Shown here: piece after piece, positions 1 through 54,583 of the stretch
Layout: each line of letters opens with the position of its first letter
How positions within the stretch are numbered: position 1 is the first letter of the stretch
Assembly (NCBI GenBank): GCA_022571295.1
Contig: JACZYA010000006.1
Location: 1 to 54,583 of the forward strand
DNA from: Acidobacteriota bacterium
Lineage (GTDB): Bacteria > Acidobacteriota > Terriglobia > Acidiferrales > 2-02-FULL-67-57
Reading direction: 5' to 3'
Length of the DNA: 54,583 nucleotides
Translations under genes and position numbers: made by a program
The notes under the pieces: generated by a model
Told to the model about the DNA's origin: nothing
Database searches by the model: none
What the model saw: only the letters and a program-made list of their open reading frames with translations

Positions 1-27
1 CGCTTAGCCGCCGCAGCGGGAGGATTC

Positions 28-801
28 ATGCCACGTAAAAGCACGCCCCCACGAGCACAGCCGGCACTTTCGTCTGAAAAGGCAATTCCTATACTTGAGC
101 AATTGATTGCAGAGTCCTCTGACCTTTACACTCAAGGCGAAAACTCAGCAAATATGACTGAATGGATGCAAACCGCCGAAAATGCTCTTATCGGTGCCTT
201 TGGAGATCCCAGTTCCAATCTACAAAGCTTCGGGCGAGCCCAGACTGGCTCATATTCCCCATACGACACTGAAGAATATCGGAAAGAACAGTTCGAAGAC
301 CAACTCAACGGTATGGTCGCTGTACTGAAAAGCTCCGTGAAGCAACTCCGTTGGACGCTACCTGATCCAACGCAGGTCTTCTTGCCTGCTGGTTCACAGC
401 ATGATGCATTTGTCGAGATAAGATCCATCATCAAAACTGCGACCATTGAAATAACCATTGTCGATCCGTACGTAGATGAAACACTGTGGCCCTTGCTCAA
501 GAACCTACCTGCTTCTGTCAGGATAAGGATTCTCACGAACCACCTAAAAGGAGATTTTTCGTTGGAGGCCAAGAAGTTTATAGCTCAACATACTAATCCA
601 GTTGAAGTTCGCCAGACTTCAAATTACCACGATCGCTTTCTTATCGTCGATGGCCAGAAGTGCTGGCATCTAGGGGCATCCATAAAAGATGCTGGCTCAA
701 AAGCGTTTTTGATCTCTCAAGTTCAAAGCCCGAATGTCGTGAATGCTGTCAAGAGCGACATAAATTCCGAATGGGCTGGTGCAAGTATTACTCCGATCTA
801 A
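28..801 (+). CDS. PLD-like (HKD-variant) domain protein of unknown role
   Basis: A 257-residue protein. The C-terminal half (about residues 125-235) looks like a phospholipase D-like phosphodiesterase fold: a strand with IVDPYVD near 144-150, then YHDRFLIVDG near 200-209. His201, Arg203 and Asp208 match HxK(x4)D with Lys replaced by Arg. Only one such motif is present, so activity would need dimerisation or may be lost. The N-terminal 110 residues are a helical region I do not recognise. A GGGAGG ribosome site lies 4 bases before the ATG. The gene is clearly less GC-rich than the next two genes, which suggests horizontal origin. PLD-like domains of this kind occur in nucleases and in defence proteins, but nothing here fixes the substrate. 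Confidence 0.75.
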   Translation: MPRKSTPPRAQPALSSEKAIPILEQLIAESSDLYTQGENSANMTEWMQTAENALIGAFGDPSSNLQSFGRAQTGSYSPYDTEEYRKEQFEDQLNGMVAVLKSSVKQLRWTLPDPTQVFLPAGSQHDAFVEIRSIIKTATIEITIVDPYVDETLWPLLKNLPASVRIRILTNHLKGDFSLEAKKFIAQHTNPVEVRQTSNYHDRFLIVDGQKCWHLGASIKDAGSKAFLISQVQSPNVVNAVKSDINSEWAGASITPI

Positions 802-974
802 GAGACGGGCGTTTTCTCAGTGGTGCTTGTTTGAGATATTGCTCTCATCCCCCTCAGTTCACTAAACCCAAAAATATCCTCTCGCCCTCCGGACGCCGCT
901 CGGGCTATGCTGGCTGCGCGGGCAACAGGGAGAGCCGCTGGCTGCAAATCACCAACCGCTAGGAGTGGAAACAC

Positions 975-1463
975 TTGCCGACAGAACAGCAAGCTGACGA
1001 ACAAATTGCCCGGACAGACGAGCGCGCCGACGCCTACGTGGACCTCACCCTGCGGGTGCGCTACGCCGAGACCGACCAGATGGGCGTGGCCTACTACGCC
1101 AACCACTTGGTCTGGTTCGAGCTCGGGCGGACGGAGTTGTTCCGGCAACGCGGCTACACCTATCAGGAATTGGAAGAGAAAGAAGGCTGCTACATCATGG
1201 TGGCCGAGGCGCACTGCCGCTACCACGCCCCGGCGCGCTACGACCAACTGCTGACCGTCCGCACCCGCGTCAAGTCGGCGCGCAGCCGCTTGCTCTGCTT
1301 CAGCTACGAGTTGCTGGCCGAGGACGGAACACGAATTGCCAGCGGCGAAACCCTGCACGTCATCACCGGCCGCGACGGCAAACCCCGCAGCCTTCCCGAG
1401 CGCTACCGCCAAGCGCTACTCGCCCCGCCGACGGCGGGGCTCGCACCGACAACCACAGAGTGA
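975..1463 (+). CDS. Acyl-CoA thioesterase, YbgC/FadM (4HBT hotdog) family
   Basis: A 162-residue hotdog-fold thioesterase expected to hydrolyse cytosolic acyl-CoA thioesters. The family signature is clear: RYAETDQMGVAYYANH with the catalytic Asp at about residue 34, followed by the WFELGRTE helix. The TTG start at 975 is chosen because AGGAG lies 9 bases upstream and the first 20 residues are the usual poorly conserved leader. The last codons (ending PTTTE) are supplied by a dispersed ACCACAGAG-type repeat that begins inside the gene, so the native C-terminus may have been altered. Length is slightly above the usual 130-150 residues. The substrate chain length cannot be read from sequence. 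Confidence 0.9.
   Translation: MPTEQQADEQIARTDERADAYVDLTLRVRYAETDQMGVAYYANHLVWFELGRTELFRQRGYTYQELEEKEGCYIMVAEAHCRYHAPARYDQLLTVRTRVKSARSRLLCFSYELLAEDGTRIASGETLHVITGRDGKPRSLPERYRQALLAPPTAGLAPTTTE
1422..1440. repeat. GC-rich hairpin inside the 3' end of the thioesterase gene
   Basis: A perfect 8-bp stem, GCCCCGCC and GGCGGGGC, closes a GAC loop. It resembles the short-loop GC hairpins seen at 51006-51046. Its position at the poorly conserved C-terminus suggests insertion of a mobile hairpin unit, but chance formation in GC-rich DNA is possible. Confidence 0.5.
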
Positions 1464-1559
1464 ACTAATGGAACCACAGAGACACAGAGAGCACAAAGTC
1501 AGGAGAGGAAGTGTTGTGCCTTACGTCCTCTCTCTGTCCTCCGCGCTCTCTGCGGTGAA
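1452..1559. repeat. Dispersed ACCACAGAG / CTCTGCGGT intergenic repeat
   Basis: The gap between the thioesterase and hutH is made of purine-rich ACCACAGAG and CACAGAGAG units on the left and the roughly complementary CTCTCTGTCC and CTCTCTGCGGTGAA units on the right, so the whole forms a long imperfect inverted repeat. Elements with these units occur between genes in many environmental bacterial genomes, which is my recollection rather than a search. The left end supplies the stop codon of the thioesterase. Confidence 0.6.
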
Positions 1560-1567
1560 GACGTCTT

Positions 1568-3073
1568 ATGCCGATTGAGCTGACCGGCAACAACCTGACC
1601 ACCGAGCAGTTCCGCCGCGTCGTCTTTGACAGCGAGCCGGTGGCACTGGCTGCTTCCGCCCGCACGGGCGTCGAGCGCTCGCGCGCTTTGGTGGAGCAAC
1701 TGGTGGCCGAAAACAAAGTCGCCTACGGAATCACCACCGGCTTTGGCGACTTGGCCCGGGTGCGCATCCCGCCCGACCAACTGCGCGCGCTGCAACTGAA
1801 CCTTATCCGCAGCCACGCCAGCGGCGTGGGCGCCCCGCTGAGCGAAACCGAAAGCCGCGCTACGCTCCTGCTGCGCGCCAACGTCCTGGCCAAGGGACTC
1901 TCGGGCGTGCGCCCGGTGCTGCTGGAAACCTTGCTGGCGATGCTGAACCACGGCGTGCATCCGGTGATTCCCTGCCGGGGCTCGGTGGGCGCCAGCGGCG
2001 ACCTGGCTCCGCTGGCTCATTTGGCGCTGGTGCTGGTGGGCGAGGGCGAAGCTTTTGTTGACGGCCAACGCATGAAGGGCGGCGATGCGCTCAAGAAGGC
2101 GCGCATCCAACCCATCACCCTGGAAGCCAAGGAAGGCCTGGCGCTCATCAACGGCACCCAGCCCACCCTGGCCCTGGGCGTGCTGGCGCTGCTGGAAGCC
2201 GAGAACCTGGCTGACACCGCCGACGTCACCGCGGCGCTTTCACTCGACGCGCTGCGCGGCACGCCCGTCGCCTACGATGAGCGCATCCACGCCGCCCGCC
2301 CCATCCCCGGCCAGCAGCAAACGGCGCGCAACCTCGCCCGCCTGCTGGAAGGCAGCGAAATCCGCGAGTCGCACAAACAGTGCGACCGCGTGCAGGATGC
2401 CTACTCCATCCGCTGCACCCCGCAGGTGCACGGCGGCGTGCGGGAAGCGATCGCGTATGTGCGGCGACTCTTTGAAATCGAGCTCAACAGCGGCACCGAC
2501 AACCCGCTGGTGTTCGCCGAGCAGGGCGAGGTCCTCTCCGGCGGAAACTTCCACGGCGCGCCGCTGGCGCTGGCGTTGGACGTGCTCGCCATTGCGCTGG
2601 CGCAACTGGGCAACATCAGCGAGCGGCGCACCGAGCGGCTCATCAACCCCGCTTACAGCGAGCTGCCCGCCTTCCTCACCCGCAACCCGGGCGTGAACAC
2701 CGGCTTCATGATGGCGCAGGTCACCGCCGCCGCGCTGGTCTCGGAGAATAAAGGCCTGGCGCACCCGGCCTCGGTTGACTCCATTCCCACCAGCGGCAAC
2801 GAAGATTTTGTCTCCATGAGCATGGGCGCGGCGCTCAAGGCCCGCCAGGTGGCCGACAACGTCAGGACCATCCTGGCGGTGGAGCTGCTGTGCGCCTGCC
2901 AGGGCATTGACCTGCTGGCCCCGCTCAAGACCAGCCCCGCCTTGCAGCGCGCGCTGGCCGCTCTGCGCAGCCGCGTCCCGATGCTCGAAGCCGACCGCGA
3001 ACTCGCCCCCGACATCGAAGCCGCCCGCCAGCTCATCTCCGGAGAAGTATTTCAAAAAATATTGATTGGATAG
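1568..3073 (+). CDS. hutH: Histidine ammonia-lyase
   Basis: A 501-residue enzyme of the aromatic amino acid lyase family. It removes ammonia from L-histidine to give urocanate, the first step of histidine degradation. The tripeptide Ala142-Ser143-Gly144 in GSVGASGDLAPLAH would cyclise to the MIO prosthetic group. The catalytic Tyr53 region (YGITTGFG) and the QDAYSIRC-type segment (here VQDAYSIRCTPQVHG) are present, and the length is typical. The signature fits HAL better than phenylalanine or tyrosine lyases. No hutU, hutI or hutG lies nearby, so the rest of the pathway must be elsewhere. The downstream gene converges, with only 9 bp between stop codons. Confidence 0.95.
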   Translation: MPIELTGNNLTTEQFRRVVFDSEPVALAASARTGVERSRALVEQLVAENKVAYGITTGFGDLARVRIPPDQLRALQLNLIRSHASGVGAPLSETESRATLLLRANVLAKGLSGVRPVLLETLLAMLNHGVHPVIPCRGSVGASGDLAPLAHLALVLVGEGEAFVDGQRMKGGDALKKARIQPITLEAKEGLALINGTQPTLALGVLALLEAENLADTADVTAALSLDALRGTPVAYDERIHAARPIPGQQQTARNLARLLEGSEIRESHKQCDRVQDAYSIRCTPQVHGGVREAIAYVRRLFEIELNSGTDNPLVFAEQGEVLSGGNFHGAPLALALDVLAIALAQLGNISERRTERLINPAYSELPAFLTRNPGVNTGFMMAQVTAAALVSENKGLAHPASVDSIPTSGNEDFVSMSMGAALKARQVADNVRTILAVELLCACQGIDLLAPLKTSPALQRALAALRSRVPMLEADRELAPDIEAARQLISGEVFQKILIG

Positions 3074-3082
3074 AAACGGCTT

Positions 3083-3877
3083 TCAGTTGTTCATTGCGCT
3101 GCGTGAGGCAATGATCCTTTCCGCTTCCCGAAGCCCTGAGGAAAGGAGTTTTATATTCCCAGTACCATCGTCATCTACGAAACGTCCAATCCTCCCTAGA
3201 GCTACATCGGCGTTGTGCTCCTTAACGATGTGTCTCAGCATAGCTTGTTTGACTTCGCGCTTATTAATTCTCCTGGGATAATTACGCCAAAGGACAGCAA
3301 GTGCTATTTCGCGGGCGCTGGCATCTTTTCCATGGAAATAGACTCTCCCATCAACCTCTTTAAACAATGGGTACTTTCTTTCCGTTAGACCTTCCACCAG
3401 AGCTTTCGCTGCTTCCGGGGCTAACCCTCGCTGCGAGAAGCGCACCATCTCTGCAAGTATCCAAGAGCAGACCGAAACAGAAACAGAGGCATCCATCTCG
3501 TTTGGGTCGATCTCTCCAGAGTCGTGTCTACCTCCCCGGTTGCTGGCAATGTCATAAACGAACCTGCACGCACGAGGGATAAGCAACTTGACGGTGTCGT
3601 CACAGCAACTCTTGTTGAGCTGTCCTAGCTCTTGGATGAGCTTGTTAACTGAGAACTCCCTAGATCGCGGGACCGTCTTGCCACAGTGCACAAACAAAGC
3701 TTTCAGCACGGCCTCCACAAACTTGCCAGCCTTGCCCATACTGTCTTCCCACGAACTGACCTGAAATCTCTCGACCATCTTCCTAAAATGCTCCAGCGCG
3801 GCCCGCACATGCTTTGTGTCAAACGAGCGCGCCAGGCATTTCTCAATACTGATCTCTGAACTCACGAGTTCTCTCAC
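3083..3877 (-). CDS. HEPN/abortive-infection C-terminal-like protein, last gene of the accessory cassette
   Basis: A 264-residue protein of unknown function. The GTG at 3877 is chosen because it overlaps the preceding stop as GTGA and has GGAGG 4 bases upstream; a GTG at 3901 lacks a ribosome site. The first 150 residues are helical. Residues around 105-130 contain RACRFVYDIASNRGGRHDSG followed by MDASVSV and a hydrophobic helix. This layout (helix, RN-x-G-x-H turn, helix with WILAELVR-like end) recalls the abortive-infection C-terminal and HEPN-like families, but the spacing is R-x3-H rather than the usual R-x4-6-H. The C-terminal third (KYPLFKEVDG onward) looks like a small winged-helix. 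No membrane segment is visible. It is the final gene of an operon of small wHTH-like proteins. Confidence 0.7.
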   Translation of the reverse strand: MRELVSSEISIEKCLARSFDTKHVRAALEHFRKMVERFQVSSWEDSMGKAGKFVEAVLKALFVHCGKTVPRSREFSVNKLIQELGQLNKSCCDDTVKLLIPRACRFVYDIASNRGGRHDSGEIDPNEMDASVSVSVCSWILAEMVRFSQRGLAPEAAKALVEGLTERKYPLFKEVDGRVYFHGKDASAREIALAVLWRNYPRRINKREVKQAMLRHIVKEHNADVALGRIGRFVDDDGTGNIKLLSSGLREAERIIASRSAMNN

Positions 3878-4293
3878 TGCGCCTCCAATAACTCTACCCA
3901 CTTTGGCCGAAGTACGTAAACACCTTGCTTCCTGCTGTCAGCCCAACCATACTCCTTCGCCTTATTGGGATACTTGCCATTGAACTTGCCGCCGAGCAGC
4001 GCCGTCATTTTGTTCCAGGATTTTTCGATGATCTTGACTTCGATCTCCTTGTCACAGTTTCCCTTTGCGAAATACGCTAACAGCAAGGAAAATTTCTTTG
4101 GACCACTCAGTCCGCCAGCATACTTCTTCGCGAAAGCCCGTTCATTCATATCGAAATCGAGGCGTTGCACGCTCCGAGCTGCAGGCGGAGGGGTTTTGAC
4201 ATGCCTCCTAACTCTCTGCGGAACGGGCGAAAGCATGACTTCACCCTCAAACTGGTTGCCATTTTCGTCGCTAACGCTGATTCTTGCTTTCAT
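3874..4293 (-). CDS. Small winged-helix-like protein (cassette protein 3)
   Basis: A 139-residue protein. The first 25 residues form a short beta-rich segment (KARISVSDENGNQFEG). After a basic Pro-rich linker, residues about 50-137 have the pattern of a winged helix: FAKKYAGGLSGPKKFSLLLAYFAKG, then IEKSWNKMTALLGGKF, then NKAKEYGW and a KQGVYVL wing with a KWVELLE end. AGGAG stands 5 bases before the ATG, and the stop overlaps the next start as GTGA, so both are translationally coupled. The 17-bp gap to the gene before places it in the same transcript. I know no function; DNA or protein binding is an inference from fold pattern alone. Confidence 0.7.
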   Translation of the reverse strand: MKARISVSDENGNQFEGEVMLSPVPQRVRRHVKTPPPAARSVQRLDFDMNERAFAKKYAGGLSGPKKFSLLLAYFAKGNCDKEIEVKIIEKSWNKMTALLGGKFNGKYPNKAKEYGWADSRKQGVYVLRPKWVELLEAQ

Positions 4294-4309
4294 GAGAACT
4301 CCTGGCCTC

Positions 4310-4750
4310 CTAGGTCTGCACGTACGCTAACGCCCCCTTCTTGCCTTGACCATGTTCTACTCTGCGCAGCTTCTTTTTCCGGGCTAGGCGAAGGAGACTC
4401 ATGCGAATGTCGGCTCTGTTGTGGTGATAGCCTTTCACGCGCAGCGTGTGTCGAACTTGGTCCGGCAAACGTGGCTCGGAAAAGAATCCTTCCCTTTCTA
4501 GCTCCATGATGCGTGCCTGGGTCCCAGAAGGACCAATTCCGCCATCTAGCTTGTCGCTCACAGGGCCGGCCTGCCTGTCCCGAGGAGCGGCGGGCTTCCC
4601 CCCAGAGACTTCCTCCAGAATTCGCTGGAATAACGGTCCAGCAAGAGCAATCCGCAACTGTTTTTCCTTTACCCGCGAAAGGGCCGGTCCGATTTGCGGC
4701 GCGTATTTGCGTGCAGCATCAAGGATGGCTTTGACCTTTTCCTCTCCCAT
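4310..4750 (-). CDS. Small winged-helix-like protein (cassette protein 2)
   Basis: A protein of 146 residues if translation starts at the ATG at 4750, which lies 7 bases after GGAGGAG; an in-frame ATG at 4756 is only 1 base from that site and is unlikely. Residues 1-50 are helical. A variable Gly/Pro/Asp-rich linker follows, and residues about 75-146 read ARIMELEREGFFSEPR, then VRHTLRVKGYHHNRADIRMSLLRLARKKKLRRVEHG and YVQT. This is a helix-turn-helix followed by a basic wing, a pattern I have seen in small uncharacterised proteins. It is preceded by promoter copy A within a 158-bp duplicated segment, and its first residues (MGE) match those of the upstream 164-residue protein. Confidence 0.7.
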   Translation of the reverse strand: MGEEKVKAILDAARKYAPQIGPALSRVKEKQLRIALAGPLFQRILEEVSGGKPAAPRDRQAGPVSDKLDGGIGPSGTQARIMELEREGFFSEPRLPDQVRHTLRVKGYHHNRADIRMSLLRLARKKKLRRVEHGQGKKGALAYVQT

Positions 4751-4899
4751 CACCATACTCCTCCGTCAGTGGTTACTACCCGAACAGCCTACATTATCTG
4801 TTCGTTATCTGTCAAGCCCACCCAGCGCAACTTCATGACTGTTCCGTCCTACGACCGACTGCCACCTTTGAACCCTTCCTCAACTGCCGACTCACCGGT
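4742..4899. repeat. 158-bp direct repeat, copy A
   Basis: Positions 4742-4899 and 5335-5492 match at 155 of 158 bases with no gaps; the differences are a/g at 4775, t/c at 4840 and g/a at 4886 (copy A/copy B). The unit covers, in minus-strand order, the last 16 codons and stop of a gene, an intergenic region with promoter and palindrome, the ribosome site and the first codons of the next gene. Copy A includes the real 3' end of the 164-residue gene. Confidence 0.95.
4781..4815 (-). promoter_or_regulatory. Promoter with overlapping operator-like palindrome, copy A
   Basis: On the minus strand TTGACA (4815-4810) is followed after 18 bp by TAGGCT (4791-4786), a plausible -35/-10 pair about 25-30 bases before the start codon. 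A perfect inverted repeat, CGAACAG-N10-CTGTTCG (4781-4804), covers the -10 and part of the spacer. On the plus strand TTATCTGT occurs twice (4794-4801 and 4805-4812) at an 11-bp period, about one helical turn. Such placement fits repressor binding. The palindrome resembles the CGAAC/GTTCG halves of a Gram-positive LexA box, but the spacing is far too long for it. Confidence 0.55.
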
Positions 4900-5343
4900 C
4901 CCGGTGAGCAACCAAGCCTTTTTCCCTTTTTTCTTTTGGGAAGCCGGTTCGATTTTTCCTTTCCTAATATTCTTGTTGACCGAATCATTCACGTTCACGG
5001 GAACACCAATCTTCATCCGATCAAAACACCGGTCGAGGTCGTCCACATTAAACATGTCCAGACCTTCCACAACTTCAAGGAAGTAGCCGACCGTAAGCAC
5101 CTTTTCGGCATCCGTCCTTGGTATCTTTTCTGCAAACAATTCACCAACACTCAGTTTCTTTGGCCGAGAACGGCGGGGCATATCCGCAACTGAGGCATGG
5201 GCCACTCCTCCAGTTGCCCCCAGCAGGTACGCAATAAGAACTCCTAGGTACGTTTCGCCCTTCCGATTCTTTGCGCTGAACTCAGCCCGCTTAGCCTCCG
5301 CAATCGCCGCACTGATGAACTCTTTGCTGAATTTCTCTCCCAT
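4849..5343 (-). CDS. Small winged-helix-like protein (cassette protein 1)
   Basis: About 164 residues from the ATG at 5343, which is 7 bases after GGAGGAG; the ATG at 5349 is too close to the site. The first 60 residues are helical and end in a basic linker (MPRRSRPKK). Residues about 65-155 read LSVGELFAEKIPRTDAEKVL, TVGYFLEVVEGLDMFNVDDLDRCF, NVNDSVNKNIRKG, then KKGKKAWLLTGTGESAVEEGF. This parallels the third cassette protein (helix, YFL/YFA helix, N-x4-K turn, K-x-WLLT/VYVL wing), so they probably share a winged-helix fold. A promoter in repeat copy B drives it. Function is unknown. Its last 16 codons are duplicated upstream in copy B. Confidence 0.7.
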   Translation of the reverse strand: MGEKFSKEFISAAIAEAKRAEFSAKNRKGETYLGVLIAYLLGATGGVAHASVADMPRRSRPKKLSVGELFAEKIPRTDAEKVLTVGYFLEVVEGLDMFNVDDLDRCFDRMKIGVPVNVNDSVNKNIRKGKIEPASQKKKGKKAWLLTGTGESAVEEGFKGGSRS

Positions 5344-5373
5344 CACCATACTCCTCCGTCAGTGGTTGCTACC

Positions 5374-5408
5374 CGAACAGCCTACATTATCTGTTCGTTA
5401 TCTGTCAA
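5374..5408 (-). promoter_or_regulatory. Promoter with overlapping operator-like palindrome, copy B
   Basis: The same elements as in copy A occur 593 bp later: TTGACA (5408-5403), TAGGCT (5384-5379), the CGAACAG-N10-CTGTTCG palindrome (5374-5397) and the two TTATCTGT boxes. None of the three mismatches between the copies falls in these elements, so two transcripts of the cassette are probably under the same control. Confidence 0.55.
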
Positions 5409-5441
5409 GCCCACCCAGCGCAACTTCATGACCGTTCCGTC

Positions 5442-5492
5442 CTACGACCGACTGCCACCTTTGAACCCTTCCTCAACTACCGACTCACCGGT
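5442..5492 (-). pseudogene. Stranded 3' end of a lost paralogue of cassette protein 1
   Basis: The minus strand here encodes TGESVVEEGFKGGSRS and a stop, identical to the end of the 164-residue protein except for one Ala-to-Val change. No matching body lies upstream, where similarity ends at 5492. This is the tail of a former tandem paralogue, removed by deletion or left behind by unequal crossing over. Confidence 0.75.
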
Positions 5493-5565
5493 GTTGGGGG
5501 AAAAAGAGTAGGAAGAGCATTAGACCATCCTCAAGCTGATCGGAGATTGAGAAGTGATAGTGAGT

Positions 5566-6576
5566 TTATGCGAGGCTGCGGCGGAGGAAGGGGATGAAGC
5601 GGAGGCCGGCCCACCAACTGAAAGGGAAGTTGGCGAGGGTGTAGTGCCCGCAAGGCAGGATCAACAGTTGATGTGGAATGCTCAGCTCCTCCATCCGCTC
5701 CCACAGCAGGCGGGAGAGATCGAAAGGAAACGTCAGGTCGTAGCGCGCCGACACCAGCAACATGGCCGGCTCCCTGCCCCGCAAGCGCCCGACATAAGGA
5801 AAGGGACTGATCGGCATCCAGAGCTGGCGCAACTCTTCGGCGCTCACCTGCGACGCCAGTCCCTCCCACACGTGCGAGGTCAGCATCCCCCGGCTGACCA
5901 CGTCCGCGAAGTAGGTGGAGACGTGCAGGAAGACGCCCGCGCGCAGCGCCGGCTCGTGCGCCAGCGTGATGTAGGAGACCGAGGAGCCGATGCTGGTTCC
6001 CAGGATGCCAATCCGGGTGTAACCCTGCTGCTCCAACCAACGCACCGCCCGGCGCGCGTCCAGCACCGCCTGGCGCGACGCCTGCAAGGTCAGTCCGAGG
6101 TTGGGGCTCACCATCGGGTCGGCGCGCTCGTAGCCGGCGGGCTGGCGCTGGTCGTGGTAGGGCAGGCTCAACCGCAAAGCGCTGACCCCGAAGCGGCGCA
6201 GGAACCGGCAAATGCTGACGTGACTCTCGGGCTGAGCGTTCCACGGCGGCAGCAGCAGCACCGCACGCCCTTCGGGGCGCTCCGCCGGGAACCAGCGTGC
6301 GTGGACAGTGTTGTTTTCGGGAAAGGACGACTCAATCGCGCTCGGAAAACGGAGCAGGTCTCCGTCGAGCTTGTACCACTCCGCCGCCTCGGTGGCGAAG
6401 AAGCTCTCGCTGCCCTCCAGCGCCTGGCGGGAGTAGCTCTGGAGAAACTGGCGCGGGTCGTCGCGGGCCGGGTCGCCGCCCAAGTGCTCGATGCCCCACT
6501 CAAACGGGTAGGTGACGCGGCGGTTCTCGCGCGCCCAGTGTGCGCGCTCGATGGAATGAATCCAAGCTTTCAGCAT
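5566..6576 (-). CDS. Alpha/beta hydrolase, ABHD18-like
   Basis: About 336 residues from the ATG at 6576; a TTG at 6621 would add 15 poorly supported residues. The nucleophile elbow GTSIGS gives the catalytic Ser. The Asp of SARYDLTFP and the His of PCGHYTLA complete the triad in the expected order. PPWNAQPESH before the elbow resembles the oxyanion-forming segment of ABHD18/DUF2048 proteins, where an HG-type motif is replaced. There is no signal peptide, so it is probably cytosolic. The substrate is unknown. It lies 174 bp after the M16 pair on the same strand and may be transcribed with it or from its own promoter. Confidence 0.8.
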   Translation of the reverse strand: MLKAWIHSIERAHWARENRRVTYPFEWGIEHLGGDPARDDPRQFLQSYSRQALEGSESFFATEAAEWYKLDGDLLRFPSAIESSFPENNTVHARWFPAERPEGRAVLLLPPWNAQPESHVSICRFLRRFGVSALRLSLPYHDQRQPAGYERADPMVSPNLGLTLQASRQAVLDARRAVRWLEQQGYTRIGILGTSIGSSVSYITLAHEPALRAGVFLHVSTYFADVVSRGMLTSHVWEGLASQVSAEELRQLWMPISPFPYVGRLRGREPAMLLVSARYDLTFPFDLSRLLWERMEELSIPHQLLILPCGHYTLANFPFSWWAGLRFIPFLRRSLA

Positions 6577-6750
6577 GAATACCGATGAGACCAACCGCAA
6601 AGAGATACGCAAGAGCCGCAAAGTTTAGCTGTGGGTGCGATGAACCGTCAAGGTAAGAGCAAATGAATGGGAAGCAGGCGCGCCCGGCGTCTTCGAGCGC
6701 GGCCTCAACAATCTTTTCCCCCGACAGAGACCGCAAACGGCGAAGCGCAG

Positions 6751-8580
6751 CTATTCTTTTCTCTTAGCGGTCCACTCCAGGCTGAGTTGGCCCACCTGCA
6801 TCGTCCCCTTCATCGTCCCGCCGTCCACGCTGCCGCTGTACTCGACCATGCGTTCGCCCCGCGGCGTCTGGCGCGTGACGGCAAAGCTGATCGAGTTCCC
6901 TTTGACCGATCCGGTCAAGGGCGCTTCGCCACCCCGCCGGGCGGCGAATGTGCCGGTCAGAGTACCGCCGTCCTGTGCCAGCCTCAGCAATCTCGTGATC
7001 GACCCTTGCGGCCCCAGCAAGGTCAACTCCCATTCACCCGCCACCTCCGCCGGTGGCCCGGCCTCGGCGGCCTCTGTGGCGGCCACGGCCTCTTCAGCCA
7101 CCGGATTGCCCTCGGTGTCGTACACCTCAACCGGACCATAGGCTTCCATGATCTCCTTGATCTTTCCGGCGTTGCCCACCGCCACCACCTGCATGGTGTC
7201 GAGGTTGAGGTAGGTGCGGGCCACGCGCTGCACCTCGGCGGCGGTCACGGCCATGAGCTTGGCGGGATAGGTGTCCCAGTAGTCCTCCGGGAAGCCGTAA
7301 ATCTTGATGGTGCGGGCATAGCTCAAGAGTTGGGTGGGCCGCTCCAGCGAGAGCGCGAAGTTGGCCACCATGGCCCGCTTGGCCTCCTCCAGTTCCTTCT
7401 CAGGCACGGCCTCGTCCCGGATGCGCCCCAGCTCGTAGAGGAACTCCGTCATCGCGCCTTCGGTGACTTCGGTCCGCAACGACCCGCCCACGCGCCAGGG
7501 GCCGGGATACATCAAAGCAGTGAAGGAGCTGGACACGCCGTAGGTGTAGCCCTTCTCCTCGCGCAGGTTCAGGAACAGCCGCGCCGCCGGCCCTTGTCCG
7601 AGCACGCGGTTCATCACCACCATCGGGATGTAGTCCGAGTCGCGCCGGTCGATGGCAATGTTGCCCATCGTCAGGCTGGTCTGCACCGAGTTGGGCCGAT
7701 CCACCACATAGACCTTCTTGGCGGGAACCGGCGTGGGATTCGGCGGCAACTTGATCTCCAGCTCAGTTCGCTCCCACTCCCCCAGCCACTTCTCCAGCTT
7801 CGGGAGCAAGTCGGACGCGCTGACATCGCCGGCAAAGCTCAGGATGGCGTTCTGCGGGGCATAGCGCTCCCGATGCCACTGGGCCAATGCCTCAGATGTG
7901 AAGGCGTCCACCGACTCGGGAGTCGCCGACCGGACAGCAGCAGGATGGTCGCCGTACACCGCCCGGTTGAAGCGCTCGCTCACCAGGAAGTCCGGCGACG
8001 AGCGCTGCTGGCGCAAACTGGCCTTGAGCCGCTGCTTGAGCTTGTCCAGCTCGTCGGCCGGAAAGGCGGGATGGAGCAGCACGTCAGTGAACAGCGCGAA
8101 CCACTCTTCGAAGTTGTCGCTCAGCCCGGAAGCGCTGATTGCCGACGCAGCCGACCCAAACGAAGAAGAGGCACCCAGGGTGGCACCCAGCCGCGCCACT
8201 TCCTCGGCGATTTGCCGGCTCGTGCGCGTCTGCGTGCCTTCGTCCAGCATCTGCGCGGTCACCACCGCCAGCCCCGGCAGGTCGGACGGCTCAAACAGCG
8301 GCCCGGCGCCGGTGATGCTCAGATTCACCGACACCGCCGGCAGGCGGTGGTCTTCCATGATCAGCACGGTGAGACCATTCTTCAGAGTCGCTTCCACCGG
8401 CCGGGGCAGTTTGACGCGCAGGATTTCCTTCGACACCGGCGCCAAGCCCTTGCGCTCGACCTTGCTGACCGATACGGCCTTCGAATCCTGACCCGGTGCC
8501 TGCGCCCACCCGGGCGCGCACACGGTCACCAGTAGCGCAGCCGCCAAGAGGTACGGCAGGAAAAATTTTCTGCTCTTCAT
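6751..8580 (-). CDS. M16 peptidase-like subunit without zinc motif, fused to a C-terminal beta-rich domain
   Basis: A 609-residue exported protein with a signal peptide ending AQA at about residue 27. Residues about 60-470 hold the two tandem M16 (insulinase/processing peptidase) domains. The HxxEH zinc motif is missing: the equivalent helix reads GLAVVTAQMLDEG. The Arg/Tyr segment of the second domain (LREEKGYTYG) is kept. This is the pattern of the non-catalytic partner in two-subunit M16 enzymes. Residues about 505-609 form a separate strand-rich domain (GEWELTLLGPQG, LTGTFAARRGG, SISFAV, YSGSVDG, MKGTMQ), similar to lipocalin-like units found at protein ends in Acidobacteria. The catalytic subunit gene ends 22 bp upstream. 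Confidence 0.9.
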   Translation of the reverse strand: MKSRKFFLPYLLAAALLVTVCAPGWAQAPGQDSKAVSVSKVERKGLAPVSKEILRVKLPRPVEATLKNGLTVLIMEDHRLPAVSVNLSITGAGPLFEPSDLPGLAVVTAQMLDEGTQTRTSRQIAEEVARLGATLGASSSFGSAASAISASGLSDNFEEWFALFTDVLLHPAFPADELDKLKQRLKASLRQQRSSPDFLVSERFNRAVYGDHPAAVRSATPESVDAFTSEALAQWHRERYAPQNAILSFAGDVSASDLLPKLEKWLGEWERTELEIKLPPNPTPVPAKKVYVVDRPNSVQTSLTMGNIAIDRRDSDYIPMVVMNRVLGQGPAARLFLNLREEKGYTYGVSSSFTALMYPGPWRVGGSLRTEVTEGAMTEFLYELGRIRDEAVPEKELEEAKRAMVANFALSLERPTQLLSYARTIKIYGFPEDYWDTYPAKLMAVTAAEVQRVARTYLNLDTMQVVAVGNAGKIKEIMEAYGPVEVYDTEGNPVAEEAVAATEAAEAGPPAEVAGEWELTLLGPQGSITRLLRLAQDGGTLTGTFAARRGGEAPLTGSVKGNSISFAVTRQTPRGERMVEYSGSVDGGTMKGTMQVGQLSLEWTAKRKE

Positions 8581-8602
8581 CGCTCTTCTCCCTTTGCTCT
8601 CT

Positions 8603-10003
8603 TCACTCGCCCGGCTTGGCTTCCGCCGTCTCCGCCGGCTTGGGCACGGTCGTAATCACGGTGCGGTTGCTCTGCTTCAGATACTTACGCGCCACCCGCT
8701 GCACGTCTTCCTTGCTGACCTGCAGGTACTTTTCCCCGATGGTGTTGATCAGCCCGGGGTCGTCAAAATTGACGGCGTACTCACCCAGCAGGCGGGCCCG
8801 GAAGGACGTGCTCTGCAGCTGCTGGACGCGCTGGTGCCGCAGTTGCATCCGCACTTTTTCCAACTCCCAGTCCTCAATCGGCTCGTTCTTCAGGCGCTCG
8901 ATTTCTTCATAGACCAGTTTCTCAATCTCCGCTATCTCCTTGCCCGGGCGCGCCAGCGCCAACAGCAACAGGATAGAGGGCCCGCGAAGCATGAAGACCC
9001 CTCCCGCGGCGGCCACGGCCACCTGCTCTTCCTTCACCAGTTTCTGGTAGAGGCGGGAGGACTGTCCACTGGCCAGCACTTCGCCCAGCACGTCGAGGGC
9101 GTACCAATCGGGCGTATTGGCGGGCGGAATCTTATGGACAATGTCCACCCGCGCCAGCCGCGCAAAGCTGTCTTCCAGTGTCTTGCGCCGCTCGCCCTTC
9201 TGCTCCGGCTCGGTCATATCAGGCTCGGAGGGTGGCGGCTGAGCGGGAATATCGCCAAAGTATTTTTCGATCTTGGCCAGGGCTTCTTTCTTTTTGAAGT
9301 CGCCCACCAGAGCCAGCACCGCGTTGTTGGGCGCGTAGTAAATCCGGAAAAACTCGGCCACGTCCTCGACCGTAGCGGCGTCCAGGTCCGCCATCGAGCC
9401 GATGGTGGAATGCTTGTAAGCGAAATTATCGTAGGCAGTTTCGAAAATAGCCTCGAAGGTTTTCCCGTAGGCCCGGTTGTCCACGCTCAGGCGACGCTCT
9501 TCCTGCACGGCATTGCGCTGGTTGTCGAGATTGGCCTGGTTGATGACCAGCGACCGCATGCGGTCGGCCTCCAGAAACAAGCCCAAGTCGAGCTGGTTCG
9601 CGGGCAGGGTTTCATAGTAGTTGGTGCGGTCGACGTTGGTGGTGCCGTTCATGCCGCCGCCGTTGTTAAAGATCAGGATGAAGTGCTCGCCCTTGCCCAC
9701 CTTCTCCGAGCCCTGGAACATCATGTGCTCGAACAGGTGGGCGAAGCCGGTCCGACCGGGGCGCTCATTCCGCGAGCCCACGTCGTAGGTAACGGAAATT
9801 GAGTAGGTAGGCGCCGAGTGGTCCTCGGCCAGAATCACCCGCAGCCCGTTCTCCAGCTTGAATTCCTCGAACTCCAGCCGGATTGATTGGGCGCTCTTCC
9901 CACTCTCCGCAGCCTGGACCCCCTGCGCCAGCGGCACAAGAACCAGCAAACCCACACCGAGAAGCCCTGCCAAGAAAACTCTCGCCTTTCGCATCTCAAT
10001 CAC
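8603..10003 (-). CDS. M16 family zinc metallopeptidase, catalytic subunit
   Basis: A 466-residue secreted peptidase with an N-terminal signal peptide (cleavage near VQAAES, about residue 31). The inverted zinc motif is intact in FAHLFEHMMFQG, and the downstream Glu ligand is probably in AVQEERRLSVDN. The two M16 half-domains span about residues 45-455. Family members cut oligopeptides inside a closed chamber formed with a partner subunit; the following gene provides such a partner that keeps the Arg/Tyr site. The two genes are 22 bp apart and surely co-transcribed. The periplasm is the likely site. Substrates are not predictable. Confidence 0.93.
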   Translation of the reverse strand: MIEMRKARVFLAGLLGVGLLVLVPLAQGVQAAESGKSAQSIRLEFEEFKLENGLRVILAEDHSAPTYSISVTYDVGSRNERPGRTGFAHLFEHMMFQGSEKVGKGEHFILIFNNGGGMNGTTNVDRTNYYETLPANQLDLGLFLEADRMRSLVINQANLDNQRNAVQEERRLSVDNRAYGKTFEAIFETAYDNFAYKHSTIGSMADLDAATVEDVAEFFRIYYAPNNAVLALVGDFKKKEALAKIEKYFGDIPAQPPPSEPDMTEPEQKGERRKTLEDSFARLARVDIVHKIPPANTPDWYALDVLGEVLASGQSSRLYQKLVKEEQVAVAAAGGVFMLRGPSILLLLALARPGKEIAEIEKLVYEEIERLKNEPIEDWELEKVRMQLRHQRVQQLQSTSFRARLLGEYAVNFDDPGLINTIGEKYLQVSKEDVQRVARKYLKQSNRTVITTVPKPAETAEAKPGE

Positions 10004-10141
10004 CCTTTCCCTTCATAGGATCTCCAGAGCCGTGCTCCGTTTCCGAACACGACAACCCCCTGCTCAGCGCACACTTCCAGAAAACTGCAAACTCCATCTT
10101 AACTTAGACGAAGCTCCAACTCAAAAGTTACCAGGGGCAAT

Positions 10142-10169
10142 TTGAACCTGTCCTCCTCTACCATTTAAT
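10142..10169 (+). promoter_or_regulatory. Possible sigma-70 promoter for the glycosyltransferase/pilD operon
   Basis: TTGAAC (10142-10147) and TTTAAT (10164-10169) are separated by 16 bp, in an unusually AT-rich patch of the 267-bp gap between the divergent M16 and glycosyltransferase genes. This gives a leader of about 95 bases before the ATG at 10271. Nothing else stands out in that gap. Confidence 0.3.
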
Positions 10170-10270
10170 TATAACTCCCCGCCTCGGTTCCGGTGCAATT
10201 GCCGGGAAAGAGAAGGCCGAAAGTAGTCTCGCCCGCCGGTATTTGCGATAATGCGCCCGGCAACTCCATT

Positions 10271-11053
10271 ATGGTTCGATTGACCGCAACCCTCATCACC
10301 CGCAACGAGGAGCGCAACCTGCCGCGCGCCCTGGCTTCGCTGGCCGGCTTGGCCGACGAGATTCTGGTGGTGGACTCGGGCAGCACCGACGACACCTGCG
10401 CTGTCGCCCGCCGCTTCGACGCACGCGTCCTCACCCGCCCGTGGACCGACTACTCCGACCAGAAAAACTTCGCCGCCGCGCAGGCCGCGCACGAATGGAT
10501 TTTCAGCCTGGATGCCGACGAAGAATTGAGCCCCCCTTTGCAGGAAAGCCTGCGCCGATGGAAACAAAGCCAGCCCACCGCGGTCGCCTATGCCGTGCGC
10601 CGCCGGGCGCGCTACCTGGGAGCGTGGATTCACCACTCCGGTTGGTATCCCGACCCCAAATTGCGCCTCTATCGCCGCGCCCGCGCCCGCTTCGTGGGCG
10701 TGATCCACGAAAGCCTCCGGGCCGAAGGTCCGGTGGAGCAGCTCGACGGCGACCTCTACCACCACACCGTCAACACCCTCAGCGAGCACACCAGCCGCAT
10801 CAACCGCTACACCACCATCGCAGCCCAACAACTGTTTTCCGCCGGTCGCCGACGCTGGCTGCCGCCGCTCCTACTGGCCCCTCCCTGGACGTTTCTGCGC
10901 ACGTTTCTCTTCCAGCAAGGTTTTCGTGACGGCTACCGCGGCTGGCTGATTGCCCAGATGGCCGCCTGGTACGTCTTCCTCAAATACCTGAAACTGGGCG
11001 TGCTAGTCCACGGCGGTTCGCTCGCACCCAAACCCAAGGAAGCGCAGCCGTGA
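10271..11053 (+). CDS. Glycosyltransferase family 2, WaaE/KdtX-like
   Basis: About 260 residues from the ATG at 10271, where the conserved sequence MVRLTATLITRNEERNLPRA begins. The GT-A nucleotide-sugar site includes DEILVVDSGSTDDT and the metal-binding FSLDADEE. The later segment RARYLGAWIHHSGWYPDPKLRLYR and FVGVIHE is typical of the LPS core glucosyltransferase group (WaaE/KdtX). A hydrophobic C-terminal stretch suggests association with the inner membrane face. Sugar donor and acceptor cannot be read. The stop overlaps the next GTG start as GTGA, so translation is coupled. Confidence 0.88.
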   Translation: MVRLTATLITRNEERNLPRALASLAGLADEILVVDSGSTDDTCAVARRFDARVLTRPWTDYSDQKNFAAAQAAHEWIFSLDADEELSPPLQESLRRWKQSQPTAVAYAVRRRARYLGAWIHHSGWYPDPKLRLYRRARARFVGVIHESLRAEGPVEQLDGDLYHHTVNTLSEHTSRINRYTTIAAQQLFSAGRRRWLPPLLLAPPWTFLRTFLFQQGFRDGYRGWLIAQMAAWYVFLKYLKLGVLVHGGSLAPKPKEAQP

Positions 11054-12144
11054 CCTCGCTGCACGTCGATCTGGGACGGCAGTGGCGCGGCGGACAGCAT
11101 CAAGCCCTGCTGCTGCTGCGGGGATTGCAAGCCCGCGGCCACCCCGCCGCACTGCTCGCCGTCGAAGGAGCTCCCCTGGCAGAGCGCGCCCAGGCGGAGG
11201 GCATCCTCGTCCATACCGTCGGCCGGCGCGCGGTGCGACTCCAAGCCGCGGCCCGCCTGCGCCAACTCCTGCGGCAGCAGCAGTTCGACGTTCTGCACCT
11301 GCACGACGCCCACGCCCTCACCGCCGCTTGGCTGGTCCGGGCGTACCGCCGGACTTGCGTGCTGGCTTCGCGCCGCGTTGCTTATCGCCTACAATCAAAC
11401 CCCGTGTCGCTCTCCCGCTATCGCGCTGCTCACCGCGTCCTGGCCATTTCTCGCTTCGTCGCCGAGACCGTGCGCGCAGCCGGGATACCCGCTGACCGCG
11501 TGGAAGTGGTCTATGACGGCGTGGATTTTCCCTCCTTGCCGCCAACCGCAATGCACCACTCAGCGCGACGGCGCTGGGGCGTGGCCGACAAGGAAAAACT
11601 GATCGGATGCGTCGGCTACCTGGTGCCCGGAAAAGGCCAGGAGTTTCTCCTTCGTGCCCTCCCAACCGTGCTCGAGCAGTTCCCCACCTGCCGCCTCTTG
11701 TTGATCGGCGACGGCCCCTGCCGCCCGCAACTCGAACGCCTGGTGCGGCAACTGGGGTTGCAGTCCGCGGTTTCCCTGGCAGGCTTCGTGGACGATCTCG
11801 CCCAGGTCTATTCGGCGCTGGACGTATTTGTCTTTCCCTCGCTACTGGAGGGACTCGGCACTTCCCTGCTGGCCGCCATGTCCTATGCGCTCCCGGTAGT
11901 TGCTGTGGGACAAGACGCGGGGCTGGAAGTGGTGGAAGACGGAAGAAACGGCCTGCTAGTGCCTGCATCCGACCCCGCCGCGCTTGCATCCGCGCTTGTG
12001 CGCTTGCTGGGTGACGCCGAGCTGGCGGCGCGCCTCGGTGCCGCCGCGCGAGAGACCATCCAGCAGCGCTTTACCGCCGACCGGATGGTAGAGAATACGC
12101 TTCGCATTTACCAACAGGTTTCTTCCGCCGGAGTGCCCGCGTGA
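11050..12144 (+). CDS. Glycosyltransferase family 4
   Basis: A 364-residue GT-B fold retaining glycosyltransferase. The N-terminal acceptor domain has the GGQHQALLLL glycine-rich start and FDVLHLHDAHAL. The C-terminal donor domain has VGYLVPGKGQEFLLRAL, LLLIGDGPCRPQLERL and the E-x7-E motif in FPSLLEGLGTSLLAAMS, with EVVEDGRNGLLVPASD after it. The GTG start at 11050 overlaps the preceding stop, and its own stop overlaps the pilD start, giving a tight three-gene operon. A role in cell-surface glycan or glycolipid assembly fits its GT2 neighbour. The linkage is unknown. Confidence 0.9.
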   Translation: MTSLHVDLGRQWRGGQHQALLLLRGLQARGHPAALLAVEGAPLAERAQAEGILVHTVGRRAVRLQAAARLRQLLRQQQFDVLHLHDAHALTAAWLVRAYRRTCVLASRRVAYRLQSNPVSLSRYRAAHRVLAISRFVAETVRAAGIPADRVEVVYDGVDFPSLPPTAMHHSARRRWGVADKEKLIGCVGYLVPGKGQEFLLRALPTVLEQFPTCRLLLIGDGPCRPQLERLVRQLGLQSAVSLAGFVDDLAQVYSALDVFVFPSLLEGLGTSLLAAMSYALPVVAVGQDAGLEVVEDGRNGLLVPASDPAALASALVRLLGDAELAARLGAAARETIQQRFTADRMVENTLRIYQQVSSAGVPA

Positions 12145-12989
12145 ACCTGGCCGCTTTCGATTTCGGTTTCCATCTGGCCGCCTTTGTGATTGGCCTCACG
12201 ATCGGCAGCTTCCTCAACGTCTGCATCCACCGCCTTCCCAAGGGAGAGTCCATTGTCCACCCGCGCTCGCGCTGCCCCCACTGCGGCCGGATGATCGCCG
12301 CCTACGACAACGTTCCCGTGCTCAGCTACCTGTGGCTCCGCGGCCGCTGCCGCCACTGCCACAGCCGCATCTCACCGTTCTACCCGCTGATCGAGTTGCT
12401 CACCGGTCTCACGTTTCTGCTGGTCTATCATCGCTGGGGAATCTCGCCGCCGGCCGTGAAAGCGGTACTGCTGGCCTCGGCCCTGATCGTTCTGACCTTT
12501 ACCGACCTGCGCGAGCGGCTGCTGCCGGACCGCATCACTTTCCCCGGCATCGCCGCCGGCTTCCTCTTCGCGCTTTGGCTGCCGCTGGAGGACGGGACTG
12601 CGGCTCTGTTGCTGCGGCTGCTGGGCGGGCCCAACCTGTCTGCTGTCTTGCTCTCGGTGACCGATGCGTTGCTGGGCGCTCTGCTGGGGGCAGGCCTGCT
12701 GTTCGCCCTGGGAGAAATCTGGTACCGGCTCCGCCGCGTGGAAGCTATGGGCCTGGGCGACGTGAAAATGATGGGCATGGTGGGGCTGTTCCTGGGCATC
12801 AAGCTGACAGTGCTGACGCTGTTGCTGGGCTCGTTGCTGGGCAGCTTGTTGGGCGGACTGTTCTTGCTGCTGGCGGGCAAGGACACCCGCTACGAGCTTC
12901 CCTTCGGCACCTTTCTCGGTGTGGCCGCCCTGATCGCGCTTTTCTGGGGGCCGCAACTGGTGGCCTCCTACCTGAGCCTGTTCCCCTAA
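12141..12989 (+). CDS. pilD: Prepilin peptidase (A24 family aspartic protease/N-methyltransferase)
   Basis: A 282-residue polytopic inner-membrane protein. It cuts the short leader of type IV prepilins and pseudopilins and methylates the new N-terminus. The cytoplasmic zinc-binding cysteines occur as CPHC and CRHC near residues 50-75. The catalytic aspartates are in FTDLRERLLPD and GLGDVKMMG. The GTG start overlaps the GT4 stop. It would process the pilins at 34210-35338 and the pseudopilin at 24516. Its place here, away from the pil cluster and after glycosyltransferases, is notable. Confidence 0.95.
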   Translation: MNLAAFDFGFHLAAFVIGLTIGSFLNVCIHRLPKGESIVHPRSRCPHCGRMIAAYDNVPVLSYLWLRGRCRHCHSRISPFYPLIELLTGLTFLLVYHRWGISPPAVKAVLLASALIVLTFTDLRERLLPDRITFPGIAAGFLFALWLPLEDGTAALLLRLLGGPNLSAVLLSVTDALLGALLGAGLLFALGEIWYRLRRVEAMGLGDVKMMGMVGLFLGIKLTVLTLLLGSLLGSLLGGLFLLLAGKDTRYELPFGTFLGVAALIALFWGPQLVASYLSLFP

Positions 12990-12998
12990 CCTTTGTCA

Positions 12999-13110
12999 CC
13001 CCGCCGGGGTAGTGGAGAGGTTTGACGACGTTGCCTTTACCGCTGAGCCCGGCGGCACCCGCCGCCGGGTGGATGGGCGGCAAAAGCACCCCGTGGCAGG
13101 TGCCACGGGG
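12999..13110. repeat. Cluster of three GC-rich palindromes
   Basis: Three perfect palindromes fill the gap after pilD: CCCCG-C-CGGGG (12999-13009), CCCGGCGG-N6-CCGCCGGG (13048-13069) and CCCCGTGGCA-GG-TGCCACGGGG (13089-13110). None is followed by a T-run, so intrinsic termination is doubtful. They look like dispersed intergenic hairpin units. The rest of the 257-bp gap up to 13246 shows nothing clear. Confidence 0.7.
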
Positions 13111-13246
13111 CTCGGCGTGAGATTCACATTTCCAAAATGACCCACTACGCCCGCCGGCAAACCATTGCCTTGATTTCGCATCCAAGCAAAGAGTAGACTT
13201 GTGTGTAGCAGCGCCGAAAGTGCAAAGTCTCGCAGAGGTGAACGCT

Positions 13247-13822
13247 ATGAAAAAAGCCATCCTGATTCTGATCGCGCTGCTGCTGGTTGCCGGCCCGGCC
13301 TGGGCGCAAACGCAGACTCGCTCCCTGGGCGAAATCGCGCGCAAACTGCGTGCCGCCCGAGCCAAGAAAGACCTCTCCAAGATTCGCGTTTACACCAACG
13401 ACAATCTTCCCAAATCCACGGTTCCCATCTCCGTTATGGGCCGCCGTGCCGCAACCCCATCAGAAGGAGCCGCCGCCGCGGGCCAAGTGGATGTCAGCGG
13501 GGAAGGAGAAGGGGAAGAATGCGACGAGCAGTGCTGGCGCGGCAAGTTCAGCGAGCAGCGGCTAAAGATTCGCACCGCTGAAGGCGCAGTGGACCTCCTC
13601 CAACGCGAGTACAACCTCGCCCGCATGCAACATTACCAGGACCCCAATGCCGCTCTGCGCGAACAGTACTCCAACACCGCCGCCGGGGGCCGGCAACTCC
13701 AGGACCTGCTGAACCAGATGAATGCAAAGAAGCGAGAGATCGCGCAGCTTCGGCAGGAGTTGACCGCGCTGGAACGCGAAATGCGGCGCAGCGGCGGCAA
13801 GCCCGGCTGGGCCCGCGAATAA
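13247..13822 (+). CDS. Secreted coiled-coil protein of unknown function
   Basis: A 191-residue protein. The start ATG at 13247 has GAGGTG 6 bases upstream and begins a clean signal peptide (MKKAILILIALLLVAGPAWAQ). The mature part starts with a basic segment (EIARKLRAARAKKD) that I have seen on small exported acidobacterial proteins. It continues with a Gly/Ala/Glu linker and a Cys pair (ECDEQC) near residue 90. From about 95 to 185 it is a predicted coiled coil with abundant Gln, Arg, Leu and Glu. The two close cysteines could form a disulphide in the periplasm. No function is known. Confidence 0.8.
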   Translation: MKKAILILIALLLVAGPAWAQTQTRSLGEIARKLRAARAKKDLSKIRVYTNDNLPKSTVPISVMGRRAATPSEGAAAAGQVDVSGEGEGEECDEQCWRGKFSEQRLKIRTAEGAVDLLQREYNLARMQHYQDPNAALREQYSNTAAGGRQLQDLLNQMNAKKREIAQLRQELTALEREMRRSGGKPGWARE

Positions 13823-13834
13823 GTCGCGGCCGCT

Positions 13835-14587
13835 CTAACCCTTCACGCCCTGGTGGAGCGCGACCACACCTCCCGTCCACGTCTGGTAACTAACTGCGCG
13901 GAACCCCGCCTGCTCCATCCACTGGGCCAATTGCTCGCAGCCGGGAAACTTTTCGACCGAAGCCGGCAGATAGCTGTACGGTCCGCGCACACCCGAAACG
14001 GTGTTTCCGATGCGCGGCAGCACCGAGCGAAAATAAAACCGATACAGCCGGGCGAACACACCCCGCTGCGGCACCGCAAACTCCAGAATCGCCGCCACCC
14101 CGCCCGGCTTCAGCAGCCGATGGATCTCCTCCAATCCCCGGCGATAGTTCGCCAGGTTGCGGAACCCAAACGCCGCCGTCACCACATCGAACTGATTGCC
14201 CGCAAAGGGCGACTGCAAGGCATCGGCTTCCACCAGCAACAAACCTGCCTGCGCCGCCGCGCTTTTCTCTCGTGCGCGCACCAACATCGGACGGGCAAAA
14301 TCGCTGCCCACCACCCGCCCCCGACCCACACGCGCCAGCTCCAGCGCCAAGTCAGCCGTGCCGCAACAGAGGTCGAGCGCGCACGCCTGCCGCGAAGTCA
14401 GTTGCGACTCCACCGCCGCCGCCGCGCGACGCCGCCACCGCCGGTCAAAGGTAAGGGAAAGCACTCGATTGAGAAGGTCGTAACGAGGCGCGATGCGAGT
14501 GAACATCTCCCGCACGGCGCGGGCGGCTTCCCGCTCGTCGCGGGTTCCGGCCGGGCGCGTGCCCGGCAGAGGTTCTTGCGCGCTCAT
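13835..14587 (-). CDS. ubiE: Demethylmenaquinone methyltransferase (UbiE/MenG)
   Basis: A 250-residue class I SAM-dependent methyltransferase that adds the ring methyl group in the last step of menaquinone synthesis (or the C-methylation in ubiquinone synthesis). Family signatures are FTRIAPRYDLLNRVLSL at the start, the SAM-binding DLCCGTADLALELA, FDVVTAAFGFRN, LKPGGVAAILEF and YSYLPASVEKFP near the end. Menaquinone is the likely quinone because no ubi genes are nearby and the inferred lineage uses MK. The start overlaps the aroB stop as ATGA. Confidence 0.93.
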   Translation of the reverse strand: MSAQEPLPGTRPAGTRDEREAARAVREMFTRIAPRYDLLNRVLSLTFDRRWRRRAAAAVESQLTSRQACALDLCCGTADLALELARVGRGRVVGSDFARPMLVRAREKSAAAQAGLLLVEADALQSPFAGNQFDVVTAAFGFRNLANYRRGLEEIHRLLKPGGVAAILEFAVPQRGVFARLYRFYFRSVLPRIGNTVSGVRGPYSYLPASVEKFPGCEQLAQWMEQAGFRAVSYQTWTGGVVALHQGVKG

Positions 14588-15723
14588 CGGGAGGGCCGCG
14601 TTCCGGTGAATTCTCGCAGCGTGGCCAGCACAGCCGACTTGGGGATGCTCCCGACAATCTCCACCCGCCCGATCCGCCGCGGCAGAACGAACTTTATCCC
14701 CTGCTCATTTTTTTTCTTGTCAGCGAACAACTGCCGGTAGAGCCGCTCGACCCTTACCGGCGGCAGTGCGGGCAGCCGGCCCAGCGACTCCACCAGCGCA
14801 ATGATTCGCTCCGCCGCAGCAGGCGGAATTCGCCCCAACCGTTGCGCCAGGCGCGTTGCGGCCATCATCCCCCACCCCACCGCTTCTCCATGCCGAAGCC
14901 GCCGGTAACCCCCCAGCGTTTCCCAGGCATGGCCAAAGGTGTGGCCAAAATTGAGCACCTGCCGCAGACCGCGCTCGCGCTCATCCCGAGACACAATGCC
15001 CGCCTTCAGCCGAATGCAATCGCGCAGCAGGCGGCGGACGCAGCGTTCCTCCCCCGCCAGCACGGCCGGCAGCTCCTGCTCCAGAAACCGGAACAGGCCC
15101 GGCGCGCCGATGACTGCGCACTTCACCACCTCATACAAACCAGATCGATACTCACGCGCCGGCAAGCTGCCCAGCGTGCGCGGGTCGGCCAACACCGCCA
15201 GCGGCGGGTGGAATGCGCCCAGCAGGTTCTTCCCGGAGCGCAAGTTCACGCCGGTCTTGCCTCCGATGGCGCTGTCAATCTGTCCCACCAGCGTGGTCGG
15301 CAGTTGCACGTAGGCAATCCCGCGCATGTAGCTGGCGGCCAGGAAGCCGGCTACGTCCCCGACCACACCGCCCCCCAGCGCCGCCACCAACGCCGTGCGG
15401 TCAGCGCCGCGCCGCAGCAGCTCTTCCGCCAATTGCTCCACCGTGCTCAACCGCTTGCGCTGCTCGCGGTCGTTCATGAGCAAAATCTCCGGACGGAAGC
15501 CGGCTGCGCGCACGCTCCGCGCCAGCTCCCGGCCCCACAACGCCCACACGCGGGGCGAGCTGACAATGAAAAGCCGCCGACAGCCGGGACGCAACCGCCG
15601 CAGCCGCTGCCCGGCCTGCCGCAGCAGGCCCGCCCCCACCCAGACCGGATAGTGGGCGCTGGCCGTCCGCACTCGAATGGTCTCGACTCGGCTTCGCAGT
15701 TCTTTACCCATGACAGTCGGCAT
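14584..15723 (-). CDS. aroB: 3-dehydroquinate synthase
   Basis: A 379-residue cytosolic enzyme of the shikimate pathway that cyclises DAHP to 3-dehydroquinate using NAD and a divalent metal. Signatures are ALGGGVVGDVAGFLAASYMRGI, QLPTTLVGQIDSAIGGKTGVN, the metal ligands in EVVKCAVIG and LNFGHTFGHAWE, and LRHGEAVGWGMM. The ATG at 15723 is used; another at 15711 is possible. Chorismate made by this pathway feeds menaquinone synthesis, so coupling with the methyltransferase gene just downstream makes sense. Confidence 0.95.
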   Translation of the reverse strand: MPTVMGKELRSRVETIRVRTASAHYPVWVGAGLLRQAGQRLRRLRPGCRRLFIVSSPRVWALWGRELARSVRAAGFRPEILLMNDREQRKRLSTVEQLAEELLRRGADRTALVAALGGGVVGDVAGFLAASYMRGIAYVQLPTTLVGQIDSAIGGKTGVNLRSGKNLLGAFHPPLAVLADPRTLGSLPAREYRSGLYEVVKCAVIGAPGLFRFLEQELPAVLAGEERCVRRLLRDCIRLKAGIVSRDERERGLRQVLNFGHTFGHAWETLGGYRRLRHGEAVGWGMMAATRLAQRLGRIPPAAAERIIALVESLGRLPALPPVRVERLYRQLFADKKKNEQGIKFVLPRRIGRVEIVGSIPKSAVLATLREFTGTRPSR

Positions 15724-15840
15724 TAGTTATACCACTGAGACTCCGCCCCCCACTACCACCACGGGAGTCTCAGCGGACACGGAGAACAGTTGAAGCAGCC
15801 GAACGGCTGGTCTATGATGACTGAGAAGTGACGTGCGCTG

Positions 15841-17445
15841 ATGAAAAGTGGCACAGCCCAGCAGACCGACTTCCTTGTTATCGGGTGTGGCATTGCCGGT
15901 CTGCGCGCGGCGATTGAACTGGCCGGCACCGGCGCGCACGTCCTTGTCCTGAGCAAAACCGACCTGACCGAATCCGCCACCCAGTACGCGCAGGGAGGCA
16001 TTGCCGCCGCACTGAGCGACGAAGATAAAATCCACCTGCACCAGCAGGATACTATCAGCGCGGGCGCCGGCCTCTGCAATCCGGCCGCGGTGCAAGTCAT
16101 GGTGGAAGAAGGCCCGCGCTACATTCAAGAATTGATCGAATGGGGCACGCGCTTCGACCGCGAGGGCACCCGGCTGGCCTTCACGCGCGAAGGCGCCCAC
16201 AGCCGGTCGCGGGTGCTGCATGCGCAAGGGGATTCCACCGGGCGCGAAATCGTCCGCGCCCTGTTTGCCCGCGCCCATGCTTTCAAGACCATCGAGTTTC
16301 TTCCCTTCGCCTTCACGGCCGAGCTTCTGCTCGACGCGCAGCGCGTGGTCGGAGTTCGCTACATTGACGAGCACCGCCAGCGCTTCGGGGAAATCCGGGC
16401 AGGGGCCATCCTGCTGGCCACCGGCGGACTGGGGCAGGTGTACGCGGAAACTACTAACCCGGCCCTGGCCACCGGGGACGGCGTCGCCGTTGCCTGCCGG
16501 GCCGGCGCTGAGCTGAGCGATATGGAGTTCGTCCAATTTCATCCCACCGCTCTCTACCTCAACGGTGCGCCCCGCTTCCTGCTCTCTGAGGCGCTGCGCG
16601 GCGAGGGCGGCTGCCTGCGCAACATCGACCTGGAGCATTTTATGCCGCGCTACCACGAAGCCGGCGACCTGGCTCCGCGCGACGTTGTCTGCCACGCCAT
16701 CGTGACCGAACTGGAGCGCACCGGCAGCGAGTTCGTGTACCTGGACATGACCGGGCTCAACCCGGAGAAAGTGAAGGCGAGGTTTCCCCGCATCTACGCG
16801 ACCTGCCTTGAACACAACCTGGATATTACTGCCGACCTCATCTCAGTGCGCCCCGCGGCCCACTATGCCATGGGCGGCGTCGCCACCGACCTCGACGGGC
16901 GCACCACGCTTGACGGCCTCTTCGCCGCAGGTGAAGCCGCTTGCACCGGCGTCCACGGCGCCAACCGCCTGGCCAGCAATTCCCTGCTGGAAGGTTTGGT
17001 GTTCGGCGCCCACGCCGGCCACGCCATGGCCGCTTCAGTTCCCCGCCGCACGACCAAGCCGGCCCGCCGGGCACGCGCCGCCGCAGCCGCGCCAGCAAAC
17101 CGCCGCAAGAGCGCGACCAGCGAGGTTCCTCCCGAGGTGGCTACTTGCATCGATCAGATCCGCCGAATCATGTGGGAGAAGGTGGGCATCATCCGTTCCG
17201 GCCCCGCTCTGAGCGAAGCCCTGGACGAGCTGGCTCACTGGGAGCGCCCCCTGCCCGACTTCCCTTCCCGGCCCCATTACGAAGCCGCCAACCTTCGCCT
17301 GGTGGGCGAACTGATTGCCCGCAGCGCTCTGGCCCGGGAAGAAAGCCGCGGCGCGCACTACCGCTCCGACTTTCCCTACCGCTTGGAGAAAGAGGAATGC
17401 CAGCACTCCTGCATCCCTCACGGCCAGCCGGTCGGCTTCCGCTAG
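15841..17445 (+). CDS. nadB: L-aspartate oxidase
   Basis: A 534-residue FAD enzyme that oxidises L-aspartate to iminoaspartate in de novo NAD synthesis. The dinucleotide fold GCGIAGLRAAIEL is near residue 15, followed by TQYAQGGIAAAL, the substrate-binding TGGLGQVYAETTNP, DMEFVQFHPTAL and GVHGANRLASNSLLEGLVFG. The C-terminal helical domain is present. Between about residues 400 and 430 there is an Ala/Arg/Lys-rich linker (PRRTTKPARRARAAAAAP) between the FAD domain and the helical domain that is longer than usual. No nadA or nadC is adjacent. Confidence 0.95.
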   Translation: MKSGTAQQTDFLVIGCGIAGLRAAIELAGTGAHVLVLSKTDLTESATQYAQGGIAAALSDEDKIHLHQQDTISAGAGLCNPAAVQVMVEEGPRYIQELIEWGTRFDREGTRLAFTREGAHSRSRVLHAQGDSTGREIVRALFARAHAFKTIEFLPFAFTAELLLDAQRVVGVRYIDEHRQRFGEIRAGAILLATGGLGQVYAETTNPALATGDGVAVACRAGAELSDMEFVQFHPTALYLNGAPRFLLSEALRGEGGCLRNIDLEHFMPRYHEAGDLAPRDVVCHAIVTELERTGSEFVYLDMTGLNPEKVKARFPRIYATCLEHNLDITADLISVRPAAHYAMGGVATDLDGRTTLDGLFAAGEAACTGVHGANRLASNSLLEGLVFGAHAGHAMAASVPRRTTKPARRARAAAAAPANRRKSATSEVPPEVATCIDQIRRIMWEKVGIIRSGPALSEALDELAHWERPLPDFPSRPHYEAANLRLVGELIARSALAREESRGAHYRSDFPYRLEKEECQHSCIPHGQPVGFR

Positions 17446-17517
17446 CAGCGCTCCTCCCCCAACTCGCCACTGGAAGGAAACTCCGAAGGAAACTTTCCGC
17501 GCTCGCCGGAAAGAACT

Positions 17518-18432
17518 TTAGTGAGATTTCCGCCCCGGCCAACGCCGCCCCAGGCGCTCCACCGTTTTCAGCACCACCTCACCCACAATCTCCATGCTCC
17601 GCGCGCTCACCTTGTCCACCGTGTCGTCCGGGGTGTGCCAATAGCGATTGCCGGGGCCGTAGTCCAGATCAATCAGGTCAACCGCCGGCACTCCCGCCTG
17701 CACAAACGGGATGTGGTCATCCTCGATCACCGTCGTCTGGTCGAGGAAATGAATCCCGTGCCCGCTCGCGCGCGCAATCTGCCAAACCAAATCCACCAGC
17801 CACGCAGTCGAGTTGCGCTCCCGCCGCAGGTTCAGGTTCTTGTCGCCGATCATGTCCACCACGATCAGCGCTTTGATCCGGTCTAGGATGCCGTCTGCTT
17901 TCCACGCTGAGACCTGGTGACGGCTGCCATAGAAACCATCGGTCGGACTGAAACGCTTGAACGCTTCCTCGCCGTCGAAAAACACTACCCACACGGTGAG
18001 AGGATTCTTTCGCCGGCCCAGCACGCGCGCCAACTCCAACAATAGTGCCGTGCTGGAGCCGCCGTCGTTGGCGCCGATAAAGTTCTCCTGCGCCAGAGTG
18101 TCGTAGTGTCCGGCCAACACCACCATCTCCCGCGACGGTCCCGGGAATTTAGCGATGATGTTCTTCATCCGCACCTTCCCGCGCGGGGTCTGGGCCACGA
18201 AATCCACTTCTTCAATCTCGTCAGCGGAGGCGTGCCGCAACTGCCGGATGATGTAACGCTGGGCGCGGCCGTGGTTGGGCGAACCCGGCACTCGACCGCC
18301 AAAGCGGACCAGCTCCCGCACATGCTCCAGCGCTCGCTGCCCGCTGACCGCGTCTTTCGGTTCAGCCGCGCTGACGCTTCCGGCCAAGAGAAGCAACGCA
18401 AGCAAAAAAATCATGGAACGATTGCGGCTCAT
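17518..18432 (-). CDS. M28 family peptidase, glutaminyl cyclase-like
   Basis: About 304 residues from the ATG at 18432, which overlaps the tatC stop as ATGA and begins a signal peptide (FLLALLLLAGSVSAAEP). The zinc-site residues of M28 enzymes appear in order: LAGHYDT, GANDGGSSTA, FFDGEEAF, VDMIGD and YWHTPDDTVDKVS. The length and the ending match the secreted glutaminyl-peptide cyclotransferase-like branch rather than large aminopeptidases. It would act in the periplasm on peptide N-termini; whether it cyclises glutamine or removes residues cannot be told. Confidence 0.88.
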   Translation of the reverse strand: MSRNRSMIFLLALLLLAGSVSAAEPKDAVSGQRALEHVRELVRFGGRVPGSPNHGRAQRYIIRQLRHASADEIEEVDFVAQTPRGKVRMKNIIAKFPGPSREMVVLAGHYDTLAQENFIGANDGGSSTALLLELARVLGRRKNPLTVWVVFFDGEEAFKRFSPTDGFYGSRHQVSAWKADGILDRIKALIVVDMIGDKNLNLRRERNSTAWLVDLVWQIARASGHGIHFLDQTTVIEDDHIPFVQAGVPAVDLIDLDYGPGNRYWHTPDDTVDKVSARSMEIVGEVVLKTVERLGRRWPGRKSH

Positions 18433-19232
18433 CCGTCCGCATCCTTCTTCTTTCGCCGCCGCCGCGCGAACTGCACCACCGCCGACACCCCGATGCCCAC
18501 AACGTACAGCACCACCATCGGCACCGCGAACACCGCCATGGTAAAGGCGTCGGTGGTGGGAGTGATCAGCGCCGCCACCACCGCAATGCCCACGATGGCA
18601 TGGCGCAGGTAGTGGAGCAGGAACGCCGGCGTCAACAACCCGATCCAAGACAGAATAAAAATCAGCACCGGCAGCTCGGCGATCACGCCCATCCAGAGAA
18701 TCATGGTCAGCCACAGGCTGAAGTACTCGTTGATGCTGATAAAGGCGTCGAAGAATTCTGCCCCGAACGAGAGTAAAAACGTCAGCGTGATCGGCAGCAC
18801 CACCCGATGGGCGAAATACGCCCCCAGCATGAACAAAGCCGAGGACGAGAAAACGAAGGGCAGGGCGAAGCGCTTCTCGTTCCGATACAAACCGGGCGCG
18901 ACAAACATCCATAACTGCCAAAAGATGACGGGGGCCGACAAAAAGACGCCTGTATAAAGTCCCACCTTGAGCGCAATCCGGATGGGCACCAGCGGCCCGG
19001 TAAAAATCAGCCGCTGCTCCAGTCCCACCACTTGGAAAGCGTCCAAGATTGGGATGGAGAGAAAGGTGTAGATTTCCCGCCAGAACACGAACCCAACGAT
19101 GCAGCAAACTGCCACGCCGATGAGGCAGTTGATCAAGCGCCGGCGCAACTCCAACAAATGATCGAAGAAGCCCATGGTGGCGGAGGAGTCGGATCCAGCT
19201 TCCAGCAGGGCGGGGTCTTCTTGGGTGGGCAT
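18429..19232 (-). CDS. tatC: Sec-independent protein translocase TatC
   Basis: A 267-residue inner-membrane protein with six membrane spans, the twin-arginine signal receptor of the Tat system. The conserved cytoplasmic start MGFFDHLLELRRRL begins at residue 20, and a 19-residue leader precedes it, so the ATG at 19175 is an alternative start. The FxxAP-like segment reads GVFLSAPVIFWQLWMFVAPGLYRNEKR, and the periplasmic Glu region is LSFGAEFF. TatA is encoded 3 bp upstream and the exported M28 peptidase directly downstream. Confidence 0.95.
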   Translation of the reverse strand: MPTQEDPALLEAGSDSSATMGFFDHLLELRRRLINCLIGVAVCCIVGFVFWREIYTFLSIPILDAFQVVGLEQRLIFTGPLVPIRIALKVGLYTGVFLSAPVIFWQLWMFVAPGLYRNEKRFALPFVFSSSALFMLGAYFAHRVVLPITLTFLLSFGAEFFDAFISINEYFSLWLTMILWMGVIAELPVLIFILSWIGLLTPAFLLHYLRHAIVGIAVVAALITPTTDAFTMAVFAVPMVVLYVVGIGVSAVVQFARRRRKKKDADG

Positions 19233-19235
19233 CGA

Positions 19236-19487
19236 TCAGGCGTCGCCGGGGGGCTTAGCGGCTGGGCGGGAAGGTCGCGTCAACCGCGGCTCTTTCCCGG
19301 TGTTGACGTCCTCTTCGTAGGTGCGAATCTCTTCTTCCACCGTGGCTCGCAAGTCGTTGGAGGCGCGGCGAAACTCAGACAAGCCTCGGCCCAACAGCCG
19401 GCCCAGCTCCGGCAATTTGCGCGGCCCAAAGAGCAGCAGAGCCAGCAGCAGAATAAAAAAAACTTCGGTCATGCCCAGCGGGCCCAT
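19236..19487 (-). CDS. tatA: Twin-arginine translocase TatA/TatB-type subunit
   Basis: An 83-residue protein with a single N-terminal membrane helix (TEVFFILLLALLLFGPRKLPELGR), the FGP hinge, an amphipathic helix (GLGRGLSEFRRASNDLRAT region) and an acidic/basic hydrophilic tail. It oligomerises to form the Tat pore with TatC, whose gene follows after 3 bp. The PELGR-LGRGLSEFR layout fits either TatA or TatB; with a single copy here it may serve both functions. Confidence 0.9.
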   Translation of the reverse strand: MGPLGMTEVFFILLLALLLFGPRKLPELGRLLGRGLSEFRRASNDLRATVEEEIRTYEEDVNTGKEPRLTRPSRPAAKPPGDA

Positions 19488-19610
19488 TCCGTTTGCCTCC
19501 TGCCGCAGTGTAGGGGCCGCTGCCGCAACAAGTCAAGCAAGCCCCAAAAACCCTATGTTATACTATCCAACGAGCGGCTGGGAGCATCTAAGTAAGTCAA
19601 GCTGGGGGGC

Positions 19611-21224
19611 ATGCGAGGCACAATGCAAGGGAGCAAACGTGGATTCTGGGCTGCGCTGGCAGTCATCCTTCTTTCAGCTATCCTGGGCGGCATCTACGGG
19701 CCGCGGGTTGAAGCGACGACCTCCCGTGGGAACGACGTCGAAGACGCCGTACGAAACTTCACCAAGATTTTTGCCATTGTCGAGCAGAACTATGCCGATC
19801 CAGTGGACCCCGACCGTGCCATCTACCGCGGCGCCATCCCCGGCATGTTGCGCACGCTCGATCCCCATTCCAACTTCCTGGACACCCGCGCCTTCACTCT
19901 GCTGCGGGAGGATCAGCGCGGGCACTACTACGGTGTGGGGATGCAAGTGGGACCGCGTGACGGCCGCACCATTGTCCATGCCCCCTTCCCCGGCTCCCCG
20001 GCCTACAAAGTCGGCCTGCGGCCCGGCGACGTCATCATCCGCGTGGACGAGACTCCCACCGACGGCCTCACCACCTCCGAAGTGGCCGACCTGCTCAAAG
20101 GCCCGAAGGGAACGGTTGTGCGCGTCTGGGTTTCCCGTGAAGGATTTGACGAGCCGCTGCGGTTCGTCATCACCCGCGATGAAATCCCCCGCCTGAGTGT
20201 TGACTTCTACTTCCACCTCCAGCCCCGGGTAGGCTACGTCCGCGTAGCCCACTTCAACGAGAATACCCATGAAGAAATGGCGGAAACGTTGGAGAAGCTG
20301 GGCGTGGACACCCTGGAAGGGCTGGTCCTAGACCTGCGCGGCAATCCCGGCGGCCTGCTGAACGAAAGCGTAGCGGTGGCGGATATGTTTCTGGAAAAAA
20401 ATCAACTGATCGTCACCCACCGGGGCCGCACCCAGCGGGAACGGCGCTACCACGCCACCCGCGGCAACGGCGGCCGCAATTTCTCCCTGGTGATTCTCAT
20501 TGACCGCTACACGGCCAGCGCGGCGGAAATTGTCTCCGGCGCCATCCAGGACCACGACCGCGGCCTGATTGTGGGCGAGACCAGTTTCGGCAAGGGCTTG
20601 GTGCAGACTGTCTATCCCCTCAGCCAGGGCACCGGCATGGCCCTTACCACTTCCCGCTACTACACGCCCAGCGGCCGGTTGATTCAGCGCGACTTCACCG
20701 CGGTCTCGCTCTATAACTACTATTACGGCAACGACCGCGAAAACAATTCTCACGATGTCTTTGCCACCGATAGCGGCCGGACCGTGTACGGAGGCGGGGG
20801 TATTACGCCCGACGTCGAATTCTCCCAGCCCCGCTACAATCCCTTCCAGGAAGCGTTGATACGGAAACTTATCATCTACCCGTTCGAAGTCGGCATCGGT
20901 GACTTCGCCAAGCGCTACCTGGCCCAGTATCCGGAAGTGTCCCGCGACTTTGAAGTGGATGACGCCGTGCTAAACGAGTTCCGGCTCTACCTGAGCGAGC
21001 GCAACCTCCAATTTGCTGAAACCGATATTCAAGACAACCTCGACTGGCTCAAATTGCACATCAAGAAAGAGGTTTTCACCTCCGCCTTTGGCCTCGATGA
21101 CGGCCGCAAGGTGGCCATCCAGGCCGACCCCCAGGTGCAGCGCGCTCTCGAACTGCTGCCGCTGGCGAAGCAATTGACCGAAGACGCCGAGCGCACCATC
21201 GCCGAACGGCGCGGAAAGCGCTAG
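19611..21224 (+). CDS. Carboxyl-terminal processing protease (S41) with PDZ domain
   Basis: A 537-residue periplasmic or membrane-anchored serine protease. An N-terminal hydrophobic helix (GFWAALAVILLSAILGG) serves as signal anchor. The PDZ domain lies at about 110-200 (GMQVGPRDGRT, GLRPGDVIIRVDE). The S41 catalytic Ser303 is in RYTASAAEIV and Lys328 in GETSFGKGLVQT, 25 residues apart as in CtpA. The C-terminal 130 residues after GGITPDVE are an extra helical domain. An ATG at 19623 with GAGG upstream is an alternative start. The gene is divergent from tatA. Confidence 0.93.
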   Translation: MRGTMQGSKRGFWAALAVILLSAILGGIYGPRVEATTSRGNDVEDAVRNFTKIFAIVEQNYADPVDPDRAIYRGAIPGMLRTLDPHSNFLDTRAFTLLREDQRGHYYGVGMQVGPRDGRTIVHAPFPGSPAYKVGLRPGDVIIRVDETPTDGLTTSEVADLLKGPKGTVVRVWVSREGFDEPLRFVITRDEIPRLSVDFYFHLQPRVGYVRVAHFNENTHEEMAETLEKLGVDTLEGLVLDLRGNPGGLLNESVAVADMFLEKNQLIVTHRGRTQRERRYHATRGNGGRNFSLVILIDRYTASAAEIVSGAIQDHDRGLIVGETSFGKGLVQTVYPLSQGTGMALTTSRYYTPSGRLIQRDFTAVSLYNYYYGNDRENNSHDVFATDSGRTVYGGGGITPDVEFSQPRYNPFQEALIRKLIIYPFEVGIGDFAKRYLAQYPEVSRDFEVDDAVLNEFRLYLSERNLQFAETDIQDNLDWLKLHIKKEVFTSAFGLDDGRKVAIQADPQVQRALELLPLAKQLTEDAERTIAERRGKR

Positions 21225-21330
21225 CCCTCGGCACGCATTCCGAGACCCACCCCGTCAATAACGCAGTAAAGTTTGTTTGCTGATTGGGAAGTTTCAGATT
21301 CTCTGGCTCATTCGGAGTGAACCCAGCCGG

Positions 21331-21489
21331 CTATTTTCCGTAGAGCGCCAGAAGCGCAATCGTCACCCCGATCATCCAGCTGAGTACCACCAGTCCCGAC
21401 AAGCCCAACACGGCCTTGGCGTTGTGCCACGGCAGCGCAGACGCTCGCCCCCGGCGGTGAAGCTCTGCCCTGCTTCCTACCGCTTTCAT
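21331..21489 (-). CDS. Candidate small single-pass membrane protein
   Basis: A 52-residue open frame in the 361-bp gap between the S41 protease gene and a 90-residue gene. It starts MKAVGSRAELHRRGRAS, has basic residues first, and then one long hydrophobic stretch (AVLGLSGLVVLSWMIGVTIALLALYGK) reaching the C-terminus. The positive-inside layout and full-length helix argue for a real protein. The ribosome site is weak (GGCGGAAG). No family is recognised. The remainder of the gap shows nothing I can name. Confidence 0.4.
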   Translation of the reverse strand: MKAVGSRAELHRRGRASALPWHNAKAVLGLSGLVVLSWMIGVTIALLALYGK

Positions 21490-21585
21490 CACTTCCGCCC
21501 CCCGAAAGAAGCCGCAGGTGGCGGGGGCTTCCTCTTCTTCCTGCGAGAGTCTGGCTCGCCGCCACCCTGAGCTTCGGTTTGATTT

Positions 21586-21858
21586 TCAGAAGTTGGTTTG
21601 AATGTCGTTGTTGGCGGCAATATCCCGCAGGGTGGAAATCAGCTCGGTATCATTGTTGCTGAGCATTGCCACCCGTGTGGTTCCGCGGCGGTGGATGGTG
21701 ATCAGGAGGCTGCGGTCGGGTGCGATGGCCTCGCGCGGTATACGCACCAGATCGCCCGTGTCGAGCATGATGTAGCTGCCCGGTTCGCTAATCTTGTTGA
21801 ACTCCAGAACCTTCAGAACGCCTGGAGTTTCCTTCAACTGAGATTTTATCTCTGTCAT
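21586..21858 (-). CDS. Conserved-looking small cytosolic protein of unknown function
   Basis: A 90-residue acidic-basic protein with GGGAGG 6 bases before the ATG. It starts TEIKSQLKETPGVLKVLEFNKI, then YIMLDTGDLVRIPREAI, LLITIHRRGTTRVAMLS and ends ELISTLRDIAANNDIQTNF. The pattern suggests a small alpha/beta protein. It has no signal peptide and no membrane segment. It stands alone between the small membrane ORF and the tRNA gene. Function unknown. Confidence 0.65.
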   Translation of the reverse strand: MTEIKSQLKETPGVLKVLEFNKISEPGSYIMLDTGDLVRIPREAIAPDRSLLITIHRRGTTRVAMLSNNDTELISTLRDIAANNDIQTNF

Positions 21859-22010
21859 GGTGGTCCTCCCGACTTGGAAATGAGAATGGAGGACTTCTAT
21901 GGCACCGAGTTAAGGATTGCATTAGTGGCAGATTAAAAATTCAGCCAAGCGCCAGCCAAGAGACTGGACGCAAAATTCCCCTCGCCCGGCTACTTGTTAC
22001 AAAAGGAAAG

Positions 22011-22023
22011 ATGGCTGGTGGAC
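22011..22023. repeat. Partial copy of the tRNA-Ala 3' end
   Basis: ATGGCTGGTGGAC here matches ATGGTTGGTGGAC at 22101-22113 in 12 of 13 bases, and the latter covers the encoded CCA end of the tRNA-Ala gene. The copies are 90 bp apart. A short duplicate of a tRNA 3' end can mark an old attachment or recombination site, but 13 bp is short. Confidence 0.4.
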
Positions 22024-22026
22024 AGC

Positions 22027-22044
22027 GTCCCGGCCCGTCGGGAC
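22027..22044. repeat. Stem-loop downstream of tRNA-Ala
   Basis: GTCCCG and CGGGAC form a perfect 6-bp stem around GCCCGT, about 60 bases after the 3' end of the tRNA gene. There is no T-run on either side, so it is a weak terminator candidate at best. Confidence 0.35.
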
Positions 22045-22105
22045 AACCGCCCGACCGGTGCTCCCCATGGAGCGAACCAAGCTAGTGCGGTGAAAACAGA
22101 ATGGT

Positions 22106-22181
22106 TGGTGGACGGGAGGGGATTCGAACCCCCGACCTCCGCAGTGCGAGTGCGGCGCTCTCCCAACTGAGCTACCCGCCC
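22106..22181 (-). tRNA. tRNA-Ala(CGC) with encoded CCA
   Basis: The minus strand folds as a 76-base tRNA: acceptor GGGCGGG with CCCGTCC, D-arm TAGCTCAGTTGGGAGAGC, anticodon stem CCGCA/TGCGG with loop CTCGCAC (anticodon CGC, reading GCG) and T-arm with GGTTCGAATCC. The G3:U70 pair, the alanine identity element, is present. Discriminator A73 is followed by an encoded CCA. Confidence 0.96.
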
Positions 22182-22402
22182 ACTGCACCCATTCTAAGAA
22201 GCCGCGCAGACTTTCGCAAGACTCCCCCTCGCTCCCCGGCCTTTCAGCACGACGCATGCATCAGCGTCTCGATGGATGGATGGCTCGGCGGCTCTTCCAA
22301 CTTTTGTTTTTCCGTTCCCGGCGAATCACTTCAACTCTGGCAGAAAACTCTTCGCGATAGATAAGCTGACAGGAACCGCAGTTGCGACGAGAAAACTACG
22401 CC

Positions 22403-23596
22403 TTAGTCTTTTGATACCACGTCAAAAGCGCGCGCGAGGACGTCCAGGTATTTCATGGCGGTGCCAGTGTTGAAGAGGATCATTGTGTCTTCGCCCTTCA
22501 GAACACCACACTCCAGCAGCTTGGGCAACGCTGCAATCACCGCGCCGCCTTCCGGGCAGGCAAAGATTCCTTCCAGCCGGGCCAGAGTCCGGACTCCCGC
22601 AAGGATTTCGTCGTCAGTGGTGGCCACTGCTGCGCCGCCGCTGCGATAGATGGCGTCCAGCACCAGGAAATCCCCCAGCGCCTTGGGCACGCGCAGCCCG
22701 GCGGCGATGGTAACGGCATCCTTCCACGGTTCCGATTCCGGCTTGTGCTGCTCAAACGCGCGCACGATGGGAGCGCAGCCGCTGGCCTGCACGGAAATCA
22801 TTTTCGGCCGCTCCGACCCAATCCAACCCAGCGTTTCCATCTCCTCAAAGGCTTTCCACATTCCGATCAGCCCCACGCCGCCGCCGGTGGGATAGAAAAT
22901 GGCGTCGGGCAACCGGCCACCGAGCTGCTCGTAGAACTCATAGCCCAGCGTCTTCTTGCCTTCGATCCGATAGGGCTCCTTGAGGGTGGAAACGTCGAAC
23001 CAGCCCTCCTTTTCCTTGCGCTCCGCCAGCAGCCGCCCGCAGTCACCGATCAGGCCGTCCACTAGGATCAGGTTGGCGCCATGCGCGCGCACCTCAAGCT
23101 GGTTGGCCGGCGGCGCATCCTTCGGCATCAGAACGTAGGCTTCCAGCCCGGCACGGCTGGCGTAAGCAGCCAGAGCGCCTCCAGCGTTGCCTGCGGTCGG
23201 AACCGCCAGCTTGCGCGCGCCCAGCGCCCGCGCTTGTGTGACTGCGGCCGCCATCCCGCGCGCCTTGAAGGTCCCGGTGGGATTGAAGGATTCATCCTTC
23301 AGATAAAGGTGAGGACAACCGTGCCTCTCCCCCAGGCGCTTCAGCGGCAGCAGCGGGGTGCCGCCCTCGCCCAACGTCACCGCCGCATCGGCTGATCCCG
23401 GCAGCACTTCCTGGTAGCGCCACAGGTCCCGGCGCCGCCCCCGCAAGCTCTCGCGGGTGAACGTGCGCGCGGCCCCGGCCAAGTCGTAGCACGCCAACAG
23501 GGGCGCCCCGCAGCTACACAGGTTCTGCAGTTGGCCGGCGGAATGGACGGCCGAGCAGCGCGAGCATTTCAAGTGGGTGAGAAATGTTTTTGACAT
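22403..23596 (-). CDS. thrC: Threonine synthase
   Basis: A PLP enzyme of about 397 residues that makes L-threonine from O-phosphohomoserine. It begins with a small zinc-ribbon-like segment (KCSRC then CSCGAPLL), as in many non-plant-type threonine synthases. The PLP lysine is in SFNPTGTFKARG, the phosphate loop is PTGGGVGLIGMW, and TAGNAGGALAAYASRAG follows the usual pattern. The ATG at 23596 is preferred to 23620 since the zinc segment follows it directly. A cystathionine synthase-like fold could serve other substrates, but the ribbon and TFKARG favour ThrC. Confidence 0.88.
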   Translation of the reverse strand: MSKTFLTHLKCSRCSAVHSAGQLQNLCSCGAPLLACYDLAGAARTFTRESLRGRRRDLWRYQEVLPGSADAAVTLGEGGTPLLPLKRLGERHGCPHLYLKDESFNPTGTFKARGMAAAVTQARALGARKLAVPTAGNAGGALAAYASRAGLEAYVLMPKDAPPANQLEVRAHGANLILVDGLIGDCGRLLAERKEKEGWFDVSTLKEPYRIEGKKTLGYEFYEQLGGRLPDAIFYPTGGGVGLIGMWKAFEEMETLGWIGSERPKMISVQASGCAPIVRAFEQHKPESEPWKDAVTIAAGLRVPKALGDFLVLDAIYRSGGAAVATTDDEILAGVRTLARLEGIFACPEGGAVIAALPKLLECGVLKGEDTMILFNTGTAMKYLDVLARAFDVVSKD

Positions 23597-23673
23597 CGGA
23601 AAAGAAGCGCAGTGTATCAAACCACCGGCGGCACCACAACCCGTCCGGCTGCATGTTAGAATGAGCCCGCACG

Positions 23674-24519
23674 ATGAACGCGCCCATCCGCCTGCTGGCC
23701 ATCGACATTGACGGCACCCTGCTCGACAGCCGCTGGCAACTCCCGGCCGCCAACCGCGACGGGATTGTGGCCGCGCACCGCCGCGGGGTTGAGATCATGC
23801 TGGTCACCGGGCGGCGCTTTACTTTTGCCCAACCGATTGCCGCTCAGTTGCCGGTTGACTTGACTGTCATTGCCAGCAACGGCGCGCTGATAAAATCCAA
23901 GCAGGGAGAAAACTTGGCGCGGCAACTGCTCCCCCGCCAGCAAGCCCGTGCCGTCCTGGCTGCCGCCGGCGCCGAGCGGGAAAAGGCTTTGCTGCTCTTC
24001 GACCGGGACGGGCACGGGCAGATCGTCGCCGAGCGCTTCGACCCGTCGCACACCTCGGTGCAGGGTTATCTCGACCGCAACCGGAAGTACCTGCTGCGGG
24101 TGGGCCGCCTGGAAGAAGCCTTGACCGACAGCGACCCCATCCAGGTGCTCTTCGCCGGCGCGGTCGCTCCGATGCGCGCGCTGGCAGAGCATCTCCGCCG
24201 TAGCCCGTGCGCCGCGCACACCAGCCTGGCCGTGACTGAGTATCTCGAACGAGACTTGACTCTGCTGGACGTGCTGGACGCCGGTTGCAACAAGGGAGCA
24301 GCCCTGGCCCGCTGGGTCGCCGGGCGCGGCCTTGACCGCGCGCAAGTGATGGCCGTCGGCGACAACTGGAACGACAAAGAAATGCTGGAGTTTGCCGGCC
24401 TGCCGGTGGTGATGGCCAACAGCAGCGAAGAACTGAAGCAAGAAGGATGGGCGGTCACGCGCAGCAACGATGAGAGCGGCGTGGCAGCCGCGATCGAGAA
24501 ATTTCTGCTGACCGACTAG
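23674..24519 (+). CDS. HAD superfamily (IIB, Cof-type) phosphatase
   Basis: A 281-residue cytosolic hydrolase. Motif I is AIDIDGTLLDS with Asp11 and Asp13, motif II is LVTGRR, motif III is the Lys in CNKGAAL, and motif IV is AVGDNWNDKEML. The Cof-type cap lies between motifs II and III. These enzymes act on small phosphates such as sugar phosphates or FMN; the substrate here is not predictable. It converges with the pseudopilin gene, and the two stop codons overlap by 4 bases (24516-24519). Confidence 0.9.
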   Translation: MNAPIRLLAIDIDGTLLDSRWQLPAANRDGIVAAHRRGVEIMLVTGRRFTFAQPIAAQLPVDLTVIASNGALIKSKQGENLARQLLPRQQARAVLAAAGAEREKALLLFDRDGHGQIVAERFDPSHTSVQGYLDRNRKYLLRVGRLEEALTDSDPIQVLFAGAVAPMRALAEHLRRSPCAAHTSLAVTEYLERDLTLLDVLDAGCNKGAALARWVAGRGLDRAQVMAVGDNWNDKEMLEFAGLPVVMANSSEELKQEGWAVTRSNDESGVAAAIEKFLLTD

Positions 24520-25211
24520 CGGCGCTGCCGGGGCGGTCTGCCGGATGGCGGGTTCTGCGTGCCCGACTGTCCTGAAGAAGTACCCTGCGGCGAGGCGGTG
24601 CCTGCCGAGGCGTTGCGCAGCGCATCCTGCACCGGATCGAAGATAAACTCCCACTGGTTGTAGTGCTGGTAGTCGTTGTACACGCGGATGGACCGCGCGG
24701 TGCTGGTGCTCGCCACGCCGATGATGGGATAGGGATTGGGGCCGGACCCCGAAGCGCTGGCGGAGGGAGGCGACCGCTGCGTTTGCCCCTGCGCTTGCTC
24801 CTGGGTCGTACCGCTGGTTCCCTGCCCGCTGCCCGCAAGCGCTTGCGGGCTCGGGCCGACTCGCCCGGTCACTGAACCAATCATCTCCCCGCTGGGCCCG
24901 ACGCGAATGACCCGCCACTCGCCCTTGGCCGACATAGGGTCCGGCCAGGCACGCCGCAGAAAACTAAGCTGGCTGGTGTAGAGCAATTCGTCCAGGCTCA
25001 GCGGCAGGCGCCCAAACTTTCGATTGAACAAGCCGATGGCGCGCCGATATTGCTCGCCGCGGAAGATCAGTTCTACTTCCCGTTCCCGCCGGCCCTGGGT
25101 CAGCACGCTAGGAACGGCGGCGGTGAGCGCAATCGCCACCAGCGCCAGCAGCAGCACCACAACAATCACTGCGTAGCCGGCCTGTCGGTCGCGTCTGCTC
25201 GTATTCATCAT
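24516..25211 (-). CDS. Type II secretion-like pseudopilin lacking Glu5
   Basis: About 231 residues from an ATG at 25211 that overlaps the preceding stop. It has a basic leader ending in Gly, then a long hydrophobic helix (YAVIVVVLLLALVAIALTAAV). The cleavage site is RQAG|Y, but position +5 is Val instead of Glu, a feature of tip pseudopilins such as GspK. The part after the helix (REREVELIFRGEQYRRAIGLF, GRLPLSLDELL) is typical of GspG-like proteins in Acidobacteria. The C-terminal third is Gly/Ser/Gln/Pro-rich and disordered. It is the last gene of the secretion operon. Confidence 0.75.
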   Translation of the reverse strand: MMNTSRRDRQAGYAVIVVVLLLALVAIALTAAVPSVLTQGRREREVELIFRGEQYRRAIGLFNRKFGRLPLSLDELLYTSQLSFLRRAWPDPMSAKGEWRVIRVGPSGEMIGSVTGRVGPSPQALAGSGQGTSGTTQEQAQGQTQRSPPSASASGSGPNPYPIIGVASTSTARSIRVYNDYQHYNQWEFIFDPVQDALRNASAGTASPQGTSSGQSGTQNPPSGRPPRQRR

Positions 25212-25750
25212 TGCGGGAGCTCCAGCCACAAAACCCAGCGGTGGTGGCTCACCAAGTCTTCCAGCTCCATGCTGTCGCCGGAGATTCGCACCACCCGATA
25301 GCGCCCTTCAATCACGTCGCCCTGCCGGGCAACGTAGATTTCATCGCCGTCGGTCAAGAAGACGCGGCGAGCCCCGCCTTGCTGGTTTTCCGCCATGCCG
25401 TAAAACCGCAACGGCGGAGGAGGAGGCGGCGGCGGAGACTGTGGGCGTGGAGCCTGCGGCGTGGAGGCCACCGCCGGTTTCACAGCCCTCACCGGCCGGC
25501 TGACCCGCCCGTACTCGAAAATGTTCCTTCCCGCCGGGGGAGTTTTCCTTTGCGACGCTGCCTGCAAGCGTTCCACTTGCAACCGAGCATCGGGGATGTC
25601 CAAGGGAGTGCGCGCGACCGAGCGGCGCGCTTGGCCCACGCCGCTGGCCGCCACCGGGGCGCTGGACTGCGTCGGCCACCAACGCCACGCGGTGAGGCCC
25701 AATACAACCACCAAGACCACCAATACGCCGACTTTGTGTTTCTCTCTCAT
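25208..25750 (-). CDS. GspC/PilP-like inner-membrane periplasmic linker
   Basis: A 180-residue protein with a short cytoplasmic N-terminus, one membrane helix (VGVLVVLVVVLGLTAW), a Pro-rich periplasmic linker with nine prolines in a row near residue 105, and a C-terminal beta domain (LRFYGMAENQQG, VFLTDGDEIYVARQGDVIEGRYRVVRISG). This domain has the homology-region pattern shared by GspC and PilP, which contacts the secretin. Start overlaps the PilO-like stop. It is the only candidate here for joining the inner platform to an outer-membrane pore. Confidence 0.75.
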   Translation of the reverse strand: MREKHKVGVLVVLVVVLGLTAWRWWPTQSSAPVAASGVGQARRSVARTPLDIPDARLQVERLQAASQRKTPPAGRNIFEYGRVSRPVRAVKPAVASTPQAPRPQSPPPPPPPPLRFYGMAENQQGGARRVFLTDGDEIYVARQGDVIEGRYRVVRISGDSMELEDLVSHHRWVLWLELPQ

Positions 25751-26301
25751 GTCTGGCTTCGCTGGAAATAGGTTGCGATCCGCATCTGCACCTGCACCCG
25801 ACCGCCCCGGGCCGTCCTCACCGAAAGTTGGCTGATCAGATACAAATGCGGCGCGCGCTCCAGCGCGTCCAAATAGCGCAACAAGTTGGAATAGCGCCCC
25901 TGCACATCGACCAGCACTTCCACCCGTAGCAGGCCGGGTTGCTCCTTCACCTCTTCCGTATCCAGCGTGACGCGCGACAGCACCACGCCAGCGGTTCGCG
26001 CCGCACGGTTCAACTCCGCATTCACTCGGGAGAAACCGGTGCTCTCCTCCAGGAAGCGCTCCGCCACAAAGCGGTCCAACTGGGGCCCCAGTTGCGGCGC
26101 CTGCACCTGAACCTGCTCCAGCCGCCGCACTTCGGCTGCCAGCTCCGCGACTTCCTCTTCCAGCAACGCCACCTGGGCCGGATCAGCGTCGGCCACCGCC
26201 GCCGGGTTGCGCACCCAGCCGAAGTACACCACCGCATCCAGCAGCAAGAGCGCGGCCAGCACCCCATACACCCAGAGACGCCGCTGGTACCAATAACTCA
26301 A
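25747..26301 (-). CDS. PilO/GspM-like assembly protein
   Basis: A 184-residue bitopic inner-membrane protein. A short cytoplasmic tail (MSYWYQRRLW) precedes the membrane helix (YGVLAALLLLDAVVYFGW), a coiled coil (ALLEEEVAELAAEVRRLEQV) and a ferredoxin-like periplasmic domain (LLRVEVLVDVQGRYSNLLRYLDALERAPHL). This order is that of PilO. It would pair with the PilN-like protein encoded just before it and form the PilMNO/GspLM platform. Confidence 0.8.
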   Translation of the reverse strand: MSYWYQRRLWVYGVLAALLLLDAVVYFGWVRNPAAVADADPAQVALLEEEVAELAAEVRRLEQVQVQAPQLGPQLDRFVAERFLEESTGFSRVNAELNRAARTAGVVLSRVTLDTEEVKEQPGLLRVEVLVDVQGRYSNLLRYLDALERAPHLYLISQLSVRTARGGRVQVQMRIATYFQRSQT

Positions 26302-26304
26302 TGC

Positions 26305-26868
26305 TTACTCCTCCACATAGATGGCGCTCACGTCCGCCACCACGGCATCGGCCCGTGTGGTGCTCTGGGCCTGCGCGTGCAGAGTTACGCGCCGGAACCT
26401 CTCGCCCTGCTCCAGCGACTCCAAGCACTGATTCACCGCTGCGGGGGAGCGTCCCCCCAGGCGCAATTCAACCTCCACCGTGCCGTCCGCTTGCAGCGTG
26501 GGCGAAACCGACAGCACGCGGGCCTGCGCCGGCAGATGCTGTTGCAGCTCAAAAAAGAATCCTGTCCAGGAAAAGCTTTTCTGCCGGATGACGTGGTTCA
26601 GAAAGCCCACCCGCTGGAGCAAGGCCTGCGTGGCTGGATCGAGCAGCGCGCTTTCCAATTCTTCTTGCCGGGCAGCGAGTTGGTTCTGCTGCCGGCTCAG
26701 TTCGCTCAGGCGAGCCCGGGTGGTGGTGCGCTGCCGCCAAGTGAGCACGCCGTCGGTGGCCACCCATGCAGTCGCGACTACAGACACCAGCAAGAGGAAA
26801 CCCGCCAACAACCAGAATGGCCGCTGGTTGGCGCAGGGGCGGGTGGCGAGGTTGATGGCGGTTTTCAT
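26305..26868 (-). CDS. PilN-like assembly protein
   Basis: A 187-residue protein from the ATG at 26868, which overlaps the PilM stop as ATGA. Its start MKTAINLATRP corresponds to the short cytoplasmic motif by which PilN binds PilM. A membrane helix (FWLLAGFLLLVSVVATAWVA), a coiled coil (RARLSELSRQQNQLAARQEELE) and a periplasmic alpha/beta domain follow. It should heterodimerise with the PilO-like protein. Confidence 0.8.
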   Translation of the reverse strand: MKTAINLATRPCANQRPFWLLAGFLLLVSVVATAWVATDGVLTWRQRTTTRARLSELSRQQNQLAARQEELESALLDPATQALLQRVGFLNHVIRQKSFSWTGFFFELQQHLPAQARVLSVSPTLQADGTVEVELRLGGRSPAAVNQCLESLEQGERFRRVTLHAQAQSTTRADAVVADVSAIYVEE

Positions 26869-27803
26869 GCTGACTGCACCCAGCCGAGACTCGGCAACAG
26901 GGTGTGGTCCGGCTGCGACCCCGACAAAGACGAAAGCGGCAGATCGAGCCCAGCCAGGCTGACTTCCTGCGCGGCGCACCCCGCTTCCTTGAGCAGCCGC
27001 TGTGCCAGGACCGTCCCGTCCTCTCCCAGACCGAACAGCAGCGCCTTCTGCACCGGCTGGCCCCACTGCTCCTGGAAATAGACCACGGCCGGGTAGGCCT
27101 TCTCAAACAGACGTTCCTGGCTCCACGCGCCCGAAATGGGCACGGTGCGAAACAATTGCAGCGCAGTGCCCTGGACAATCGCCAGCCCCAGCGAATGAAG
27201 GTCGCGTTTGACCAGCAAACGAGGCTCAGTATCTTCGTGGCCCAGCCAACCCAAGCACGCCATGGTGGCCAGTGTCACCCAACCGGCTTCCAGCCCCACC
27301 GCCTCCACTTGCTCTTCGTATTGACGGACAAGGTTGCGGAGGCAGACGGCCACAACAACTTCCTGCCCGCCGGCGCGCCCCGGGCGGCCCTGGTAAGACA
27401 ACACGGCCTGGTCCAAGTCAAAGGAGATATCCTTTCCGAGGCGCCAGCGCAACAGGGGTTCGGCCTCCTGGGGACGCTGCGGCAACTGGTCGAGCTGAAG
27501 CAACACCACGCGCGCCATCAGGTCGGGAACAATCAAGACGCAGCGGCGCTGAGCGTTGCCCACCTCGCCCAGCACCTCTTCCAGGGCCGCCCGCACAACG
27601 TCCGGCTGAGCAATGTTGTGGGTGAGCGGACCAGGCAGCACGGCGCCGGCCGGCAAGGGCCGGGTGGCCCAGGCTTCGATGCGCCCGCGGCGCTGTCGAA
27701 CGGCGGCCACATAGTCGGCGGCCACTTCGCACACCAGCGGCAGCTCGGGCGGAGCGTGCAACCAGTGCCGGAAGCGAGCGAACAATTCCGTAGCAGAGTT
27801 CAT
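26865..27803 (-). CDS. PilM/GspL-like actin-fold platform protein
   Basis: About 312 residues from the ATG at 27803; an ATG-like start at 27824 would overlap the ATPase gene. The protein has the divergent actin-like layout of cytoplasmic PilM and of the GspL N-terminus: VCEVAADYVAAVRQ near the start, CVLIVPDLMARVVLLQLDQLP, and LLVKRDLHSLGLAIV further on. No membrane helix is seen, so it is PilM-like rather than a full GspL. It would connect the PilB/GspE ATPase to PilN. Confidence 0.75.
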   Translation of the reverse strand: MNSATELFARFRHWLHAPPELPLVCEVAADYVAAVRQRRGRIEAWATRPLPAGAVLPGPLTHNIAQPDVVRAALEEVLGEVGNAQRRCVLIVPDLMARVVLLQLDQLPQRPQEAEPLLRWRLGKDISFDLDQAVLSYQGRPGRAGGQEVVVAVCLRNLVRQYEEQVEAVGLEAGWVTLATMACLGWLGHEDTEPRLLVKRDLHSLGLAIVQGTALQLFRTVPISGAWSQERLFEKAYPAVVYFQEQWGQPVQKALLFGLGEDGTVLAQRLLKEAGCAAQEVSLAGLDLPLSSLSGSQPDHTLLPSLGWVQSA

Positions 27804-27810
27804 AGCGCCG

Positions 27811-29430
27811 TCACACCGTCTCAATGAAGCTGACTTTGTTCAATTCGCGCAGGGTGGTGACGCCAGCGCGGACTTTCTCCAAGCCCGACTGGCGCAAAAA
27901 CATCATTCCCTCTTTCTGGGCGGCATGCTTGATCTCGGCGGTGGGTTTCTTGTCCACGATCATCTCGCGGATATGGTCGCTCAAGTCGAGCAGTTCGCAG
28001 ATGGCGGTCCGGCCGCGGAAGCCGGTGCCGTGGCACTCGATGCAGCCCGTGCCCTCGTAGAACGAAACGCCCTTCCACTGCGCGTAGGGCAGGCCGGACT
28101 CCTCCAGTTCCTCACGGGTGTAGCGCACGGCATGCTTGCAGTGCTCGCAGATCAGGCGCACCAAGCGCTGGGCCAGGATACAATTCAGCGAAGAAACAAA
28201 GTTGTAGGGCTCCACCCCCATGTTCAGGAAGCGCCCGATGACGTCCACCACATTGTTGGCGTGCACGGTGGTGAAGACCAAGTGGCCGGTGAGCGCCGAC
28301 TGGATGGCAATCTGCGCCGTCTCTAGGTCGCGGATCTCGCCCACCATGATTTTATCGGGGTCGTGCCGGAGAATGGAGCGCAGGCCGCGGGCAAAGGTCA
28401 GGCCTTTCTTTTCGTTCACGGGAATCTGCGTGATTCCCGTGAGCTGATACTCGACCGGGTCTTCAATGGTGATAATTTTGTCCTCCTCCGACTGGATTTC
28501 GGAGACGGCGGCGTAAAGCGTGGTGGTCTTGCCGCTGCCGGTGGGACCGGTGACCAACACCATCCCGTAGGGTTCGCGAATATAACGGCGTAATCTTTTC
28601 AGCTCGACCTCGGAGAAGCCGATCACGTCCAGGTTGAGCGTGCGGAATTTTTCGCTCAGCGATTGCTTGTCCAGGATGCGCAGCACCGCGTCTTCGCCAT
28701 AGACGGTGGGCATGATGGAGACGCGGAAGTCAATGAAGCGCCCCTTGTAGCGGACGCGGAAGCGCCCGTCCTGCGGCACGCGGCGCTCGGCGATGTCGAG
28801 CTCGGACATGACTTTGATGCGGGAGATGATGGTGGAATGCCACTCCTTGGCGAGCGGGGCCATGGCCGGGTGCAGCACGCCGTCAATGCGGTACTTCACC
28901 ACCACTTCGGCGTCGCGGGTTTCGATGTGGATGTCGCTGGCGCGGCGCTCCAGAGCGTTGAACAAGGTGGAGTCCACCAGGCGAATCACGGGGCTCATGT
29001 CGGCGGTGGCGGTCAGGCGCTCGGCGGAAATGGTGGTGTCGTCATTGTCCGATTCTCGCACCACGTCCAGGCGGAAGCCCTCGGTGGCTTCCTCCAGCAC
29101 CCGCTGGGATTGCTCGGTTTTCTTCAGGATGTCTTCGATCTGCGCCTGGGTGGCGACCTTGACCACCACGTCTCGGCCCAGCCGCACCGCCAGCTCGTCG
29201 GCCACGAAAAACTGGGTGGGGTCAGCCATAGCGACGGTCAGGGTTCCGTCGTTGGCTTCCAGGGGGATGAAGTGGTGGCGGAACATCATGTCCACCGGAA
29301 TCAGGCGAAACAGGTCGGGATCGATGCGGTGCTGGGCCAGGTCAACGAACTCGCAGCGGTAGCGCGCCGCCAGTTGACGTGCCTCTTCGATCTCCTTGCT
29401 GGGTGTCGCTGCTTCGCGCTCTTCCGCCAT
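27811..29430 (-). CDS. GspE/PilB-type assembly ATPase (second copy)
   Basis: A 539-residue hexameric ATPase for pseudopilus or pilus assembly. The N-terminal MshEN-like domain holds LIPVDMMFRHHFIPLE. The Walker A motif is GPTGSGKTTT, the Asp box and Walker B region is MVGEIRDLETAQIA, and the His box is FTTVHANN. The zinc-binding C-terminal part has CEHC and CIEC. It is clearly separate from the PilB at 40984 and is closer to GspE in context: gspF upstream, PilMNO-like genes downstream. Confidence 0.92.
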   Translation of the reverse strand: MAEEREAATPSKEIEEARQLAARYRCEFVDLAQHRIDPDLFRLIPVDMMFRHHFIPLEANDGTLTVAMADPTQFFVADELAVRLGRDVVVKVATQAQIEDILKKTEQSQRVLEEATEGFRLDVVRESDNDDTTISAERLTATADMSPVIRLVDSTLFNALERRASDIHIETRDAEVVVKYRIDGVLHPAMAPLAKEWHSTIISRIKVMSELDIAERRVPQDGRFRVRYKGRFIDFRVSIMPTVYGEDAVLRILDKQSLSEKFRTLNLDVIGFSEVELKRLRRYIREPYGMVLVTGPTGSGKTTTLYAAVSEIQSEEDKIITIEDPVEYQLTGITQIPVNEKKGLTFARGLRSILRHDPDKIMVGEIRDLETAQIAIQSALTGHLVFTTVHANNVVDVIGRFLNMGVEPYNFVSSLNCILAQRLVRLICEHCKHAVRYTREELEESGLPYAQWKGVSFYEGTGCIECHGTGFRGRTAICELLDLSDHIREMIVDKKPTAEIKHAAQKEGMMFLRQSGLEKVRAGVTTLRELNKVSFIETV

Positions 29431-29439
29431 TCCTTCCTC

Positions 29440-30651
29440 CTAGCGAATCATCGTCCCCATGGAAAAAATAGGGAGGTAGAGGGCCACCAAGATCACCAGG
29501 ACGGTTCCGCCCACCGCCAAGAGCAGAACCGGTTCGATCAAAGCCAGCAATGTGTTCAGGCGCGCGTTCAGTTCTTCGTCGTAGAACTCGGCAACGCTAT
29601 TCAGCATGGCAGGCAACGCTCCGGTGGCCTCCCCCACTTCGACCATTTCGGTGACCATGTCAGGCAGCACGCCGGTTTGCGCCAGGGCTGAATGCAGCGC
29701 CTCGCCTTCGCGCACCTTGACCGCCGCGGTGCTGACAGCGTGGCGCAGAACCGGACTTTCCATCGCGCCGGCGGCGGTCTCCAGCGAGGGCACCAAAGGC
29801 ATCCCGCCGAAGAGCAAAGTCGCCAGTGTGCGGGCGAACTGTGCCAGGCGAAACTTCAGCACGATATCCCCCACCAGCGGCAGCCGCATGCGGGCCCGGT
29901 CCAACACCCGCGCGCCGGCTTCGCTGCGGCTGGCAAGAACCAGCCCGACCACCAGCGCCGCAATCGCGACGACAATCACCAGCAACCACTCCCGCACCTG
30001 GAGCGAAAAACTCACCACCACCTGGGTCAGAGCGGGCAACTCCATGCCGGTATCGGCATAGAGGGCGGTGAACTTAGGGATGATATAGGTTACTGCAATG
30101 GTCAAAACAATTACGGATACCACAATCAACAGCGCGGGGTACACCAAGGCGGACTTCAAGCGGCGGCGCGCATTGCCGGTGATTTTCTGATAGGCGATGA
30201 ACTGCTCCAGTACCCCGGCCAAGTTGCCGCTGCGCTCACCCGCCAACAAGGCGGTGGTGTACACCTCGGAGAACACGCCCACCTCGCGAAACGCCTCGGA
30301 CAGCGAAACGCCGCTGCGTACCCGCCGGCACACGGCTTCCAACACCGCTTGCAACGCCGGCCGATTGGTCCGGGCCGCCAACAAGTCCAGCGAACGCAGG
30401 ATGGGAAGGCCGGCTCGAATCAGAGTAACAAACTGCTGATTGAATAACAGGAATTCGTCCATTGGGGGCCGCTGGTAGGCACGCTTGCGGCGGCCGAGGG
30501 CCAAGCCCGGCAGCGACCGGCCCCGAACCGCATACACATAGAGGCCTTTTTCCACCAAGTGCTGGCGCGCCTCGCCCTCCGAGCTGGCAGACTCCACCTG
30601 GGTGAACACCCGTCCGCGGGCATCCGCTACTTTACAAACAAATTCACCCAT
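29440..30651 (-). CDS. GspF/PilC-type inner-membrane platform protein (second copy)
   Basis: About 403 residues from the ATG at 30651, where MGEFVCKVADARGRVF starts the usual N-terminal domain. The two repeated T2SSF domains are visible: FNQQFVTLIRAGLPILRSLDLLA and FARTLATLLFGGMPLVPSLETAAG, each followed by hydrophobic spans, and a final span with LLAVGGTVLVILVALYLPIF. The ATPase gene follows 9 bp later. It differs from the pilC at 38621, so a second assembly platform exists. Confidence 0.9.
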   Translation of the reverse strand: MGEFVCKVADARGRVFTQVESASSEGEARQHLVEKGLYVYAVRGRSLPGLALGRRKRAYQRPPMDEFLLFNQQFVTLIRAGLPILRSLDLLAARTNRPALQAVLEAVCRRVRSGVSLSEAFREVGVFSEVYTTALLAGERSGNLAGVLEQFIAYQKITGNARRRLKSALVYPALLIVVSVIVLTIAVTYIIPKFTALYADTGMELPALTQVVVSFSLQVREWLLVIVVAIAALVVGLVLASRSEAGARVLDRARMRLPLVGDIVLKFRLAQFARTLATLLFGGMPLVPSLETAAGAMESPVLRHAVSTAAVKVREGEALHSALAQTGVLPDMVTEMVEVGEATGALPAMLNSVAEFYDEELNARLNTLLALIEPVLLLAVGGTVLVILVALYLPIFSMGTMIR

Positions 30652-30730
30652 GGGCCCCTCTGCTTCCCGTGCGAACAGAAAGTGTAGCACCAGCACCGGA
30701 GCCAAGCAAAGTGGAAGGAATCACGAAGGC

Positions 30731-31432
30731 TCAGGACCCACCTTCATCGATCCACGCGGTTCCGGGCGGTACGCGCAAACGGAACAGGTCGGTCGCCAGA
30801 GCGGGATTTTCTTCCCAGCGGCGAAAATGGAACTCCACCAAGCTGCCGTCGAGCTGTTGAATTTCCAGCCGCAGCAACTGGTAGCGCTGGTTGAGATCGA
30901 ACCAAATGTGATGGAACCCCTGCTTCTCTGAGCGGGCCGTGCCGCGCAACTGCCAGCGCACTGCGCTGTCGGCGCGATCTACAGAAACCAGTTGGAGGCG
31001 GGCAAACAACCGCCGCAGCTTCGCGCGTCCCAGTAAAAGCGCCAAGGCAGCCTGCCATTCCGGCGCCTGCTTCAAGGGGGTGCGTCGCACCTGCGCTTCG
31101 CTGGGAACGTACAAATAGGCATACTTGCCGTCGGTGAGAAAGAGTTTTTCCTCTGGAGAGTTGTACTCCCACCGCATCCGCCCCGGCTTTTTGAAATAAA
31201 CTCGGCCGGATTCGACCAGCGTGGTTCGCCCGAGGGTGTAACGCTGCACAAAATCAGCCGCGAGGGTTTCGACCCGGTTGTAGTGGCGCTCGACCCGCGC
31301 CGCTACCTCTTGCGCTGAAGGCTGGGCGCCGGCCTCGCCCTCGGGGGGAGTGGTGGCGACGGCGGCCACGGCCACCAGTAAGCAAATCCCCGCAGCCTGA
31401 AGCACTCGCTTCATTTGCTTCATTCGCTTCAT
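30731..31432 (-). CDS. LolA-like outer-membrane lipoprotein carrier protein
   Basis: A 233-residue periplasmic protein with an N-terminal signal sequence. The LolA half-barrel pattern is seen in VETLAADFVQRYTLGRTTLVESGRVYFKKPGRMRWEY, LFLTDGKYAYLYVPSEAQV and IWFDLNQRYQLLRLEIQQLDGSLVEFHF. In LolA this hydrophobic cavity carries lipoprotein acyl chains. The gene begins with three 9-bp repeats (ATGAAGCRA) that give three possible in-frame starts. Placement in a pilus operon suggests handling of a pilus-related lipoprotein, which is an inference. Confidence 0.82.
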   Translation of the reverse strand: MKRMKQMKRVLQAAGICLLVAVAAVATTPPEGEAGAQPSAQEVAARVERHYNRVETLAADFVQRYTLGRTTLVESGRVYFKKPGRMRWEYNSPEEKLFLTDGKYAYLYVPSEAQVRRTPLKQAPEWQAALALLLGRAKLRRLFARLQLVSVDRADSAVRWQLRGTARSEKQGFHHIWFDLNQRYQLLRLEIQQLDGSLVEFHFRRWEENPALATDLFRLRVPPGTAWIDEGGS

Positions 31433-32316
31433 TCCCGTCGTCCCTTCTCGGAGGTGTCGATGGGACTCTCCTCATGCAGCAGGATTTGTTCGCCGGCAAC
31501 CAGAAAATAAGGATGCCCGGTTGGATCGGTGGGCCACTCCCGCAGCCATCCGGCTGCCACCAGTTCCTGAAACGACTCGGCCCGTCGGCCCGTTTGCTGG
31601 CGGTATCGCTGGAGCAGCGCCTGCAAGTACTCGACCTCATCGTCCACCTGCAAACCCCTGAGGTGGTTGAAGGCATTTTGGCGCAGGGCGGGATCGTCGG
31701 TGCTGTTGTAGAGCTCCTGCCAGAGGAAGCGGGCGGTCTGCCGGTCGCCGCCCTCGGCGGCAATCTTCGCCGCCATGACTTTCATCCATGCATTTGCGTT
31801 GGGATGCTGCGAGCCTTCCAGGAAGGCCTCCGACGCCAGTTGGTAGTCTTCCAGGCTGCGGTAGTACACAAATCCCAGGTCGTACCAGAAACGCCAGTAG
31901 TCGGGGTTGTTCTCGATGCCTTTCTGCAACAGTTTGATGGCCAGGTCGGGGCGGCCCGGGCCGGAGGGCGGCAGCTCGGTAAGGAAGATGGCGCCGTAGC
32001 GGTAGGCCAGCAACAACTGCGGGTCGAGGCTGGTGGTGATGTCCAACAGGTTGTACAGGAGCTGGTAGCGCTTCGGCCCCAGGCGCTCCCGGCCATAGTG
32101 CTGCACGGCGCGGGTCCAGTAGAGGCACGCCAGCAGACCGTCGTACCCCAGGGCCAGGCGTTTCACCCACTCTCCAGAAGAGAGGTACAGCATCTGCTCC
32201 TCCACGCGGAAGTTTTGCAGGCGTGCGTCCACCCGTTGTTGGATGCGCACCAGGGGGTAGCCGGCCACCAGGACCACGACCAGAACCAGAGGAAGCCAGC
32301 GTTGGGCTGAAATCAT
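31429..32316 (-). CDS. Membrane-anchored TPR protein, PilG-position
   Basis: A 295-residue protein with an N-terminal membrane anchor (WLPLVLVVVLVAGYPLV) and helical repeats typical of TPR (RYQLLYNLLDITTSLDPQLLLAYRYG, AIKLLQKGIENNPDYWRFWYDLGFVYY, DYQLASEAFLEGSQHPN). It lies between an ABC transporter and the LolA-like gene. In Myxococcus xanthus pilG, pilH and pilI follow pilA in the same order of parts, so this could be the functional match of PilG. Sequence similarity to PilG was not tested. Confidence 0.7.
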   Translation of the reverse strand: MISAQRWLPLVLVVVLVAGYPLVRIQQRVDARLQNFRVEEQMLYLSSGEWVKRLALGYDGLLACLYWTRAVQHYGRERLGPKRYQLLYNLLDITTSLDPQLLLAYRYGAIFLTELPPSGPGRPDLAIKLLQKGIENNPDYWRFWYDLGFVYYRSLEDYQLASEAFLEGSQHPNANAWMKVMAAKIAAEGGDRQTARFLWQELYNSTDDPALRQNAFNHLRGLQVDDEVEYLQALLQRYRQQTGRRAESFQELVAAGWLREWPTDPTGHPYFLVAGEQILLHEESPIDTSEKGRRE

Positions 32317-32323
32317 GCCTTTC

Positions 32324-33100
32324 CTACTTGAGGTTGCGGTTATGGAAAATCAGCACGCTCAAAGCGACTACCAACCCGCCATACAGAACGGCGTAGGCGG
32401 TGTTGTAGAGAACCAGCTCGAAAGGAACCGCAACGCCGTGGGCCACACTGGTGGCGACGTTGAAGTTGCGGAAATTCGGCACCAGGTAGTACACAACTTC
32501 CATCACCGCTGCCAGCCCCGGCAGTTCCACCGCCTGGCCCAATTCCCGCAAGTCGGAAGAAAAACTCCCCACCAGGAACAACCCCAGGGTGAAACCGGCG
32601 GAGAGCGCCGGAGAAGAAAAAGTAGAAAACAGCAACGCCAGGGCGGTGGCGAGCAACAGCTGCAAAAAGATGAAGTAGATGGCCACCAGCAAGTAAGAGT
32701 CGCCGGCGTCAAAGCTGCGCTTCACATAAAACAGCGCGAGGAAAAAGCCCACCGCCATCAAGCCAGTGTTCACCAGCAGGGTCAGCCCCAAGCCGCAGAA
32801 TTTCCCCAGGATGAATTCCGAGCGCCGCACCGGCTTGGCCAGCAAAGCGTAGAGGGTGCGCTTGTCCATCTCCTTGTACACCAGACCGATGCCGATGAAG
32901 ATGGCGATGGCCAGCCCGAAGAAAGTGATAGCCGCCAAACCCAGGTTGACCAGAATCAGTTTCTGCACCCCGATGGAAATTTCGCCGAAGAGGATGGCGG
33001 TGGCGATCAGCAACAAGGCGAAGACAATCAGGTTGTAGAGCACGCGGTCGCGGACGGCTTCGCGGAAGGTGTTCAAAGCGATGGCGGCGACGCGGTGCAC
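32324..33100 (-). CDS. ABC-2 type transporter permease, PilI-like by context
   Basis: A 258-residue polytopic membrane protein with six spans. It starts with the coupling segment MHRVAAIALNTFREAVRDRVLYNL, and KEMDKRTLYALLAKPVRRSEFILGK is the conserved cytoplasmic part of ABC-2 permeases. The ATPase gene is 9 bp upstream. In M. xanthus an ABC transporter (PilHI) after pilA is needed for pilus assembly; this pair has the same position. The transported substrate is not known. Confidence 0.85.
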   Translation of the reverse strand: MHRVAAIALNTFREAVRDRVLYNLIVFALLLIATAILFGEISIGVQKLILVNLGLAAITFFGLAIAIFIGIGLVYKEMDKRTLYALLAKPVRRSEFILGKFCGLGLTLLVNTGLMAVGFFLALFYVKRSFDAGDSYLLVAIYFIFLQLLLATALALLFSTFSSPALSAGFTLGLFLVGSFSSDLRELGQAVELPGLAAVMEVVYYLVPNFRNFNVATSVAHGVAVPFELVLYNTAYAVLYGGLVVALSVLIFHNRNLK

Positions 33101-33109
33101 GGCAGTTTC

Positions 33110-34054
33110 CTAGCCCACTCGCTCGGGCCGTTTTTCGGTCCCGAAGGTTTCAAAGAAATAGTCTTCCAGCGAACTGCGCACCGGATTTACGGCCAACAAC
33201 CGGCCCTGGTGAGTGCGGATGCAGTCAATGGCGGCGTGGAGCTTTTCCTCCGGCACGCTCACCGTAACCTTGTCGCCCGTCACGCGCAGCCCGCCGGCCA
33301 GCGTCCGCAGGGCTTCCAGCAGAGGCGGGGATGGCTGCCCTACCAGGATTTCGGTGGCATTGGCTTTTTGCGGAAGGATTTCGTCCAGCCGGCCCAGCCC
33401 ATGCAGGCGGCCCCGGTTCAGAATCGCCACCCGGTCGCAGAGCGCCTCTGCATCGGAGAGGATGTGAGTGGAAAAGCACACGGTCTTGCCGCGGGCGCGC
33501 AACTCAACGATGAGGTCGCGCACTTCCCGGCGCCCCACCGGGTCGAGGCCCAGCATGGGCTCGTCCAAGAAGACCAGCTCAGGATCATTGATCAGTGTCT
33601 GGGCAATGCCGACGCGCTGGAGCATTCCGCGGGAGTAGTGGCGCAAGGCAACGTCAGCAGCCGAACCCAAGCCGACCCGCTCCAGCAGCTCGCCCACGCG
33701 GCGGCGGCGCTCCGCGCGGGGCTGCCCAAAGAGACGTCCGCAGTAGTCGAGAAATTCCCGCGCGGTCAGGTAGTCGTAGAAGTAAGGCGCTTCCGGCAGG
33801 TAGCCGATGCGCCGGTGAACCTCAATATCGTCAATGGAGCGGCCCAGCAAGCGGGCGGTGCCGGCGGTGGGATAGATGAGGCGCATGAGCAGCTTGAGGG
33901 TAGTGGTCTTGCCGGCCCCGTTGGGACCCAGCAGGCCGAAGGTCTCGCCCGTCTCCACCGTCAGGGTGAGGCCGTCGAGGCCGCGCCGCAAACGTTTGCG
34001 CCAAAAGCCAACCGGGTAGTCCTTGGTGAGGTTCTCGATTTCGATTGCGCTCAT
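33110..34054 (-). CDS. ABC transporter ATP-binding protein, PilH-like by context
   Basis: A 314-residue cytosolic ATPase. Walker A is GPNGAGKTTT, the Q-loop is YLPEAPYFYDYLT, the signature is HYSRGMLQRVG (a variant of LSGGQ), Walker B is LVFLDEPMLGLDP and the switch His is in FSTHILSDAE. The 80-residue C-terminal extension is common in export ABC-2 ATPases. It is co-transcribed with the permease and lies 155 bp after the second pilin gene. Confidence 0.9.
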   Translation of the reverse strand: MSAIEIENLTKDYPVGFWRKRLRRGLDGLTLTVETGETFGLLGPNGAGKTTTLKLLMRLIYPTAGTARLLGRSIDDIEVHRRIGYLPEAPYFYDYLTAREFLDYCGRLFGQPRAERRRRVGELLERVGLGSAADVALRHYSRGMLQRVGIAQTLINDPELVFLDEPMLGLDPVGRREVRDLIVELRARGKTVCFSTHILSDAEALCDRVAILNRGRLHGLGRLDEILPQKANATEILVGQPSPPLLEALRTLAGGLRVTGDKVTVSVPEEKLHAAIDCIRTHQGRLLAVNPVRSSLEDYFFETFGTEKRPERVG

Positions 34055-34209
34055 CTAAAAAATCCCGTGGCGCATTTCGCGCGCCCGCAGCATTGTACTT
34101 CTATCCGCCGGAGATTGGGTAGGATGGAGGAGCTGACAAAGCTAGGCGACGGAACTGAAGCCGTGCGACGGCAGAAGGTGCCGCCCGCTATCCATGACAC
34201 CGTGGCAGC

Positions 34210-34731
34210 TTATTGGAGAGGTGTAGCGGCAGCCGGGCAAACCGCCCCCAAGCCGAAGACAGCGCCGGTGCCGTCGAAGCGGATTATGCCGCTGTGATCG
34301 ACGCAAAAGCTCCGCTGCCCGGTTCCCCCTACTGACACCGGGTCGGTCTGGGACACGAATCCGTCGCCCCCCGGGGCTGCGCAGCCAACCGGAGCGGCCG
34401 CTCGAGGCGCCAATGGGTTGTAGCCAAAGTTATAACCGGCCTTGACGCCCCCAGCCAACACGCCGTCAATCAATTCCGAGTTGTCGCAGGTAGCGGGAGG
34501 AGCCGCCGGCGGACCCAGCGCTAGCAGGCTGGGCGGGAAACCATTGCCGTAGGTAGTCGAATAGGTGACGGAGGCGGAGTTGATGGCACGCAGGTAGGAA
34601 ACGGCGGCGGACTCGTTGGCCGCCATCCGCGACCGCATGAAGCTGGGAATAGCGATGGCAGCGATGATGAGAATGATCGCCACCACCAGGAGCAACTCGA
34701 TCAGGGAGAAGCCGCTAGAGTGTCGCCGCAT
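34210..34731 (-). CDS. Type IV pilin, second tandem copy
   Basis: A 173-residue pilin. The leader MRRHSSG ends at the prepilin peptidase site, and the mature chain starts FSLIELLLVVAIILIIAAIAIP with Glu5 present. The globular part is nearly colinear with the upstream pilin: MAANESAAVSYLRAINSASVTYSTTYGNGFPPSL, two Cys around a loop, GCAAPGGDGFV and GQRSFCVDHSGIIRFDGTGA. GGGAGG stands 8 bases before the start. The two genes arose by tandem duplication and are of equal length but have diverged, so they may be major and minor subunits. Confidence 0.93.
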   Translation of the reverse strand: MRRHSSGFSLIELLLVVAIILIIAAIAIPSFMRSRMAANESAAVSYLRAINSASVTYSTTYGNGFPPSLLALGPPAAPPATCDNSELIDGVLAGGVKAGYNFGYNPLAPRAAAPVGCAAPGGDGFVSQTDPVSVGGTGQRSFCVDHSGIIRFDGTGAVFGLGAVCPAAATPLQ

Positions 34732-34773
34732 CGCTGGTTCCCTCCCGAGGAGGTTTCGGAAGCAGTCAGAGCA

Positions 34774-34798
34774 GAACCCCCTGCATAACAGGGGGTTC
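34774..34798 (-). terminator. Stem-loop between the two pilin genes
   Basis: GAACCCCCTG and CAGGGGGTTC form a perfect 10-bp stem with a 5-base loop (CATAA), 18 bases after the first pilin stop. No T-run follows on the minus strand. It may cause partial termination or protect the 3' end of the first pilin mRNA, so that pilin 1 is made in excess of pilin 2. Confidence 0.55.
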
Positions 34799-34816
34799 CG
34801 CTCGTCGTGCATGACT

Positions 34817-35338
34817 TTACTGGAGGGCTGTAGCGCCAATCGGGCAAACTGCACCCACGCCGAAGGCAGCGCCGGTGCCGTCGAAGCGAATCACGCCGCT
34901 GTGATCGACGCAAAAGCTTCGCTGGCCACTGGTGCCGACCGTGAGCGGGTTGTCCTGGGCCACGAACCCATCACCACCCGGGGCTGCGCAACCAGCAGGA
35001 GTAACCGCCCGGACCGCCAAGGGGCCGTAGGCGAACTGGTACCCGCTCTTCTGGAAGGGCGCGACGCCCAGGTTGGCATCAATCAGGTCGGCGGTGTCGC
35101 AGGTAGCAGGATTAGCCGGCCCGAGTGATGCCAAGGTCGGCGGGAAGCCGTTGCCCCAGGTGGCCGAGTAGGTGACCGCGCCGGTGTTGATGGTCCGCAG
35201 CGAACCCACTGCCGAGGACTCGTTGGCCGCCATCCGCGACCGCAGCAAGTTAGGGATGGCAATCGCGGCGATGATCAAAATGATCGCCACCACGATCAGC
35301 AATTCAATCAACGAAAAGCCTTTCTGACGATTTCGCAT
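34817..35338 (-). CDS. pilA: Type IV major pilin
   Basis: A 173-residue prepilin. The leader MRNRQKG is followed by FSLIELLIVVAIILIIAAIAIP with Glu5, then an amphipathic helix (NLLRSRMAANESSAVGSLRTIN) and a C-terminal globular domain with Cys pairs (PATCDTADL, GCAAPGG, SFCVDHSG). AGGAGA lies just before the ATG. It is the first gene after pilS-pilR in the conserved pilB-T-C-S-R-A order and is preceded by a candidate sigma-54 promoter. It would be cut by the peptidase at 12141 and polymerised by PilB/PilC. Confidence 0.95.
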   Translation of the reverse strand: MRNRQKGFSLIELLIVVAIILIIAAIAIPNLLRSRMAANESSAVGSLRTINTGAVTYSATWGNGFPPTLASLGPANPATCDTADLIDANLGVAPFQKSGYQFAYGPLAVRAVTPAGCAAPGGDGFVAQDNPLTVGTSGQRSFCVDHSGVIRFDGTGAAFGVGAVCPIGATALQ

Positions 35339-35415
35339 TTCATTTCTCCTTGTTCGTAGTCTCTCCGCTAAGATCTGACTGAGGAGTCTTTCTTCCCCTC
35401 ATCACCCTTAGGAGA

Positions 35416-35431
35416 AGCACTTCCTCTTCCA
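35416..35431 (-). promoter_or_regulatory. Candidate sigma-54 promoter for pilA
   Basis: The minus strand has TGG at -24 and TGCT at -12 with exactly 10 bases between GG (35430-35429) and GC (35418-35417), the invariant sigma-54 spacing. Three of the other consensus positions do not match. Predicted start is near 35405, with a leader of about 67 bases to the pilA ATG. A PilR-type sigma-54 activator is encoded directly upstream, which supports the reading. Confidence 0.45.
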
Positions 35432-35529
35432 ACATCGGAGATTGGTTGCAACTACTTTATTCTCAAAGAGATATTTCCATTTTCGGCTGTGGGCTACGCC
35501 CAAACTTGACAAAATACGTCATAGGTTGA

Positions 35530-35546
35530 GTGCCACAAAATGGCAC
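35530..35546. terminator. Short stem-loop downstream of pilR
   Basis: GTGCCA and TGGCAC form a perfect 6-bp stem around five bases, about 20 bases after the pilR stop. No strong T-run follows. It could be a weak terminator or a regulatory palindrome in the pilA upstream region. Confidence 0.35.
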
Positions 35547-35564
35547 CCGCGGACTGCTACGCGC

Positions 35565-36929
35565 TCAAATAAGGCGGTATTTTTTGGCGTAGTGGCGGAA
35601 CGATCGATAGCTCATCCCCAGCAGCTCGGCGGCTTTGGTCCGGACACCTTCCGCGCGCTCCAAGGCTGCCAGCAGGTAAGCTCGCTCCTGCTCCCGGATG
35701 TGTTTCTCCAAGTCGATGCCACCTTCCGGCAAGAGATCGTTTCCGCCGGCCGGCGGCGTAATCCGGCTGATGCGCTCCGGCAAGCTGCGCAACGTGACGT
35801 TCTCATCGGTCTCCAGCGCCACCGCCCGCTCAATGGTGTTTTCGAGCTCGCGCACATTACCGGGCCAGGCATAGCGCCGCAGCGCTTCCATCGCCGGCTC
35901 TTCGACACCGCCGAGTTTCCTGCCCATCTGTTCGCAGAAGCGCTGCAAGAAGTGCAGGGCCAACAAGGGGATGTCTTCCACTCGCTCACGCAGCGGTGGT
36001 ACGTGCAGGGGGATCACACTGATGCGATAGTACAAGTCTTCGCGGAAAGTTTTTTCCCCAATCATCTCCTGCAAATCTCTGTTAGTGGAGGCGATCACTC
36101 GCACATCCACTTTTTGCTCCTGCGTACTGCCCAGAGGCCGCACCTGGCGCTCCTGCAGGACGCGCAACAGCTTGACCTGCATGGGCAGACTCATCTCACC
36201 GATTTCATCCAGAAACAGCGTCCCTCCCCCAGCCGCCTGGAAAAGCCCCAGCTTGTTTTGGTCGGCGCCGGTAAAAGCACCCTTCATATAGCCGAAGAGC
36301 TCGCTCTCCAGCAGGGTTTCCGGGAAGGCCCCGCAGTTGAGGGAAACAAAGGGGCGGTTGTAACGGGGGCTGAGCTCGTGCACGCGCCGCGCCACCAACT
36401 CTTTTCCCGTGCCACTCTCGCCCGTAATCAGAACCGTACTGTTGGCAGGCGCCACCGCCCGAACGGTTTCCAGCACGGAGCGCAGGGAACGACTCTGGCC
36501 GATGATGTTATCCCGGGCCAGCTCGCGCGCGGCTCGCTTGTAGAGGTCGCGCTCGCGCCTGGTCCGCAGGTACTCTTCCGCCCGGTACACCACAAACTCC
36601 ACTTCTTCCAGGGTGCGATCGGACTTGACGATGTAGCGGTCGGCGCCCAGATTGAGCGCCTGGATGGTCAGCTCCTGCGGCTGCTCCTTGCCCGTCATCA
36701 GGATGAAAACTGAATCGGAACCAGCTTGGCGGGCGAACTCCAGGAGCTCAACTCCGTTGGTGTCGGGGAGAGTGATATCGCATACAACAATGTCAAACAG
36801 TTGCAGCTCGAAGTAGCGGCGCGCCTCTTTCCCGGTCCGGGCCAGCTCCACCTCATAGTCCCGCCGGCGGAAAGCCACCGCCAGGCTTTCGCCAATCGGC
36901 TCGTCGTCAATAATTAGCAGAGTTGCCAT
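35565..36929 (-). CDS. pilR: Sigma-54-dependent response regulator PilR
   Basis: A 454-residue NtrC-family activator. The receiver domain has Asp51 (VVCDITLPDTNG) as phosphorylation site. The AAA+ domain at about 140-370 has Walker A GESGTGKE, the sigma-54-contacting GAFTGAD loop and Walker B LFLDEIGE. A Fis-type HTH ends the protein (AAELLGMSYRSFRHYAKKY). It sits between pilS and pilA, as in Myxococcus and Geobacter, where this regulator switches pilA on from a sigma-54 promoter. Confidence 0.95.
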   Translation of the reverse strand: MATLLIIDDEPIGESLAVAFRRRDYEVELARTGKEARRYFELQLFDIVVCDITLPDTNGVELLEFARQAGSDSVFILMTGKEQPQELTIQALNLGADRYIVKSDRTLEEVEFVVYRAEEYLRTRRERDLYKRAARELARDNIIGQSRSLRSVLETVRAVAPANSTVLITGESGTGKELVARRVHELSPRYNRPFVSLNCGAFPETLLESELFGYMKGAFTGADQNKLGLFQAAGGGTLFLDEIGEMSLPMQVKLLRVLQERQVRPLGSTQEQKVDVRVIASTNRDLQEMIGEKTFREDLYYRISVIPLHVPPLRERVEDIPLLALHFLQRFCEQMGRKLGGVEEPAMEALRRYAWPGNVRELENTIERAVALETDENVTLRSLPERISRITPPAGGNDLLPEGGIDLEKHIREQERAYLLAALERAEGVRTKAAELLGMSYRSFRHYAKKYRLI

Positions 36930-36978
36930 CGCATCTCACTATAACCCGGCCCCACCGCGGTGGCGCGCCGGGGCGAAA

Positions 36979-38586
36979 CTAGCTGAGGGGCAGTTCGACC
37001 ACAAACTCCGCCCCGCCGGACGCACCGGACTCCGCCCACACGCGGCCTCCGTGCGCTCGCACAATCTGATTCACGAGCGCGAGGCCCAGCCCCGTGCCGC
37101 CGGCAAAACCACTCTCAAAGGGGTCAAAAATCTTTTCCCGCAATTCCGGCTTGAGGCCGATGCCGGTATCGCTCACCCGGATACACACCACACCACCCTC
37201 CTGCTGCATCTGGAGACGCAACGTGCCGCCCTCCGGCATGGCGCGCAGGGCATTGTCGCACAAGTTCCAAAAAACTTGCTTGACTTGTCCCGGATCCACC
37301 GCCGCCTGGATGCCGTCGCGGGGCAGGTTTTTCTCCACCCGGATTTTTCCGTTGAACTGGGGGTGGCGCTCGACCAGCAACAAGGTCTCCTCCAGCAAGG
37401 CGACCAAGTTGACCCGTTCGCGCCGCACTCCACGGGCCTTGCTGTACTGCAGAATGTCATTCACGAGCCGATTCAACCGCTCCGACTCGCGGCTCACGAT
37501 GTCCACCAGCTTCTTCTCGTCCTCCCCCACCTCAACGTAGCGGACCAATTGCCGAACGGAACCGGCGATGGCGCCCATGGGATTGCGGATCTCGTGGGCC
37601 AGGGCCGCGGCCATCCGACCGAGAGAAGCCATCCTTTCCTTCTGGACCACCTCCTGCTCCAAGCGCTTCAATTCGGTCAAATCCTGAAAGCTGAAAACAT
37701 ACCCCCCCAGCGCGTTCTTCCGCGTCTGTAGCCGTGAGACGCTGACCCCTAGAATCTTTTCCCGTCCGCCCACATGAAGAACTGTCTCCCAGCGTTCGGT
37801 TCGTTCCCCGGCGGCCTGGGACTCCAGCAGCGCCGTCAATTCCGGAAACTTCTCCTGGAGGTGCGCTCCGTGCAGGCTGCGGAAATCCGCTTCCAGGATT
37901 TCCGCGCCGGAAGGGTTCACGAGCAGGATGCGGCCCTCTAAATCCGTGGTCAGCAACCCGCCGCGCATGGACTGAATGATCCACTCGTTCAGCGCCTGCA
38001 GCTCTTTCAATTCGCCCGCGGTGTCTTCGAGCGCCACACCGGTTCGGCGCAAAGACTCCGCCAGATAGCTGGAGAGGTACCAGACACTGAGCAAGGCAGC
38101 CAGGTTAATTCCCAAAAAGACCTGCAACGGCCATATGCCCACGGGCAGGGAATAGAGAGGCGGGATCAGCTTGAAGTAGGCCGCCTCAACGGTGCCGGCG
38201 AGCAGGAGAAAGGCCAAACACGCCAGCAAGAACGACCCCACGCGGGAGAGCAAAGCGCCGGCAACAACGATCACCAAGGGATAGAGCAGGAGAAAGTAGC
38301 TGTCCAGCGAACCGGTGACGTACACCACCCCGGTGACCATCGCCAAGTCCACGATGATCTGCACGTAGGCTTGCAGCACCGGGTCGAGCCCCAGCCCGCG
38401 CACGATGGCGTAGAAGACAGAAAGCGCGTACCAGAGCAGAATCAACCACAGGAAGTACTTGATGGGAATCTGGGCCGGAACGAACTCACGGATGACCAGC
38501 TCGATGCCCAGCAGGAAGGTAACAGCCAGGACGCGAACCCGGATGAGCCAGGAAAGCCAGTCGCGCAGTTGACGGGACGTACCCAT
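36979..38586 (-). CDS. pilS: Sensor histidine kinase PilS
   Basis: About 535 residues from the ATG at 38586; the upstream open frame is low complexity. Six hydrophobic spans lie in the first 190 residues (for instance VLAVTFLLGIELVI and IIVDLAMVTGVVYVTG). A PAS-like domain follows (LLTTDLEGRILLVNPSG), then the HisKA box with LAHEIRNPMGAIAG and the HATPase boxes NLCDNALRAMP, DTGIGL and GTGLGLALV. It is the partner of PilR, 49 bp downstream. In other species PilS senses pilin in the membrane. Confidence 0.93.
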   Translation of the reverse strand: MGTSRQLRDWLSWLIRVRVLAVTFLLGIELVIREFVPAQIPIKYFLWLILLWYALSVFYAIVRGLGLDPVLQAYVQIIVDLAMVTGVVYVTGSLDSYFLLLYPLVIVVAGALLSRVGSFLLACLAFLLLAGTVEAAYFKLIPPLYSLPVGIWPLQVFLGINLAALLSVWYLSSYLAESLRRTGVALEDTAGELKELQALNEWIIQSMRGGLLTTDLEGRILLVNPSGAEILEADFRSLHGAHLQEKFPELTALLESQAAGERTERWETVLHVGGREKILGVSVSRLQTRKNALGGYVFSFQDLTELKRLEQEVVQKERMASLGRMAAALAHEIRNPMGAIAGSVRQLVRYVEVGEDEKKLVDIVSRESERLNRLVNDILQYSKARGVRRERVNLVALLEETLLLVERHPQFNGKIRVEKNLPRDGIQAAVDPGQVKQVFWNLCDNALRAMPEGGTLRLQMQQEGGVVCIRVSDTGIGLKPELREKIFDPFESGFAGGTGLGLALVNQIVRAHGGRVWAESGASGGAEFVVELPLS

Positions 38587-38620
38587 TCTTGTGGCGCCCT
38601 GAGGGGCCTGCGCCTCCCCC

Positions 38621-39826
38621 CTAGCCAGCGAGTTTGGCGATGAGATCGAACAACGGCAGGTACATCGAAATGACGATGCCGCCCACGACCACACCCAACA
38701 ACAAGAGCATGATCGGTTCCATGGCAGTCAACAGGTTTTTGACGGCAATGTCCACCTCGTCCTCATAGAAGTCGCCGATCTTGTTCAACATGGCATCGAG
38801 CGCGCCGGTTTGCTCGCCAACGCCGATCATCTGGCAGACCATGGAGGGGAAGACGTCGCTGGCGCGCAAGGGCTCGACGATGGTACGGCCTTCCTCCACC
38901 GCCTTGCGCACGTTCATCAAGGCCCGCTCAATGACGGCGTTGCCGGAGGTGCGCGCGGTGATGGCCAAGCCTTCCAGAATCGGGACGCCGCTGGTGATCA
39001 ACGTTCCCAACGTGCGGGTGAAGCGGGCCACCGAAATCTTGCGCAGCAGGATGCCAATCAAGGGGATCTTCAACAACAATGAATCAAGCAGATACCGCCC
39101 GCCGGGAGTCTTGTAGTAGGCGCGCACGGCGAAAAAGGCAGCCACGGCCCCGATCATCATGAGCAAAACATATCGCTGCACCATGTCGCTCATGAAAATC
39201 ACAATCTGGGTTGGAAGAGGCAGCTCGGCGCCCAGCCCGATGAACAACTCGGTGAAGACCGGCACCACTTTCCACAAGAGCAGGATGATCACACCCGTCA
39301 TAATAACCAGCACCGAGGTGGGATAGATCATGGCCGATTTGATGGCGGCCTTCAGCTTGACGTCGGCCTCGATGTAAGCAGAGAGCCGCTGGAGGATGTT
39401 GTCCAGAATGCCGCCGGTCTCGCCCGCTTCGATCATATTGACGTAGAGGTCGTCGAACACCTTGGGGTGTTGATGCATGGCATGGGCGAGTGTGGAACCC
39501 GATTCCACTTGCGAACGAACACCGAGGAGAGCTTTCTGGAAGGTGCGGTTGTCCTGCTGGCTGCCCAGAATCTCCAGGCATTGGACCAAAGGCAAGCCCG
39601 CGTCAATCATCACCGAGAACTGGCGGGTGAACACCGCCAACTCCTTGGAGCTGACGCCGCCGCCGAAGGTAGGCAAAGCGAACTCTTTGCCTTTCTCCTT
39701 GATGGCGATGGGTGTGATCCGCTCACGGCGCAACATTGCTTGCAGCGCCTGCTTGCTGTCGGCCGACCGCTCGCCGCTTACTGTTGTTCCGGTCGCTGTC
39801 GTTCCCCGATAGGAATAGGTTGGCAT
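38621..39826 (-). CDS. pilC: Type IV pilus inner-membrane platform protein PilC
   Basis: A 401-residue protein with duplicated GspF domains: FTRQFSVMIDAGLPLVQCLEILG and FTRTLGTLITSGVPILEGLAITA. Membrane spans include ALVIMTGVIILLLW-type and LLLLGVVVGGIVISMYLPLF segments. It starts MPTYSYRGTTATG, the usual N-terminal beta domain. It anchors PilB and PilT at the inner membrane; both genes are directly upstream. Confidence 0.95.
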   Translation of the reverse strand: MPTYSYRGTTATGTTVSGERSADSKQALQAMLRRERITPIAIKEKGKEFALPTFGGGVSSKELAVFTRQFSVMIDAGLPLVQCLEILGSQQDNRTFQKALLGVRSQVESGSTLAHAMHQHPKVFDDLYVNMIEAGETGGILDNILQRLSAYIEADVKLKAAIKSAMIYPTSVLVIMTGVIILLLWKVVPVFTELFIGLGAELPLPTQIVIFMSDMVQRYVLLMMIGAVAAFFAVRAYYKTPGGRYLLDSLLLKIPLIGILLRKISVARFTRTLGTLITSGVPILEGLAITARTSGNAVIERALMNVRKAVEEGRTIVEPLRASDVFPSMVCQMIGVGEQTGALDAMLNKIGDFYEDEVDIAVKNLLTAMEPIMLLLLGVVVGGIVISMYLPLFDLIAKLAG

Positions 39827-39850
39827 CGCTTTCCTCTCGCTCCTTTGGGT

Positions 39851-40969
39851 TTACCGCCGCGCGGCTTGGCCCACCGTTCGGGCTGCCGGGGTGTAGCCGG
39901 CACCGCGGGCGATCATATCTTGCAACTCCTCCGGCATGGAAGAACGTGCAATGGCTATATCCATCGTGATCTTTTTCTGGAAATAGAGCGTGGCCAGGGC
40001 CTGGTTGAACGTCTGCATCCCGAATTTGTCCTGCCCGGTCTGCATGGCCGAGTAGATCTGGTGGATTTTGTCCTCCCGGACCAAATTGCGGATAGCGGCG
40101 TTGGGCACCATAACTTCCAATGCCAGTACGCGCCCGCGGCCGCTCGCATGAGGGAGGAGAGTCTGGCACAGGACCCCTTCCATCACCATTGAAAGCTGGG
40201 CGCGAATCTGGGGCTGTTGATAGGCGGGAAAGACATCCACGATGCGGTTGATGGTAGAGACGGTGGAGTTGGTGTGCAAGGTCGCGAAGGTCAAGTGGCC
40301 GGTTTCAGCAATGCGAAGAGCGGATTCGATGGTTTCCAGGTCGCGCATCTCCCCAATCAGGACCACGTCGGGGTCCTGGCGCAAAGCCGCGCGCAGAGCG
40401 GCGCTGAAGGACTTGGTGTCGCTGTGCACTTCGCGCTGGTTCACCAGGCACTGCTTGTGCTGGTGGATAAACTCGATGGGGTCCTCGATGGTGATCATGT
40501 GCTCGGGCCGCTCGGAGTTGACCTTATCCAACATGGCCGCCAAGGTGGTGGATTTCCCGCTGCCGGTGGGCCCGGTCACCAAGATCAAGCCCCGCGGCTT
40601 TTCACAAAGTTGCTTTACTATCGGCGGCAAGCCCAACTGCTCGAAGGTTTTAATATCCCAGGGGATGGTTCGATAAACGGAACCCACCGCGCCCCGTTGC
40701 AGAAACACGTTGGCCCGAAAGCGCGCCAGTCCTCGGATCCCGAAGCTGAAATCCAGCTCCCAGTTTTCCTCGAAGCGATGCTTCTGCGCGTCGGTGAGCA
40801 CGCTGTAGGCGATCTGCTTGGTCTCAGAGGAGGAGAGGACGGGAACTTCCAAAGGGCGCAACTTTCCATCCACCCGGATGCGAGGCGGGGTGTTGGTGGT
40901 GATGTGCAGGTCGGAACCACCCATTTCCAGCATCTTCTTGAGCAGTTCGGTTAGGCTGAGAGTGGGCAC
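39851..40969 (-). CDS. pilT: Pilus retraction ATPase PilT
   Basis: A 372-residue hexameric ATPase that depolymerises pili for twitching motility. It begins with SLTELLKKMLEMGGSDLHIT, has Walker A GPTGSGKSTT, Walker B region VVLIGEMRDLETIESAL, the His box FATLHTNS and the PilT-specific AIRNLVREDKIHQ, which is required for retraction. The C-terminal tail is somewhat long, ending in a basic stretch. It is 14 bp from pilB and 24 bp from pilC. Confidence 0.97.
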   Translation of the reverse strand: MPTLSLTELLKKMLEMGGSDLHITTNTPPRIRVDGKLRPLEVPVLSSSETKQIAYSVLTDAQKHRFEENWELDFSFGIRGLARFRANVFLQRGAVGSVYRTIPWDIKTFEQLGLPPIVKQLCEKPRGLILVTGPTGSGKSTTLAAMLDKVNSERPEHMITIEDPIEFIHQHKQCLVNQREVHSDTKSFSAALRAALRQDPDVVLIGEMRDLETIESALRIAETGHLTFATLHTNSTVSTINRIVDVFPAYQQPQIRAQLSMVMEGVLCQTLLPHASGRGRVLALEVMVPNAAIRNLVREDKIHQIYSAMQTGQDKFGMQTFNQALATLYFQKKITMDIAIARSSMPEELQDMIARGAGYTPAARTVGQAARR

Positions 40970-40983
40970 AGGGCCTCCCGTGG

Positions 40984-42705
40984 TTAGCTTACCGTTTCGC
41001 GAATGACTTCTTCAATGGTCGTCTGTCCGTCGGCGATCTTGATCAGCCCGCTGCGACGCAGGGTGATCATCCCCTGCTCGATGGCTTTCTTCTTGAGCTC
41101 CAGGGCCGAGGCGCCCACCAAGATCAGCTCCCGCATGTCGTCCGTGATCTCCATCACTTCGTAGAGCCCGACCCGGCCCTTGTAGCCGGTGCCGTTGCAG
41201 CGGTCGCAGCCCTTGCCCTTGAAGACCTTGTTCTTCTTAGCCTCAGTGGGGGTGTACCCAATATCAATCAGGGCTTGCGGCGGAAGGTCCTGCTGCTCTT
41301 TGCATCCGGTGCAAATGCGCCGCACCAAGCGCTGGGCGCAAATCAGGTGCACGGAAGTAGCCACCAGGAAGGGCTCGATGCCCATGTTCATCAACCGGCT
41401 GATGGTCGAAGGCGCATCGTTGGTGTGCAAGGTGGAAAGCACCAAGTGACCCGTCAGGGCCGCCTTGACTGAAATCTCCGCCGTCTCGAAATCGCGGATC
41501 TCGCCCACCAAAATGATGTTCGGGTCCTGCCGCAAGAAGGAGCGCAGCGCAGTGGCAAAGTTCAATCCAATCTGCTCCTTCATCTGCACCTGGTTGATGC
41601 CGGGCAGTTGAAACTCGACCGGATCTTCGGCGGTCATGATGTTGGTGTCGGGCTGGTTGAGGCGGGCGATGGAACTGTAGAGGGTGTTGGTCTTGCCGCT
41701 GCCGGTGGGGCCGGTCACCAACACCATCCCATACGGTTTCAGGATAGCTTCTTCAAATTTGTCCAACGACTCTTGCTCGAATCCCAGCTTGGTCATATCC
41801 AGCCGCAGGTTCTCCTTGTCCAGCAACCGCAGCACTATTTTCTCGCCGAACAAAGTGGGTAGGGTGGAGACGCGGAAGTCGAGTTCTTTCTTTTTTCCGT
41901 CCTTGCTCAGCTTGAGCATGATGCGCCCGTCCTGCGGCAGGCGCTTTTCGGAAATGTCCAGTTTGGACATGATCTTGACACGGCTGGTGACCGCGTCTTT
42001 GAGCTTCAGGGGCGGATTCATGATGGTGTGCAGCACGCCGTCAATGCGGAAGCGGATGCGGTATTCCTTCTCGTAGGGCTCGATGTGGATGTCGCTGGCG
42101 CCGCGGGTGAGCGCCTCGCTCAAGACCAAGTTCACCAACTTGATCACCGGCGCTTCTTCGGCGGCGTGCTCGAGTTCGGCAATCGAAGTCTCCGACTCCT
42201 CTTCAGCCACCTCCACGTCGCCGATGCCCCCGCCCAACTCCGCCATCACCTTGTCCAAATCCTGCTCGGGGCTGGCCTCCGACACGCCGTAGAACTTGAT
42301 GATCGCATCCTGAATGGAAGTTTCCGAGGCCACCACCGGCTCCACGTTCAAGCCGGTCATGAACTTGATGTCGTCCATGGCGAAGACATTGGTGGGGTCC
42401 ACCATCGCGATGGTGAGGGTGGAACCCACGCGGGAGAGCGGCACCACCTGATAGCGCACCGCGGTTTCCTGGGGCACCAGCTTCACTACGCCGGGATCGA
42501 CCTCGTAGTAGCTGAGATTGATGGCAGGAACACCATACTGGCGCGAGAGTACGCCCGTGATCTCATCATCGCTGATAAAGCCGAGCTTTACCAGCGCAGC
42601 TCCCAAGCGACCGCCCTCGTCCTTCTGTTGCTCGATCGCCTGCTGCAGCTGCTCTTGGCTGATGAGGTTTTCTTTAACTAGGATTTCGCCGAGTCGTGCG
42701 GACAC
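40984..42705 (-). CDS. pilB: Pilus extension ATPase PilB
   Basis: A 573-residue ATPase. The N-terminal MshEN domain starts RLGEILVKENLISQEQLQQAIEQQ and contains LVPQETAVRYQVVPL. Walker A is GPTGSGKTNT, Walker B is ILVGEIRDFETAEIS, the His box is LSTLHTNDA, and a zinc finger with CTGC and CDRC lies near the C-terminus. It starts the pil transcript. On the minus strand, GG and GC are 10 bases apart (42762-42749), a weak sigma-54-like arrangement 40 bases before the ATG. Confidence 0.96.
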   Translation of the reverse strand: MSARLGEILVKENLISQEQLQQAIEQQKDEGGRLGAALVKLGFISDDEITGVLSRQYGVPAINLSYYEVDPGVVKLVPQETAVRYQVVPLSRVGSTLTIAMVDPTNVFAMDDIKFMTGLNVEPVVASETSIQDAIIKFYGVSEASPEQDLDKVMAELGGGIGDVEVAEEESETSIAELEHAAEEAPVIKLVNLVLSEALTRGASDIHIEPYEKEYRIRFRIDGVLHTIMNPPLKLKDAVTSRVKIMSKLDISEKRLPQDGRIMLKLSKDGKKKELDFRVSTLPTLFGEKIVLRLLDKENLRLDMTKLGFEQESLDKFEEAILKPYGMVLVTGPTGSGKTNTLYSSIARLNQPDTNIMTAEDPVEFQLPGINQVQMKEQIGLNFATALRSFLRQDPNIILVGEIRDFETAEISVKAALTGHLVLSTLHTNDAPSTISRLMNMGIEPFLVATSVHLICAQRLVRRICTGCKEQQDLPPQALIDIGYTPTEAKKNKVFKGKGCDRCNGTGYKGRVGLYEVMEITDDMRELILVGASALELKKKAIEQGMITLRRSGLIKIADGQTTIEEVIRETVS

Positions 42706-42922
42706 CCTTGCGCTCCGCTAGTGTAGCCGGTTCCTGAGGGTAACCTGGGCAGCACCCGTTCCCTTCTATACCTTCCAACAATACCTATCGGCCTCCTGGC
42801 CAGAGGCAATCAGTGAATGCTAGGGAAATTCCTCCACCCTGTCAAGCAACTTAGAGGGGCAAAGGGCTGAAAAACTCGGTCGGCTTGACTTGCTTGGCAG
42901 CGGCGACTATCTTGCTTTGGTT

Positions 42923-43615
42923 ATGGCAGTTGCGCCGCGGCTCGATCGGAAAGTCCGAGGCGCCTTGCGACGGTACTACCGCCGCCTCTGGGCCCACTTC
43001 GGCCCTCAGCATTGGTGGCCGGGAGACACCCGTTTTGAGGTCATCCTGGGCGCGCTCCTCACGCAGAACACCTCCTGGAGGAACGCGGAAATGGCGCTGG
43101 GCAACTTGCGCCGCCGGCGCTTACTTTCTCCCCGCAAGCTGGGATGCCTGTCGGCCGTCCAGCTCAGCCGGCTTCTCCGGCCCTCCGGCTACTACCGGCA
43201 GAAAACCCGCACAGTGCGTAGCTTCCTGCGCTATCTGGAAAAGCGCTGTGCCGGCTCCTTGAACCGCCTGTTTCGCCAACCCACTCCTTCCTTGCGCACA
43301 GAACTCCTCTCCCTGCCCGGTGTGGGCCCGGAAACGGCCGACTCGATTCTGCTCTACGCCGGCCAGCGCCCGGTGTTCGTCATTGACGGCTACACCCGGC
43401 GGGTGCTGGACCGGCACGGACTGGCGCCGGCGGCGGCCGGCTACGCCGAGCTGCAGCATCTTTTTCAAAACAGCCTGCCCCCCGACCCGGCGCTCTACAA
43501 CGAGTACCACGCCCTGTTGGTCGCGGTCGGAAAGACCTACTGCCATCGGCAGCAACCCAACTGCCCGGCCTGCCCCTTGGGAGTGGAACTGGAGAATCGC
43601 CATGCCCGCGGCTAA
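42923..43615 (+). CDS. Endonuclease III-like HhH-GPD protein with altered active-site and cluster residues
   Basis: About 230 residues from the ATG at 42923. It has the six-helix endonuclease III layout: FEVILGALLTQNTSW, the helix-hairpin-helix LPGVGPETADSILLYAG and the catalytic-type Asp in FVIDGYTRRV. The lysine that follows the hairpin in bifunctional enzymes (GxGxKTA) is Glu here, so it is probably a monofunctional glycosylase or has other chemistry. Cysteines follow C-x6-C-x2-C, but the fourth iron-sulphur ligand is absent. It resembles the endonuclease III-related group seen in thermophiles. Its end overlaps the kinase gene by 14 bases. Confidence 0.82.
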   Translation: MAVAPRLDRKVRGALRRYYRRLWAHFGPQHWWPGDTRFEVILGALLTQNTSWRNAEMALGNLRRRRLLSPRKLGCLSAVQLSRLLRPSGYYRQKTRTVRSFLRYLEKRCAGSLNRLFRQPTPSLRTELLSLPGVGPETADSILLYAGQRPVFVIDGYTRRVLDRHGLAPAAAGYAELQHLFQNSLPPDPALYNEYHALLVAVGKTYCHRQQPNCPACPLGVELENRHARG

Positions 43616-45800
43616 GCGGCACCCTAACCGCAAATGGATCCTCCGGGGTCTGGTGTTTCTGGTCTTGCTGGGGATAGTCTTTGTCCTGGGCTCCCTCAAC
43701 GTCCCCTTCCTGCAACCGGACGAGCCCTCGGAAGTCATCCTGCTCTACGTTCTTTCCACCCTGGTCTTTCTCGCCTTCGTAATTTACGGGCTGGTTCTGA
43801 TCCGGTATCTGGCGCGGCTGTATGCGGAGCGGCGCCGCCAGGTGCTGGGGTCGCAGTTCAAAACCAAGATGGTGGCCGGAGCTTTGGCGCTGTCGCTGCT
43901 GCCCCTGCTGGCGTTGTTCTTGTTGAGTTATGCGCTGGTCAACCGCACGCTGGCCAAATGGTTCCCGCGCCCACTGGAGATCGTGCGCGACGACGCGCTC
44001 TACATCGTCGAGCACTTGCTGCGCGAGCACGAAGATCGCGCCCGCGAGCTGGCCGAAATCCTGGCAGTAAACGACGACCTGCGGAACCTGTTGGCGCGCG
44101 GCGAAGTGGAAGGCTTGCGAGACATACTGGCCAACCTGAGCCGGCCCCGCAAACTGCACTGGGTGGCAGTGCTGAATGCCTCCGACCAGCCGATTGCAAT
44201 CTATGCCCAGCCGGAGAACCGCACCGACTTACTCCCACACATTCCCCGGCTGCTGGAAGAACGGACCGCCTTTGCTTACACAATCTCGGAGGAGGTCGCC
44301 GGCAGCCACTTCAGCTTCGCCCGCGTTCGCATCGAAACGCTGGGGGGCGAATGGCTGGGAGCGCTGATTGTGGCTCAGCCGTTGGCCGCTGATTTATTTG
44401 CCAAGGCCGCTGAGATCCGGGCGGAATCGCGCGAGTACGATACCATTGCCCGCCAGCGCAAAACCTACCGCTGGCAGGCATTGTTGATCCTGCTCCTGAT
44501 CACAACTTTGCTGCTGCTGGCGACGACTTGGTCGGCGCTCTACTTGGCCAAGCAAGTCACCATTCCCATCCAGGCCCTGGCGGTGGCCACCGAGGAAGTT
44601 TCGCGCGGTAACTTCGACTACCGGATCACCACCCCGGCCCGGGATGAGCTGGGGACGCTGGTGGACTCCTTCAACCAGATGACGGCACAACTGGGGGCGA
44701 GCCGGCGCGACCTGGAGCGGGCCGTAACCGAATTGGAGCAGCGGCGTCAATGGATGGAAACCATCCAGGAAAGTATCCCCACCGGAGTGGTCACGCTCAG
44801 CCGCGACTTGCACCTCCTGAGCGCAAACGCCGCCGCCCAGAAACTCTTGCTCCGCCCGGCCAGCCCGGAAGCGAAGCTGCTGGAGCTGCTGCCCCCGGAG
44901 GCCGCCGAGGCGTGTGCCGACCTCTTCCCACAGGCCGCACAAGCGGGTCTGGCTTCCGACCAAGTTGATTTTCGCCTCAGCGACCGCATCTCCCAGGTGG
45001 CCGTCACCGTCGCGGCCTTGCGGCGCAACGGGCAAAGCGAAGGGTACGTGCTGGTGCTGGATGACCTGACCGACCTGCTCAAAGCCCAGAAGGCGGAGGC
45101 CTGGCAAGAAGTAGCACAGCGGATCGCGCACGAAATCAAGAATCCCCTCACCCCCATCCTGCTTTCGGCAGACCGGATTCGCCGCTACTTGGAGCGCCAG
45201 CAAGACGCTGACGCGGCCGAGGCGGGCCGCTACCATGACCTGATTGCCGAATGCGCGCGCCTGATCGGGCAGGAAGTAAATAGCCTGAATAAATTGGTAG
45301 ATGAATTCTCCCGCTTTGCGCGCTTCCCGCTGGTCAAGCCGGTGCCGACCCAACTCAACCAGATTGTCGAGAGCACGCTGGCCTTTTACCGGGACAAGAT
45401 CAACGGTGTACAGTTGCGCACCCAGCTGGCCCCCGACCTGCCGCTGATTGCCGCCGACCCCGACCTGCTGCGTCGAGTCGTAACCAACCTGGTCCACAAC
45501 GCCACCGAAGCCGTGGCGCAGGAAGAGCGCAAGGACATTGAGATCCGCACGCGGGCGCTGACCGCCAAACACGCGGTCGAGCTGACGGTGACCGACACCG
45601 GGCCGGGCATCTCGCCGGAAAACAAACAGCGCCTCTTTCTTCCTTTCTTCTCCACCAAAAGCAGCGGGATGGGCCTGGGGCTTGCGATCGTCAACCGCAT
45701 CGTGGCCGAACACCACGGAAACATTCGCGTCGAAGACAACCACCCGCACGGGGCCCGGTTTGTAGTTGAACTTCCCACCGAGAGGCCCTCCGCCGGCTGA
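43602..45800 (+). CDS. ntrY: Membrane sensor histidine kinase, NtrY-like
   Basis: A 732-residue protein from the ATG at 43602, with GGAGAA upstream. Two N-terminal hydrophobic spans are followed by a third at about 90-110, a long periplasmic or juxtamembrane domain, and another span at about 290-310 (LLILLLITTLLLLATTWSALYL). Then come HAMP (ALAVATEEVSRGNFDY), a PAS-like domain and HisKA with IAHEIKNPLTPILLSADRI, the NtrY-type H-box. HATPase boxes NLVHNATEAV, DTGPGI and GMGLGLAIV end it. The regulator gene starts 5 bp later. NtrY partners control nitrogen or redox responses in Proteobacteria; the signal here is unknown. Confidence 0.9.
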   Translation: MPAAKRHPNRKWILRGLVFLVLLGIVFVLGSLNVPFLQPDEPSEVILLYVLSTLVFLAFVIYGLVLIRYLARLYAERRRQVLGSQFKTKMVAGALALSLLPLLALFLLSYALVNRTLAKWFPRPLEIVRDDALYIVEHLLREHEDRARELAEILAVNDDLRNLLARGEVEGLRDILANLSRPRKLHWVAVLNASDQPIAIYAQPENRTDLLPHIPRLLEERTAFAYTISEEVAGSHFSFARVRIETLGGEWLGALIVAQPLAADLFAKAAEIRAESREYDTIARQRKTYRWQALLILLLITTLLLLATTWSALYLAKQVTIPIQALAVATEEVSRGNFDYRITTPARDELGTLVDSFNQMTAQLGASRRDLERAVTELEQRRQWMETIQESIPTGVVTLSRDLHLLSANAAAQKLLLRPASPEAKLLELLPPEAAEACADLFPQAAQAGLASDQVDFRLSDRISQVAVTVAALRRNGQSEGYVLVLDDLTDLLKAQKAEAWQEVAQRIAHEIKNPLTPILLSADRIRRYLERQQDADAAEAGRYHDLIAECARLIGQEVNSLNKLVDEFSRFARFPLVKPVPTQLNQIVESTLAFYRDKINGVQLRTQLAPDLPLIAADPDLLRRVVTNLVHNATEAVAQEERKDIEIRTRALTAKHAVELTVTDTGPGISPENKQRLFLPFFSTKSSGMGLGLAIVNRIVAEHHGNIRVEDNHPHGARFVVELPTERPSAG

Positions 45801-45805
45801 CCGCT

Positions 45806-47164
45806 ATGCCCGCCCCCTCCATCCTGATCGTGGACGACGAAGCCAGCATCTGCACTTCGTTGCAGGCGATTCTCCGCGAAGAAGGCTGGCAGGCCGACGC
45901 CCTCCCCAGCGGAGAAGAATGCCTGAAGGCCGCGAACAAGAACCGGTACGACTTGGTCTTGCTGGACGTCTGGTTGCAGGGAATCGACGGACTGGAAGTG
46001 TTGCGTCAACTCAAGCAACAAGAGGACGCACCGGTGGTGATTATGATCTCCGGCCACGGAACCATCGAAACCGCCGTCAAGGCCACCAAGCTGGGCGCCT
46101 TTGACTTTCTGGAAAAACCGCTGACGATGGAGAAAACCGTCCTATTGGTGCGCCACGCCCTCGAACACCTGCGCCTGGCGCAGGAAAACCGGCAACTGCG
46201 CGAGCAGCTCCGCACCCGCTACCGCATCGTGGGGAAAAGCATCCCCATGAAGGCGCTGCGGCAACAGTTGGCGCTGGCGGCGCCCACCAACGGGCGCGTG
46301 CTCATCTACGGGGAAAGCGGCACCGGGAAAGAACTGGTGGCGCGCGCGCTCCATGCCGGCTCGCTGCGGGCCGGACAACCGCTGGTGGAAGTGAACTGCG
46401 CCGCCATCCCCGACGAGCTGATCGAAAGCGAGCTCTTCGGCCACCGGCGGGGCGCCTTCACCGGCGCCACCGACGATAAGATCGGCAAGTTCCAGCAGGC
46501 CGACGGCGGCACGCTTTTCCTGGACGAGGTCGGCGATATGAGCCTGCGCACCCAGTCCAAGGTGCTGCGGGTGCTGGAGGAGCAACGGATCGAACCCCTG
46601 GGAAGCAACCGCAGCATCCAGGTGGACACGCGGGTGATTGCCGCCACCAACAAAAACCTGGAAGAGGAAATGGCGCACGGACGGTTCCGCGAAGACCTCT
46701 TCTACCGCCTGAATGTGGTTCCCTTCCATGTGCCCGCCCTGCGCGAGCGCGCGGAAGACATTCCCTTGCTGGCAGACTACTTCTTGGAACAATTCGCCAG
46801 CGCCTACGGCCGGCGGAAAAAAGAATTGGCGCCCGACGCGCTGGAGGTGTTGCAGAGCTACCCTTGGCCGGGCAATGTGCGGGAGCTCAAGAACATGATT
46901 GAACGGCTGGTCATCATGGCTCCGCAAGACCGCATTCGGAAGAGCCACCTTCCGCCGGAGCTCTCCCGCGGCCGCGGACGTGCTCCTGCCATGGCGGCTA
47001 CACTGGAAGAAGCGCGAACGAACTCCGACCGCCAGTTCATTCAGCGCAAGCTGGAAGAAAACCGATGGAACGTGACCCGCACCGCGGCGGCGATTGGCGT
47101 GGAGCGCTCGCACCTGCACCGCAAGATGCGGGCGCTGGGCATCAGTCCGCAGCGCAACACCTAG
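45806..47164 (+). CDS. ntrX: Sigma-54 response regulator, NtrX-like
   Basis: A 452-residue NtrC-family regulator. The receiver domain contains ILIVDDEASIC and phosphoacceptor Asp54 (VLLDVWLQGIDG). The AAA+ domain has GESGTGKE, GAFTGAT and TLFLDEVGD, and the Fis-type helix-turn-helix is TRTAAAIGVERSHLHRKMRALGI, which closely matches NtrX ends. VWLQG after the Asp is characteristic of NtrX. It is the second sigma-54 activator in this window, besides PilR. Confidence 0.93.
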   Translation: MPAPSILIVDDEASICTSLQAILREEGWQADALPSGEECLKAANKNRYDLVLLDVWLQGIDGLEVLRQLKQQEDAPVVIMISGHGTIETAVKATKLGAFDFLEKPLTMEKTVLLVRHALEHLRLAQENRQLREQLRTRYRIVGKSIPMKALRQQLALAAPTNGRVLIYGESGTGKELVARALHAGSLRAGQPLVEVNCAAIPDELIESELFGHRRGAFTGATDDKIGKFQQADGGTLFLDEVGDMSLRTQSKVLRVLEEQRIEPLGSNRSIQVDTRVIAATNKNLEEEMAHGRFREDLFYRLNVVPFHVPALRERAEDIPLLADYFLEQFASAYGRRKKELAPDALEVLQSYPWPGNVRELKNMIERLVIMAPQDRIRKSHLPPELSRGRGRAPAMAATLEEARTNSDRQFIQRKLEENRWNVTRTAAAIGVERSHLHRKMRALGISPQRNT

Positions 47165-47283
47165 ACCGCCCCGGGCGCGGCCAGCGCCCATACGGGCCGC
47201 CGCTACCCAATCATACCCACAGGCACAAGTCCTTCGGCAGGCAGGGCAGACAGGCACCTCTTCCGAACAATCAAATTTGAGAT

Positions 47284-48177
47284 TTAGACGCTTCCCTGGC
47301 GCCAGTCAATCAACTGGCGCACTTCTTCGCGGTCCTGCCACCCTTCTCGGGTTTTGACGAAGAGCTCCAGATAGACCTTGCGGCCCAGCAGTTGCTCCAG
47401 CTCGACCCGGGCGGCGCGCCCGACCCTTTTCAACCGTTGCCCCTGGGCGCCGATCACGATCCCTTTCTGCTGGGGCCGTTCGACGAAGATGGTGGCGTGG
47501 ATGCGCACCAAGCTCTCCCCCTCTTCATACTTTTCCACCACCACCGCGGTGGCGTAGGGCACCTCCTCGCGCATCTCTTGGAACAGTTTTTCCCGCACCC
47601 GCTCGGCCGCCACGAAACGCTCCGGTTGATCGGTCAAGGTATCAGGCGGAAAATAGCGCGGCCCTTCCGGCAGGTACTCGATAGTTTTTTGCTCCAGCAG
47701 CGGAAGATTTTCTCTCCGCAAAGCGGAGACGGGGATGTATTCGGCAAAGTCAAACTGCCGGCGGTAGTGCTCAATGCGTGGCAGCAAAACTCGTTTGTCC
47801 ATCCGATCAATCTTGTTCAGCACCAGGAAGCTGGGCCGCTGGGCCGTGCGGGCCAGCTCGACTGCAATCTTGTCCTCCGTGCTCGGTTCGCGGCTGGCGT
47901 CCACCACCAGCAGAATCAGGTTAACGCCCTCCAAGGCCTGCTGCACTGCCCCCATCATCTCGCGGTTCAAGCGCGAGAGCGGACGGTGGGTGCCGGGCGT
48001 ATCCACAAAGATGATTTGCGCCTGCTCGCGCGTCAGCACGCCTTGCAGGTAGGTGCGGGTGGTCTGGGGCTTGGCCGACACGATGGCCACCTTGGCCCCC
48101 ACCAGCGCGTTCAGGAGGGTGGACTTGCCGGTGTTGGGCTTGCCCAGGAGCGTGACAAAACCCGAGCGAAAGCTCAT
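47284..48177 (-). CDS. era: GTPase Era
   Basis: A 297-residue essential GTPase that binds 16S rRNA during 30S maturation. G1 is GKPNTGKSTL, G2 includes QTTRTYLQG, G3 DTPGTH, and G4 LNKID. The C-terminal KH domain has IGAQGQRLKRVGRAARVELEQLLGRKVYLELFVKT, typical of Era. Its start overlaps the CorC stop as ATGA. It converges with ntrX across a 119-bp gap. Confidence 0.97.
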   Translation of the reverse strand: MSFRSGFVTLLGKPNTGKSTLLNALVGAKVAIVSAKPQTTRTYLQGVLTREQAQIIFVDTPGTHRPLSRLNREMMGAVQQALEGVNLILLVVDASREPSTEDKIAVELARTAQRPSFLVLNKIDRMDKRVLLPRIEHYRRQFDFAEYIPVSALRRENLPLLEQKTIEYLPEGPRYFPPDTLTDQPERFVAAERVREKLFQEMREEVPYATAVVVEKYEEGESLVRIHATIFVERPQQKGIVIGAQGQRLKRVGRAARVELEQLLGRKVYLELFVKTREGWQDREEVRQLIDWRQGSV

Positions 48178-49487
48178 CGTGCGAGTTGGTGCTTGCGGTT
48201 CTTTCTGCCGGGTGCCCCGGCGGGAACAGGCGCGGGCAGCACAACCACGCGCAAACGGACGACGCGGCGCGGCGTCGCTTCCAGCACTTCCACCCGCAGC
48301 CCTGCACGCTCAAGGGTCTCGCCGGACTTGGGAACGTAGCCGAACCAGGTGTGCACCAGCCCGGCGAAGGTAGTGGTCGCGCGGGCCTCCAGTGATACAC
48401 CCAGCCACTCCCGCAGTCGTTCGAGCGGGATGCCGGCCCGAACCAGATAGACGTTTTCCGACTCGCGCACCACTTCGGCGCGGCGGACCTGGTCGGCGTC
48501 GTTGATCTCTCCGATGATTTCCTCGGCCAAATCCTTGACGGTGATCAAGCCGGCCACGCTGCCGTACTCGTCCACCACCATCGCCATCTGCTGCATTTCC
48601 CGCTGCAACTCGCGCACCAGCTCCACCACCGGCTTTGTCTCCGGCACAGACAGCACCGGGCGCACCAACTCACCCACGCGGCGCGTCTGCGCCTGACTCT
48701 CCGGAACTTCCAACAACTGGCGCACATGCACCACGCCCTGCAGGTCGTCCAGGTTCTTGCCGAAGACCGGCAGGCGGGAAAAATGCTTCTCGCGAATGAG
48801 CGACCGGAGCTCGGCCAGCGTGGCGCTGGCCGCGATGCTGACAATCTCGGGCCGGGGCGTCATCACGTCCCGCGCCGTCTTGTCGGCGAACTCCAGCACC
48901 GAAGCGATCAGCGGGACATCTTCTTTTTCAATAATGCCGCGCTCCTGGCCTTCTTCCACCAAGTCCTCGATGGCCTGGGCCTGCTCCTCCGGTTCCGGCG
49001 CTTCGTCCTCCTCCGCCAGATGGAGCAGCGAAACAAAGAAACCATAGAGAAGCAGCAAGGGCAGCACGCCGTAGCCGAAGCCGCGCAGCAGCGGCACCAG
49101 CGGAACCAACCAATTCCCGTTGGTGCGGCTGAGCAACACGTAGGGCACAAACTGGTAGGTGAGCAAAATCTGCAACACCACAAAGAACACGGTTTCAAAA
49201 ACCGCGCGCGCCGCGCTGGCGGCAGCGCTCTCCACCGCAAACCCAATCGCCAGCGCCACCAGAACCAACGTGAGTTGAGAGAGAAGCGCAAAGGTCTGCA
49301 AAGCGCGGCGCGGCTCCAGCTTGAAGCGCGGCGCCACCTGATCGTGAAAGTTCTCCAGGTGGGCGCGCAGGCGCCGCGTGGGGCCGCGGCCTTTCTCCTG
49401 GTAGAGCCGATGGACGTAGCTGAACAACGCCAGAAAGAACGTGAGCGCGGCAATCACTAAGCCGTGCAGCATGACTTCGGTCGGCAT
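48174..49487 (-). CDS. CBS-pair membrane protein of the CNNM/CorC (hemolysin C-like) family
   Basis: A 437-residue protein. The first 180 residues contain four hydrophobic segments but match the usual DUF21/CNNM domain poorly. An acidic linker (EEDEAPEPEEQAQAIEDLVEEG) precedes the CBS pair at about 205-325 (ARDVMTPRPEIVSI, RLPVFGKNLDDLQGVVHVR, MAMVVDEYGSVAGLITVKDLAEEIIGEI). The CorC_HlyC domain at the end follows. Members of the family regulate Mg2+ transport or act as Mg/Co exporters. It stands in the conserved ybeZ-ybeY-corC-era order. Confidence 0.88.
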   Translation of the reverse strand: MPTEVMLHGLVIAALTFFLALFSYVHRLYQEKGRGPTRRLRAHLENFHDQVAPRFKLEPRRALQTFALLSQLTLVLVALAIGFAVESAAASAARAVFETVFFVVLQILLTYQFVPYVLLSRTNGNWLVPLVPLLRGFGYGVLPLLLLYGFFVSLLHLAEEDEAPEPEEQAQAIEDLVEEGQERGIIEKEDVPLIASVLEFADKTARDVMTPRPEIVSIAASATLAELRSLIREKHFSRLPVFGKNLDDLQGVVHVRQLLEVPESQAQTRRVGELVRPVLSVPETKPVVELVRELQREMQQMAMVVDEYGSVAGLITVKDLAEEIIGEINDADQVRRAEVVRESENVYLVRAGIPLERLREWLGVSLEARATTTFAGLVHTWFGYVPKSGETLERAGLRVEVLEATPRRVVRLRVVVLPAPVPAGAPGRKNRKHQLAR

Positions 49488-49493
49488 GGTCGG

Positions 49494-49895
49494 TTACTCC
49501 AATCCCAGTCGACGGCGCAGGGTGTGCTCGCGCCGGGCCATTTGTCCGCGATCGGTTTCGTGATCATAACCGAGCAGGTGCAAGACGCCGTGCAGCAGCA
49601 AAAGTTTGACTTCTTCCTCGACGCGGTGGCGGTAGTGGCGGGCCTGGCGACGGGCGGTGGGGGCGGAGATCACTACTTCGCCCAAGTAGCCATTCTCCCG
49701 CAGGGGGAAGGAGAGCACGTCAGTGACGGCCGAACGCTTGCGGTAGCGGCGGTTCAACTCCCGGATGCGGCGGTCGCTGACCAGCACGGCGGAGAAGCTC
49801 TCCGGCGGGAGACGCAAGACGCGCCGCAGGTGAACGAAAAACGCAGATAAGTCGTCTTCGTCCACGGAGACGCGACGCTGGCGGTTGGCGAACAT
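49494..49895 (-). CDS. ybeY: Endoribonuclease YbeY (rRNA maturation factor)
   Basis: A 133-residue zinc-dependent RNase for 16S rRNA 3' end maturation and ribosome quality control. The metal site is in LLHGVLHLLGYDHETD (H-x3-H-x5-H), preceded by the conserved RELNRRYRKRSAVTDVLSFPL. It is shorter than E. coli YbeY but complete for the family. The phoH gene is 17 bp upstream. Confidence 0.95.
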   Translation of the reverse strand: MFANRQRRVSVDEDDLSAFFVHLRRVLRLPPESFSAVLVSDRRIRELNRRYRKRSAVTDVLSFPLRENGYLGEVVISAPTARRQARHYRHRVEEEVKLLLLHGVLHLLGYDHETDRGQMARREHTLRRRLGLE

Positions 49896-49912
49896 GGGGA
49901 CGTTGTCTCGGG

Positions 49913-50899
49913 CTACCCTCGCGCGCCGCTCCGAGCGGGGACGGGGCGGGCGGTGTGCGCGTTTTCGTACGTCTCGTAGGCTTTTATGATTTGCTGGACG
50001 AGGTTGTGCCGCACCACGTCGCGCTCGTCGAAGCGCAGGATGGCGATGCCGGGGATCTGGCCGATCACGTCCAGTGCTTCAACCAAGCCGGAGCGGCGGT
50101 CGGCGGGAAGGTCAATCTGGGTGATGTCGCCGGTGATGACGGCCTTGGAATTGAAACCCAGTCGGGTGAGAAACATCTTCATCTGCTCGCTGGTGGTGTT
50201 CTGCGCTTCGTCGAGGATAACAAAAGAGTCGTTCAGGGTTCGCCCGCGCATGAAGGCCAGCGGGGCGACTTCAATGACGCCCCGTTCCAGGAAGCGAGTC
50301 AACTTGTCGGCGTCCAGCAGGTCGTGCAACGCGTCGTAGAGCGGGCGCATGTAAGGATCAACTTTTTCCTGCAAGGTGCCGGGCAGGTAGCCGAGCTTTT
50401 CGCCCGCTTCCACCGCCGGGCGCACCAGGATGATGCGGTTGACGTCTTTGCTCAGCAGCGAAGACACCGCCAGCGCCACGGCCAAGTAAGTTTTTCCAGT
50501 GCCGCCGGGGCCGATGGTGAAGACCATGTCGTAGGTTTCGATCAGTTCCATGTAGCGGCGCTGGTTGGCGCTCTTGGGGGTGACGAACTTCTTGCCGAAC
50601 AGCTTGGGCTTGGGGGACTCGACCAGCTCGCGCAGGCTGGCGCTGGGGTCCTGGCCGAACATCCGAATCAGAGACTGCACTTGGCCGTTGGCGAACTGGT
50701 GGCCTTCGCTGGCCAGGGTGGCGTAGTCGCGCAGGAATTGTTCGGCGCGCTCGACCTGCGGGGGCTCGCCTTCGATCTCCAAACCGTCATCGCGCAGATG
50801 AGTAGCGACCTTGAGGACGGACTCGAACAGCTTTAGGTTTTCGTCCAGGGTTCCGAACAGCGGCTCGATCCCGGTAGTGATCTTGACGGCCCGTTTCAT
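49913..50899 (-). CDS. ybeZ: PhoH-like ATPase (YbeZ)
   Basis: A 328-residue P-loop ATPase. It has an N-terminal KH-like part, [37 protein letters not shown] with Walker A, and [40 protein letters not shown] with Walker B. PhoH-like proteins work with YbeY in RNA metabolism, and the two genes are adjacent here. It is the first gene of a four-gene operon that ends with era. Confidence 0.95.
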
Positions 50900-51005
50900 C
50901 TAGGAAGGCGTGCGAGGTTTCCCCTATGCCTGCATTAGCCTCTCCAGCCTAGCAGCAGCCTCACCCGCAGTCAATAGACCGCCGGTGGCCAGAGACCGGA
51001 AACCA

Positions 51006-51130
51006 GCGGCCGGCGACCGGCCGCCGCAGGCCCGCCCGAGGCGGGCAGGCAGGAATGCCTGCGCTACTGAATTCCTCCCTCTTGTTGGTGGGGCAGACAT
51101 TCTTGTCTGCCGTGCCTGCGGCAAGCAGGC
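51006..51130. repeat. Array of five hairpins between ybeZ and rpsT
   Basis: Five perfect palindromes follow each other: GCGGCCGG-CGA-CCGGCCGC (51006-51024), GCCCGCC-CGA-GGCGGGC (51030-51046), AGGCA-GGAA-TGCCT (51047-51060), GGCAGACA-TTCT-TGTCTGCC (51092-51111) and GCCTGC-GGCAA-GCAGGC (51114-51130). The GGCAGACA and GGAATGCCTG units recall short repeats scattered through other environmental genomes. They occupy most of the 330-bp gap; the rpsT promoter comes after them. Confidence 0.75.
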
Positions 51131-51166
51131 CGCTGGGTGGTTTCTCTTTCCACTTTGCCGGGCTGA

Positions 51167-51195
51167 TTGACAGAGTTTGGCGACGCCGCTAAACT
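51167..51195 (+). promoter_or_regulatory. Sigma-70-type promoter of rpsT
   Basis: TTGACA (51167-51172) matches the -35 consensus, and TAAACT (51190-51195) follows after exactly 17 bp. The predicted start near 51202 gives a leader of about 28 bases to the rpsT ATG, with AGGAG at 51220-51224. Confidence 0.75.
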
Positions 51196-51229
51196 GATGG
51201 TTCCGAGTTCGCAAAAGTGAGGAGACTGA

Positions 51230-51547
51230 ATGGCGACCACAACCCAAGCCAAGAGGCCGCGCAAGAAACCCTCGGTGCTGAAGCGCATCCGCCTGACCGA
51301 GCGGCGCACCGCCGTCAACCGGACCAACCGGAGCCGCCTGCGCACGCAGATGAAGAAATTCCGCTCGGCCATCGCGGCCGGGAAGATCGAAGAAGCCCAA
51401 AACCTGCTGCGCCCGACGATTTCCGTGATTGACCGCTCCATCCAGAAGGGCGTCCTGCACCGGAACACAGCCAACCGCTACAAGGCGCGCTTGCAAGTAC
51501 GCTACAACACTTTGGTGAAGCAGCAGAGCCAACAGGCCGCCGGCTAA
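51230..51547 (+). CDS. rpsT: 30S ribosomal protein S20
   Basis: A 105-residue, very basic helical protein that binds 16S rRNA early in 30S assembly. The pattern SVLKRIRLTERRTAVNRTNRSRLRTQMKKFR and the C-terminal GVLHRNTANRYKARLQVRYN are diagnostic. The tail after that is Gln-rich and slightly longer than usual. AGGAG lies 5 bases before the ATG. Its stop overlaps the stop of convergent holA by 4 bases. Confidence 0.96.
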   Translation: MATTTQAKRPRKKPSVLKRIRLTERRTAVNRTNRSRLRTQMKKFRSAIAAGKIEEAQNLLRPTISVIDRSIQKGVLHRNTANRYKARLQVRYNTLVKQQSQQAAG

Positions 51548-52539
51548 GCTCCCCTCCCCACCTGCGCCGGGCCGGTCAGGCGCACCACCAGAGTTTCCAG
51601 AACCGCCACCGGATCGGGGGGCGATGACTTCAAGGTCACGTCGGCTTCACTCAGCAGCACGAAAGCCTCCTGCAAATCCTCCCGGCGGAATTTCCGTGCC
51701 TGCCGCAGCAACGGTTCTATGCGGGTACGCGGCGCGCGCAGCACTTTGGCCGCCTGCCAGGCAGGAGCACTGCGCGGGAGCGCCTGGGCCTGCAACAACT
51801 GGCGGTAGAGCCATGCCAACATTCCGACAATCCCAACCGGGCTCTCGCCCGCTTCCAGCAACCGGCGGAGTAGCAGGAGAACCTGTGCGCGGCGGCGCTC
51901 GGCCAGTGGGTCGGCCAGGTCGAAGACACTGAAGCGGCGGGCCGGGCTAACCAGGACCGCCACATCCGCCGAGGTCACTTCCTTTCGGTCTCCAACATAA
52001 GTCCGCAGCTTTTCCAATTCCCGGCGCAGCAGGCCCAGGTCGTTCCCCAACGCCAACACCAGGTCTTCAGCCGTCTCGCGCGTGATCCGCAAGCCGAGGT
52101 CGTGGGCAAACTGTTGCGCCGCCGCCAAGGCTCCGGTGTCGTCGGGCGAGTCGGCTTCCTGCACCTGGCAGCGCTCGAGCAACAGCCGCGCCACCCGCGT
52201 GCGCCGGTCGAGCTTGGCAGCTTCAAACACCAGCACCGTGAACTCGGCAGGCGCGTCGAAGTAGCGCTTCAGGTGGGGCAAATCCTCTTCGGGAAGTTTT
52301 TCCACCCGACTCAGCAGCAACACCTGCCGGGGAGCAAACATGGGCAGGATGGTGGCGCGGCGCAGCACTTCCTCCAACGGCGTGCGGTCCAGCGCGTAGC
52401 GGGCCACGGCAAACTCGCGCGCGTCAACTGGCACATTGGCGTCCAGGATTTCCTCTCGAAGCCGGTCGCGCAGGTAGAGGTCTTCGCCCAGCAGAAGATA
52501 GGCGGGGTGGGATTGAGTTGGGCGGCGACCAGCGCTCAT
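51544..52539 (-). CDS. holA: DNA polymerase III delta subunit
   Basis: A 331-residue clamp-loader subunit. The N-terminal AAA+-like domain has no functional P-loop (YLLLGEDLYLRDRLREEILD), as expected. Typical segments are PMFAPRQVLLLSRVEKLP, the FDAPAEFTVLVFEAAKLDRRTRVARLL part and the C-terminal collar domain with SPVGIVGMLAWLYRQLLQAQAL. The order lptE-holA-rpsT (convergent) is common. The gene starts 3 bp after lptE. Confidence 0.92.
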   Translation of the reverse strand: MSAGRRPTQSHPAYLLLGEDLYLRDRLREEILDANVPVDAREFAVARYALDRTPLEEVLRRATILPMFAPRQVLLLSRVEKLPEEDLPHLKRYFDAPAEFTVLVFEAAKLDRRTRVARLLLERCQVQEADSPDDTGALAAAQQFAHDLGLRITRETAEDLVLALGNDLGLLRRELEKLRTYVGDRKEVTSADVAVLVSPARRFSVFDLADPLAERRRAQVLLLLRRLLEAGESPVGIVGMLAWLYRQLLQAQALPRSAPAWQAAKVLRAPRTRIEPLLRQARKFRREDLQEAFVLLSEADVTLKSSPPDPVAVLETLVVRLTGPAQVGRGA

Positions 52540-52542
52540 GGC

Positions 52543-53112
52543 TCAGAAATTCTCCAGGACAGCAGTGACCAGGGTGGCGGCGAAGTCGCGCGCCAGCCGG
52601 TCGAGCGCGGGATTGCGCTCGTCGAAGAAACTGTCCAGGTCGCTGCTGACTTCGTACTGCTCGCGGAAGGTGTAGCGGGGGTTGGAGAAGAGAACTTGCT
52701 GGCGGCGCAGGTGGCGCAACTCCACCTGAATCGTGATTGTAATCTGGACGGCGGAAGCGCGCCCGGTGCTGGCGTCGAAGATGAGGGGTGTGCTGCGGGC
52801 GGTCAGCACCGTGCCTCGCAGGACGGCGTCGGCTCCGGCTTCCTGGCCCGAGCCGGGCGTACCGACCACACGATAGTTGGTCCGCTGGATGAACTCCTCC
52901 ATGACGGCGGAGGTCAGGCGCTGCCCCAGGCGCATCAAGGTGGTTCGATTTTCAAACGCAGGGATGGCGATGACCTTCAGGTCGGCGGGCAATCGGTTGG
53001 CCTGCCCGGCCAGACGGTACCCACAGGACACCGCACTGAGCGCGAGCGCCGCCAGCAGCGGGGCCAGCAACGCCGCTCTGCCGAATTGATTAGGAAAGCA
53101 CGGTTTCAGCAA
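52543..53112 (-). CDS. lptE: LPS-assembly lipoprotein LptE-like
   Basis: A 189-residue outer-membrane lipoprotein that plugs LptD. A signal peptide ends in the lipobox LSAVSC, then GYRLAGQANRLPADLKVIAIPAFENRTTLMRLGQRLTSAVMEEFI follows the LptE/RlpB family pattern. The TTG at 53112 is the only start that leaves a full signal peptide and it has a weak ribosome site. It overlaps a short open frame that looks like the end of an asd/usg-1 gene, so translation may be coupled to it. Confidence 0.85.
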   Translation of the reverse strand: MLKPCFPNQFGRAALLAPLLAALALSAVSCGYRLAGQANRLPADLKVIAIPAFENRTTLMRLGQRLTSAVMEEFIQRTNYRVVGTPGSGQEAGADAVLRGTVLTARSTPLIFDASTGRASAVQITITIQVELRHLRRQQVLFSNPRYTFREQYEVSSDLDSFFDERNPALDRLARDFAATLVTAVLENF

Positions 53113-53191
53113 TTTCCACCGCCGTCAGAGTTGTCAAACGCAGGTTATCGGTCGCGGCCCTGAACCAATCTGAAGCAACCTTGGCTGCCAT
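53090..53191 (-). pseudogene. Probable 3' remnant of an aspartate-semialdehyde dehydrogenase/USG-1-like gene
   Basis: A 33-codon open frame between pssA and lptE encodes SDWFRAATDNLRLTTLTAVEIAE near its end. ATDNLR followed by AVEIAE recalls the C-terminal end of aspartate-semialdehyde dehydrogenase and USG-1 proteins (W-x2-ADNLRKGA-x3-AVQIAE). The frame stays open upstream into the end of pssA, but no more of the enzyme is seen. It looks like a deletion remnant. A real short peptide is less likely. Confidence 0.4.
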
Positions 53192-53201
53192 GAGGAAGCA
53201 C

Positions 53202-54011
53202 TCAAGCGGAGCGATGGCCCAGCAAGCGGCGGCGCGCCAGTCCGACCAAACCCGAAACCAGATAGGTCAAGGCCATGGCCAACAAGACGACTTCGGAAAA
53301 AACTACGATTGACCACACCAACAGCCCGATCACCACCACCACCAAAGAAGTGCGACGGCGGCGCAGGTCAATGCCCTTGAAGCTGTGGTAGCGGATGGGA
53401 CTCACCATCAGCAGTGCCAACCCCGACACCAGCACCAGCCAGCCGACCGCCCAGTACCACTCGGTAATGGGACTCTTGAAGAAGTGGACGATGGCGGCAA
53501 TCACGCCGGCGGCGGCGGGGATGGGCATCCCGACGAAATAGCGGTGCGGGGGCAGCTCAGCGTGGACATGGTGAGAGCCGTCGGCCCCCTGAATGTTGAA
53601 GCGCGCCAGGCGCCAGGCGCCGCAGATGACAAAAGCGAAAGTGGCGATCCAGCCGACTTGGTAAATGTTGTGCACCAGGGCGGAGCTGCCCGCGACCACC
53701 GGGTCCAGCCCGCGCAGACCCCAGGCCAGAGCCAGAAACGCCGGGGCGATGCCAAAGCTGGTGATATCGGCCAGGGAGTCGAACTCTTTCCCGAAGGGGC
53801 TGGAGCCATTGGTCATGCGCGCCACGCGCCCGTCCAGAGTGTCGAGCACAACCGCTATGCCGATGGCCTTGGCCGCCATGTCCAGATCAACCACGCTGCC
53901 CTTGGCGGAAGAAAGAATGGAGTAGTAGCCGCAGAGGAGATTGCCGACCGTAAAAAAACTGGGTAGAAGAGCAGCGCCCCGGCGCAGGCGACGGTTTTTG
54001 ACCTGATTCAT
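53202..54011 (-). CDS. pssA: CDP-diacylglycerol-serine O-phosphatidyltransferase
   Basis: A 269-residue inner-membrane enzyme that makes phosphatidylserine from CDP-diacylglycerol and serine. The CDP-alcohol phosphotransferase motif D-G-x2-A-R-x8-G-x3-D-x3-D is intact in DGRVARMTNGSSPFGKEFDSLAD. Multiple hydrophobic spans surround it. The start overlaps the psd stop by 4 bases, so the two steps of phosphatidylethanolamine synthesis are encoded together. Confidence 0.95.
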   Translation of the reverse strand: MNQVKNRRLRRGAALLPSFFTVGNLLCGYYSILSSAKGSVVDLDMAAKAIGIAVVLDTLDGRVARMTNGSSPFGKEFDSLADITSFGIAPAFLALAWGLRGLDPVVAGSSALVHNIYQVGWIATFAFVICGAWRLARFNIQGADGSHHVHAELPPHRYFVGMPIPAAAGVIAAIVHFFKSPITEWYWAVGWLVLVSGLALLMVSPIRYHSFKGIDLRRRRTSLVVVVIGLLVWSIVVFSEVVLLAMALTYLVSGLVGLARRRLLGHRSA

Positions 54012-54583
54012 TCGCGCACCGCCAGGATGCTGCTGCCTCCCTTGACGTGCTGGCCGGGGCGCACCTGCACCCGGCAGCGGGTGTCGAAGAAAACTTCGGC
54101 GCGGGAGCCGAAGCGGATCATCCCTACGCGCTCGCCGCGCGCGAGTTGATCGCCTGTCTTTTTCCAGAACTCGATCCGGCGCGCCAGGAGGCCGGCGATT
54201 TGCTTGAACACCACCCGGGTGCCTTCGCCTTCGAGGGTGATGGTGTTCTGCTCATTCTCGCGGCCAGCCACGGTGCGCGCGGCCACGTGGAACTTGCCAG
54301 GCTGGTAGCGCACGTCGACAATCCGCCCGGCAATGGGCGCGCGGTTGACGTGCACGTCAAAGACAGAGAGAAAAATGCTCACCTTGATCCGCGGTTCACC
54401 CTCCCAGGTAGTCTCTTCCACCGCCAGCACGCGGCCGTCGGCGGGGGAGACGATGGCGCCCGCGGTGGTGGGCACGACCCGCTCCGGGTCGCGGAAGAAA
54501 AACAGCAGGAAGCCCGCCAGCCCCCAGGCCGCGCTCGCCGCCACCCACCACTGGCTCCACGCCAGCCCTGCTCCTAACAAGGC
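54008..54583 (-). CDS. psd: Phosphatidylserine decarboxylase, short type, 5' end outside the window
   Basis: The frame is open through the window edge, so the N-terminus is missing. The visible 190 residues hold a membrane segment, FFRDPERVVP, SPADGRVLAVEET and VSIFLSVFDVHVNRAPIAG, all typical of the short (archaetidylserine-type) family. Near the end GQHVKGGSSILAV contains the GSS site where self-cleavage makes the pyruvoyl group. It decarboxylates the phosphatidylserine made by the next gene. Confidence 0.93.
   Translation of the reverse strand, partial: ALLGAGLAWSQWWVAASAAWGLAGFLLFFFRDPERVVPTTAGAIVSPADGRVLAVEETTWEGEPRIKVSIFLSVFDVHVNRAPIAGRIVDVRYQPGKFHVAARTVAGRENEQNTITLEGEGTRVVFKQIAGLLARRIEFWKKTGDQLARGERVGMIRFGSRAEVFFDTRCRVQVRPGQHVKGGSSILAVRE

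Follow-up and report, generated by a model that had tools for sequence, protein, structure and literature searches.

The analysed window is a 54,583-nt stretch of contig JACZYA010000006.1 (assembly GCA_022571295.1, Acidobacteriota bacterium). Four open reading frames were found on its minus strand at 3083-5343, as a sequence-only reading of this DNA had described (Table 1). Gene 3 was joined to gene 4 by a GTGA overlap, in agreement with the coupling proposed there, but the spacing between genes 2 and 3 was 16 bp rather than the claimed 17 bp. The description of the cassette as AT-richer than its neighbours was also correct, with a GC of 0.50-0.57 against 0.65-0.68 next door.

Table 1. Features of the cassette and its surroundings (window positions)
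Feature	Position	Strand	Description
PLD-like phage-defence candidate gene	28-801		PADLOC PDC-S05; 2.3 kb from cassette
hutH	1568-3073	plus	One flank of cassette
Inserted segment	3074-5565		Between hutH and hydrolase-like gene
Gene 4	3083-3877	minus	264 aa, effector-like; in-frame GTG also at 3901
Gene 3	3874-4293	minus	139 aa, N-terminal beta hairpin, disordered linker, predicted C-terminal winged helix
Gene 2	4310-4750	minus	146 aa, small basic winged-helix-like protein
161-bp direct repeat, copy 2	4739-4899	minus	Last gene 1 codons, intergenic promoter/operator region, gene 2 start
Palindrome CGAACAG-N10-CTGTTCG	4781-4804		Possible operator ahead of gene 2
TTGACA	4810-4815	minus	Upstream of gene 2
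Gene 1	4849-5343	minus	164 aa, partner-type protein; alternative ATG 6 bp further upstream possible
161-bp direct repeat, copy 1	5332-5492	minus	Orphan gene-1 3' end copy, promoter/operator region, gene 1 start
Palindrome CGAACAG-N10-CTGTTCG	5374-5397		Possible operator ahead of gene 1
TTGACA	5403-5408	minus	Upstream of gene 1
Hydrolase-like gene	5566-6621	minus	Other flank of cassette

The GC3 of the four cassette genes was 0.56-0.59, compared with 0.84-0.86 for the flanking genes. In two intact family relatives (L090 and L091), the gap between hutH and the hydrolase-like gene was only 59-64 bp, and in one relative (G897) this intergenic site held a toxin-antitoxin-like pair made up of Fic/Doc and a small antitoxin-like gene. 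Relatives were sparse, occurring in 6 of 297 genomes of the same phylum and in 2 of 349 and 3 of 246 genomes of two other phyla. A 218-bp repeat that overlaps tRNA-Pro flanked the L009 cassette, and the L011 and L012 loci were 96.9% identical in the cassette region and 87.9% in the flank. The Nitrosomonas label of L011 is doubtful, since its flanks aligned with Nitrospira locus L012 at 88%. The sparse distribution, the GC3 contrast, the near-empty site in relatives, the L009 repeat and the L011/L012 identity contrast together indicated that the cassette is mobile. Judged on these grounds, it is foreign, a recent import acquired horizontally.

The AlphaFold2 model of protein 4, built from a 14-row alignment, had a pLDDT of 87.3 and contained a HEPN-like bundle at approximately residues 2-148, a beta hairpin, and a C-terminal MarR-like winged helix at approximately residues 188-263. 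The HEPN bundle is the fold of many RNase toxins. In the Foldseek comparison, HEPN domains made up four of the six best PDB fold matches (1ufb, 2hsb, 1o3u and 3o10), with a target TM of 0.55-0.62, a probability of 0.98-1.00 and weak E-values of 0.08-0.5, and the C-terminus matched a MepR/MarR-type wHTH. According to the model and these matches of modest E-value, protein 4 has the antiparallel helical bundle that characterises the HEPN fold. Structure prediction thus supported a HEPN plus wHTH architecture, and both the helical HEPN-like domain and the second wing-like C-terminus proposed from the letters were recovered in the model.

The motif of protein 4 reads A110-S-N-R114-G-G-R-H118, not RNxGGRH as had been claimed, and has Ala110 where the Rx6H HEPN motif expects Arg. 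This Ala was observed in all six window-clade sequences, whereas Rx6H was present in all nine sister sequences. R114-G-[GA]-R-H118 was fixed across phyla at 40-55% identity. E55 was invariant in 14 of 14 alignment rows, and E55-AVL-K59 in helix 2 provided an Ex3[KR] context. HEPN proteins have been characterised by Rx4-6H with a polar residue after R and by an acidic residue, often in Ex3[KR], and some HEPN families lack the Rx4-6H motif (PMC3710099). This canonical motif was absent from protein 4. Since the motif Arg is missing and HEPN families without it exist, the RNase claim is weakened to a greater degree than fold membership itself. A simple RNase effector should not be assumed for this clade because its HEPN domain lacks the canonical catalytic Arg; R114/R117 may, together with H118, make up a changed active site, or the domain may bind rather than cut.

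The AlphaFold2 model of protein 3 had a pLDDT of 78.9, with values above 90 across most of the C-terminal domain, and its fold matches to winged helices were weak. The model supported a beta hairpin plus a winged helix, which bore out the wHTH end attributed to this protein. For proteins 1 and 2, the winged helix remains putative, suggested by pattern and position in protein 2 and by homology or pattern in protein 1. The common layout attributed to proteins 1 and 3 did not show up as homology (hhalign probability 0.4%), and hhalign detected no homology between the three partner types. PDB sequence searches gave only weak eS19 winged-helix matches for protein 4 and no informative match for protein 1 or protein 2. 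A jackhmmer search with shuffled decoys assigned the C-terminal module of gene 1 to the family located upstream of other gene-4 homologues. Relatives of this partner also stood alone in non-defence contexts (L050, L055, L062 and L065).

Terriglobia and Nitrospira shared genes 2-3-4 as a conserved unit, and Aminicenantes shared genes 3-4. The 2-3-4 order was retained in L009 and L011/L012. Gene 3 homologues lay directly upstream of gene-4 homologues in L009, L010 and L011/L012, gene 2 homologues were upstream of gene 3 homologues in L009 and L012, and a second gene 2 copy was located downstream of the gene-4 homologue in L011/L012. In all 11 intact loci examined, a small partner gene was directly upstream of the effector with a gap of -29 to +15 bp, the type II toxin-antitoxin arrangement of a coupled, antitoxin-like DNA-binding gene preceding its effector; the L013 locus is cut by a contig end. 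These results indicated that the genes do travel together, a point that the sequence-only reading had raised. Its four-gene composition was not borne out as stated: the conserved unit was 2-3-4 or one partner plus gene 4, all three partners occurred together in the window alone, and elsewhere the 2-3-4 clade was found without gene 1. Gene-1-type partners were paired with Rx6H-clade effectors in L033 and L038. A small winged-helix-like partner gene adjoined distant protein-4 relatives nearly always, usually overlapping or touching; in L035 the partner, interrupted by an internal stop, was approximately 0.6 kb upstream, and in the archaeal L014 an 82-aa hairpin-like ORF was downstream. Most relatives were located among ordinary genes. 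A search of viral contigs with three alignments yielded a single relative (L043), phage records yielded none, and plasmids contributed, both from archaea, one protein-4 relative (L014) and one weak match to protein 1. Two C-terminal-only matches (G124 and G234) read as metal-regulator-like or other winged-helix proteins and were not counted as cassette relatives.

The two copies of the 161-bp repeat, which the sequence-only reading had overlooked, differed by 4 mismatches, and the two palindromes represent one duplication. Through the repeat, genes 1 and 2 have a common promoter, candidate operator, ribosome-binding site and start codons, and they are thus probably co-regulated. The repeat promoters were not picked up by a generic sigma-70 scan; they contain TTGACA, but with a poor -10. 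By shuffling, the palindrome was mildly unusual (p ~0.03), and it had no counterpart upstream of most relatives. A LexA-like global regulator box was rejected because the GAACAG-N10-CTGTTC core was found at only two sites in the 3.24-Mb genome, both inside the repeat. The repeat was also rejected as an att or recombination-cassette site, as no tRNA or recombinase was found in or beside the cassette; the sole tRNA of the window is at 22106-22181. The preferred origin of the repeat is that a gene-1 unit was duplicated and its upstream copy then mostly lost. It may also be a misassembly, because its length is close to that of short reads and the assembly is in 287 contigs.

Proteins 1-4 had no significant match in Pfam, NCBIfam, PADLOC or PHROGs, so the earlier remark that no described system has this composition was confirmed in the sense that no named family in these collections covers the cassette. 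The best matches to component proteins of PADLOC-DB v2.0.0 had E-values of 0.015-0.022, none significant. Of the suggested profiles, the Pfam HEPN model PF05168 gave protein 4 a sub-threshold match (E 0.049, 14.2 bits, below the cut-off of 22), and the AbiJ/Abi_C group models of Pfam and PADLOC matched no cassette protein. RNKRxxxH presumably resembles Abi_C motifs. Profile searches did not find an AbiEii nucleotidyltransferase toxin among proteins 1-4. The proposed defence association was supported in part of the relatives: L037 adjoined NotI and a D12 methylase, L013 adjoined Vsr and a C5 methylase (the only two with restriction-modification genes directly beside them), and a gene-1-type module was fused to an AbiEii toxin in L048/L049, gene 1 and the L048 fusion being 36% identical over 94 aa (E 2e-20 for the pair). 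The Fic/Doc-occupied site and PDC-S05, a gene that the sequence-only reading had also overlooked, add to these links.

Several known systems resemble the cassette. Like HEPN toxins (HEPN/MNT, Abi2/AbiF/AbiD, AbiJ and AbiU2; PMC3710099), it combines a HEPN bundle by fold match, a helix-2 Glu in Ex3[KR], Rx6H in its sister members, a small upstream partner gene and operon coupling; unlike them, it has no nucleotidyltransferase partner, its effector bears a C-terminal winged helix, its partners are hairpin/winged-helix proteins, and the window clade has Ala for the motif Arg. The type IV AbiEi/AbiEii system (PMC3985639) also has a winged-helix protein upstream, a toxin downstream and inverted-repeat operators (candidates here), and the L048/L049 fusion extends this likeness, as does a very weak match of the AbiEi profile to protein 2 (E 0.015). 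However, the cassette effector is HEPN-like rather than a nucleotidyltransferase, and both the AbiEi C-terminal domain and AbiEii are absent. The wHTH repressor CapS binds a wide palindrome with 10-bp spacing (PMC13373217). CapS-type controllers of immune operons share with the cassette an upstream winged-helix protein and such a palindrome, but the cassette has no STAS domain or kinase partner, and its partner is a member of the coupled operon.

We consider it an even bet that the locus is a horizontally acquired, self-regulated cassette of the toxin-antitoxin or abortive-infection type. Protein 4, with its HEPN bundle attached to a winged helix of its own, would be the effector, and the upstream winged-helix proteins 3 and 2, probably also 1, would be its partners. 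Translated just ahead of protein 4, they would bind it, the cassette's own promoter or both, and would keep protein 4 inactive for as long as neither an invader nor stress upsets the complex, with the palindromic promoter pair of genes 1 and 2 presumably serving as operators. Gene structure, foreign origin, the models of proteins 4 and 3, partner-effector pairing and operon coupling were computed, and we infer complex formation, repression, toxicity and defence.

A mobile transcriptional-regulator cassette without a toxin is the strongest competitor, although we regard it as rather unlikely. Here protein 4 would be a HEPN-derived, non-catalytic scaffold for dimerisation or nucleic-acid binding, and proteins 1-3 would be co-regulators of the cassette's own promoters and perhaps of host or mobile-element genes. 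Winged helices present or apparent in all four proteins, loss of the Rx6H Arg throughout the 2-3-4 clade and a partner family found alone beside ordinary genes are consistent with this. However, the candidate operator has no other genome sites and thus gives no sign of a wider regulon; the full motif persists in the sister clade, R114-G-[GA]-R-H118 is fixed as an active site would be, and the restriction-modification and AbiEii links also argue against it.

Less likely still is a chance stack of mobile small genes at an insertion hotspot, without joint function for all four, in which gene 1 is a separate arrival or the duplicated remnant of a one-partner cassette beside the 2-3-4 unit. Gene 1 is indeed bounded by the 161-bp repeat and has its own promoter, but the repeat is also what probably places it under common control with gene 2. 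The pairing of its type with Rx6H-clade effectors, the 2-3-4 clade without it elsewhere and the use of the insertion site by other inserts favour this reading, yet gene 1 is a member of the family that partners gene-4 homologues, not of an unrelated one. As a long shot, the locus may represent a distinct HEPN-centred defence class, built on one complex: a HEPN-winged-helix protein whose active site has been remodelled (R-x3-H and an adjacent Arg replacing Rx6H) would join two or three exchangeable winged-helix subunits, which would recognise the DNA of invaders, and a recombinogenic promoter repeat would allow specificity subunits to be gained and lost. Least probable is a DNA-recognition defence in which the winged helices of proteins 2, 3 and 4 sense invading DNA in one complex and direct HEPN against RNA: the multi-winged-helix composition is conserved and giant HEPN proteins have been suggested to recognise invading DNA through their wHTH domains (PMC3710099), but an autoregulated toxin-antitoxin system would show identical anatomy.

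If the toxin-antitoxin or abortive-infection reading is confirmed, that repertoire would gain an unnamed HEPN family that spans phyla and is partnered by winged-helix proteins. Its two sister clades, one retaining the canonical HEPN Arg and the other lacking it, and each with a different partner set, would be a natural test case of how HEPN effector chemistry changes as partners change. That one small partner module is linked to both HEPN and AbiEii toxins suggests that the two types have a principle of control in common.

The four minus-strand genes described by the sequence-only reading were present in the window, and the AT-richer composition that it reported was reflected in GC3 values of 0.56-0.59 in the cassette genes against 0.84-0.86 in the flanking genes. 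The cassette is real, conserved, so far unnamed and of a recognisable kind; its HEPN motif and multi-winged-helix composition are unusual. No published description of it was found in the open-access full-text literature, a limited search that leaves absence unproven. Protein 4, the effector-like product of gene 4, matched no significant family in Pfam, NCBIfam, PADLOC or PHROGs, and the nearest profile was Pfam HEPN (E 0.049, short of the cut-off). Its fold was shown by computation. In the predicted model (pLDDT 87.3), a helical bundle was followed by a beta hairpin and, at the C-terminus, a winged helix. The best PDB fold matches of the first part were to HEPN proteins (1ufb, 2hsb, 1o3u, 3o10), and those of the second part were to MarR-type regulators. 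These results fitted the HEPN-like helical domain and wing-like C-terminus previously read from the sequence, while the motif quoted at that stage was slightly off and should read IASNRGGRHDSGEIDPNEMD. Relatives with 40-55% identity were found in Terriglobia, Aminicenantes, Nitrospira and Saganbacteria, and more distant ones in other Acidobacteriota, Nitrospirota, Pseudomonadota, one viral contig and an archaeal plasmid. E55, Y108, R114, H118, D129, W139, E143, R146, L193 and G248 were invariant in the 14-row alignment. At the motif position, all nine sister-clade sequences carried R-x6-H; the window clade, which formed a single starred branch in the tree (98/95), had Ala instead of this Arg in 6/6 sequences and retained R114-G-[GA]-R-H118. 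The motif change coincided with a switch from one partner to a pair of gene-2 and gene-3 types, with the window-clade locus L013 cut off on the upstream side.

Coupling and co-inheritance were likewise evident from computation. A small partner gene lay directly before the effector in all 11 loci with intact upstream sequence (29-bp overlap to 15-bp gap), and partner and effector genes travelled together in the neighbourhood comparison that had been proposed. Outside these 11 were L013 (truncated), the archaeal plasmid L014, whose hairpin-only ORF lay downstream of the effector, and L035, a decaying copy whose partner, about 0.6 kb upstream, has an internal stop and in which the start of the effector seems to be duplicated in truncated form. 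Within the window clade, L009 and L011/L012 carried gene-2 and gene-3 types, with an extra gene-2 copy behind the effector in L011/L012, and L010 carried a gene-3 type and an unassigned 128-aa gene. A second module stood directly behind the L010 cassette; its 279-aa protein combined a winged-helix-like N-terminus with an RNGCGH motif, HEPN-like in reverse domain order, and gave a weak CARF/HEPN profile match. Sister-clade loci had a single partner, which carried an N-terminal hairpin in some cases and was of gene-1 type in the others. Iterated searches with shuffled decoys placed gene 1 and the sister-clade partners in one superfamily and genes 2 and 3 in two separate families; the predicted gene-3 model consisted of a hairpin, a disordered linker and a winged helix. 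In L048, behind AbiEi, an AbiEii toxin was fused to a C-terminal module that shared 36% identity with protein 1, and L049 encoded a similar fusion. To our knowledge, AbiEii fused to a C-terminal hairpin/winged-helix module has not been described. Members of the gene-1 superfamily also occurred alone beside ordinary genes; thus the partner module alone is not diagnostic of defence. Four lone relatives (L061, L062, L065, L055) had long basic tails, and all except L062 adjoined acyl-CoA dehydrogenase-like genes; the lone relatives are perhaps a chromosomal DNA-binding protein.

A direct repeat of 161 bp with 4 mismatches, overlooked in the sequence-only reading, was found around gene 1. It is laid out as expected after tandem duplication of a gene-1 unit and subsequent loss of most of the upstream copy, and it indicates that near-identical promoters drive genes 1 and 2. 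Both contained TTGACA followed downstream by the perfect palindrome CGAACAG-N10-CTGTTCG, the core of which had no further site in the 3.24-Mb assembly. In shuffling, an inverted repeat of this kind in that stretch had a p of about 0.03, so the palindrome is a good candidate operator, short of demonstrated. A palindrome with 10-bp spacing bound by CapS provides a parallel (PMC13373217). On the most likely reading, the cassette is of toxin-antitoxin or abortive-infection type. The partner proteins would be made first and would bind both the effector and their own promoter, repressing it; infection or stress would then release a putatively toxic effector in defence. The nearest worked-out parallel to such an upstream, self-repressing winged-helix partner is AbiE, whose wHTH antitoxin, encoded upstream, acts through inverted repeats to repress the promoter from which it is expressed (PMC3985639). 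The main doubt about the toxin-antitoxin or abortive-infection reading is the absence of the HEPN Arg from the window clade. Some HEPN families lack R yet keep H (PMC3710099); therefore, the loss decides the activity of protein 4 neither way. A serious rival is that the cassette is purely regulatory.

Positions of features in the window and at loci of other genomes
Sequence	Position	Feature	Content
Window	3083-3877 (-)	gene 4	
Window	3874-4293 (-)	gene 3	
Window	4310-4750 (-)	gene 2	
Window	4849-5343 (-)	gene 1	
Window	4739-4899	161-bp repeat copy 2	gene-1 last codons, 98-bp intergenic region, gene-2 first codons
Window	5332-5492	161-bp repeat copy 1	orphan copy of gene-1 end, near-identical promoter region, gene-1 first codons
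Window	28-801 (+)	PLD-like gene	AT-rich, GC3 0.45
L010	6880-8194	second module	162-aa partner, 279-aa protein
L035	9500-10900	decaying cassette copy	
L043	7481-7932	tandem repeats	about 51-52 bp
L048	616-1953	AbiEii fusion	
L049	622-1953	AbiEii fusion	
L092	about 840-2935	2.1-kb insert	
L093	1128-1754	Fic/Doc pair	

The cassette lies between hutH-like and hydrolase-like genes (names assigned by reading the sequence alone). In two family relatives with an intact junction (L090, L091), these genes stood tail to tail, 59-64 bp apart; the gap was 84-209 bp in order-level relatives and 2.49 kb in the window. In a third family member (G897, L093), a small antitoxin-like gene and, after it, a Fic/Doc protein (Pfam Fic, E 3.5e-13) occupied the gap, and a fourth (G898, L092) held an unrelated insert, at whose flanks a 40-bp stretch of the hydrolase 3' end was repeated. 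From these findings, the junction is a small insertion hotspot and the window cassette is an insertion there. Prevalence was low and scattered over three phyla (6/297, 2/349 and 3/246 genomes, the last count leaving out a short fourth fragment). In L009, a 218-bp repeat stood on both sides of the cassette and overlapped the 3' portion of a tRNA-Pro gene. L011 and the Nitrospira locus L012 shared 96.9% identity in the cassette region against 87.9% in the flank, and dN was below dS in 4/4 genes, with few substitutions. The L011 contig (NZ_JAHBZY010000036.1), labelled Nitrosomonas, was 88% identical to L012 outside the cassette and, from its sequence, is probably mis-binned. Restriction-modification genes neighboured two loci (NotI and a D12 methylase at L037; Vsr and a C5 methylase at L013). 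The viral-contig relative (L043) had nearby Peptidase S24 (UmuD/LexA-like) and DUF3800 genes, and tandem repeats were found near the former. In the window, the PLD-like gene, 2.3 kb from the cassette, matched PDC-S05, a candidate for phage defence in PADLOC (E 1.2e-31).
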